Below are positions 1 to 37,656 of a DNA stretch of 37,656 nucleotides, one piece after another. The notes beneath the pieces are model-generated. The model was given only the letters and a program-made list of their open reading frames with translations. It searched no databases and was not told where the DNA came from. The stretch is from positions 1 through 37,656 of the forward strand of contig CAKUBI010000020.1 of assembly GCA_934636865.1 (NCBI GenBank), read 5' to 3'. This DNA comes from an uncultured Oscillospiraceae bacterium. Its GTDB lineage: Bacteria; Bacillota; Clostridia; Oscillospirales; Oscillospiraceae. The position numbers and the translations under genes were made by a program. Every line of letters begins with the position of its first letter. The first letter of the stretch is position 1.

Positions 1-142
1 GCGCGACGCTCTTCCTTTCCGGGCCTCCGCGCTTGTGATGAATATTTCAATCCACGCGCCCCTTGCGGGGCGCGACAATATTAACGCACGTACTCAAGAG
101 GCCGTCGCTATTTCAATCCACGCGCCCCTTGCGGGGCGCGAC
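1..142 (-). CRISPR. Type I-C CRISPR array, leader-proximal end
   Basis: Two identical 33-nt repeats lie at 44-76 and 110-142, and the last 7 nt of a third lie at 1-7. On the minus strand the repeat starts GTCGCGCCCC, has an inner hairpin (GCGCCCC-GCAA-GGGGCGC) and ends in GTGGATTGAAAT, the typical I-C form with the crRNA 5' handle at its 3' end. Spacers are 8-43 (36 nt) and 77-109 (33 nt). The array lies downstream of the cas operon and is read in the same direction, so the newest spacers should be on the right, next to 143. It continues past the left edge, so its total size is unknown. Confidence 0.97.
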
Positions 143-343
143 AGCAAAAACGCACAAAAATCTTCCTGCGTTTTTGCGATAACAGACAAATTTCAGCAGA
201 TTTTTCCGCAAATCACCGTCTGTCAAAGCGTTTCACGTATGCCTTTCAGAAAAAGCGGGGGCGATTTCCGGTGCGAAGCTCCCGGCAGTTCTCTGCGCGC
301 TTGCGCTTCGCACGGGACGACCACTGTCATTCCGAAAGAAGCA
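143..343 (-). promoter_or_regulatory. CRISPR leader between cas7 and the array
   Basis: These 201 bp hold no credible gene. On the minus strand there is a TTGACA box (221-226) followed at 17 bp only by a weak AAATCT, so the array promoter is uncertain. A perfect 11-bp inverted repeat (144-154 with 167-177, GCAAAAACGCA) ends one base from the first repeat. A second inverted repeat (271-279 with 305-313, GTGCGAAGC) lies just after the cas7 stop and lacks a T-run. This is where cas4-cas1-cas2 would usually lie. Confidence 0.6.
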
Positions 344-1234
344 TCACGCCATCCGTGTGCAGGTCACGCCGGACGGGAGATGCGCTTCGTCCACGGTGAC
401 AGTGTAATCGCCGTAGCTTCTCGGCACCGTCACGCCGTCTTTGCGCTCAGCCCTGACAAGGTCGAAGAGCTTGTGCGCCGGGGCGCAGCCGAGCTCGCAG
501 TCGTGCTTGAATACGATCAGCTCGCGCACGGCCATCTTGCCGCGGGCGGCGGAGCGGTCATTTTCAAACATATTGAGAATGGCCGTCCATAAAAGCGCGA
601 GGTCCTCTTCCGAAAAGCCGGTCGTCTTGCGCGCGAGATTGGCCGACACATAGCCCTCCGCGCGGTAGAGGCCATACGGCACGATGTACTTGCGGCCCAT
701 TTCGGTGCCCTTCTTCTCCGCGTCCGCTTCCGTTGTAATGGCAACGCGCGTGATGGTCACCTCCTGCGGGAGGATCGGGTCAACGCTGCGGGCAAAGCCG
801 AGCTGCACCGGTCCGCGCACCTGACCGCAGTTGAGCGCGCCCTTGACAAAGGTCGTCATCACCGCGCCGAACGTGCGGATATCGTAGAAATTACGGCACA
901 TGAAGCCGCGGATCTTCTCATCGAGATGCTCGTCCTTCTTCTTGGCCTCCTTCAGCTTGTCAGGGGCCGCGCCGACGTAGGCGCAGGCCTCCTTGTCGCT
1001 GGTGTTCAGCGGCACGCCGTCCTTGATGTAGATGCGATAGCCTTCCTCGCCCTCCTTGGCGGTCTCCACGAAGTTCCGGATCTTGCGCTTGAGACATACG
1101 TCCGTCACAAGGCCATAGCCGGTCTCGGGATCGATGCGCGGCATGTTGCCCGCATCCGGGTCGCCGTTGGGATTGCCATTCTCCACGTCGAACAGCACCA
1201 CAAATTCATAACGATTCCTGATGGGCTCAGACAT
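344..1234 (-). CDS. cas7c: Cas7c (Csd2), type I-C Cascade backbone subunit
   Basis: This 296-residue protein is the repeated backbone subunit that coats the crRNA spacer in the type I-C surveillance complex. It has the family's N-terminal signature FDVENGNPNGDPDAGNMPRID and the central stretch RTFGAVMTTF followed by GQVRGPVQLGFARSVDPI. The start at 1234 is chosen because AAGGAGGAG lies just upstream and because it overlaps the end of cas8c, as is usual for coupled cas genes; an upstream in-frame ATG at 1312 lies inside cas8c and would add a basic tail foreign to the family. Length is normal. It is the last protein gene before the array. Confidence 0.96.
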   Translation of the reverse strand: MSEPIRNRYEFVVLFDVENGNPNGDPDAGNMPRIDPETGYGLVTDVCLKRKIRNFVETAKEGEEGYRIYIKDGVPLNTSDKEACAYVGAAPDKLKEAKKKDEHLDEKIRGFMCRNFYDIRTFGAVMTTFVKGALNCGQVRGPVQLGFARSVDPILPQEVTITRVAITTEADAEKKGTEMGRKYIVPYGLYRAEGYVSANLARKTTGFSEEDLALLWTAILNMFENDRSAARGKMAVRELIVFKHDCELGCAPAHKLFDLVRAERKDGVTVPRSYGDYTVTVDEAHLPSGVTCTRMA

Positions 1235-1595
1235 TTTCGTTCTCCTCCTTTTTCGTATAGCGCTTCTGCGTCTGATGATAGTAGCCGAGGTCGAATGCGC
1301 CCTGCTGAGCAAGCGTCATGCGTGCGGGATAGCTCTCGCCGAGCATTCCCTTGAGCGCCATGACCTGCTTGTCGTAGTAAACGCGCTGGCCCGCGTCGAG
1401 CTTGCGCAGGTGCTTCTGATACAGATTGTTCAGCACCGGGAAAATACTTGCGGGCATCGCCGCGGCAGAGTTGAAGTACTTATCCTTGATCGTCGCGTTG
1501 ATGCCGGGATTGGCGGCCTGCTGCACCGCTTCATAAACGGAAAACAGACGGCCGAGCGTGTAGGCGGGGTTGGTGCTCGCTTCGTTCAGGCTCAC
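1227..1595 (-). CDS. cas11c: Cas11c, small subunit from an internal start in cas8c
   Basis: In type I-C systems the small subunit is translated from an internal start within the cas8 message and binds the Cascade belly. Here a strong internal ribosome binding site AGGAGG (1604-1609 on the plus map) is followed after exactly 8 nt by GTG at 1595, in frame with cas8c. The product would be 122 residues, beginning MSLNEASTNPAYTLGRLFSV, the right size and position for Cas11c. An SD of this quality in the middle of a gene is unlikely by chance. That Cas11c arises this way is established for other I-C systems; its use here is inferred from the SD. Confidence 0.85.
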   Translation of the reverse strand: MSLNEASTNPAYTLGRLFSVYEAVQQAANPGINATIKDKYFNSAAAMPASIFPVLNNLYQKHLRKLDAGQRVYYDKQVMALKGMLGESYPARMTLAQQGAFDLGYYHQTQKRYTKKEENENV

Positions 1596-2969
1596 GGTCA
1601 AAACCTCCTCTGGACAGTCCTCGTGTGGATTTTTGAGATAATATGCCTTGATGATCGCCGCGCGGCCCCAGGTGATGCTCCGCTCGGCGCGGATGCGGAG
1701 CATCGTCGCTTCGAGCAGCGAGGCGGGATAGCGCGTGCCGGAAAACACGGCGCGTGCCGCCGCGCCTGCCATCGCGGGCGAGGGCGATTTGTCGCGGGAA
1801 TTTAAATTCACGGTCTCGCGCAGCATCGCCCAGAGCGGAAGATAATTGAATTTTTCATAGGCGGGCCGAACGATCTCCAACCGCTCATAGTGCGCGTTCA
1901 CGTTCTCCATCAGCTTTCCGAAGCTGTCGCGCAGGAAAAAGCGGACGGAGAGCCGCGCCGCGTTGGGCGCAAGCCCCAGAATATAAAACGGCCGCGCCGG
2001 GTCAACGCCGAGGTCATCGCACGGCTGCCCCCCGGCGATGCGCTTGAGCGCCGCGCGCAGATCGTTGTCCGACAGCCCTTCATATGAGCCGCCGCTCATC
2101 ACCGCGCTGAAAAAGTCCGGATAGGCCGCGTCCGCGCCTTCCGCCCAGCAGACAAGCGTTGTGTCGCCGATGAGCTGGACGTTGTTTTTGTCCGCGAGCA
2201 GATGGTTCAGCGCGGCGGTATAGGCAAAGGCCGCGTATTTGCCGACGGGGGCGTTGAAGTTCTGCTCGCGCCCGTAGGAGCAGAAGGCCGGTGCGTTGAA
2301 CGACACCAGCGCCGCGCCGCTGGACTGCGCGTCGCGCACACCCTTGATCGACGGATGCACGGCGGTGATCTCATCCTCCCTGCCCGTTACAAGGCACTGC
2401 ATCCGCACGGCGTCCTCATCGCCGCCGTCGCGATAGCTCCGCCACGCTTCACAGATGGCGGCCTCCTTCTGCGGATAGCAGCCGTCCACGCGGAACAGCA
2501 GGTTCCCGCCAGCCGTCACCTCGTCGAGCTGACCGGCGAGCGCCGGGTGCTCTGCTGCATGCTCCGGCTCCCAGGTGTCGAAAAAAGTCAGGATCGCGCG
2601 GGCCGCAGGGGAATCGACGCCGTCCAGCACCGCATGGTGCAGCTTTGCCGCTGCGGCAAAGCATTCGTGGCTGCGCGCCGGCTTCCCTTTCTGGTCGATG
2701 CCGAGAAGATAGGCAGAGTTGTCCCACAGAAAGTTTGCGGCGACGCCCGCCGTGCGTTTCACCGCCGCCGGCAGCGAAAACACCTGCGGCTGCAGGACGG
2801 TTTTCCTGCCCTTCACCGCTTCCTCCATCGTCGGAACGACCTGCGTCAGCTCGCCGTCCCCGTTCAGACAGAGCGCGAAGCTGATCTTCGCGGGGGCCCA
2901 GCCGGGCGCGGCGATCTCGCCGCGGGCGCGAAGGTCCTCATAATACCGCGTCAGCGCCTGCAGGATCAT
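1227..2969 (-). CDS. cas8c: Cas8c (Csd1), type I-C Cascade large subunit
   Basis: This 580-residue large subunit of type I-C Cascade recognises the PAM and opens the target DNA. It begins MILQALTRYYEDL, a typical Csd1 start, and contains the family-like stretches LVSFNAPAFCSYGREQ, NFNAPVGKYAAFAYTAALN and FYILGLAPNAARLSVRFF. It overlaps the cas5c stop as ATGA (2966-2969) and overlaps cas7c by 8 bp at its end, so the three genes are translationally coupled. The C-terminal 122 residues are also very likely made as a separate small subunit (see cas11c). Length is normal for the family. Confidence 0.96.
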   Translation of the reverse strand: MILQALTRYYEDLRARGEIAAPGWAPAKISFALCLNGDGELTQVVPTMEEAVKGRKTVLQPQVFSLPAAVKRTAGVAANFLWDNSAYLLGIDQKGKPARSHECFAAAAKLHHAVLDGVDSPAARAILTFFDTWEPEHAAEHPALAGQLDEVTAGGNLLFRVDGCYPQKEAAICEAWRSYRDGGDEDAVRMQCLVTGREDEITAVHPSIKGVRDAQSSGAALVSFNAPAFCSYGREQNFNAPVGKYAAFAYTAALNHLLADKNNVQLIGDTTLVCWAEGADAAYPDFFSAVMSGGSYEGLSDNDLRAALKRIAGGQPCDDLGVDPARPFYILGLAPNAARLSVRFFLRDSFGKLMENVNAHYERLEIVRPAYEKFNYLPLWAMLRETVNLNSRDKSPSPAMAGAAARAVFSGTRYPASLLEATMLRIRAERSITWGRAAIIKAYYLKNPHEDCPEEVLTVSLNEASTNPAYTLGRLFSVYEAVQQAANPGINATIKDKYFNSAAAMPASIFPVLNNLYQKHLRKLDAGQRVYYDKQVMALKGMLGESYPARMTLAQQGAFDLGYYHQTQKRYTKKEENENV

Positions 2970-3628
2970 CCCCTCACCTCCTCACTGTCCGGCGGCGGGA
3001 CGGTCAGAACGCCGTCGATCAGTTCCGCGCGGAAAAATTTTGGCGTGATGTCCGCAGGATCGCTGTAGTCCATGTCCCAGAGCATCCAGCCGAGATCGCG
3101 CGTCCCTTTGAGCTCATCAGGGCACGGCGGCAGCTCCGCGCAGCGGCGGAACTGCGCGGGAAATTCCCGCGTGCCGAGATAGGGCATGCTGTAGCACTGC
3201 CCCTTTTCCAGCCGCCGCCTGACGATATCCTGAAACTTGCCGGGATTATCGCTCGGGGCGGCCCGCTCCGTCATGTCGAAGTGGGCCTCGATCACGTAAT
3301 GCACGTCCCGCAGCACCATGGCCGCGCGCTGCTGGATGCTCTCCGGCGCGGCGAGGTACAGCGCTCCCTGTCCCTTCTCCATCACCGTTTTCACCTTCCG
3401 GGCGCTGATCGTGTCCTTCACCTCGTTGCGGCGGATGTTGGTGAAGCGGATGGGCGCGCACACATGGATGCGGTCGATGACCCACCTGAGCCCCGGATGC
3501 CAGAAGATGCTGTCCAGCACACCCCGCGCCGCCGACGGCGTCATCACGTCGTAGCTGACGCGCTCCGTTTTCATCTCAGGCCGCGTAAAGCACGCGTACT
3601 CGCCCCAGACTTCTACCTGTATCGCCAT
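2966..3628 (-). CDS. cas5c: Cas5c (Cas5d), crRNA-processing endoribonuclease
   Basis: In type I-C systems, which lack Cas6, Cas5c cuts the pre-crRNA at the repeat hairpin and then stays on the 5' handle in Cascade. The protein has 220 residues and starts MAIQVEVWGEYACFTRPEMKT. Features typical of the family are SYDVMTPSAARGVLDSIFWHPG, the run IRFTNIRRNEVKDTIS and the C-terminal LGWMLWDMDYSD. The start has an AAAGGAGTG site 8 nt upstream. It lies 73 nt after cas3 and overlaps cas8c by 4 bp. Length is normal and no catalytic-region deletion is visible. Confidence 0.96.
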   Translation of the reverse strand: MAIQVEVWGEYACFTRPEMKTERVSYDVMTPSAARGVLDSIFWHPGLRWVIDRIHVCAPIRFTNIRRNEVKDTISARKVKTVMEKGQGALYLAAPESIQQRAAMVLRDVHYVIEAHFDMTERAAPSDNPGKFQDIVRRRLEKGQCYSMPYLGTREFPAQFRRCAELPPCPDELKGTRDLGWMLWDMDYSDPADITPKFFRAELIDGVLTVPPPDSEEVRG

Positions 3629-3701
3629 GAAATCACTCCTTTCGCCGGATCATGTATCAATAATATCACGCTCACTGTCCCATAGAACGGACTGCCGATT
3701 A

Positions 3702-5858
3702 TCAGATGATCACCGCCTTGCCGGTCTCCGGCTCGAGGGAAAGGCCGGTAGCCTTACTGTAGAGCGTCATGTCGCTCAGGATCGCGCTGTCCGGGTCCAG
3801 CGCAGGGACCTGGCGCGCCGTCAGCAGCGCGCCCGCGGCATACAGCTTTTGAAAGTGCGGCTCGTAGACGGAGACCGCATAGCGCCCCAGCTTCCGGTAA
3901 AGCTCCCTGGAGCACTCGCCCGCTTTCAGCTGTTCGACGAGCGCCGCCCCGCCGCCAAACGGGATATAGACCGTGCGTGTGTTTTCGTCGATCAGATGGA
4001 ATCGCTCCGCCACGGTACGGAACGGCATCGCGCAGCCCTCAATGCCCGTCTGAAACGCTTTGACGACGCCGGACTTGTCCAGCGCTTCGCCGCTCAGGCC
4101 GCGCAGGGCGTCAAAATAGCGGCGCATCGTCTCCGGCGCGCCGGGGTCCCGGTCCCCTGCAAGCGCTTCCCGCGCCGCGCCCACCGCCGTGCGGAACAGG
4201 AGCGGCGGCAGCTCGGTGCGCTCAAAAATCGTGACGATGCTCTCCTCCGCCGTCCGCTTCCCCTCGCGGTTGCAGCGGCCCGCCGCCTGCAAGACGGAAT
4301 CGAGCCCCGCAAGCTCGCGATAGACCGCCGGGAAGTCCACGTCCACGCCCGCTTCGATCAGCGAGGTGGAGACCACCCGGCAAGGTAAACCACTTTTCAG
4401 CCGCTGCCGTATCTTGCTTAGCAGCTCCTGCCGCTGTGCGGGGACCATCAGCGTGGAAAGGTGAAAGCTGCCCGCTTCCGGGAGGCGGCTGAAAATATGC
4501 TGCGCCGTCTTTCGGCTGTTGACGATGCAAAGCACCTGCTCGTGCCCGCTGAGCTCCTCCGCCAGCGCCTCATCCGTCAGCGTTCCCGCCTGACGGAAGC
4601 GCACCCGGCGGAATTTGTCGTACATCGCCGCCGTCTGCGGGCACAGCTCTGTGACGGGACAGCCCGGCGCGTAGGTGCGCAGCAGATCGCCGAGCGAGGG
4701 CTGCGTGGCCGTGCAGAGCACGAGCGTGGAGCAAAAGCTCTCCGCAAGCGACGCCATGGCCGCCACGCAGGACCGCAGATGCGAAAGCGGCAGCATCTGC
4801 GCTTCGTCGAAGATGATAACGCTGTCCGCAAGGTTATGGAGCTTGCGGCACTTCGACGAGCGGTTTGCGTACAGCGATTCGAAAAACTGCACCGCCGTAG
4901 TCACCACCACTGGCATATCCCAGTTTTCCGAGGCCAGCGCGCGGCGCGTCTCCTCCGGCGAAGCCCCGTCGGGCAGGTCGAACTGCACGCCGGAGTGGTG
5001 CTCGAGCACATTGCCGCCGCCCAGGATCTTCCGGAACACTTCGGCGTTCTGCTCGATGATCGATGTATACGGCACAACGTAGATCACACGCTTCATCCCG
5101 TGTGCCGCAGCGTGCCGCAGCGCAAAGGCGAGCGACGCGACCGTCTTTCCGCCGCCGGTCGGCACCGTCAGCGTGTAAATGCCTTTTGGTTTACTGCCCG
5201 CATCCATGCAGGTGTTCAGGATCTCGCAGCGCAGGCGGTTCAGCTCCGTTTTCGGTTCCTGCCACGGTGCGATACAGTTCTCCAGCCGCTCGATCAGTAC
5301 CGCAATCTCATCGTATCCGCCGCGGCCGCGGCCGCCGTTCATGAACGCTTCGGTATCCAGAAAGTCCGCGTCCACCAGGCAGGAATAAAGCATTCTGATC
5401 CGGAACGAGAGCTTCAGCATGTCCCTTTCCGGCGCTTCGGGCGGTAGGACCGGCAGCGCCGTGCCGCTTTCGCCGCAGCGCTCGAGATAATGCCCCTCCG
5501 TTCCCTTTTTGCAGCGGTCGAAAAATGTGGCTTCGCCCGCGCGGTCGCTCCGGCTGCCGGTGTCCAAAAGCCCGCCGTGATGCCCCGCGACGCACGCGGC
5601 GGCACTGGGCCGTCCCATCCTCACGCAGGCAAGCATCCCTGCCGTGGCGTGGTCTACCCTCGGCCCGCCGCGCAGCAGCCGGTCCTGAAAACCGTCCGTG
5701 CACTTGCCGAGGTCGTGCGCAAGTCCCATGAGCCCGCCCTCCGCTTCCGCGCCGAAATCGGCGGCAAACACGCGGCACAGCGCCGCCGTCCCTTCAAGAT
5801 GCTCCGCAACCGTCTGGCGGCGCAGGCCGTCGTCTGAAATATGGGCGTAGTACTCCAT
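3702..5858 (-). CDS. cas3: Cas3, type I-C HD nuclease-helicase
   Basis: This 718-residue effector is recruited by target-bound Cascade to unwind and degrade DNA. The N-terminal HD nuclease shows H20, AHDLGK (H48, D49), DHATAG (H70) and GHHGG (93-94). The SF2 helicase shows PTGGGKT (233-239), IIFDEAQML (DEAQ at 351-354), CTATQPSLGD and the motif VI run QAAGRCNREGK. The start at 5858 (MEYYAHISDDGL) is chosen because AGGAGG lies 5 nt upstream and it matches usual I-C Cas3 starts. In-frame ATGs at 5954 and 5945 lie within the promoter -10 region and are ruled out. It is the first gene of the cas operon. All visible motifs are intact. Confidence 0.97.
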   Translation of the reverse strand: MEYYAHISDDGLRRQTVAEHLEGTAALCRVFAADFGAEAEGGLMGLAHDLGKCTDGFQDRLLRGGPRVDHATAGMLACVRMGRPSAAACVAGHHGGLLDTGSRSDRAGEATFFDRCKKGTEGHYLERCGESGTALPVLPPEAPERDMLKLSFRIRMLYSCLVDADFLDTEAFMNGGRGRGGYDEIAVLIERLENCIAPWQEPKTELNRLRCEILNTCMDAGSKPKGIYTLTVPTGGGKTVASLAFALRHAAAHGMKRVIYVVPYTSIIEQNAEVFRKILGGGNVLEHHSGVQFDLPDGASPEETRRALASENWDMPVVVTTAVQFFESLYANRSSKCRKLHNLADSVIIFDEAQMLPLSHLRSCVAAMASLAESFCSTLVLCTATQPSLGDLLRTYAPGCPVTELCPQTAAMYDKFRRVRFRQAGTLTDEALAEELSGHEQVLCIVNSRKTAQHIFSRLPEAGSFHLSTLMVPAQRQELLSKIRQRLKSGLPCRVVSTSLIEAGVDVDFPAVYRELAGLDSVLQAAGRCNREGKRTAEESIVTIFERTELPPLLFRTAVGAAREALAGDRDPGAPETMRRYFDALRGLSGEALDKSGVVKAFQTGIEGCAMPFRTVAERFHLIDENTRTVYIPFGGGAALVEQLKAGECSRELYRKLGRYAVSVYEPHFQKLYAAGALLTARQVPALDPDSAILSDMTLYSKATGLSLEPETGKAVII

Positions 5859-5876
5859 TTCATCCTCCTGAAAAGC

Positions 5877-5934
5877 AAAAATCAGCCCTGTGATCTCACA
5901 GGGCTGACCGCCTCGGGGCCAAAATTCAGCCCTG
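5877..5934 (-). promoter_or_regulatory. Candidate attenuator or operator in the cas operon leader
   Basis: Between the cas promoter and the cas3 start lie three segments in transcription order. Segment 1 is CAGGGCTGA (5934-5926). Segment 2 is TCAGCCCTGTGA (5907-5896). Segment 3 is TCACAGGGCTGA (5893-5882), followed by five Ts (5881-5877). Segments 2 and 3 form a perfect 12-bp inverted repeat with a U-run, an intrinsic terminator. Segment 1 can instead pair 9 bp with segment 2 and would prevent it. Segment 1 begins a few nt from the expected transcript start. No leader peptide is visible. The same 26-bp palindrome could instead be a DNA operator, or simply terminate ligA read-through. Confidence 0.6.
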
Positions 5935-5945
5935 ATTTTGTCCAT

Positions 5946-5974
5946 ATGATACAATTTTTATTGCGATTTGTCAA
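5946..5974 (-). promoter_or_regulatory. Promoter of the cas operon
   Basis: Perfect -35 TTGACA (5969-5974) and -10 TATCAT (5946-5951) on the minus strand, with 17 bp between. The expected transcript start is near 5938, leaving a leader of about 80 nt before cas3. Confidence 0.85.
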
Positions 5975-6023
5975 TAAAATTAAGCACAGTATTCGCGCCG
6001 CCGTCCGGCGCAAGGGACTTCAC

Positions 6024-6035
6024 ATTTCAATCCAC
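6024..6035 (-). repeat. Isolated 12-nt copy of the crRNA 5' handle
   Basis: On the minus strand GTGGATTGAAAT is identical to the last 12 nt of the CRISPR repeat. It spans the last codons and stop of ligA and lies about 50 bp upstream of the cas promoter. The rest of the repeat is not conserved, though CGTCTC...GAGACG lies directly before it and could pair. It may be chance, a repeat relic or part of a crRNA-like element. Confidence 0.45.
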
Positions 6036-8033
6036 CGTCTCGCCGTCCGGGCCGCCATACCGAGAGACGAAGGCCTCCTCCGTCAGCACCGGGATGCCGA
6101 GCGACTTCGCCTTTTTCGCCTTCGATGAAACCGCATCCTCGTCGTTGCTCACGAGGAACGACGTCTTTCCCGACACGCTCCCCGTCACCGCGCCGCCCTG
6201 CTGCTCGACATAGGCCTTGAAGGCACTGCGGTTTTTGAAGATGTGCACATCGCCCGTGATGACAAAGCTCAGCCCCTTGCAGGTCCCCTCGGCTTCCGCC
6301 TTCGGCGCGACGTCTGCAAGCTCGATCTCCGCCATCAGGCGGTCGAAAAGGTCCTTGTTCTCACGGTCGGCAAACCAGTTCAAAATCGCGTTCGAGCGCT
6401 CCGTGCCGATGCCGTCCACGTCCTCAAAGCCCTCGCCGCTTTCGATGCGCGCAAGGAAGCCCTGCGTGCCAAGCGCCGCGATAAGCTTCTTGCCCGCGTC
6501 CACGCCAATGCTCGGGATGCAGAGCGCGAAAATGAGGTGGATGGGATCGACCCTGCGGCTCTTTTCGATCGCCGCCATCAGGTTGGCGCAGGACTTTTCG
6601 CCGAAGCCCTCGAGCCCAACGATCTCGTCCGCGTACCGGTCCAGATGGTAAAGGTCGGCAAAATCGCGCAGATAGCCGCGGTTGACGAACTCGTGCAGCG
6701 TCTGCACGGAAAGGCCGTCGATGTCCAGCCCCGCCTTGCTGGCAAAGCGGACAAAGCGCTTTAAATGCTTCGCTGGGCACTTTGCGTCCGTGCAGCGAAG
6801 CGTCTTGACTCCACTCACGGGGCTCACGCGCACCTCCGTCGCCGCGCCGCAGACGGGGCAGGTCTCCGGGATCTCGTAGCGCCCCTCCGCGCTCACGACG
6901 GCGATGCACTTAGGAATGATCTTATTTGCCTTGATGATGCGAAGCTTCGTCGTTCCGTCCCCGCCCATGCCGAGCCGCTCGAGCTCGCTGACGTTGCAGA
7001 GGCTCGCGCGCGTAACGGTCGTGCCCTCAAGCTGCACGGGGTCGAACACCGCGACCGGCGTGATCGTCGAGGCCGCACAGGACCACTCGATGTGGTCGAG
7101 CACCGTCTCAGCGGACACGTCCGCCCACTTGTAGGCAAGGCCCGCGCGCGTGGCGTGGTGGCCCGTCACGCTGCCGGTGGCGGCGTAGTCGGTGTCGTCA
7201 TAGGTGATGACAAGGCCATCGACGGGCGTGCCCATCTCGCCGGTATCGACCTTTTTCGTCCAGCGCGCGATGGCGTCCGGCAGGTCGCTCGCGCTCGTGC
7301 GCTCGCGCTCGACCGTCGTAAAGCCGAGCTTATCCAGGTAATCCATGCGCGCGCCCCAGGAGCGGATGGTCTTGTCCGTGTGCACGAGCGTGAAGGGCGT
7401 GAAGGTCACGCTGCGCTCTCTGACCTTGTCGAGATTCGTCTTGTCGAGCGCCAGCGTACCGGCGGCGAGGTTGCGGGGGTTGGCATAGCGGTCGTCCGCG
7501 TCCTCGAGCGTATCGTTGATGGCTTCAAAATCCGCATAGGAGATCGTCGCTTCGCCGCGCACGACGAGATGGCCTCTGTCGGCGATCTTCGCGGGAATGC
7601 CGCGGATGGCGGACGCCATATAGGTAATGTTCGTGCCGACGGTGCCGTTGCCGCGCGTCAGAACGCGCGTGAGCGCGCCGCCGTCATACGTCGCCACGAG
7701 CGTCGAGCCGTCTAGCTTCCACGAAAGCCAGATCTCGCGCTCGCCCGCCCAGTCCTGCAATTCTCCGATCTTTTTCGTCTTGGCGAGCGAGAGCGCGGGA
7801 TATTCGTGCGCTTCCTTCTCCCCCTCGCCGTCCATTTCGTTTCCTGAATGGCTCGTCACCTGCGTGGGGCTGTCGGCGCGGACGTAGCCGGTCTCCTTCT
7901 CGAGCGCGGTCAGCTCGTCGAACAGAGCGTCCCACTCGAAGTTCGTCATCTGCTCCTCCTGCCCGCCGTAGTAAGCGTCGGAGGCCGCGTTCAGCTTTGT
8001 TACGATCTCGTCGATCCGAAGGTTTTTGTCCAT
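6027..8033 (-). CDS. ligA: NAD-dependent DNA ligase, variant active site
   Basis: Seals nicks during replication and repair using NAD+. In 668 residues the full LigA order is visible: an N-terminal NAD-binding region with MTNFEWDALFDEL, the nucleotidyl-transfer domain with adenylation lysine K106 in KLDG, E161 in RGEA and NPRN(L)AAG (186-192), an OB region with GTTVTRASLCN, a four-cysteine zinc finger (CPVC...C...C near 392-419), helix-hairpin-helix repeats and a C-terminal BRCT domain (about 585-660). Oddly, the motif IV lysine of the usual DGVVIK is Thr277 (VDGLVIT), and motif V reads LAYKWAD. The start at 8033 has AGAGGA 8 nt upstream. It follows yunB by 38 bp. It may be this lineage's main ligase or a second LigA. 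Confidence 0.9.
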   Translation of the reverse strand: MDKNLRIDEIVTKLNAASDAYYGGQEEQMTNFEWDALFDELTALEKETGYVRADSPTQVTSHSGNEMDGEGEKEAHEYPALSLAKTKKIGELQDWAGEREIWLSWKLDGSTLVATYDGGALTRVLTRGNGTVGTNITYMASAIRGIPAKIADRGHLVVRGEATISYADFEAINDTLEDADDRYANPRNLAAGTLALDKTNLDKVRERSVTFTPFTLVHTDKTIRSWGARMDYLDKLGFTTVERERTSASDLPDAIARWTKKVDTGEMGTPVDGLVITYDDTDYAATGSVTGHHATRAGLAYKWADVSAETVLDHIEWSCAASTITPVAVFDPVQLEGTTVTRASLCNVSELERLGMGGDGTTKLRIIKANKIIPKCIAVVSAEGRYEIPETCPVCGAATEVRVSPVSGVKTLRCTDAKCPAKHLKRFVRFASKAGLDIDGLSVQTLHEFVNRGYLRDFADLYHLDRYADEIVGLEGFGEKSCANLMAAIEKSRRVDPIHLIFALCIPSIGVDAGKKLIAALGTQGFLARIESGEGFEDVDGIGTERSNAILNWFADRENKDLFDRLMAEIELADVAPKAEAEGTCKGLSFVITGDVHIFKNRSAFKAYVEQQGGAVTGSVSGKTSFLVSNDEDAVSSKAKKAKSLGIPVLTEEAFVSRYGGPDGETVD

Positions 8034-8071
8034 AGTGCGTTTCCTCTCCCCGGCGGCGCGCGCTCACGCGC

Positions 8072-8764
8072 TCAGCCGTTGTTCATGATGTAATCTTCCG
8101 CGTTCTGCTCGATGTCCGCGCCGTTGCTGAAATAGGTGTAGGTATCCGGTACGGAGCCGACGATGACCGTCTCGGCCACGGCGTAGGTATTGCTGAACTT
8201 CGTCGTGGTCGAAAAGCCCGGCAGCAGGATGCTGACGTACACGTCCACGATGAGGTAGATCTGGTGCTTTGTCTGGTTGATGCCCGCGGACGTGAACGCG
8301 TTTTCAAAATGCGCGCTCGATGAGCCGACCGACTGCATCCGCACGCGGATGAGCGGCCCGCGCCCCGCCAAAAACGGCGAGCCGAGCAGCGTGCCGACCG
8401 GCACGGACAGCTCCTTCGTCGTCACCTCGGAGAGCTTTTCGAGCACCGTATCGATGATGGCGGACTGCAGGCGGTTGCACTCCGCCATGTTGCTCTTGAC
8501 CGCCGTGATCCTGCCCTCGTTGTCCTTTTCAAAGGAAATGAGCTGGTCGTAGTCCACGCCGCCGCTGTAGATCGTTTCGTTCACGGCGGCGGTCACGATG
8601 CCGTTGACCGTGTTCGACACGCGCGCCGTGGCGAGCGACGTAAGCACGGGCTTTAAATGCGCCATCGCAACGATAGCGAGCGCCAGCAGCGCCGCGAGCA
8701 GAAACATCCCGAGCAGCAGCGCCCGCTTCCTGCCGGACAGGCGGCGGTATTTCCATTTGCGCAC
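8072..8764 (-). CDS. yunB: Sporulation protein YunB homologue
   Basis: This 230-residue protein starts with a basic tail (MRKWKYRRLSGRKR) and one membrane segment (about 16-36), followed by an extracytoplasmic region. Family hallmarks are the segment ATARVSNTVNGIVTAAVNE, the D-Y-x-x-L-I motif (YDQLISFEKDNEGRITAVKS) and the closing run TYTYF, as in YunB of Bacillus subtilis, a protein made in the mother cell and needed for full sporulation; its biochemical role is not known. The start is GTG at 8764 behind a GAGGTGA site. It lies 47 bp after murD and 38 bp before ligA, suggesting one transcript. Confidence 0.85.
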   Translation of the reverse strand: MRKWKYRRLSGRKRALLLGMFLLAALLALAIVAMAHLKPVLTSLATARVSNTVNGIVTAAVNETIYSGGVDYDQLISFEKDNEGRITAVKSNMAECNRLQSAIIDTVLEKLSEVTTKELSVPVGTLLGSPFLAGRGPLIRVRMQSVGSSSAHFENAFTSAGINQTKHQIYLIVDVYVSILLPGFSTTTKFSNTYAVAETVIVGSVPDTYTYFSNGADIEQNAEDYIMNNG

Positions 8765-8811
8765 AGGCGCTCACCTCACTTCGGTGAAGCCTATGCCGCG
8801 CGGGCTTTTCC

Positions 8812-10194
8812 CTATTCCGCAAGCGCCATGACGAGCGCTTTAAAGGCTCTGCCGCGCTCCATAAAGTTCGCAAACTGGTCGAACGCCGCGCACGCGGGCG
8901 AAAGCGTCACGATATCGCCGCGCTCCGCGCGCTCGTAAGCGGTCTGCACGCAGTGCGCAAGGCTATCGCAGCGCACGATCCCGGGGCGCCCCTGATAGTC
9001 CGGACAAGCGCGCACGGCGCGCTCGATGGCGTCCGCCGTCGCGCCGCACAGAATAAGCAGCTTGACGTGCTTTACCACTTCCGGCGCAAGGGGTGCAAAG
9101 GGAATGTGCTTGTCATATCCGCCAGCGATCAGGATGACCTTTTCGTCGAAGGCGTTGAGCCCCGCGATAGCGCGCGTCGGGCTTGTCGCGATGGAATCGT
9201 TATACCATTTGACACCGCGGAGCGTGCGCACGAGCTCGATACGGTGCTCCACGCCCGCAAAGCTGCGCGCGGTCTCGCGCATGACCTCGTAGGGCACAAG
9301 GCCGTCGAGCGCCGTCACGGCGGCGAGGTAATTTTCGACGTTGTGCATACCCGGCAAACGGATATCCTCGCAGCGCATGACCTCCTCCTCGTGCCCGTCA
9401 TGGCGCAGGACGATGCTGTCCCCGCGCAGGAACGCGCCGTCCGCGACCTCTTCGCGGCGGCTGAAGCGCCGCGTGCGGGCGCAGGACTTCTGCGAAAGCG
9501 CGCGCGTAATGTCGTTGTCCTCGTTGAAGATCGCGATATCGCCCTCACACTGGTGAAGATAGATATTCTCCTTCGCCGCGATGTACTCGGCCATATCGCG
9601 GTGCACGTCCAGATGGTTCGGTGCGAGGTTCGTCATCACCGCGATGTGCGGCGAGCGCTTCATATCAAGCAGCTGGAACGAGGAAAGCTCGACCACGGCA
9701 AAGTCGCCGGGGTGCATCCTCTCCGCGTCGCACAGAAGCGGATGGCCGATGTTGCCACCGAGGTATACGGTCCTGCCCGCCGCGCGCAGCATTTCTGCGA
9801 TGATGCTCGTGGTGGTGGTCTTGCCGTCGCTGCCCGTCACGCCGATGATCGTGCAGGGGCAGACCTCAAAAAAGATCTCCATCTCCGACGTCACAACGCT
9901 GCCGCGCTCCTTTGCCGCCAGCAGCGCCGGAACGTCCGGCCGCATGCCCGGCGTGCGGAAGATCACGTCCGCACGCAGCCCGTCGAGGTAGCTCTCTCCC
10001 AGGTGGAGCTGCGCGCCCAGCGCTTCGAGCTGGCCTGCGCGCTCGCCCAGATTCTCGCGGCTCTTTTTGTCGCAGGCGATCACCTGCACGCCGCTTCTGC
10101 ATAAAAGCTCGATAAGCGGCGTGTTGCTCACGCCGATACCCAGCACTGCCGCTGTTTTTCCCCGCAGAGAGGCAAGATATTCCTGTATCGTCAT
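8812..10194 (-). CDS. murD: UDP-N-acetylmuramoylalanine--D-glutamate ligase
   Basis: Adds D-glutamate to UDP-MurNAc-L-Ala in cytoplasmic peptidoglycan synthesis. The 460-residue product has a Rossmann-like N-terminus (AVLGIGVSNTPLIELL), the Mur ligase ATP site GVTGSDGKTTTTSII, the central NLAPNHLDVHRDM and the C-terminal FAGVEHRIE...VKWYNDSIATSPT that is diagnostic for MurD. The start at 10194 (MTIQEYLASLRGKTAAV) is preferred over longer in-frame options, which run toward the divergent rnpB gene. SD quality is modest. Divergent from rnpB, followed closely by yunB. Confidence 0.95.
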   Translation of the reverse strand: MTIQEYLASLRGKTAAVLGIGVSNTPLIELLCRSGVQVIACDKKSRENLGERAGQLEALGAQLHLGESYLDGLRADVIFRTPGMRPDVPALLAAKERGSVVTSEMEIFFEVCPCTIIGVTGSDGKTTTTSIIAEMLRAAGRTVYLGGNIGHPLLCDAERMHPGDFAVVELSSFQLLDMKRSPHIAVMTNLAPNHLDVHRDMAEYIAAKENIYLHQCEGDIAIFNEDNDITRALSQKSCARTRRFSRREEVADGAFLRGDSIVLRHDGHEEEVMRCEDIRLPGMHNVENYLAAVTALDGLVPYEVMRETARSFAGVEHRIELVRTLRGVKWYNDSIATSPTRAIAGLNAFDEKVILIAGGYDKHIPFAPLAPEVVKHVKLLILCGATADAIERAVRACPDYQGRPGIVRCDSLAHCVQTAYERAERGDIVTLSPACAAFDQFANFMERGRAFKALVMALAE

Positions 10195-10275
10195 AGACCT
10201 CGCGTCCTTTCGCTGCACAGATAGAATCATTTGATAGTATAGTACAGGAGCGGAAAAATAGCAACGCATTTTCCG

Positions 10276-10304
10276 TTGACAAGCTCCGCCCGATGGGCTA
10301 AAAT
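10276..10304 (+). promoter_or_regulatory. Promoter of rnpB
   Basis: TTGACA (10276-10281), 17 bp, TAAAAT (10299-10304). Predicted start at about 10311, exactly where the RNase P RNA begins. Confidence 0.9.
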
Positions 10305-10310
10305 GGTCTC

Positions 10311-10760
10311 TGCGAGTAAGACAGACAGTCGCGCGGCGAAGCCGAAAGGCTCGCTGTGAGGAAAGTCCGGGCTCCACAGGGCAAGGATAACGGGTAACGC
10401 CCGCCCAGAGCGATCTGAGGAAAAGTGCAACAGAAATAGACTACCTATGGACCTTTGCCTCTTCGAATTTGCAGCAAAAAGCGCAAGCGGCTTTGCCGCT
10501 TACGCCCCCCTATTGACGTGATGGAGGACACAGGTGCAGATCGGAAGAGGCAAAGGGGCATAGGAAAAGGTGGAAAGGTGCGGTAAGAGCGCACCCGTCG
10601 GCTCGAGAGTGTCCGATGCTGTAAACTCTATCCGGAGCAACACCGGTATGGGAGCATATAGGTTGGCCCGACCGCTCCCGGGGTGGCTGGAGTACCGCGG
10701 CAACGCGGCGCGTAGATAGATGACTGTCAAATACAGAACCCGGCTTACAGTTTTGCTCGC
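10311..10760 (+). ncRNA. rnpB: RNase P RNA with an extended P12 arm
   Basis: The catalytic RNA of RNase P, which removes tRNA 5' leaders. Recognised by the universal core GAGGAAAGTCCGGGCTCCAC (about 10358-10377), the CAGAAA near 10430, the GGTGCGGTAAGAGCGCACC hairpin (10577-10595) and the 3' element ACAGAACCCGGCTTA (10734-10748). The end helix P1 pairs GCGAG at 10312-10316 with CTCGC at 10756-10760. At about 450 nt it is longer than usual. The excess is an arm at the P12 position, where 10452-10464 pairs perfectly with 10544-10556 and carries an inner hairpin 10485-10501. It has its own promoter and terminator. Confidence 0.97.
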
Positions 10761-10769
10761 GCAAAATAT

Positions 10770-10807
10770 GAGAGGGACGGCGAGGCAAACGCCGTCCCTC
10801 TCTTTTT
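10770..10807 (+). terminator. Intrinsic terminator of rnpB
   Basis: Perfect 13-bp stem (10770-10782 with 10790-10802, GAGAGGGACGGCG), 7-nt loop, then TTTTT. Confidence 0.93.
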
Positions 10808-10824
10808 ATGCAGCTCTATACGGA

Positions 10825-10850
10825 AAAAGCGGCGCAGATGCGCCGCTTTT
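10825..10850 (-). terminator. Terminator after the ECF S-component gene
   Basis: 12-bp perfect palindrome AAAAGCGGCGCA / TGCGCCGCTTTT with 2 nt between. The U-runs on both sides make it bidirectional. It lies 15 bp past the gene's stop. Confidence 0.9.
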
Positions 10851-10864
10851 TTCACTGCAAAGAT

Positions 10865-11446
10865 TTATTCGACTTCCTTCTTGCCAATGCGGATCAGGCG
10901 CACGACCACGGGGCTGAGCACCACGTTGAACAGCAGCTCGAAGAGGAAGTTAGCGCCCACAAGGACGACGATCATATACTCCCCGACGTTCGCGCCGAAG
11001 CCCATCGCGTCCGCCCAGCCGCCGATGGTCTCCATGAAGAAGAGCAGGCAGCCGATCAGGAACACACCGGTGTTGACCACCGGGCAGACCACCGCGGCCA
11101 GCGCCACGGCGAGCGTGCGGTTCTTGCCCTCGAACGCCTTGTAGACAAGGCCGGAAACGAAACCCGCCAGCGCGCCCTTGACAAGCACCGTCAGGATCGT
11201 GCCGAGCGCATTCACGCCAAGGAAGGCCGCCGCGTCGCCGCTGAGCAGGACGACCACGCCGAACACAAAGCCGAGCCAGGCGCCCGCGCCCGCGCCATAG
11301 AGCGCCGCGCCGATAACGACCGGCACGAGCACCAGCGAAATGCTGAACGTACCGAACCGGATAAAGCTGCCCAGCAGCTGCAGCACGACGACGATTGCCG
11401 TGAACAGGCCGAGGCCGACGATCTTCTGCGTGTTGTTGTTTTTCAT
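10865..11446 (-). CDS. ECF transporter S component, substrate unknown
   Basis: The 193-residue protein is almost entirely hydrophobic, with about five to six membrane segments starting with IVGLGLFTAIVVVLQLLGSF. Size, helix pattern, and the small-residue-rich second segment (GAALYGAGAGAWLGFVFGV) fit the substrate-binding S component of energy-coupling factor vitamin transporters, which share an energising EcfAA'T module encoded elsewhere. The substrate cannot be read from the sequence. The start at 11446 follows GAAAGGAGAA, and longer in-frame starts overlap the promoter. The leader is about 110 nt. I looked for known vitamin riboswitch cores (TPP, FMN, THF) there and recognised none. Confidence 0.75.
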   Translation of the reverse strand: MKNNNTQKIVGLGLFTAIVVVLQLLGSFIRFGTFSISLVLVPVVIGAALYGAGAGAWLGFVFGVVVLLSGDAAAFLGVNALGTILTVLVKGALAGFVSGLVYKAFEGKNRTLAVALAAVVCPVVNTGVFLIGCLLFFMETIGGWADAMGFGANVGEYMIVVLVGANFLFELLFNVVLSPVVVRLIRIGKKEVE

Positions 11447-11562
11447 AAGGTTCTCCTTTCGTCTGGCCGCGCGCAAAACTGACGGCAGGAGCACACCGCG
11501 GGCCTTTCCCGCGCCGCATGCCTTGTTTTTCTGCCGAAAACGGACGACCGACGTGCCGGGAT

Positions 11563-11591
11563 ATGATACCAAACAATCCCTTTAATTTCAA
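11563..11591 (-). promoter_or_regulatory. Promoter of the ECF S-component gene
   Basis: TTGAAA (11586-11591), 17 bp, TATCAT (11563-11568) on the minus strand. It gives a leader of about 110 nt. Confidence 0.75.
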
Positions 11592-11671
11592 GCAAAATAT
11601 TTATCCATTTTTGCCGTGTTTTTTCGCACAGTGCAAAGCAGGTTCTGCAAGTAAGACCCGTATTTTTCTGC

Positions 11672-11707
11672 AAAAAGAGGATGCGCGCAGATGCGTCATC
11701 CTCTTTT
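11672..11707 (-). terminator. Terminator of the trmK-nif3-yebC operon
   Basis: AAAAGAGGATG (minus, from 11707) pairs with CATCCTCTTTTT (to 11672) around a 13-nt loop. It lies 15 bp past the yebC stop. Confidence 0.9.
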
Positions 11708-11721
11708 CGGTATTGCCGGCT

Positions 11722-12456
11722 TTAGTCCTGGTCCCAGTTGTGGTAGGTGTTCTGGACGTCCTCGTTGTCGTCGAGCATGTCGAGCAGCTTTTCCATGTTC
11801 TTGATGTCCTCGTCGCTCTCGAGCTTGACATAGGTCTGCGGGATCAGGCTGATGTCCGCGCTGACGAAGGCGTAGTTCTTCTCCTCGAGCGCCTTGACAA
11901 CGTCGTTGAACGCGTCGGGATCGGTCGTGATCTCGAAAACATTATCCTCGGCGTTGAAATCGTCGGCGCCGGCGTCGAGCGCGTCCATCATGACGGCGTC
12001 CTCGTCGTAGTCGCCGTCCTCGTTGTCGATGACGATCACGCCCTTGCGGTCGAACGACCAACTGACGCAGCCCTGCGCGCCCATGCCCTTGCCGTACTTA
12101 TCAAAGTAGTGGCGGACCTCCGGCGCGGTGCGCTGGCGGTTGTCGGTCAGCGCCTCGACGATGACGGCCACGCCGCCGGGGCCGTAGCCCTCGTAAGTAA
12201 CGGACTCGTAGTTATCGGTATTGCCCGAGCCGAGCGCCTTGTCGATGGTGCGCTTGATGTTGTCGTTGGGCATGTTGGCAGCCTTCGCCTTAGCGATGAC
12301 GGTCGCGAGACGGGAGTTGTTATTCGGATCGCCCGAGCCGCCCTGCTTGACGGCGACGATGATCTCCTTGGCGATCTTGGTGAAGGCGGCGCTGCGCTTG
12401 GCGTCAGCCGCGCCCTTCGTCTTTTGGATATTGTGCCATTTGGAATGTCCGGACAT
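11722..12456 (-). CDS. YebC/TACO1-family regulator or translation factor
   Basis: The 244 residues start MSGHSKWHNIQKTKGAADAKR, the signature of the YebC/PmpR/TACO1 family. They continue with the family runs GGSGDPNNNSRLATVIAKAK, NMPNDNIKRTIDKA, YEGYGPGGVAVIVE and DNRQRTAPEVRH. Members have been described as transcription regulators and as factors helping ribosomes through difficult sequences, and no role is fixed by this sequence. SD GGAGAAA precedes the ATG. It is the last gene after trmK and nif3, 12 bp downstream of nif3, and ends at a strong terminator. Confidence 0.95.
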   Translation of the reverse strand: MSGHSKWHNIQKTKGAADAKRSAAFTKIAKEIIVAVKQGGSGDPNNNSRLATVIAKAKAANMPNDNIKRTIDKALGSGNTDNYESVTYEGYGPGGVAVIVEALTDNRQRTAPEVRHYFDKYGKGMGAQGCVSWSFDRKGVIVIDNEDGDYDEDAVMMDALDAGADDFNAEDNVFEITTDPDAFNDVVKALEEKNYAFVSADISLIPQTYVKLESDEDIKNMEKLLDMLDDNEDVQNTYHNWDQD

Positions 12457-12468
12457 AGTGATTTCTCC

Positions 12469-13248
12469 TTACAGATAGTATTGGATGACGTCTCTGTGCG
12501 ACGCCGATATTACGGTCTCGATCTCCGGGAAGTGCGCGTTGAGATGGGCCTTGACCGCCGGGCAGACAACATTTTCCGTCGGAAAATGCCCCGCGTCGAT
12601 CAGGTTGAGCCCCCGCGTATCCAAAAAATCGTTATAGCGCAGATCGCTCGTCACGAAGGTGTCGCAGCCCTGCGCGATGGCCTGCGGGATATATTCCCCG
12701 CACGCGCCGCCGCCCACGGCCACACGATGCACGCGCCCGCTGCCGCGGCAATAGCGCACGCCGCCGCAGCCGAGTAATTCTATCACATCCCGCAGGAACT
12801 CTTCAAGCCCCTTTTCGCAGGAAAGTGTGCCGATCCGCCCGATTTTTTCGTCGTTGAGCGGAAAAATACCGTTCAGGCCCAGCTTTTGCGCCAGGCAGTC
12901 GTTCACGCCGCCGTCCGCGGCGTCCAGATTCGTGTGCATGCAGATGGCGGAAATGTCGTTTTTGACAAGCATCGTCAAAAGACCGCCGAGACGGGTGTCG
13001 GGCCGCAGGGTCTGCATCTCGCGTTCGTGCCAGCGCACGTTCATCACCGGATGGTGCGACACGATCAGCTGCGCGCCGAGGCCGACGGCCTCCTGCGCCA
13101 CGCGCTCGGTGATATCGAGCGCGACGAGCACGCGCGTGACCTCCCGCTCCGGGTCGCCGACCAGATGGCCGACATTGTCCCAGTCCATCGCGCTCTCGCG
13201 CGGCGCCCAGGAAAAAAGGCTCTGCTCAATTTCTCGTACCGTCGCCAT
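12469..13248 (-). CDS. Nif3-like dinuclear metal centre protein
   Basis: A 259-residue member of the Nif3/YqfO family (GTP cyclohydrolase I type 2 homologue, but function unproven). Metal ligands are visible in LIVSHHPVMN (HH), ICMHTNLDAADGGVN (H, D) and the C-terminal DAGHFPTENVV (H and E). It is the short form without the inserted PII-like domain of some homologues. The start at 13248 overlaps the trmK stop by 23 bp, giving translational coupling. The pairing of trmK and nif3 is common in Bacillota. Confidence 0.92.
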   Translation of the reverse strand: MATVREIEQSLFSWAPRESAMDWDNVGHLVGDPEREVTRVLVALDITERVAQEAVGLGAQLIVSHHPVMNVRWHEREMQTLRPDTRLGGLLTMLVKNDISAICMHTNLDAADGGVNDCLAQKLGLNGIFPLNDEKIGRIGTLSCEKGLEEFLRDVIELLGCGGVRYCRGSGRVHRVAVGGGACGEYIPQAIAQGCDTFVTSDLRYNDFLDTRGLNLIDAGHFPTENVVCPAVKAHLNAHFPEIETVISASHRDVIQYYL

Positions 13249-13948
13249 GCGTCCACGCTTCCTTTCTTTTTTCGATCTCTTCCATAAGACTTTGCAGATG
13301 CGTGATGCGCGCGTCCTTATCCGCAAGCGACGAAACGGCAAGACCGTCTCTCTCCCGCTCCAGCTTTTTAAGATGCTGGGAAAGGTACTCGCCGTAGAGC
13401 GGGTCACTTCCGAGCAGCAGCCCGGTCAGCGCGTCCGCCTCGCTCAGCTCCTGCCCCTGCCCGCCGGCGACGCGGAAAACGACATAGAGCTGCTCCTTGT
13501 CGCGCACGAGCTTCTCTTCCAGAAAGCGGTAGCCGTGCCCGCAGAGCCAGCGGCGCAGAAGGCCGATCTTCGTCTGCGGCTGCAAAATGAGCGTGTGCGC
13601 GCCGTCGTGCGTCCAGGGCGCGGCAGCGAGGATGCCGAGGATCGTCTCCCCGCCCATGCCGGCAACGGCGACGGCGTCGCACTCCTCGGGCTTAATTTTC
13701 GCAAGGCCCGGACAGAGCCGGAAATCGAGTTTTTCCGTCATGCCGTATTCCGCGGCGGTCGCGCGCGCGTGGTCGAGCGGCAGGGCGTTGATGTCGGACG
13801 CGATGGCGTGCGATATCGCTCCCTCCTGCAAGAGGTACACCGGCAGGTATCCGTGGTCGGTGCCGACATCTGCCAGCCGCGCGCCTTTCGGCACGAGCGA
13901 TGCGATGCACTGCAGACGCGGCTGAAGCTGCAAACGGTTCTTTTCCAC
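13226..13948 (-). CDS. trmK: tRNA (adenine-22-N1)-methyltransferase
   Basis: Methylates N1 of A22 in tRNA using S-adenosylmethionine. Of 240 residues the N-terminal two thirds form a Rossmann methyltransferase with LADVGTDHGYLPVYLL (SAM motif I), ASDINALPLDHAR and VAGMGGETI, all diagnostic for the TrmK family. The C-terminus is a charged helical extension. GTG at 13948 (VEKNRLQLQPRL) is chosen because AAAGGAG lies 7 nt upstream. An ATG at 13984 sits inside a stable hairpin and has no SD. Overlaps nif3 by 23 bp. Confidence 0.93.
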   Translation of the reverse strand: MEKNRLQLQPRLQCIASLVPKGARLADVGTDHGYLPVYLLQEGAISHAIASDINALPLDHARATAAEYGMTEKLDFRLCPGLAKIKPEECDAVAVAGMGGETILGILAAAPWTHDGAHTLILQPQTKIGLLRRWLCGHGYRFLEEKLVRDKEQLYVVFRVAGGQGQELSEADALTGLLLGSDPLYGEYLSQHLKKLERERDGLAVSSLADKDARITHLQSLMEEIEKRKEAWTHGDGTRN

Positions 13949-13977
13949 CGGCACTCTCCTTTCGTTCGACCGAATAA

Positions 13978-14004
13978 GACGCATACGGGAGACCCGTATG
14001 CGTC
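13978..14004 (-). terminator. Hairpin between the DUF1858 gene and trmK
   Basis: Perfect 12-bp stem GACGCATACGGG / CCCGTATGCGTC with a 3-nt loop, followed on the minus strand by TTATT. A weak terminator or a partial read-through element feeding trmK. Confidence 0.65.
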
Positions 14005-14016
14005 CTTTCCTTATTC

Positions 14017-14223
14017 TCAGACGGGCTTGTTGGCTTCCTCGTTCACAAGGGCCAGCAGCTTGTCCACGTCGATGCCGTGGACCATGCAGGCTTCCTCCAC
14101 CGTCTCACCGCGGGAGCTGGGGCAGCCCAGGCAGTGCATGCCGATAGACAGGAAGATCGGCGCGGTCTGCGGCGCAACATCAAGGATATCCCCGATGATG
14201 GTATCGCGCTTAATCTCGATCAT
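14017..14223 (-). CDS. DUF1858-family small protein with CxxC
   Basis: A 68-residue protein of the DUF1858 type: MIEIKRDTIIGDILDVAP, then IGMHCLGCPSSRGETVEEAC, then a closing helix IDVDKLLALVNEEAN. The pattern of a short N-terminal helix leading to H-C-x-x-C is that of small proteins often annotated as hybrid-cluster-associated redox disulfide domains. A redox or metal-binding role is plausible but unproven. It has a GGAGGTGA site and its own promoter, and a hairpin follows it, so it is likely a one-gene unit. Confidence 0.88.
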   Translation of the reverse strand: MIEIKRDTIIGDILDVAPQTAPIFLSIGMHCLGCPSSRGETVEEACMVHGIDVDKLLALVNEEANKPV

Positions 14224-14256
14224 ATTGATTCACCTCCGTGAAAGTTAGCTTGTTAT

Positions 14257-14285
14257 AGTGTATCCCATTTTTCGCACTTTTTCAA
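14257..14285 (-). promoter_or_regulatory. Promoter of the DUF1858 gene
   Basis: TTGAAA (14280-14285), 17 bp, TACACT (14257-14262) on the minus strand. The transcript start falls about 30 nt before the ATG. Confidence 0.65.
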
Positions 14286-14317
14286 TAGGAAATCCGCAAA
14301 AAAGAAAATAGGCAAAA

Positions 14318-14347
14318 GAAAAGTGCCCGCAAACGCGGACACTTTTC
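14318..14347 (-). terminator. Terminator after the zinc-ribbon gene
   Basis: GAAAAGTGTCCGC pairs with GCGGGCACTTTTC around a 4-nt loop, with one mismatch, followed by TTTT on the minus strand. Confidence 0.88.
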
Positions 14348-14367
14348 GAATCAGCAGTTACAAGAGC

Positions 14368-14646
14368 TTACTGCTCAGCGCGCATCTTGGCGAAGCACTC
14401 GCTGCAGTAGACCGGACGGTCGGACTTGGGCTCGAAGGGAACCTTGGCCTCGCCGCCGCAAGCTGCGCAGACTGCGGTGAAGTACTCGCGGGGACCACGG
14501 GCGGCGTTCTTGCGAGCGTCGCGGCAGGCCTTGCAGCGCTGGGGCTCGTTCTGGAAGCCGCGCTCCGCGTAGAACTCCTGCTCACCGGCGGTGAACACGA
14601 ACTCGTTGCCGCACTCCTTGCAAACTAAAGTCTTGTCTTCGTACAT
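14368..14646 (-). CDS. Double zinc-ribbon protein
   Basis: A 92-residue protein with four CxxC pairs: CKEC (9-12) and CKAC (38-41) form the first ribbon, CAAC and CSEC near the C-terminus the second. Between them lie GEQEFYAERGFQNEPQRC and FEPKSDRPVYC, typical of the common clostridial zinc-ribbon proteins of unknown role. It could bind nucleic acid or act in protein contacts, and nothing here decides which. SD AGAGAGGG precedes the ATG. It follows sigH by 39 bp and may share its transcript. Confidence 0.88.
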   Translation of the reverse strand: MYEDKTLVCKECGNEFVFTAGEQEFYAERGFQNEPQRCKACRDARKNAARGPREYFTAVCAACGGEAKVPFEPKSDRPVYCSECFAKMRAEQ

Positions 14647-14685
14647 GATTTTACCCTCTCTTTGAATCAGAAAAAATATATGCGT

Positions 14686-15330
14686 TCAGCGTTTGCTGAT
14701 ATCGCCGGAGATAATGTGCTGCGCGGCCTTCCGGCGCACGCGCTGCACGGCGTTGTCCACCGACTTCGGAGACTTGCCCACGGCCTTTGCAATCTCGTGA
14801 CAGGAAAGGCCTTCCAAATAGTACCCTAAGATCTTCGCCTCGAACTCGGACAACTGCTTGCGGGTACTTTCGAGTAAGCTCTCCACATGGTCCCGCTCCG
14901 CGATGAGGAGCTCGGGGTCGGTGTGGCTGGGGTCCAAAGTACCGGAGGTGTAAGAAGTACTGTCAAAGAAAGGGGTATCAAGGGATATGGATTCGTTCAG
15001 CGGATAATGCTTGCCGCGGGAAGCGGCACGGAGCGCAGAGAACAGGCGGTTGCGGATGCAGATATCCGCGAACGTGCGGAACGACGCCGCCTTGCCCGGC
15101 TGGTACTCCCGTATCGCCTGAATGAGCCCGAACATACCCTCCTGGATCAGGTCCTCCCCATCGCCTCCGACGAGGAAAAGAGGACGCGCACACGCGCGGA
15201 CCGCACCGTAATAGCGCGTGACGAGAAGCTCCTCGGCCTCCCTGTCACCGCCGCCTGCCAGCGCGCACAGTTCTTCGTCCGTGCGCTCTTCCAGACCTGT
15301 ATGATGGCTCTCATTCTGATGATACTGCAT
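14686..15330 (-). CDS. sigH: RNA polymerase sigma-H factor
   Basis: A 214-residue sigma-70 family factor of the SigH (Spo0H) type, which directs early sporulation transcription. Region 2 is visible as LVTRYYGAVRACARPLFL, then GDGEDLIQEGMFGLIQAIREYQ (core binding and -10 recognition) and FADICIRNRLFSALRAASR. Region 4 is SEFEAKILGYYLEGLSCHEIAKAVGKSPKSVDNAVQRVRRK. The ATG at 15330 has AGAAGG 8 nt upstream, yet a consensus -10 box ends only 2 nt before it, so either the promoter assignment or the start needs care. Next to glmM and a zinc-ribbon gene. Confidence 0.92.
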   Translation of the reverse strand: MQYHQNESHHTGLEERTDEELCALAGGGDREAEELLVTRYYGAVRACARPLFLVGGDGEDLIQEGMFGLIQAIREYQPGKAASFRTFADICIRNRLFSALRAASRGKHYPLNESISLDTPFFDSTSYTSGTLDPSHTDPELLIAERDHVESLLESTRKQLSEFEAKILGYYLEGLSCHEIAKAVGKSPKSVDNAVQRVRRKAAQHIISGDISKR

Positions 15331-15332
15331 GT

Positions 15333-15362
15333 ATTATACCTTCTGCGCCTATGATTTGTCAA
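15333..15362 (-). promoter_or_regulatory. Sigma-A-like promoter overlapping the sigH start
   Basis: TTGACA (15357-15362), 18 bp, TATAAT (15333-15338) on the minus strand. Transcription would begin at or just inside the annotated ATG, so this box may not serve the full-length reading. Confidence 0.55.
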
Positions 15363-15397
15363 GTATTTACGAAAATTCAGTATAAAGACTAATGATT

Positions 15398-16744
15398 TTA
15401 CAGCATCTTTATCACATTGACCAAATTCTCGGCCGTCGCAAGCGCGATTTGTTCCGTTTTTGCCTCAACCATCACGCGGATAAGCGCTTCCGTGCCGCTC
15501 GGACGCACCAAAACGCGCCCTTCGCCATGGAGCTTTTCCTCCTCCGATGCGATGTTTTCGCGCAGTGCGTCGGACGCCATGATGCTTTCCTTCACGCCGC
15601 GTTCGTGCGAAACGGCGACGTTGAGCAGCACCTGCGGGTACTGCGGGCAGACGGACGCGAGCTCGGAGGCCTTCTTGCCGCTGCGCGCAAGCACATCGAG
15701 GAACTGCAGCGCCGTGAGCTGGCCGTCGCCGGTGGTGGCAAAGTCGGTGAAGATCGTATGGCCCGACTGCTCGCCGCCAAGCTTGTAGCCGCGCTCGTTC
15801 ATTCTCTCGAGCACATTGCGGTCGCCAACGTTCGTGCACTCAAGGCCCACGCCGTTTTCGCGGCAGAATTCGTGCAGGCCCAGATTCGACATGACGGTCG
15901 CGACGATCGTGCCGCCGGAGAGCTTGCCGCGGCGCTTCATATCCGAGCCGCACACGGCGAGCACCTTGTCGCCGTCGATGACGCCGCCCTTCTCGTCAAC
16001 AAGGAGGCAGCGGTCCGCGTCGCCATCGAACGCAACGCCGATATCGTAGCCGCCCGCGACGACCTTTTCCGCAAGGTCCTCAAGATGCGTCGAGCCGCAG
16101 TGATCGTTGATGTTCACGCCGTCCGGCTCGCGGTGGATGAAATCGCAGAAGCAGCGGAAGCGGCCGAAAAGCTCCGGCGCGGTCGCGGACGAAGCGCCGT
16201 TCGAGCAGTCCACCAGCACGCGAAGGCCCGCAAGGTCGCTTTCGATGCTGCCGGCAAGATGGTCGATGTACGCCTCGCGTGACTGGCGCAGGCCGTGGCG
16301 CAGCACGCCGATCTCGCCGTGCGTGGCGGCGGGATAGATATCGGTGAGGATCTTCTCCTCCACCAGCTCCTCGGTCGCGTCGGGCAGCTTGTAGCCCTTT
16401 TCGTTGAAGACCTTGATGCCGTTGTGCTCATAGGGGTTGTGCGAGGCGGAAATGACGATGCCCGCGTCCGCACCCTTGAGCACCGTGAGATACGCGACCG
16501 CCGGCGTCGGCAGCACGCCGAGCGGCATCACGTCGCCGCCGACGGAGCAGATGCCCGCGATGAGCGCGCTTTCGAGCATGTCGGAGGAAATGCGCGTGTC
16601 CTTGCCGATGGTAACGACCGGCTTTCGCCCCTTTTCCTCCTTCAGCACGGCCGCGATGGCCTTGCCCGTGCGGAACGCGAGATCAGCGGTCAGATTTTCG
16701 CCGACCACGCCGCGGATACCGTCGGTCCCAAACAGTTTTCCCAT
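15398..16744 (-). CDS. glmM: Phosphoglucosamine mutase
   Basis: Converts glucosamine-6-phosphate to glucosamine-1-phosphate on the way to UDP-GlcNAc for cell wall synthesis. All alpha-D-phosphohexomutase elements are present in 448 residues: MGKLFGTDGIRGV at the N-terminus, the catalytic phosphoserine loop VISASHNPYEHNGIK, the metal-binding DGDADR, the sugar-binding GGEQSGH and the phosphate-binding RPSGTEALIRVM. Length is normal. It lies 57 bp after ruvB and is probably co-transcribed with ruvCAB. Confidence 0.97.
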   Translation of the reverse strand: MGKLFGTDGIRGVVGENLTADLAFRTGKAIAAVLKEEKGRKPVVTIGKDTRISSDMLESALIAGICSVGGDVMPLGVLPTPAVAYLTVLKGADAGIVISASHNPYEHNGIKVFNEKGYKLPDATEELVEEKILTDIYPAATHGEIGVLRHGLRQSREAYIDHLAGSIESDLAGLRVLVDCSNGASSATAPELFGRFRCFCDFIHREPDGVNINDHCGSTHLEDLAEKVVAGGYDIGVAFDGDADRCLLVDEKGGVIDGDKVLAVCGSDMKRRGKLSGGTIVATVMSNLGLHEFCRENGVGLECTNVGDRNVLERMNERGYKLGGEQSGHTIFTDFATTGDGQLTALQFLDVLARSGKKASELASVCPQYPQVLLNVAVSHERGVKESIMASDALRENIASEEEKLHGEGRVLVRPSGTEALIRVMVEAKTEQIALATAENLVNVIKML

Positions 16745-16800
16745 AGTAAATATCCCTCATCTCAAAAAGATTTGTAAGAATGCTGTGAAATAATTATCCT

Positions 16801-17856
16801 TTACAGACTAAGCTGCTCCGGGATATCCTCCATGCTCTTCGGCACGGAGAGGCCCAGATGCTCGTAGGCCCTGCGCGTGACGCAGCGCCCTCTCGGCGTG
16901 CGCTGTAAAAAGCCAAGCTGCATGAGATACGGCTCGTAAACGTCCAGCAGCGTGACGGCTTCCTCGCCGATGGTCGCGGCCAGCGTCTCGATGCCGACGG
17001 GGCCGCCGCCGTAATTTTCAATGATGGCATGCAGCATCCGATGATCGATGGGGTCAAGGCCCAGATCGTCGATCTCGAGCGCGCGGAGCGCCTCGTCGGC
17101 GACCTCGCGCGTGATGACGCCGTCCGCCTTCACGTCCGCAAAGTCGCGCACGCGGCGCAGCATGCGGTTGGCGATACGCGGCGTGCCGCGCGAGCGGCGC
17201 GCGATCTCGAGCGCGCCCGTGGGGTCGATGGAGACATTCAAAATGCCCGCCGAGCGCGTGACGATCTTCGCAAGCTCCTGCGGCGTGTAGAGTTCCAATC
17301 GCAGCGTCACGCCGAAGCGGTCGCGCAGCGGCGCCGACAGCTGCCCGGCGCGCGTGGTCGCGCCGATGAGCGTGAAGTGCGGCAGATCCAGGCGGATGGA
17401 GTTCGCGCTCGGCCCCTTGCCGACGATGATATCGATGGCGTAGTCCTCCATCGCGGGGTATAAGATCTCCTCTACGCTGCGGTTCAGGCGGTGGATCTCA
17501 TCGACGAAGAGGATGTCCCCCTCGCTCAGGTTCGTCAGAAGCGCCGCAAGGTCGCCCGCCTTTTCGATGGCGGGGCCGGAGGTGATGCGGATGTTGACGC
17601 CCATCTCCTGCGCGATGATGCCCGCGAGCGTCGTTTTGCCAAGGCCCGGAGGGCCGTGCAGCAGCACGTGGTCGAGCGACTCGCCGCGCTTTTTCGCCGC
17701 GGCGATGAAAACGGCGAGGTTGCCCTTCGCCTTCTCCTGCCCGATATATTCCTGAAGGGCCTTCGGGCGCAGCGAGCCCTCCTGTGCGTCCTCGCTCAGA
17801 AAGGTCGTCGCCACGATCGGCTCTTCATAAATGTCGGTCCCAAAATCAATGCTCAA
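16801..17856 (-). CDS. ruvB: Holliday junction branch migration helicase RuvB
   Basis: The AAA+ motor that drives branch migration with RuvA. It has 351 residues: [15 protein letters not shown], Walker [13 protein letters not shown], Walker [11 protein letters not shown], sensor 1 [20 protein letters not shown] with the arginine finger, and the C-terminal winged helix ending [15 protein letters not shown]. Lies 13 bp after ruvA and completes the ruvC-ruvA-ruvB set. Confidence 0.98.
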
Positions 17857-17869
17857 ACGGTACTCACCT

Positions 17870-18466
17870 CTACTTTACCATCCGTTTCAGGCTCTGCCTT
17901 ACGATCTCCTCGAGCGGCAGTCCCTCCACGTCGATGCCCTTCATCGCCACCGCGATGTCCTGCTGCGTGTAGCCGAGCACCGCGAGCGCGGCGGCGGCCT
18001 CGACGGCCTTGCTCTTCCCGCCCGGCATCACGCCGGGCGCTGCGGGCATGCCGATCTCCTGCTGCTCCTTGGCGAGCTTGTCCTTGAGCTCTAAGATGAT
18101 GCGCTGGGCGATCTTCTTGCCGATGCCCGGCGCGGCGATGAGCGCCTTTTCATCTCCCGTGATGACGGCCATGGCAAGCCCCTGCGGCGTGCAGACCGAC
18201 AGTATCGCGAGCGCCGCCTTCGGTCCCACGCCCGAAATGCCGATGAGCTGCCTGAAGCTCCCGAGCTCGCCCTGCGTGGCAAAGCCGTAAAGGTCGAAGA
18301 TGCCGTCCCCCACGTGCAAATAGGTGTAAAGCTTAGACGCCTTACCGACCTGAAGCTGCGAGATCGTCGTGCTGGTGGTCCTGCAGGCGTAGCCCACGCC
18401 GCCGCAGTCGATCACGGCAAGGTACGGCTCCACATGGGCGACCGTTCCGCTGACATAATAAAACAT
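17870..18466 (-). CDS. ruvA: Holliday junction-binding protein RuvA
   Basis: Binds four-way junctions as a tetramer and loads RuvB. The 198 residues show the N-terminal OB domain ([26 protein letters not shown]), the two helix-hairpin-helix motifs ([16 protein letters not shown] and [16 protein letters not shown]), then a flexible linker and the small C-terminal RuvB-contacting domain ([17 protein letters not shown]). Length is normal. Sits 18 bp after ruvC. Confidence 0.98.
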
Positions 18467-18484
18467 AAACTGCCCTTCTCCTGC

Positions 18485-19000
18485 TTAAATGGTCTGCTTG
18501 ACGTCGCCGCCGCTCACGCGGCTCAGAAGCGACGTCGCGCTGCGTGCATGACAGATGGCGATGGCCAGCGCGTCGGCCGCGTCATCGGGCCGGGGCACGG
18601 CCTTGAGCTTCAAAAGCCGCCGGACCATGTCCATGACCTGCTTCTTTTCCGCAAGGCCATAGCCCACGACGGCCTGCTTGACCTGCATGGGCGTATATTC
18701 GTAGAGCGGCACGCCGCTTTTTTCCGCCGTGCAGAGGATGATGCCGCGCCCGTGCGCCACGGCGATGCCGGTGGTGATGTTGTTCGAGAAGAACAGCTCC
18801 TCGACGGCGATGGCGTCGGGCCTCAGCTGCGCGATCAGCGCCTCCATATCCTGCTCGATCTGCACCAGGCGGCGCGCCAGCGGCAGCCCTGCAGGCGTGG
18901 TGATTGCGCCGTAGCGGAGCATCTGCGTCCGTCCGCGGTCCGCCTCGATCAGCCCGAAGCCGACGATGGCGACGCCCGGGTCGATGCCGAGTATCCGCAT
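18485..19000 (-). CDS. ruvC: Holliday junction resolvase RuvC
   Basis: Cuts Holliday junctions symmetrically. The acidic catalytic set is present: D in ILGIDPG near the N-terminus, E in AIAVEELFF, and the D-D pair in RPDDAADALAIAICHA. The start at 19000 (MRILGIDPG, 171 residues) is chosen because GGGAGG lies 8 nt upstream; a GTG at 19009 overlaps that SD. First gene of ruvC-ruvA-ruvB-glmM, with a strong promoter just upstream. Confidence 0.97.
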   Translation of the reverse strand: MRILGIDPGVAIVGFGLIEADRGRTQMLRYGAITTPAGLPLARRLVQIEQDMEALIAQLRPDAIAVEELFFSNNITTGIAVAHGRGIILCTAEKSGVPLYEYTPMQVKQAVVGYGLAEKKQVMDMVRRLLKLKAVPRPDDAADALAIAICHARSATSLLSRVSGGDVKQTI

Positions 19001-19031
19001 GCGCATCACCTCCCACGATAGTTATTATGGA

Positions 19032-19060
19032 ATTATATCAAACATCTGTCCGAAATGCAA
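19032..19060 (-). promoter_or_regulatory. Promoter of the ruvCAB-glmM operon
   Basis: TTGCAT (19055-19060), 17 bp, TATAAT (19032-19037) on the minus strand. No clear LexA-type box was seen beside it. Confidence 0.85.
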
Positions 19061-19084
19061 CGGGTATCGCCAAAAAGGCGAAAA

Positions 19085-19108
19085 GGCCGCTTCCCTGCGG
19101 AAGCGGCC
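19085..19108 (-). terminator. Terminator after xerD
   Basis: Perfect 10-bp stem GGCCGCTTCC / GGAAGCGGCC with a 4-nt loop, followed by TTTT on the minus strand. Ts on the plus side too. Confidence 0.9.
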
Positions 19109-19120
19109 CACTTTTTTCCG

Positions 19121-20005
19121 TTATGCCCTCGGGTGCGCCTTCTGGTAGACGTCCTTGAGGTGCTTTTTGACCACATGCGTGTAAATCTGCGTCGAGGAAA
19201 TGTCCGCATGGCCGAGCATCTCCTGAATGGAGCGCAGGTCCGCGCCGTTTTCCAGCAGATGCACGGCGAACGAATGACGCAGCGTATGCGGCGTGATGTC
19301 CTTCGAGATGCCGGCGGTCTCCTGATAGTGCTTCACGATCTTCCAGAAGCCCTGGCGGCTCATGCGCTCGCCGTTCATGTTGACGAACAGCGCCGTCTCC
19401 TCCGGGTCCGCCAGAAGCTGCGGGCGGACCTCTTTCATGTAGTGCGCGAGCGCCTTCACAGCGGCGGGATAGAGCGGGATGATGCGCTCCTTGCCCTTGC
19501 TCTGCGCGCGGATGAAGCTCGCGCTCAGGTTCACGTCATCCTCGTTGAGCGAGATGAGCTCGGACACGCGGATGCCCGTGGCGTACAGAAGCTCGAGCAT
19601 CGCGTGGTCGCGGTAGCCCTTGGCGTCCACGCACTGCGGCTGGTCAAGAAACAGCTCGACCTCCTTGCCCGTGAGGATCTCAGGGAATTTATGCTCCACC
19701 TTCACCGCGGCGACGCCCTTGGCCGGGTTGGCGCTGACCTCGCCGCTGAGCTGAAGATAGGTATAGAACGACTTGATCGACGCGATGGAGCGCGTGATCG
19801 TGGCGGCGGATTTCCCCCTGCCGCCCATCCATGCAACATAGGTGCTGATGACCTCCTGCGTCACCTGCGGCAGCGGCATGGGGCTGAATTCGTCCAGATA
19901 CGCCGCGAACTGGTGCAGATCGCGCATGTAGGAGCTGAGCGTATTCTGCGAGGCGTGCTTCTCCGCAGCGAGGTATTCTTCGTATTGCGGCAAATAATCT
20001 GCCAT
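19121..20005 (-). CDS. xerD: Tyrosine recombinase XerD
   Basis: Site-specific recombinase that resolves chromosome dimers at dif together with a partner Xer protein. The 294 residues have the N-terminal SAM-like domain (YEEYLAAEKHASQNTLSSYMRDL) and a complete catalytic set: R in TGIRVSEL, K in SKGKERIIPL, H and R in HTLRHSFAVHLL, H in MLGHADISST and the tyrosine in QIYTHV. Its core-gene context and normal length argue for the housekeeping XerD rather than a mobile-element integrase. It follows spoIIM by 24 bp, as in other Bacillota. Confidence 0.94.
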   Translation of the reverse strand: MADYLPQYEEYLAAEKHASQNTLSSYMRDLHQFAAYLDEFSPMPLPQVTQEVISTYVAWMGGRGKSAATITRSIASIKSFYTYLQLSGEVSANPAKGVAAVKVEHKFPEILTGKEVELFLDQPQCVDAKGYRDHAMLELLYATGIRVSELISLNEDDVNLSASFIRAQSKGKERIIPLYPAAVKALAHYMKEVRPQLLADPEETALFVNMNGERMSRQGFWKIVKHYQETAGISKDITPHTLRHSFAVHLLENGADLRSIQEMLGHADISSTQIYTHVVKKHLKDVYQKAHPRA

Positions 20006-20029
20006 GGCTGCACGCCCCCCCTTCCATTT

Positions 20030-20665
20030 TTATCCGCCCGCCGCCAGCAGCAGAAACTGCGGCACGAGCCACAGCTCCGCCAGCGCGGCAAGCAGCAGGC
20101 ACACACAACAAACGCCAAGCCGGTACCAGTACGCGCTGCCGTAAGTGACCGCGCGTGCGCGCTTCCCTCCGCCGCCGAGCGAAAGCAGAAGAAGTGACCG
20201 GGACGTTTCCATCGCCGCCGCGCCGAGCACGAGCGTACACGGCAGCACCGCAAGGACCCGCGCGCCGAACAGCGCCACGAGCAGCGGGAAATATCCCCGC
20301 CCGAGCGAGAGCGCAAAGCTCATGAGTGAAAACGACAGCAGGAACCCCTGGAACGCACACACCGCCGGGACCGCCGCCACACCGATGGAGGCGAAGCCCA
20401 GCAGAAAAACGATCACCGGTGCGCGGAAATAACACACCAGCGTTTCGACCAGTGCCTGCGCTGAAAACGGCTGCCGCGCGCCGAGGGAAAGAAACGAAGC
20501 GAGATACCGCTCCAACTCGCCGCCCGTGCGCTGCGCCGAATGCAGCGCAAACACATAGCCAAACAACACACCAAGCACAGCAAAGGCAGCCAGCACCATC
20601 AGCGGCAGCGGCATGCGCCGCGTCCGCGCGCCGTTCCGGCGCCCTTGTTTCATCCGTCCGATCAA
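20030..20665 (-). CDS. spoIIM: Stage II sporulation protein M
   Basis: A roughly 210-residue membrane protein with a basic N-terminus, a first membrane segment (LMVLAAFAVLGVLFGYVFAL) and several C-terminal segments typical of SpoIIM. In Bacillus SpoIIM forms the DMP complex with SpoIID and SpoIIP, which drives engulfment. The segment PVIVFLLGFASIGVAAVPA and the G-F-L-L-S-F-S run fit the family. Start: TTG at 20665 has AAGGGG 8 nt upstream. GTG at 20674 abuts that SD, and ATG at 20653 is possible. Next to xerD, a conserved pairing. Confidence 0.85.
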   Translation of the reverse strand: MIGRMKQGRRNGARTRRMPLPLMVLAAFAVLGVLFGYVFALHSAQRTGGELERYLASFLSLGARQPFSAQALVETLVCYFRAPVIVFLLGFASIGVAAVPAVCAFQGFLLSFSLMSFALSLGRGYFPLLVALFGARVLAVLPCTLVLGAAAMETSRSLLLLSLGGGGKRARAVTYGSAYWYRLGVCCVCLLLAALAELWLVPQFLLLAAGG

Positions 20666-20674
20666 GCAGATCAC

Positions 20675-21039
20675 CCCTTCGTAAAGCGCTGAGGCAATGC
20701 TCCTGCAAGGCAGGCGATCGACGGAACGTACCTATAAATATAGGACTTTTGCAGCCGTTGCGCAAGCGGAATTGCCTATTTTTTCCATTTTTGTTAATTA
20801 TGTCAAAATATTATGTAAAGTATATTATGTTAACTATAGCAACAAGATACAGGAAACGCACGTTTCCAGCAAGATATGGGGTATTTTTCCTGCCGCTTTC
20901 CCTACATCTGGCAAAGATCACAGCTTTCCGCATCCGCGTCATAAAAAGTCAGTTTTCCGCGCGCTCCATCCGCCATTTGTGCAAACCGCCGCAGTCCGGA
21001 CGCGTGCTCCGCGTCTTCCCTTTTCCCATGCGGTTATGT
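20675..21039. promoter_or_regulatory. 365-bp intergenic region with repeats and palindromes
   Basis: No credible gene on either strand. Contents: palindrome CCTATAAATATAGG (20731-20744); three ATTATGT motifs (20797, 20810 and 20824 starts; 13-14 bp apart; ACATAAT on the minus strand); palindrome GGAAACG-CA-CGTTTCC (20852-20867) flanked by CAAGATA direct repeats (20843 and 20870 starts). On the minus strand TTGCGC-17-TATATT gives a weak candidate spoIIM promoter. The right half is GC-rich and featureless. Confidence 0.45.
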
Positions 21040-21459
21040 TCACCTGCGTGCGCGGCGCGTTTTCGCGCCGTTTCGCTTTTTACGCTTCTTCCGCCCGCCG
21101 GTCACCAGCGCTGCCCCGGCGCCCACGAGCATCGCCCCCGCCGCGGCCAGCGAACGCTCCGGCACGAGCGCGCCGCCGATCACAAAGCCGATCACCTGCG
21201 TCAGGAGCCAGCCCGACGCTGCACAGGCAAGGACCATCGCCGTTCTCCGGCTCGTCCGTCCGCCGCCGACCATACAGCCCGAAAAAGCCGCCAGCGCCGC
21301 CGCGGCCAGTCCCGCCGCGCCGACTCTCTCCTCGCCGATCGTTCCGTTCAGCATCAGCGCCGCCGCGATCGCCAGCAGCATAAGCTCCGACAAGCAGCAC
21401 ACGAGCGCGCCCAGCGCGCATTTTTTGACATACCAGACCGTTGGCACCGTTCTTTCCAC
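21040..21459 (-). CDS. TIGR04086-like small membrane protein
   Basis: A 139-residue protein with four predicted membrane segments (LGALVCCLSELMLLAIAAAL, AAGLAAAALAAFSGCMVGG, AMVLACAASGWLLTQVIGFVIGG, LAAAGAMLVGAGAALV) and a very basic tail (GGRKKRKKRN...). Size, topology and the place after yajC match the TIGR04086 family of Bacillota, whose function is unknown. Start: GTG at 21459, 7 nt after AGGGGAGG. That SD is also the 3' arm of the preceding terminator-like stem. Confidence 0.75.
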   Translation of the reverse strand: MERTVPTVWYVKKCALGALVCCLSELMLLAIAAALMLNGTIGEERVGAAGLAAAALAAFSGCMVGGGRTSRRTAMVLACAASGWLLTQVIGFVIGGALVPERSLAAAGAMLVGAGAALVTGGRKKRKKRNGAKTRRARR

Positions 21460-21462
21460 GAA

Positions 21463-21511
21463 AAAACCTCCCCTGCATTCGCCTATCAAAGCGTATGCCA
21501 GGGGAGGTTTT
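21463..21511 (-). terminator. Terminator-like stem after yajC overlapping the next gene's SD
   Basis: On the minus strand AAAACCTCCCCTG (from 21511) pairs with CAGGGGAGGTTTT (to 21463) around a 23-nt loop, followed by more Ts. The 3' arm contains the SD of the TIGR04086-like gene. Termination and translation initiation are therefore mutually linked. Confidence 0.7.
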
Positions 21512-21531
21512 CTTATGCTGTTGTTTTTTGC

Positions 21532-21939
21532 TTACTTGATCTCGGGATCGAAGCCAGGCTTCTCTTCCTTTTCCGCCTTTTCGGGAGCAGCCTCGACAGC
21601 CTTGGACTCCTCCGTCTTGGCGTTCTCTTCCTTGGCAGGCTCTTCCTTCTTGGCCTTCTTGCCGCCCTTCTGCGCGGCAGCCGCTTCCATCGACTCGGTG
21701 GACTGGATGCCCCACTTGGCGATCTCGATGCGGACGCGGTCCTCAGAGGTCTCAAAGACGACGGTCGTGTCGTTCACCTGAACGATGCGGCCGACCATGC
21801 CGCCGATGGTGGTGATGCGCTCGCCCTTCTTGAGGCTGTTGCGCATGTTTTCCGCCTGCTTCTTGCGCTTGTTTTCCGGACGGATGATGAGGAAGTAGAA
21901 CACCGCGATCATCGCGACCAGCAAGATCATGCTATCCAT
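21532..21939 (-). CDS. yajC: Sec translocon accessory protein YajC
   Basis: Small accessory subunit of the SecDF-YajC part of the Sec export machinery. The 135 residues begin with one membrane segment (MILLVAMIAVFYFLII) followed by RPENKRKKQ and the conserved LKKGERITTIGGMVGRIV core. Beyond about residue 90 it carries a 45-residue Lys/Glu/Ala-rich tail, longer than minimal YajC and probably disordered. SD AAAGGAA lies 8 nt before the ATG. It follows tgt by 80 bp, the classic queA-tgt-yajC order. Confidence 0.95.
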   Translation of the reverse strand: MDSMILLVAMIAVFYFLIIRPENKRKKQAENMRNSLKKGERITTIGGMVGRIVQVNDTTVVFETSEDRVRIEIAKWGIQSTESMEAAAAQKGGKKAKKEEPAKEENAKTEESKAVEAAPEKAEKEEKPGFDPEIK

Positions 21940-22019
21940 AGTACAGTTCCTTTCAAAAACAAAAGATATTCATATTATAGCGGATAACCCACCGTTGTGC
22001 AAGAGGTTTCTCCGAAGAA

Positions 22020-23153
22020 TCAGACTCTTTCCGAAAGCTTCGTGCTGTATTCGGCGCGGAAGGACGCGAATTCGCCCGCGTCGAGCGCATCGCGGATGCG
22101 CTCCATGAGCTTATTGTAGAAATACAGATTGTGCATCACCGCGAGGCGCAGGGCAAGGATCTCCTCCGCCTTGAAGAGGTGACGCAGGTACGCGCGCGAA
22201 AAGCTGCGGCACACCGGGCAGCCGCACTGCTCGTCGATCGGCCGCTCGTCGAGCTTGTACTTCTCGTTTTTCAGGTTGATCGAGCCGCTCCAGGTGAAGA
22301 GCTTGCCGTGGCGCGCATTGCGCGCAGGCATCACGCAGTCGAAGAAGTCCACGCCGCGCGCCACGCCCTCGATGATGTTCGACGGCGTGCCGACGCCCAT
22401 AAGATAGCGCGGCTTGTCCTGCGGCATGAAGGGCTCGACCGCGTCGATGATGTCGTACATCACCTGCGTCGGCTCGCCGACCGCAAGACCGCCGATGGCG
22501 TAGCCGTCGCAGCCGAGCTTCGCGATCTCCTTCATGTGCCAGATACGCAGATCCTCGAACGTCGCGCCCTGGTTGATACCGAAAAGCATTTGCTGCGGGT
22601 TGACGGTGTCTGGCAAGGCATTCAGCTTGTCATGCTCGATCTTGCAGCGTTCCAGCCAGCGCAGCGTGCGCTCGCAGGACTTCTTGGCATACTCGTAGGG
22701 CGCGGGATTTTCCACGCACTCGTCGAAGGCCATCGCGATATCGCTGCCGAGATTCGACTGGATGCGCATGCTCTCCTCCGGCCCCATGAAGATGCGCCGG
22801 CCGTCGAGGTGTGAGGCAAACGTCACGCCCTCTTCCCTGATCTTACGCAGGCCCGCAAGGGAAAATACTTGAAACCCGCCGCTGTCCGTCAGGATGGGTC
22901 CATCCCAGCACATGAACCTGTGCAGACCACCCATTTGGCGCACCACATCGTCGCCGGGGCGCAGATGCAGGTGGTAGGTGTTGGACAGCTCAATCTGACA
23001 GCCGAGGTCCTTCAGGTCAAACGCGCTCACGCCGCCCTTGATGGCCGCCTGCGTGCCGACGTTCATGAAAACCGGGGTCTGCACCTCTCCGCCGTGCGCG
23101 CATTTGAACTGTCCGCGCCGGGCCTTTCCCTCGTATTTGATGACTTTGAACAT
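22020..23153 (-). CDS. tgt: tRNA-guanine transglycosylase
   Basis: Exchanges G34 for preQ1 in tRNAs with GUN anticodons, an early step of queuosine synthesis. The 377 residues show TPVFMNVGTQAAIKG, the catalytic-loop ILTDSGGFQVFSLAGL, GGLAVGEP, YLMGVGTP and FDCVMPARNARHG (catalytic Asp), plus the C-terminal zinc site CGCPVC...(C, H). All are canonical for bacterial Tgt. Lies 15 bp after queA. Confidence 0.98.
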   Translation of the reverse strand: MFKVIKYEGKARRGQFKCAHGGEVQTPVFMNVGTQAAIKGGVSAFDLKDLGCQIELSNTYHLHLRPGDDVVRQMGGLHRFMCWDGPILTDSGGFQVFSLAGLRKIREEGVTFASHLDGRRIFMGPEESMRIQSNLGSDIAMAFDECVENPAPYEYAKKSCERTLRWLERCKIEHDKLNALPDTVNPQQMLFGINQGATFEDLRIWHMKEIAKLGCDGYAIGGLAVGEPTQVMYDIIDAVEPFMPQDKPRYLMGVGTPSNIIEGVARGVDFFDCVMPARNARHGKLFTWSGSINLKNEKYKLDERPIDEQCGCPVCRSFSRAYLRHLFKAEEILALRLAVMHNLYFYNKLMERIRDALDAGEFASFRAEYSTKLSERV

Positions 23154-23168
23154 AGCTTTTCCTCACTT

Positions 23169-24194
23169 TTAAGAGATGAACATCGCATCGCCAAAGCTGA
23201 AAAAACGGTACTTTTCCTTCACCGCTTCCTCGTAGGCGTGCAGCACGTGCTCGCGTCCCGCGAGCGCCGAGACCAGCATGATGAGCGTGGACTGCGGCAG
23301 GTGGAAATTCGTGATGAGCGCATCCATCACCTTGAAGCGGTAGCCGGGATAGATGTAAATGCTCGTCCAGCCCGCGGACGGCTCCATATGTCCGTCCTCC
23401 TGCGCCCAGCTCTCGAGCGTGCGGCAGGATGTCGTGCCGACGCAGATGACGCGCCCGCCGCTTGCCTTCGTGTCGTTGATGAGCTTTGCTGTCTCAGGCG
23501 GGATGACGCAGTACTCGCTGTGCATGTCGTGCTGCTCGATGTCGTCCTCCTTGACGGGACGGAACGTACCAAGGCCGACGTGCAGCGTCACATAGCCAAG
23601 GTTCACGCCTCTCTTCTGGATCTCTTCCAGAAGCTCGGGCGTAAAGTGCAGGCCCGCCGTCGGCGCGGCCGCGCTGCCCTCGACCTTGGAGTAGACCGTC
23701 TGGTAGCGCTCCTGATCCTGCAGCTCCTCCTTGATATACGGCGGCAGCGGCATCTTGCCGAGCCGCTCGAGCACCTCGAGGAATATCCCCTCGTAGTCGA
23801 ACTTCACCATGCGATTGCCGTCCGGCAGCACGTCCACGACCTCCGCCGTCAGCTCCCCGCCGCCGAAGCGCATTTTCGCGCCCTTGCGCAGGTGCTTGCC
23901 CGGACGCACGATGCACTCCCAGGTCTTGTCGCCCCGGTCGATGAGCAGCAGCACCTCGCACGCGCCGCCGCCCGGCAGGCGCTGGCCGAGGAGCCGCGCC
24001 GGCAGTACGCGGGAATTGTTCAGGATCAGGCAGTCGCCCGGCTTCAAAAACTCCGGCAGCTCATAGAAATGATGGTGCGACAGCTCGCCCGTCTGTTTGT
24101 CAAGGCACATCAGGCGCGAATGGTCGCGCTGCTCGAGCGGCGTCTGCGCGATCAGCTCTTCCGGAAGGTAGTAGTCAAAATCTTTTGTTTTCAT
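23169..24194 (-). CDS. queA: S-adenosylmethionine:tRNA ribosyltransferase-isomerase
   Basis: Transfers and isomerises the ribosyl group of SAM onto preQ1 at tRNA position 34 to give epoxyqueuosine. The 341 residues begin [21 protein letters not shown] and contain [28 protein letters not shown], the [10 protein letters not shown] motif and [17 protein letters not shown], all QueA hallmarks. ATG at 24194 is preferred to longer in-frame options. Sits 19 bp after the SpoIID-like gene. Confidence 0.98.
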
Positions 24195-24213
24195 CGTTTG
24201 CTTTCTTTCCGCG

Positions 24214-25782
24214 TTACCGGATCGTAACGCCCGTATAATAAAATTGCAGGATATCGCGATAGGAATAGCCAAGGCCCGCCATCGCGTAGGCGCCCCACTG
24301 GCTCATGCCGACCTGATGGCCGTAGCCGCTGCCGGTGATCGTAAAGCTGCCGCTGCCCGAGCCGCCGGACGCACCACTCTGCCCCAGCGCCGCCGTGCCG
24401 CCTGACGTGATGGCATATGCGCTGCCCGCGATGCTCTTCGTCTGGCCGCTGCCGTCGATGACGCGCATCGTACTAAGATCGACGCTCTCGCCGCTTTCGT
24501 TGACGCTATAGCCGCTGCCGCCCGAGCCGCCGCTGATGGCAAAGCGCTGGCTGCGCAGATTCAGCAGCGACCGGCACGCCTCGCGCGTGAAGGTCCTCTC
24601 GCCGTTCGTTCCGACGAACGTAATGGAATAGACGTTGTCCATGTCCGTCCGCCCGGATACGTACAGGTCCTTCACCGTACCGATGCCATACCCCTTGCTG
24701 TTCAGGAGATTCGTCAGTTCGGCAGCGGTATAGGTCGTGGACCAGCTGTACTTTGGGATGCGGGACGCGACCTGTCCCTCATAGGGGTCGATCTTGCCCT
24801 GCAGATACCCGGCCTCGCTGCCCCAGACGTTCACGCTGCTCTCGCTCGCGCCGCCGTTGCTTGAATAGTAGACCGCGTCCTGCACGAGCGCGCCGTTATA
24901 GTAAAGACAGAGCCCCGCTGTCTGCTCGACCGCAGAATCGGAATACGAGCTGCTCGCCGCCGTGCCCTGATAGACCTGGCAGTGCGTGCCGGCGCAGACG
25001 TCAAAGCCCTGCGCGCGGTGCTTGGTCTGGCTCGCGGCATAGGTGCGCGCGCAGACCGCCTGCGCCTTGAGCGCTTCGATCGGCCAGTCGCTGCTCATTT
25101 CCCAGGGAATAACGCACTTGACGTAGTCCTCCCTGTCCACCACGTTGACGACGCTGATCGCGCCGCCGGTCACGCGCTGGTACTCAAAGCCGCCGTAATA
25201 GCGGTAGCCGCGGAACCACGTCACCGTTTTCTCTCCCGCCTCGATGGGGCGGATGCCGAGCGAATCAAGGCCGCTGCGGTCGAACTCGAAGAGGACCGTG
25301 CTCGTCCCTGTGACGATGACCGTCACGCCCGTGCTGCTGCCGCCCGCGACCGTTCCGGACACGCCGAGCGAGTAGAGCGCGCTCTGCGCGCTGCTATAGT
25401 CGCCGTAGCTGCCCACGCGCGCGACGAACGCGCCGTTATCGTAGGCGGCAAAGCCGCCGTACTGCGCCGCGCGTGCCGCCGCGGACGCATAGTCGTAAAA
25501 CGTCCCGGCAAGCTGCACGTGATAGGTCGTATCCTGCGTGACCGTGATCTTTTCATAGCTCGCCGGCAGCGCCGCGAGCTGCACAAAGCTGCGCGAGGAG
25601 TCGTAATATCCCAGCGCGTAGCCGCCGAAGGGCGAGTAATTCTGCAAATTTGCCTCGCTCATGGCGCTGTCGCCGTATTTTAGCCCCACCTTGAGCATAT
25701 CATGTTCTGCGGCCTGCGCCCCGGCGCACAGCGCGCCGCACAGCAAAAGCGAAAGCAGGAACGTCCTGCACCATTTTTTCAT
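24214..25782 (-). CDS. SpoIID/LytB-family protein with SPOR-like domain
   Basis: An exported 522-residue protein. It has a signal peptide ([24 protein letters not shown]), then a SPOR-like repeat region (about 75-145; [15 protein letters not shown] and [14 protein letters not shown]) expected to bind denuded peptidoglycan. The SpoIID core follows ([33 protein letters not shown], then THCQVYQG and the C-terminal [20 protein letters not shown]). SpoIID is a lytic transglycosylase acting in engulfment; LytB relatives act in vegetative walls. A GS-rich insert (about 435-500) precedes the last motif. The promoter looks like sigma-A and the gene leads the queA-tgt set, so a vegetative role is possible. 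Confidence 0.9.
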
Positions 25783-25855
25783 AGCTTCCTCCCCAGCCGG
25801 TCCGCGGCAGCTTCCGCTTTCCGGCAGATCAGTGTCCATATGAATCGTATTTTAC

Positions 25856-25884
25856 ATTATACGATAATTTTTCTCCGCTTTCAA
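25856..25884 (-). promoter_or_regulatory. Promoter of the SpoIID-like/queA/tgt transcript
   Basis: TTGAAA (25879-25884), 17 bp, TATAAT (25856-25861) on the minus strand. This is a sigma-A consensus and not a sigma-E type. Confidence 0.8.
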
Positions 25885-25955
25885 GCGCATTCCGCATCTT
25901 TTTGCCCGCCAGCAGGATCCGCCCGGCGGGCAGTATCTGAAAAAGGAGTTTTGCC

Positions 25956-26843
25956 ATGAAGCCATGTGTTTTCACCGGCAGCGCCGCTGCCATCGTCACG
26001 CCGTTTCGGAACGGCGCGGTGGACCTTCCTGCCTTCGACCGTCTTGTCGAATGGCAGCTGCGCCGCGGCACCGACGCCATTGTCGTCTGCGGCACGACCG
26101 GCGAGGCCGCGACGCTGAGTCTGGACGAGCGCACTGTGCTCATCGAGCACTGCGTCCGCATCGCAGACGGGCGCGTGCCCGTCATCGCGGGCAGCGGCAC
26201 GAACAGCACCGCGTCCTCCGTCGCGCTTTCGCGCGCCGCGCAGAGCGCCGGGGCTGACGCGCTGCTCACCGTCACGCCGTACTACAATAAGGCGTCGCAA
26301 AGCGGTCTGGTGCGGCATTTTTCCGCCATCGCCGACGCGGTGGACATTCCCGTCATCCTTTATAACGTCCCCTCGCGCACGGGCGTGAGCTGCACGGCGC
26401 AGACCTATCAAAAGCTCGCGGCGCATCCGAATATCGTGGGCGTCAAGGAAGCGAGCGACGATTTCGACCTCATCCAGGATACCCTCGCCCTCTGCCCCGC
26501 CGATTTCACCCTCTGGAGCGGAAACGACGGCTCCACCGCCGCCATCATGGCGCTCGGCGGCAGGGGCGTGATCTCCGTTGCAGCCAATATCGTCCCGCGT
26601 GAGATGCACGAGCTGACGCAGCTCTGCCTGTCCGGCAGCTTTCCAGAAGCTGCCAGGCTCCAGCTCCGCCTGCATGCGCTCATCCGCGCGCTGTTCTGTG
26701 AGGTCAACCCCATCCCCGTCAAGGCAGCGATGGAACGCCTCGGCCTGTGCTCTAGCGAGCTGCGGCTCCCGCTGTGCGCCATTTCCGAGCAGAACCGCAC
26801 GCGTCTCACGTGTGCCATGGAGGACTTCGGCGTGGCGGTATAG
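25956..26843 (+). CDS. dapA: 4-hydroxy-tetrahydrodipicolinate synthase
   Basis: Condenses pyruvate with aspartate semialdehyde, the first step of lysine and diaminopimelate synthesis; the product line also feeds spore dipicolinate. The 295 residues form the expected TIM barrel with VVCGTTGEAATL, the tyrosine motif VILYNVPSRTG, the Schiff-base lysine in VGVKEAS and SGNDGS. AAGGAG lies 9 nt before the ATG. It is the only protein gene on the plus strand. I could not identify a convincing -10/-35 upstream; a GCCCGCC...GGCGGGC hairpin (25904-25931) sits just before the SD. Confidence 0.97.
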   Translation: MKPCVFTGSAAAIVTPFRNGAVDLPAFDRLVEWQLRRGTDAIVVCGTTGEAATLSLDERTVLIEHCVRIADGRVPVIAGSGTNSTASSVALSRAAQSAGADALLTVTPYYNKASQSGLVRHFSAIADAVDIPVILYNVPSRTGVSCTAQTYQKLAAHPNIVGVKEASDDFDLIQDTLALCPADFTLWSGNDGSTAAIMALGGRGVISVAANIVPREMHELTQLCLSGSFPEAARLQLRLHALIRALFCEVNPIPVKAAMERLGLCSSELRLPLCAISEQNRTRLTCAMEDFGVAV

Positions 26844-26848
26844 CGCAT

Positions 26849-26917
26849 ATTCACGCAGCATTCATTTTGCATTCACGCAATATTCATCCGGCATTCACAC
26901 CGCATTCATTGTATTCA
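26849..26917 (+). repeat. Seven ATTCA motifs, six at an exact 11-bp period
   Basis: ATTCA begins at 26849, 26860, 26871, 26882, 26893, 26904 and 26913: five steps of exactly 11 bp, then one of 9. Units look like ATTCAyrCrGC. It starts 5 bp after the dapA stop and ends about 34 bp before the shared terminator. Confidence 0.85.
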
Positions 26918-26950
26918 TTCTGCTTTATCGGCGTTGTGCAATTTGTCAAA

Positions 26951-26989
26951 AAGCAGGTCCCGTGCGGTATTGCCGCACGGGACCTGCTT
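26951..26989. terminator. Bidirectional terminator between dapA and tyrS
   Basis: Perfect 17-bp stem (26951-26967 with 26973-26989) and a 5-nt loop, with T-rich tracts on both outer sides. It serves both convergent genes. Confidence 0.95.
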
Positions 26990-27024
26990 CATTTTTCACG
27001 TTTACAGATCGTAATCGGTCCTGC

Positions 27025-28248
27025 TTACGCCTTAACGCGGTGGAAGACCTTCTTGCCCTTGCGGACGATGACGCCGTCGCCCTCGAAGCGTTCGCGCGCA
27101 AGGCTCTCGTCGATGGACGTGACCTTCACATCGTCGATCGTCACGCCGCCCTGCTGAACCAGGCGGCGCGCCTCGCCGCGGGACGGGCACAGGCCGGTCG
27201 TGACCAGCATGGAAAGAACGTTGATGCCGCCGTTTTCAAAGTCGGTGTCCGTCAGCGTGCTCATCGGCATATTGGCATTATTGCCGCCCGCACCGAACAG
27301 CGCCTTCGCGGCTTCCTCCGCCTTCTTCGCTTCCTCTTCCCCGTGCACGAGCGCGGTGAGCTCGTAGGCGAGGATCTCCTTGGCGCGGTTGAGCTGACTG
27401 CCCTCCCACTTGTCCATCTCGTCGATCTGCTCGAGCGGCAGGAACGTGAGCATGCGGATGCACTTCAAAACATCCTGATCGCCCACGTTGCGCCAGTACT
27501 GGTAGAAGTCGAAGGGGCTGGTCTTGTTCGGGTCGAGCCAGACGGCGTTGCCCGCGGTCTTGCCCATCTTGTGCCCCTGCGAGTCGGTCAGCAGCGTGAT
27601 GGTCATCGCGTGTGCGTCTTTGCCCAGCTTGCGGCGGATGAGCTCCGTGCCGCCGAGCATGTTGGACCACTGGTCGTCGCCGCCAAACTGCATGTTGCAG
27701 CCATAGTGCTGGAAGAGGTAGTAGAAGTCGTAGGACTGCATGATCATGTAGTTGAATTCAAGGAAGGAAAGGCCCTTCTCCATGCGCTGCTCATAGCACT
27801 TCGCGCGCAGCATGTTGTTCACGGAGAAGCATGCGCCCACCTCGCGCAGCAGCTCGATATAGTTGAGGTTCAGCAGCCAGTCGGCGTTGTTGACCATGAT
27901 GGCCTTGCCCTCGCCGAAGTCGATGAAGCGTTCCATCTGCCGCTTGAAGCACTCGGCGTTATGGTTGATGTCCTCCTTGGTGAGCATCTTGCGCATGTCC
28001 GTGCGGCCCGAGGGGTCACCGATCATGGTCGTGCCGCCGCCGATCAGCGCAACGGGCTGGTTGCCCGCCATCTGAAGGCGCTTCATCAGCGTCAGCGCCA
28101 TGAAGTGCCCCGCCGTCAGGCTGTCGGCCGTGCAGTCAAAGCCAATGTAGAACTTGGCCTTGCCCGCGTTGACCATTTCGCGGATCTCTTCCTCGTTCGT
28201 GACCTGCGCCAGCAGGCCGCGCGCCTGCAGCTCTTCGTAAATACCCAT
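27025..28248 (-). CDS. tyrS: Tyrosyl-tRNA synthetase
   Basis: Charges tRNA-Tyr. The 407-residue class I enzyme has KFYIGFDCTADSLTAGHFMAL, GGGTTMIGDPSGRTDMR, FLEFNYMIMQSYDFYYL, the tyrosine-pocket FGGDDQWSN and the KMSKS-type loop HKMGKT. A C-terminal S4 RNA-binding domain covers about 340-407. The HIGH motif reads T45-A-G-H48, lacking the first histidine. Expression is controlled by the T-box leader directly upstream, whose specifier reads TAC (Tyr). SD AGGAGGAA precedes the ATG. Confidence 0.97.
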   Translation of the reverse strand: MGIYEELQARGLLAQVTNEEEIREMVNAGKAKFYIGFDCTADSLTAGHFMALTLMKRLQMAGNQPVALIGGGTTMIGDPSGRTDMRKMLTKEDINHNAECFKRQMERFIDFGEGKAIMVNNADWLLNLNYIELLREVGACFSVNNMLRAKCYEQRMEKGLSFLEFNYMIMQSYDFYYLFQHYGCNMQFGGDDQWSNMLGGTELIRRKLGKDAHAMTITLLTDSQGHKMGKTAGNAVWLDPNKTSPFDFYQYWRNVGDQDVLKCIRMLTFLPLEQIDEMDKWEGSQLNRAKEILAYELTALVHGEEEAKKAEEAAKALFGAGGNNANMPMSTLTDTDFENGGINVLSMLVTTGLCPSRGEARRLVQQGGVTIDDVKVTSIDESLARERFEGDGVIVRKGKKVFHRVKA

Positions 28249-28312
28249 TTGTTGATTCCTCCTATTGTCATTTTTACTTGCTTTCGGACACCCCGGGCGT
28301 TTTCCGGGCAGT

Positions 28313-28581
28313 AAAAAACGCCCTCTGTCCGCATGGACAGAGGGCGAGCATTTCTCGCGGTACCACCTCTGGTTCGCCGCCTTTTCGCAAAGACGGCCTC
28401 ACGGAGTGCCGACACACTCCCGCGCGATAACGGGCGCTCCCGGGGCGCGCCTACTGGAAAATGCTTCGTTCGGGCGCCGGCTCCGCGGTGTATTTGGACA
28501 GCTTTCCTCTCCTTCTTTCACCAGCCGAAGGCTCTCTTTGCAGGAAAAAGCTGCTTACTTCTCCGCTTCATCACCGTAAAC
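28313..28581 (-). promoter_or_regulatory. Tyrosine T-box riboswitch of tyrS
   Basis: A roughly 270-nt leader that senses uncharged tRNA-Tyr. The T-box core AGGTGGTACCGCG is at 28368-28356. The competing terminator pairs 28346-28335 with 28330-28319 (12 bp, 4-nt loop) and is followed by TTTTTT. In stem I the likely specifier is TAC at 28492-28490 (within CAAATACACC), a tyrosine codon matching the downstream gene. Confidence 0.93.
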
Positions 28582-28587
28582 GCGATT

Positions 28588-28616
28588 ATTGTACCCAAAA
28601 GGCCCGCGCTTGTCAA
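28588..28616 (-). promoter_or_regulatory. Promoter of the tyrS T-box transcript
   Basis: TTGACA (28611-28616), 17 bp, TACAAT (28588-28593) on the minus strand. The TGA inside the -35 box is the stop codon of the upstream M28-like gene. Confidence 0.88.
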
Positions 28617-29560
28617 GCCTTTTGCGGACGGTAATTCATGATGAGCCTGCAAAGGCCGTCGCGCAGGAGAGAAACATTCTCCTCGTCGATCTCCTTTGTC
28701 CCGCGCGGCAGGATGCAGCGGCCAAAGCCCGCGACCTTTCTGCACGCGCAGACGGACACGCTGTGCGCGAACGCCGCGTTGTCAGACGGGAAGATGACCT
28801 GCCCGTCGGTCTTCAAAAAGCAGGTCTTCTTTTCGCTGTTGCCGAAATTGTCGTTGATGGCGTCGAGCAGGTCGCCGTCCCAACGGCTCGCCTTGCCCGG
28901 CAGGACCAGCAGCTCGTCTCCCTCTCCGACACAGTCGATCACAAAAACCGGCTTTTCCTTCAGGCAGGGGTACGCGCGGCGCAGGCGCTTTGCGCCCTTG
29001 CTCGCCTGCGTGCCGCCATCCAGAAAGAGGAAGCACACCTCGCCGCGGTAGCGCGGCGTCAGTGCCTTTGCAGCCTCGAGCAGCGTTACGACGCCGGAGG
29101 TGTTGGCGTTGCAGTTGTTTTTCTCGTCCGGGCCGTACTTGGGATAAAAAAGCGTCACGGCCAGAAGCAGCAGAAAAAGCGGCAGCGTCATATTCGGGAG
29201 GTTCAACGGGAACGTCACCGCAAGCGAAACAAGAAAGCTCCCCGCCAGCACCAGCAGCGGAAACAGCATCTGATAGAGCAAAAACGTCAGCGGCCGCGCG
29301 GGGCAGATGAGCGGCGGCAGGAGCTCCCGCACGCCGGTGTCGTAATGCGCCGCAAGGACGATCTTCGCCTTTTCGATATCGCCCACGACCACGTTCGTCA
29401 CGCTGCCGCCCACGCTCAGCGCGCTCTCCCCGCTCTCGAGCTTCGGCGTGTAGCCCATCTCCTTGAGCGTGTGGACGAGCCATGTGCGAAATTCCAGCTT
29501 CTGCTTTTCCTTGCGCCGCACCGAAAAATCCCGCTCGATGCGCGCGGCAAACTCATTCAT
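28613..29560 (-). CDS. M28-fold membrane protein with degenerate metal site
   Basis: The 315 residues resemble M28 (aminopeptidase-like) metallopeptidases split by two membrane segments (about 91-116 and 123-140). Conserved parts are IVLAAHYDTG (H72, D74), a SGVVTLLEAAKAL helix (155-167) and CFLFLDGG. Key ligands are missing: no acidic residue at 147-156 before SG where the bridging Asp belongs, the catalytic Glu pair replaced by Gly-Thr (DGGT, 181-184), and the C-terminal SDH turned into SDN (259-261). It is thus probably a non-catalytic relative. It lies 60 bp after recN and may be co-transcribed. Confidence 0.65.
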   Translation of the reverse strand: MNEFAARIERDFSVRRKEKQKLEFRTWLVHTLKEMGYTPKLESGESALSVGGSVTNVVVGDIEKAKIVLAAHYDTGVRELLPPLICPARPLTFLLYQMLFPLLVLAGSFLVSLAVTFPLNLPNMTLPLFLLLLAVTLFYPKYGPDEKNNCNANTSGVVTLLEAAKALTPRYRGEVCFLFLDGGTQASKGAKRLRRAYPCLKEKPVFVIDCVGEGDELLVLPGKASRWDGDLLDAINDNFGNSEKKTCFLKTDGQVIFPSDNAAFAHSVSVCACRKVAGFGRCILPRGTKEIDEENVSLLRDGLCRLIMNYRPQKA

Positions 29561-29620
29561 CCGTTTTTCCTTTCCCGCAGGAGCGGCAAAGGCCGCTTCT
29601 TTCTGTTGAGTATTTTCACT

Positions 29621-31306
29621 TCATTGCAGTTTATTCTTAAAGGCTTCCGCCGCACTCAGCAGCTCCTCTGCGCCGGAGAGCATCGTCTCGCTCGGATGGT
29701 CTCCCCCGCTCAGACGCGCGATCTCCGCGCGGCGCGCCGCGCGGTCCAGCTCGCGCACGCGCGTGAGCGTGCGGCCGTTTTCCTCGCCCTTTTCCACGCC
29801 GAAGTGCACGTCCGCCATCGCCGCAAGCTGCGGCAGATGCGTCACGCACAGGACCTGCCGGATGCGCGAGAGCCGCGCGAGCTTTTCCGCCACGCGCTGC
29901 GCCGCCCGGCCCGAAACGCCGGTATCGACCTCGTCGAACACCATGGTCATCACGCTGTCCTGCTCGGCCAGCACATTTTTGAGCGCCAGCATGATGCGCG
30001 ACAGCTCGCCGCCGGACGCGATCTTCTGGATCGGGCGCAGCGCTTCGCCCACGTTGGCGGACATCAGGAACGCAACCGCGTCCGCGCCGTCCTCCGAAAG
30101 CGCCTTTTCCTCAAATTCGATGGAAAAGCGCATCTTCGGCATGTCAAGCTCGGACAATTCCCGGGAAATACGCGCTTCCAGCTCCTTCGCCGCCTCGCGG
30201 CGTTTGTCGGAAAGCGCCTTCGCCGCTTTCCGCGCTGCCTGCTCCTGCGTCTGCAGCTTCTGCGCAAGCTGGGCAAGGCGGTCGTCGGCATACTCGATGC
30301 GGTCGAGTTCATCGCGCGACCTTTCGAGATAGGCGAGCATCTCCTCAACGCTCGTGCCATACTTCTTTTTCAGCCGGTAAAGCTGGTCGCAGCGCGACTC
30401 CACCGCGTCCAGCTCCTGCGGAGAGAAGTCGTATTCATCCTTTTTGTCGCGGATCGTCTCCGCAAGGTCATATGCTTCACAGCGTAGCGCTTCCAAGCGG
30501 TCCGAGAGTTCAACAAACTCGTCGCCAAGGCTGCGCAGACCGCGCAGCGCATCCTCCGCCTCCTTGATGGCGGACACCGCGCCAAGGCCCTCGTCGCCGC
30601 CGTTCAGGCAGGTGTCCGCCTCGGAAATGGCAGCGATGAACTTCTCGCCGTTGCGCAGGATATTGCGCCGGGCGAGGAGCGCTTCCTCCTCCCCCTCCTG
30701 CAAATCCGCACGCTCCAGCTCGCCGATCTGGTGGCGCAGCACATCGACGCGGCGGGCCTTTTCCGCCTCGTCCATTTTGAGCGCGTCCATCTCGCGGCGC
30801 GTCGCGCGCCACGCGTCGTAACAGGCACGGTAGTCCTCCATCGCCCCGTCCACGCGGCCGAAGCGGTCAAGGTAGACAAGGTGCTGCTCCTCGTCAAGCA
30901 GCTGCTGCCCATCGTGCTGACCGTGGATGTTGAGAAGGCTCGCCCCGATGCGCTTGAGCTGCGCGACCGTCACCGGCCGTCCGTTCACGCGGCAGATATT
31001 TTTCCCGTCGCCGTACAGCTCGCGCTGCAAAAGAAGCGTCCCGCCCTCCTCCGGGGCAAAGCCGTTTTCGGCAAGGCCCGGAAGAGAGCCCGGCACGGCG
31101 CTGAATTCCGCGCTGACAAAGGCCTTCTCCGCGCCCGTGCGGATCAGCTCGCGCGATGTGCGCTGGCCCAGCACCGCGCCAAGCGCGTCGATCACGATGG
31201 ATTTGCCCGCGCCGGTCTCGCCGGTCAGCGCGTTGAAGCCGCGCCCGAAGGAAATGTCCGCGCGCTCGATGATCGCAATATTTTCAATGTGCAAAAGCTC
31301 AAGCAT
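29621..31306 (-). CDS. recN: DNA repair protein RecN
   Basis: An SMC-like ATPase acting early in double-strand-break repair. The 561 residues have the N-terminal ATPase half (MLELLHIENIAIIERADISFGRGFNALTGETGAGKS, Walker A), a long coiled-coil middle rich in Glu/Arg/Ala, and the C-terminal half with IASGGELSRIMLALK (signature) and MVFDEVDTGVSGRAAQRVAEKL (Walker B). SD AGGAGAA precedes the ATG. It is downstream of argR, as in other Bacillota. Confidence 0.98.
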   Translation of the reverse strand: MLELLHIENIAIIERADISFGRGFNALTGETGAGKSIVIDALGAVLGQRTSRELIRTGAEKAFVSAEFSAVPGSLPGLAENGFAPEEGGTLLLQRELYGDGKNICRVNGRPVTVAQLKRIGASLLNIHGQHDGQQLLDEEQHLVYLDRFGRVDGAMEDYRACYDAWRATRREMDALKMDEAEKARRVDVLRHQIGELERADLQEGEEEALLARRNILRNGEKFIAAISEADTCLNGGDEGLGAVSAIKEAEDALRGLRSLGDEFVELSDRLEALRCEAYDLAETIRDKKDEYDFSPQELDAVESRCDQLYRLKKKYGTSVEEMLAYLERSRDELDRIEYADDRLAQLAQKLQTQEQAARKAAKALSDKRREAAKELEARISRELSELDMPKMRFSIEFEEKALSEDGADAVAFLMSANVGEALRPIQKIASGGELSRIMLALKNVLAEQDSVMTMVFDEVDTGVSGRAAQRVAEKLARLSRIRQVLCVTHLPQLAAMADVHFGVEKGEENGRTLTRVRELDRAARRAEIARLSGGDHPSETMLSGAEELLSAAEAFKNKLQ

Positions 31307-31334
31307 CGCTCATTCTCCTGCAAAAATTCTGTGG

Positions 31335-31802
31335 TTACTTGGTCTGGCGCTGTTTCTGCATCTCTTCGATCTCGCTGCACAGCTCCTGCGCCGACTCGTT
31401 CTCGCGCATCACGATGAGCACCGTGTCGTCGCCGGCCACGGTGCCGACCTTGGACGAAACGTCCATCCCGTCGAACGCCGCGCCCGCCGCGGGGCCGAGG
31501 CCCGGCATCGTCTTGATCAGCACAAGGTTCTGCGCGCAATCAACCGAAATGATGCTCTCGCGCAGGATGGTCTGTAAACGGTCAGCCAGGTTCAGCCGCA
31601 CCTTCTGTGCGGACACCGCGTAGCGGTAGGTGCCGTTTCCGGTCGGCTCCTTGATCAGATGGAGCTGCTTGATATCGCGGGAGATCGTCGCCTGTGTGCA
31701 GGAGATGCCCTCCTGACGCAGACTGTCGATCAGCTGCTCCTGGGTTTCGATCGCCGACGCGGCGATAATCGCAAGGATCTTCTCCTGTCTCTCATTCTTC
31801 AT
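31335..31802 (-). CDS. argR: Arginine repressor
   Basis: An arginine-sensing hexameric DNA-binding regulator. The 155 residues have the N-terminal winged helix (KILAIIAASAIETQEQLIDSL, then the recognition region CTQATISRDIKQLHL). The C-terminal arginine-binding trimer domain contains VGTVAGDDTVLIVMR. Its start overlaps nadK by 11 bp. In Bacillus the homologue sits in this same recN neighbourhood, away from the arg genes. Confidence 0.95.
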   Translation of the reverse strand: MKNERQEKILAIIAASAIETQEQLIDSLRQEGISCTQATISRDIKQLHLIKEPTGNGTYRYAVSAQKVRLNLADRLQTILRESIISVDCAQNLVLIKTMPGLGPAAGAAFDGMDVSSKVGTVAGDDTVLIVMRENESAQELCSEIEEMQKQRQTK

Positions 31803-32673
31803 TGTTGATTCCTCCCATCAACATTTTCTTTTGTAAAATTTCGCAGAAACTGCGTTTGCTCAGCCGAACGAGCTTGGTATCAAATTTGGAGCGGCGGACC
31901 TCGATGCTGTCGCCGCTGCGCAGGGAAAACGCGCGCCCGCCGTCCACGCTCAGCAGGACCGGCTTGTAGCTGCCCTTTTCCGTCTGCACGGTGATGACGC
32001 GCTCGGGCGAGAGCACGTAGGCGTTGGCATGCACGCTGTGCGCGCAGATGGGCGAAACGATGAAGTTCCGCGCCGTCGGCTCCACGACCGGTCCGCCCGC
32101 CGAGAGCGAATACGCCGTCGAGCCCGTTGGGCTCGCGACGATCACGCCGTCGCCCGCAACGTCCACGAGCTTGCCCTGCTCGGTAAAAATTTTCAGCCGG
32201 ATCACGCGCGAGACATTGCCGCGCGCGATGAGCGCTTCGTTGAGCGCGAGGTTCGAGTAGATTACGCGGCCGTCGCGCTGCACGTTCACATCGAGCATCA
32301 TGCGGCTTTCGATGTCGTACTTCCCTTCGCACAGCGCGCGCAGGCGCGAAAGCTCCCGGCTCTCAAGGTCGGCCATGAAGCCGAGACTGCCGAGGTTCAC
32401 GCCCAGCACCGGCACGTCCTTGTGCGCCGCCGTTTTGGACAGGTGCAGGATCGTTCCGTCGCCGCCGAAGGCGATGATCATATCCGCGCCGCGCAGCTCC
32501 TGCTGCAGCGGCTCGATCGTGAGCCCGTAACCCTCCGGCTTTTCCTGGTTGCGGAACGGCAGACACACCACATTCGGGCAGCCCACCTCGTCGAGCACGC
32601 GTTTGGCCTCCTTGGCGACGCGCAGCTGCGCGTCGCGGTAGGGATTCGGGCAGAGGATGACCTTTTTCAGCAT
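31792..32673 (-). CDS. nadK: NAD kinase
   Basis: Phosphorylates NAD to NADP. In 293 residues the family motifs are clear: MIIAFGGDGTILHLSK, LGVNLGSLGFMAD, LALNEALIARG and the ASPTGSTAYSLSAGGPVV loop. Start at 32673 overlaps tlyA by 7 bp and its end overlaps argR by 11 bp, so the genes are translationally coupled. Length is normal. Confidence 0.97.
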   Translation of the reverse strand: MLKKVILCPNPYRDAQLRVAKEAKRVLDEVGCPNVVCLPFRNQEKPEGYGLTIEPLQQELRGADMIIAFGGDGTILHLSKTAAHKDVPVLGVNLGSLGFMADLESRELSRLRALCEGKYDIESRMMLDVNVQRDGRVIYSNLALNEALIARGNVSRVIRLKIFTEQGKLVDVAGDGVIVASPTGSTAYSLSAGGPVVEPTARNFIVSPICAHSVHANAYVLSPERVITVQTEKGSYKPVLLSVDGGRAFSLRSGDSIEVRRSKFDTKLVRLSKRSFCEILQKKMLMGGINNEE

Positions 32674-33491
32674 CCCGCTCCCTCCTTCCCGTGGTCGAGC
32701 GCCGCGTGCGACTGCTCGACCAGGCCCTCGAGGTCAAAGGTTTTATCCACCCAGTCCCCGCTCTCGAGATAGCCGAGGTATTCAATATTCCCCTCCGGTC
32801 CGCGGATCGGAGAGAACGTGATATCAAGCACTGTAAAGCCAGATTCCTTTGCATGGTTCAGGAAGTGCTCCAGCACCTCAAGGTGCACCGCCGGGTCGCG
32901 CACGACGCCCTTTTTGCCCACCTTTTCGCGCCCCGCTTCAAACTGGGGCTTGATGAGACAGGCGACATGTCCGCCCGCCTTCAAAACGCGGTGCACCGCC
33001 GGCAGAATGAGCTTCAAAGAAATGAACGACACGTCGATGCTGGCAAAATCCAGCTCGTCGGGGATCTGCTCATGATCCAGATAGCGCGCGTTCGTGCGCT
33101 CCAAGCACACCACGCGCTCGTCGGAGCGGAGCTTCCAGTCGAGCTGGCCGTAGCCGACGTCGACGGAGTAGACCTTCTTCGCGCCGTTTTGGAGCATGCA
33201 GTCGGTAAAGCCGCCAGTCGATGCGCCGATATCGGCGCAGATGCAGCCGTCGAGCTTCAGGCCGAAGGTCGTCATCGCCTTTTCAAGCTTCAAGCCCCCT
33301 CGGCTCACATAGCGCAGGGTATTGCCGCGCACCTCGATCTGCGCGTCGTTCAAAACGGCGGTGCCCGCCTTGTCCACGCGCTGCCCGTCCACAAAGACGA
33401 GCCCGCTCATGATCATCGCCTGTGCGCGCTGGCGCGTCTGCTCCAGTCCGCGCTCCACCAGAAGCACATCCAGTCTTGTTTTATTGCTCAT
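32667..33491 (-). CDS. tlyA: TlyA-family rRNA 2'-O-methyltransferase
   Basis: A 274-residue protein with an N-terminal S4 RNA-binding domain (RLDVLLVERGLEQTRQRAQAM) followed by an FtsJ-type SAM-dependent methyltransferase: ADIGASTGGFTDCMLQNGAKKVYSVDVGYGQL, then SIDVSFISL and ACLIKPQFEAGRE. TlyA proteins methylate 2'-OH of rRNA (and are also annotated as hemolysins). The ATG at 33491 overlaps the dxs stop as ATGA. Longer in-frame readings run inside dxs and are rejected. Confidence 0.95.
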   Translation of the reverse strand: MSNKTRLDVLLVERGLEQTRQRAQAMIMSGLVFVDGQRVDKAGTAVLNDAQIEVRGNTLRYVSRGGLKLEKAMTTFGLKLDGCICADIGASTGGFTDCMLQNGAKKVYSVDVGYGQLDWKLRSDERVVCLERTNARYLDHEQIPDELDFASIDVSFISLKLILPAVHRVLKAGGHVACLIKPQFEAGREKVGKKGVVRDPAVHLEVLEHFLNHAKESGFTVLDITFSPIRGPEGNIEYLGYLESGDWVDKTFDLEGLVEQSHAALDHGKEGAGC

Positions 33492-35335
33492 CGCAGCACC
33501 TCCGCAGCTTTTTCCACAAGCGACTCCGCGTCCAGTCCGAATTCGCGCTGCAGCTCCTCCGTCGAGCCCTGCGCGGGGAACGCCTTGCCCAGGTTGCACA
33601 GCTCCATCCGCTCCGGCGCGATATGGTTCCATTCGAGGATAGCCGCCATGCGCTGCCCCATGCAGCCGACGCCCGCGCACTCCTCCGCCACCAGCATCGC
33701 CTTCGTTTTGCCCACGACCTCGCGCATGTCGCGGTCGTAGAGCGGCGAGATGGCGTTGATCTTTACCACGCGCGCCCGGATGCCGCGCCGCTCAAGGAGC
33801 TCCGCCGCGTCCAGCACGTTGTTGATCATCATGCCGTAGGCGCAGAGGGTGATGTCCTCCCCCTCGCGCAGCACAACGAGGTTGTCGCGTCCGCTGTCGG
33901 CCTTGTATGTCCCCTCGCCGCCGCGCGGATAGCGGATGGCGACGGGACCCTTGATCTCGTTGACCGCACGGCGCAGCATCGTGCGCAGCTCCGCGAAGTT
34001 CGACGGGCAAAGCACCGTCATATTCGGGATCTCGGAGAGGAACGTCGCGTCAAAAATGCCGTGGTGCGTCTCGCCGTCCGCGCCGACCATGCCCGCGCGG
34101 TCCACCGCGCAGACCACGTGCAGGTCAGAGAGCGCCGTATCGTGGATGAGCTGGTCATAGGCGCGCTGCAAAAAGCTCGAGTAGATCGCGACCACCGGCG
34201 TGAGGCCCTGCTTGGCCATGCCCGCGGCCATGGCGACGGCATGCCCCTCGGCGATGCCGACATCGAAAAAGCGGTCGGGGTACTGCTCAGAAAATTCATG
34301 CAGGCCCGTGCCGTCCCGCATCGCGGCGGTGATGGCGCAGACGCTCGCGTCGCTTTTCGCGATCTTGCAGAGCTCCTCGCCGAACACGGCGGAAAAATCC
34401 GTCTTTTTCTCGCGCGGCACGCCCATCTTCGGATCAAATTTCCCCACGCCGTGATAGCGCTCCGGCTCCCGCTCGGCGGGCGGATAGCCCTTGCCCTTTT
34501 TTGTGTGCACATGCACGAGCACCGGGCAGTTCAGGTCCTTCGCCCACTTGAGCGTGTTGGTGAGCTGACCGACGTCGTGCCCGTTCACGGGGCCGAGATA
34601 GGTAAAGCCCATATCCTCGAACATCGTCGAATTCGGCAGCAGCGCCTTTTTGACATTCGTTTTGAGCTGATGATTAAAATCGTACACCGCGCGGCCGACC
34701 GCATTGCGGTCGAGCAGGTCGCGGTACGCCTTTTTGAATTCGTAATACGCGGGCTTTGAGCGAAGTAATCCCAGATGCTCGCTCACCGCGCCTACGTTGC
34801 CGTCGATCGACATGCCGTTGTCGTTCAGGATGACGATCAGCGGCTCGCCGCTCGCGCCTGCGTTGTTGAGTCCCTCGTAGGCAAGGCCGCCGGAGAGCGC
34901 GCCGTCGCCGATCAGGGCGAGCACGGAATAATCGTCGTGCAGCAGCGTGCGCGCCCGGGCCATGCCGAGCGCCACGGAGACGGAGTTGGACGCATGGCCC
35001 GCGATGAACGCGTCGTGTGTACTCTCGCGCGGCTTCGGAAAGCCGGAAAGTCCGCCGTACTGCCGCAGCGTCGAAAATTCATTCATCCGCCCGGTGAGGA
35101 TCTTATGCGTGTAGCACTGGTGCCCCACGTCGAACACCAGCCGGTCGCGTGAGGTGTCGAACACGCGGTGGATGGCCACCGTCAGCTCGACCGCGCCGAG
35201 GTTGGACGCCAGGTGTCCGCCCGTCTTGGACACGCTTTTCAGCAAAAATTCACGCAGCTCTGTGCAAAGAAGCTGCGTTTGCGGGTCATTCAGGGTTTTG
35301 ATATCGCTCGGATCATGGATCTTCTCAAGAATCAA
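33488..35335 (-). CDS. dxs: 1-deoxy-D-xylulose-5-phosphate synthase
   Basis: A thiamine-diphosphate enzyme making DXP from pyruvate and glyceraldehyde-3-phosphate, the entry step of the MEP isoprenoid pathway. The 615 residues include GGHLASNLGAVELTVAIH, FDVGHQCYTHKILTGR, the ThDP motif GDGALSGGLAYEGLNNAG and the C-terminal transketolase half with DVGIAEGHAVAMAAGMA and RAGMVGADGETHHG. No ATG fits; the TTG at 35335 is chosen, with AAGGA 6 nt upstream. It follows the OapA-like gene by 13 bp. Confidence 0.97.
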   Translation of the reverse strand: MILEKIHDPSDIKTLNDPQTQLLCTELREFLLKSVSKTGGHLASNLGAVELTVAIHRVFDTSRDRLVFDVGHQCYTHKILTGRMNEFSTLRQYGGLSGFPKPRESTHDAFIAGHASNSVSVALGMARARTLLHDDYSVLALIGDGALSGGLAYEGLNNAGASGEPLIVILNDNGMSIDGNVGAVSEHLGLLRSKPAYYEFKKAYRDLLDRNAVGRAVYDFNHQLKTNVKKALLPNSTMFEDMGFTYLGPVNGHDVGQLTNTLKWAKDLNCPVLVHVHTKKGKGYPPAEREPERYHGVGKFDPKMGVPREKKTDFSAVFGEELCKIAKSDASVCAITAAMRDGTGLHEFSEQYPDRFFDVGIAEGHAVAMAAGMAKQGLTPVVAIYSSFLQRAYDQLIHDTALSDLHVVCAVDRAGMVGADGETHHGIFDATFLSEIPNMTVLCPSNFAELRTMLRRAVNEIKGPVAIRYPRGGEGTYKADSGRDNLVVLREGEDITLCAYGMMINNVLDAAELLERRGIRARVVKINAISPLYDRDMREVVGKTKAMLVAEECAGVGCMGQRMAAILEWNHIAPERMELCNLGKAFPAQGSTEELQREFGLDAESLVEKAAEVLR

Positions 35336-35348
35336 TGCTATTCCTTCT

Positions 35349-35930
35349 TTATCTGTCAGGATGCAGCACCGACAGCACCTTCGCCGCCAGATACACAACA
35401 TCCTTGCTCTTTTTCATTGCGATCTTTTTGCCGATCGCCTTGCCGCCGATCGTCAGCCCTGAGATCAGCGCCGTGACCACAGTGGACACCACGATGCTGC
35501 GCCAGCCGAAGCTGTTTTGCAGCAGCACGACGATGACCGTCGCGGTCGAGCCGCTGACGATGCCGCAGATATCGCCGACCACGTCGTTGCAGAACGAGGC
35601 GACCTTTTCCGCGTTGCGGATGAGGCTCAGCGCCTCCTTCGCGCCCTTGACGCGATGCGCCGCCATTGAGTTGAACGGCTTCGGATTCGCCGCCGTCACG
35701 GCGACGCCGATGATATCGAACATGATGCCGAGCACGACAAAAAGCAGCAGGATCAGCGTCGCGGTCACATAGCCCGCGTCCTCCAGCAGCGCGCCGGAGC
35801 ACAGGCTCATTGCTGCGGAGAGGGCCACAGCGATCAAAAATACGCGGATCACCCAGCGCGCGTGGCTGGGGGTCTTGTCCGTCTTTTTGGGCTTTCGGTC
35901 TCCTTCGTTTTCCACGGTCTCTTTCTCCAT
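35349..35930 (-). CDS. oapA: OapA-like OLE-associated membrane protein
   Basis: A 193-residue protein with a charged N-terminus (MEKETVENEGDRKPKKTDKT), about four hydrophobic segments (VIRVFLIAVALSAAMSL, ATLILLLFVVLGIMFDIIGVAV, the VVGDICGIVSGSTATVIVVLL region, and IVVSTVVTALISGLTIGG) and the conserved-looking middle stretch MAAHRVKGAKEALSLIRNAE. Such proteins are loosely related to DUF21. The gene lies between a large structured RNA region and dxs, the position of oapA, whose product binds OLE RNA and brings it to the membrane in Bacillus halodurans. The SD is weak, and a 6-bp hairpin (35935-35951) sits just before the ATG. Identity rests on size, topology and synteny. Confidence 0.82.
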   Translation of the reverse strand: MEKETVENEGDRKPKKTDKTPSHARWVIRVFLIAVALSAAMSLCSGALLEDAGYVTATLILLLFVVLGIMFDIIGVAVTAANPKPFNSMAAHRVKGAKEALSLIRNAEKVASFCNDVVGDICGIVSGSTATVIVVLLQNSFGWRSIVVSTVVTALISGLTIGGKAIGKKIAMKKSKDVVYLAAKVLSVLHPDR

Positions 35931-35957
35931 TGACTACCATTTTTGATGGTAAGATAC

Positions 35958-36608
35958 GCTAAAACAGCGGCAGCCGCAAAAGGTAATCCTGCGGCATAGG
36001 TCGGGTTGGCTTTCCCCGCAGCGCACCTCCCGTTGCCGATAGAGGCGGTTCCCCCTTAGGCGCTGCACCCCGTTGTTGCCGGACGGGGTACCCGATTGCC
36101 ACTTAGTCCGCACTGTAACCCTCCTGCTGCCCTTCCGACAGCCTAGGTGATTTCCACCCCGGAGTCACACCGTTTCTTATCCTCTTTTGCAGGAAAAATT
36201 TCAAGGAGCGATCGCACCTCGCTCTTGGCCGGAGTCTGTGCGTTGTTCTCCTATCCGGATTCCCCACGCAAGGCAGGCTACACTGCACACAGCGTTCGCG
36301 GCACGAAGGCCGGGTAGCACCGCAATGCAGGTTCATATCCTGTCCCGTACCAAAGTCGATACCCAAAATGGGAGTCCGCTCCGGCACAGCAACAGGTCTC
36401 CGCAGAAACAGGGTCGGCTCCCCTATGCCATTAGGGGACGCCCGGGATCCGCAGGCGCAGCTCTCGCTTTTGCCTCCCTTCAGCACCCACCCCAAACTGG
36501 GCGTAAGAAGCAGGCACCAAAGGCTTCACAGTTGTGCCCTTTAAAGGATTTTTAGGCCCTTCTTAGGAAACGGCAGATCCGACTAGGATACTGCGCCGCT
36601 GTTTAGCA
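35958..36608 (-). ncRNA. ole: OLE RNA (large structured non-coding RNA)
   Basis: About 650 nt without a credible gene, starting right at a sigma-A-type promoter and ending just before the OapA-like gene. The two ends form one helix: GCTAAACAGCGGC (36607-36595) pairs with GCCGCTGTTTTAGC (35971-35958) with a single bulged base. Inner stems include 36438-36433 with 36424-36419 (TCCCCT/AGGGGA type) and 36089-36083 with 36073-36067 (ACCCCGT/ACGGGGT). Length, structure and position upstream of oapA-dxs-tlyA fit OLE RNA (usually near 600 nt), a membrane-bound ribonucleoprotein RNA of Bacillota linked to alcohol, cold and magnesium stress. I identify it by locus, size and structure, not by alignment. 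Confidence 0.85.
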
Positions 36609-36614
36609 GGGCCT

Positions 36615-36643
36615 ATTATACACCTTTCAAAATGAATATGCAA
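36615..36643 (-). promoter_or_regulatory. Promoter of the OLE RNA / oapA / dxs transcript
   Basis: TTGCAT (36638-36643), 17 bp, TATAAT (36615-36620) on the minus strand. Predicted start near 36608, coinciding with the first base of the RNA's closing helix. Confidence 0.88.
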
Positions 36644-36732
36644 GGTATTCAGAATAATATGCACGTTGATATTTTGTAAATTTTTTATTTCCGAAAGCAT
36701 CCTGTCCTCTGCTCGCGGACAAGTGAGCGTAC

Positions 36733-36764
36733 AAAAAGAGGCCTGACGAATCAGGCCTCTTTTT
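36733..36764 (-). terminator. Terminator of tsf
   Basis: Perfect 14-bp arms AAAAAGAGGCCTGA / TCAGGCCTCTTTTT with a 4-nt loop. It isolates tsf from the OLE locus. Confidence 0.95.
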
Positions 36765-36786
36765 CAAAGCGTGATAAACGGGAAGC

Positions 36787-37656
36787 TTACTTGTTGCCGT
36801 TGACCATGGAAGCGATCTCAGCCGCGAAGTTCTCCTGCTTCTTCTCGATGCCCTCGCCCTTCTCGAAGCGAACGGCGGTGTTGAAGCTGACCTTGCCGCC
36901 CAGCGCCTTGGCCGCATTGTTCATATACTGCTCGACCGTGACGTCGCCGTCCTTGACGAAGGCCTGCTGGAGCAGGCAGTTCTCGGCATAGAACTTGTTG
37001 AGCTTGCCCATGACGATCTTTTCCTTGACCTGGTCAGGCTTGCCCGCCATCTTCGGGTCGTTGGCCATCTGGCCGAGCATGACTTCCTTCTCCTCGTCCA
37101 GAACGTCCTGCGTGACCTCGCTCTTGTCCCAGAAGCGGGGGTTGAGCGCGGCGATCTGCATGGCGACGTCCTTGCCGATCTCGGTTGCGTCGCAGCCCTC
37201 GACGGTCAGGTTGACGATAACGCCGATCTTGCCCTTCATGTGGACATAGGGGACGGAGAAGCCGTCGGCAATGCGGGCAAAGCGGCGGATGCTCATGTTC
37301 TCGCGGATGGCGAGGAACAGCTCGTCCTTGGCGTCCTTGACGGTGCCGCTGCCGCTGACCCAGGGGCAGCCCATCAGCGCGTCAACATCGGCGGGGTTCT
37401 CCTTGGCGACGACCTGCGCCACGCCCTTGACGAAGTTGTTGAACGGCTCGCCGTTGGCGACGAAGTCGGTCTCGCAGTTGACCTCGACCACAACGCCGAC
37501 ACCGTCGATGACGGTAGCGTAAGCCATACCCTCAGCAGCCACGCGGCTGGCCTTCTTCGCCTGGGAGGCGAGGCCCTTCTCGCGCAGATACATGACGGCC
37601 TTTTCCATATCGCCCTCGCACTCGATGAGGGCCTTCTTGCAGTCCATCAGGCCGCA
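36787..37656 (-). CDS. tsf: Elongation factor Ts, cut by the right edge
   Basis: Guanine nucleotide exchange factor that recycles EF-Tu. The visible 290 residues begin inside the N-terminal UBA-like domain (CGLMDCKKALIECEGDMEKAV) and continue through VVVEVNCETDFVA, GKIGVIVNL and the core, with the C-terminal VEQYMNNAAKALGGKVS and a full stop at 36787. The gene start, some 15-20 codons further, is outside the window. An in-frame ATG at 37647 is internal and is not the start. Its terminator follows 22 bp downstream. Confidence 0.97.
   Translation of the reverse strand, partial: CGLMDCKKALIECEGDMEKAVMYLREKGLASQAKKASRVAAEGMAYATVIDGVGVVVEVNCETDFVANGEPFNNFVKGVAQVVAKENPADVDALMGCPWVSGSGTVKDAKDELFLAIRENMSIRRFARIADGFSVPYVHMKGKIGVIVNLTVEGCDATEIGKDVAMQIAALNPRFWDKSEVTQDVLDEEKEVMLGQMANDPKMAGKPDQVKEKIVMGKLNKFYAENCLLQQAFVKDGDVTVEQYMNNAAKALGGKVSFNTAVRFEKGEGIEKKQENFAAEIASMVNGNK

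Follow-up and report, generated by a model that had tools for sequence, protein, structure and literature searches.

A full-length OLE RNA with its OapA partner in an Oscillospiraceae bacterium, and putative ArgR half-sites at OLE promoters

OLE RNA belongs to the largest structured RNAs of bacteria and still has no settled biochemical function, and control of its expression offers a direct handle on that function. The locus studied here lies in a 37,656-nt stretch of DNA, the whole of which we call the window, from a member of the Oscillospiraceae close to Oscillibacter sp. ER4. It raises two questions: whether a region ahead of a small membrane-protein gene is an OLE RNA, as an earlier note on this DNA had claimed, and what might govern its transcription. 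That note had asked for a search with the Rfam OLE model. When the window was scanned with all Rfam families, three matches reached the gathering threshold, and the best of them was OLE (RF01071) on the predicted minus strand at 36615-35951, a 665-nt match that covered model positions 1-616 of 616 without truncation at 370.4 bits (gathering cut-off 50; E = 1.8e-105). The same region had been described as a gene-free gap; two ORFs, of 122 and 130 aa, do overlap it, but each falls within the stretch covered by the full-length RNA match. Relatives were collected by scanning an OapA alignment (the window protein and 28 of 120 listed homologues, among which some are probably chimeric) against bacterial genomes, which yielded at least 537 confirmed stretches, the best 80 of which were kept. 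The covariance model scored above its cut-off in 29/29 tested relative genomes (378-505 bits) versus 0/14 controls, and when the RNAs were placed on a tree by maximum likelihood, that of the window was sister to the OLE of Oscillibacter sp. ER4, with 93% identity and 100/100 support. We regard it as practically certain that the locus holds a full-length OLE RNA together with its OapA partner; OLE is an established family, with about 2,800 Bacillota genomes given as carrying it (PMC11332333), and the window RNA is one more member.

The first and last bases of the RNA had been proposed to form one long helix. Read from the sequence, the 5′ arm GCTAAACAGCGGC (36607-36595, minus strand) pairs with the 3′ arm GCCGCTGTTTTAGC (35971-35958, minus strand) over 13 pairs with one bulged U, so that the RNA measured from helix to helix spans 36607-35958 on the minus strand, or 650 nt. 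This end helix is absent from the Rfam consensus, the region being unpaired in the RF01071 model, and it starts 8 nt downstream of the promoter described below, at the predicted 5′ end. Covariation was scored in 72 OLE RNAs, i.e., the window and 71 listed relatives. The end-helix pairing was formed in 86.0% of cells, a figure lowered by some alignment rows that lie one column out of register there, and 82 cells were changed on both sides as against a shuffled mean of 28.3. The covariation score was 0.261 versus 0.165 after shuffling, and sliding the partner gave at most 0.158. The end helix is real. In the same 72 RNAs the helices of the Rfam structure covaried as well, with double changes in 84/166 pairs (a total that includes the 13 end-helix pairs placed one column off, which contribute 1 of the 84) and a score of 0.270 versus 0.137 shuffled. 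Between the end helix and the membrane-protein gene lies a small hairpin, TACCAT-CAAAA-ATGGTA, at 35935-35951, without a T run.

Directly downstream of OLE, the gene at 35930-35349 (minus strand) encodes a CNNM membrane protein of 193 aa when read from ATG. Its sole Pfam domain is PF01595 (CNNM; 28.8 bits against a cut-off of 28.4), the Pfam search found no CBS or CorC domain in it, and the NCBIfam search returned no name for it. A CNNM domain without CBS or CorC, directly adjoining OLE, bears out its naming as OapA. In the accessible text of PMC11332333, OapA is described as a CNNM protein lacking CBS/CorC, unlike MpfA. The window protein resembles OapA in size (about 190 aa, about 21 kDa), in its lone CNNM transmembrane domain and in its position; it has the CNNM domain in common with the Mg2+ exporters of the MpfA/CorC type and differs from them in lacking a CBS or CorC_HlyC domain. 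The start codon is probably GTG at 35915 (188 aa) rather than ATG at 35930 (193 aa), since GGAG immediately precedes it and this codon is where several homologues begin. A D-x3-D pair, D116 and D120, was invariant in the 29 rows of the OapA alignment, and by spacing alone it is likened to the published D100/D104 of OapA. The AlphaFold model of the protein (mean pLDDT 48.8) was too poor to compare folds. Genes for MpfA-type proteins (PF03471) were found in 7/29 OLE genomes versus 11/14 controls, in line with the published anticorrelation, and none was found in ER4.

The gene order that had been read downstream, oapA-dxs-tlyA-nadK-argR-recN, was recovered by Pfam and NCBIfam searches, all on the minus strand: dxs at 35335-33488 (TIGR00204, 686 bits; start inferred, the longest ORF beginning at 35401), tlyA at 33491-32667 (predicted start, with the longest ORF beginning at 33680; domains S4 and FtsJ), nadK at 32673-31792, argR at 31802-31335 (PF01316, 79.3 bits; PF02863, 84.2 bits), which encodes the arginine repressor and is the candidate regulator of the operon, and recN at 31306-29621 (SMC_N/RecN domain). 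Among the best 80 of the at least 537 stretches, dxs lay downstream of oapA in 80/80, followed in most by nadK, argR and recN, and OLE was found in 79/80, the contig of the remaining locus, L076, starting just before oapA. In two loci, against the tandem rule, OLE and oapA lie apart by about 5 kb (L051:2141-8001) and 2.3 kb (L075:1-2742), with an intervening gene that gives a weak, sub-threshold match to a solute-binding protein.

The position of the RNA could also suggest that the 5′ region is a long, riboswitch-like regulatory leader of oapA and no free-standing RNA. It lies directly upstream of oapA and no terminator was listed between the two on the minus strand, so that the OLE promoter would also drive oapA. 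This reading is nevertheless very improbable given the full-length OLE match and given that OLE is a free RNA of about 630 nt in H. halodurans, according to the accessible text of PMC9723947; moreover, another gene parts OLE from oapA in L051 and L075, and OLE therefore need not be a leader.

The promoter that had been assigned to OLE, TTGCAT-17-TATAAT (36643-36615, minus strand), was read directly from the sequence, with TTGCAT at 36643-36638, a spacer of 17 nt and TATAAT at 36620-36615. The layout TTGNNN-17-TANNNT was present at this position in 72/72 OLE loci, compared with 1.8 on average after local shuffling, these loci being the window and those 71 of the 79 listed OLE-bearing relatives that have enough upstream sequence. 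A generic promoter scan did not list the site, TTGCAT matching TTGACA only in part, and listed one other promoter-like site at 36680-36651, where 0.7 were expected. Upstream lies tsf (36787-37656, minus strand; TIGR00116, 246 bits), which runs off the window, followed by a terminator hairpin, AAAAAGAGGCCTGA-TTCG-TCAGGCCTCTTTTT, at 36764-36733 on the minus strand; the hairpin is plain in the sequence, though the pattern scan for terminators did not list it. The earlier note's statement that tsf stands upstream behind a terminator holds for the window and fails as a family trait. Among the 66 listed relatives whose upstream sequence extends for 1.3 kb or more, ispA (with a query confirmed as a polyprenyl synthetase) lay within 600 bp upstream of OLE in 34, the arrangement seen in Bacillus; tsf was upstream in one besides the window, namely ER4; and neither gene was adjacent in 31, in 4 of which ispA lay further off. 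With tsf confined to ER4 and the window among the listed relatives, an ancestral order in which tsf preceded OLE finds no support. The promoter of its own that had been ascribed to OLE is likewise present, and its layout in 72/72 loci means that it is no consequence of the tsf neighbour; as a novelty it does not stand, since the ole gene of H. halodurans also has one (PMC9723947, accessible text). Compared with H. halodurans OLE and RF01071, the window RNA has the full-length secondary structure, its own promoter and the same arrangement of oapA immediately after the RNA, followed by dxs and a similar gene cluster; it differs in the 665-nt match with longer hairpins, in having tsf upstream rather than ispA, and in the putative ArgR half-sites at its promoter.

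The window's score of about 370 bits is below that of each of the 29 scored relatives, which might hint at a decayed relic of OLE. That reading is scarcely tenable, because the RNA is full length, keeps its conserved motifs, belongs to a family whose helices covary, and retains promoter and oapA intact. With a full-length structured RNA, its own promoter, an OapA-type partner and a conserved gene order, the window OLE gene appears functional.

Overlay of the promoters revealed an inverted repeat, rich in A and T, which sits either at the -35 box or upstream of it. Its halves correspond to TGNATA/TATNCA, which we take to be the ArgR half-site, with argG promoters serving as the test in this analysis. 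The 72 OLE promoters contained 179 exact half-sites, as against a shuffled mean of 24.5 and maximum of 41. The palindrome TATRCA-N8-TGYATA was exact in 26/72 promoters and within one mismatch in 51/72, and it ranked strictly first among such sites of the whole locus in 52/72 (8 ties), as against 5/72 (28 ties) for the reversed pattern. It overlaps the -35 box in some clades and lies about 13 bp further upstream in others. The canonical inward box TGNATA-N2-TATNCA (searched with WW in the middle) was exact in 0/72 OLE promoters, its best match having one mismatch in 12, two in 26 and at least three in 34. The OLE promoters resemble the operators of ArgR/AhrC (ARG boxes) in having TGNATA/TATNCA half-sites, as found upstream of argG, and differ in that most carry one outward N8 pair and the canonical inward box is incomplete. 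In the window itself, four putative half-sites were counted at 36663-36633 on the minus strand: TGCATA (36663-36658), TGAATA (36651-36646) and TGCATA (36642-36637) in direct order, and TATTCA (36638-36633). The window promoter has two mismatches to the palindrome, as its clade mostly has direct half-sites in place of the palindrome of its relatives, so that in the window's own case the argument for ArgR comes from the half-sites and from its kin. Two or more mismatches were seen in the window and 16 other ArgR-bearing loci.

The same half-sites were found upstream of argG in OLE-bearing genomes. Among 29 complete argG genes (two sets of 9 and 20), the upstream region held an exact ARG box, TGNATA-N2-TATNCA, in 14, at a distance of 80-99 nt from the coding match, an outward N8 pair in 6 and an outward N7 pair in 7; shuffled means for the ARG box and the N8 pair were 0.002 to 0.016 per set, the shuffle comparison covering N2 and N8 only. 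In genome-wide counts the relaxed pattern TATNCA-N8-TGNATA occurred 39 times in 15 genomes as against 13 for the reversed control, with 6 sites at OLE and 4 upstream of argG. Other operator-like sites, hand-picked from the genome lists and read for ORFs only, lay inside an ORF in 7/10 cases, and some of these sites may belong to a further regulon.

These data could also mean that OLE and OapA are as published and that the half-sites serve a regulator other than ArgR, or form a family-specific extended -35 or UP element, a reading we hold to be unlikely. At full stringency the palindrome is nearly exclusive to OLE, unlike the sites of a many-gene regulon: of the 7 exact occurrences in 17 genomes, 6 fell at the OLE promoter, and with the fuller consensus at no more than one mismatch 8/9 distinct sites in 15 genomes were at OLE. 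In addition, the right half-site overlaps the -35 box in many loci, and part of the conservation of TTGYAT is accordingly that of the promoter; and two ArgR-bearing loci, L027 and L028, keep argR and have no half-site. Against such an element stand the same half-sites upstream of argG, in both the inward N2 and the outward N7/N8 arrangement, the palindrome lying upstream of and separate from the -35 box in several clades, and the fading of the half-sites where ArgR is gone.

This fading was followed in 50 genomes, 45 of which contained ArgR (PF01316). The five that did not are those of loci L006, L031, L065, L066 and L072, which also have no argR between nadK and recN, the nadK and recN matches there beginning 901-912 bp from one another versus at least 1,328 elsewhere; genome completeness is not stated and many of the genomes are MAGs, so an absent argR or argG may reflect missing sequence. 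The OLE promoter is readable in four of the five ArgR-less loci, and the palindrome was present within one mismatch in 0/4. No half-site was found in L065, L066 and L072, and L006 had two in the counted stretch and retained just one out of three core half-sites seen in its sister L005, as against a mean of 2.4 half-sites in the 68 other loci, 11 of which had at most one and two had none. L065, L066 and L072 form a single clade, and their sister L059 has retained argR along with an exact palindrome. The losses require at least two changes on the tree, and with three of the four ArgR-less promoters in one clade only two independent losses are seen. ArgR was present without a clear argG in 15 genomes, ER4 included, and 8 of these 15 keep the OLE palindrome within one mismatch; argG matches below 30 bits were counted as no argG (G011, G020, G046, G047 and ER4), and assembly gaps may explain some of the absences.

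Taken together, we put the probability that OLE and OapA are as found here and that the OLE promoter is controlled by ArgR at roughly 0.65, on the strength of sequence comparison. OLE would lead an OLE-oapA-dxs-tlyA-nadK-argR-recN transcription unit, and ArgR would control the OLE promoter by binding TGNATA half-sites located at the -35 box or just upstream of it. With OLE counted as the first gene, argR is the sixth, and the unit would therefore be autoregulated and the output of OLE tied to arginine. Repression may be likelier than activation, since the half-sites overlap the -35 box. A pull-down in H. halodurans is reported to have shown binding of ArgR to OLE RNA, and in vitro confirmation is mentioned there as unpublished (PMC10898510, accessible text); for that reason OLE RNA may, as a speculation, titrate its own regulator. 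We lean, a shade less firmly, toward the wider view that the OLE operon of the Oscillospiraceae is an autoregulated ArgR target, in which ArgR would sense arginine and set OLE/OapA transcription, OLE RNA may feed back, and ArgR in genomes without argG may be chiefly a regulator of the OLE operon. The putative ArgR half-sites at OLE promoters are what is new here: an ArgR operator at OLE was not found reported in the literature searched, including the accessible parts of PMC10898510, PMC12054373 and PMC12265935. A cis-regulatory site of the argG kind that fades where ArgR has been lost would tie OLE to arginine and nitrogen status independently, and it would give meaning both to the reported interaction of ArgR with OLE and to the presence of argR within the operon. 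In three genomes of the window's own clade, where direct half-sites mostly replace the palindrome, a further ArgR gene lies elsewhere than in the OLE operon (G001:C94:2836-3027, G006:C10:71639-71833 and G004:C48:14570-14752).

As to the complex in which the RNA would act, other OLE partners were sought in the relatives. A gene for OapB was found in ER4 just before infA, its product matching PDB 7k9b, 'OLE-associated protein B' (E = 5.7e-8), and a candidate OapC in ER4 matched YbxF (E = 1.5e-9); the neighbors of the latter, which by eye we take to be rpoC and rpsL, and the gene before oapB, presumably map, were recognized in the same way. Matches to PF00467 (KOW), considered as OapB, were found in 29/29 genomes at one or two each and were rejected, since the frame lengths fit NusG and L24. 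According to PMC9723947 and PMC12265935, OLE is kept at the membrane by OapA, and the complex is required when cells face cold, alcohol, Mg2+ or poor-carbon stress. By analogy with the published work on H. halodurans, we infer that the window OLE would be held at the membrane by OapA, bind OapB, OapC and bS21, and act in stress and metal-ion homeostasis.

Several minor observations were made in the course of the analysis. Eleven OapA homologues (P0099, P0102, P0104, P0107, P0112, P0113, P0117, P0032, P0035, P0040 and P0046) look hybrid by eye, one half being near-identical to the window protein or its close kin and the other coming from distant kin, with the halves joined near the conserved NDVVGDICGIVSGST stretch; these are probably metagenome assembly chimeras. 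A scan of viral contigs for OapA gave no matches. One contig, L070, has OLE twice, with equal scores and on opposite strands (1238-1946, minus strand, and 7133-7841, plus strand), perhaps an assembly palindrome. Elsewhere in the window, Rfam identified a class A RNase P RNA with a long hairpin insertion at 10313-10763 on the plus strand (247.5 bits), and a T-box leader at 28580-28337 on the minus strand precedes tyrS (27025-28248), which places a T-box-controlled tyrS downstream of the OLE operon.
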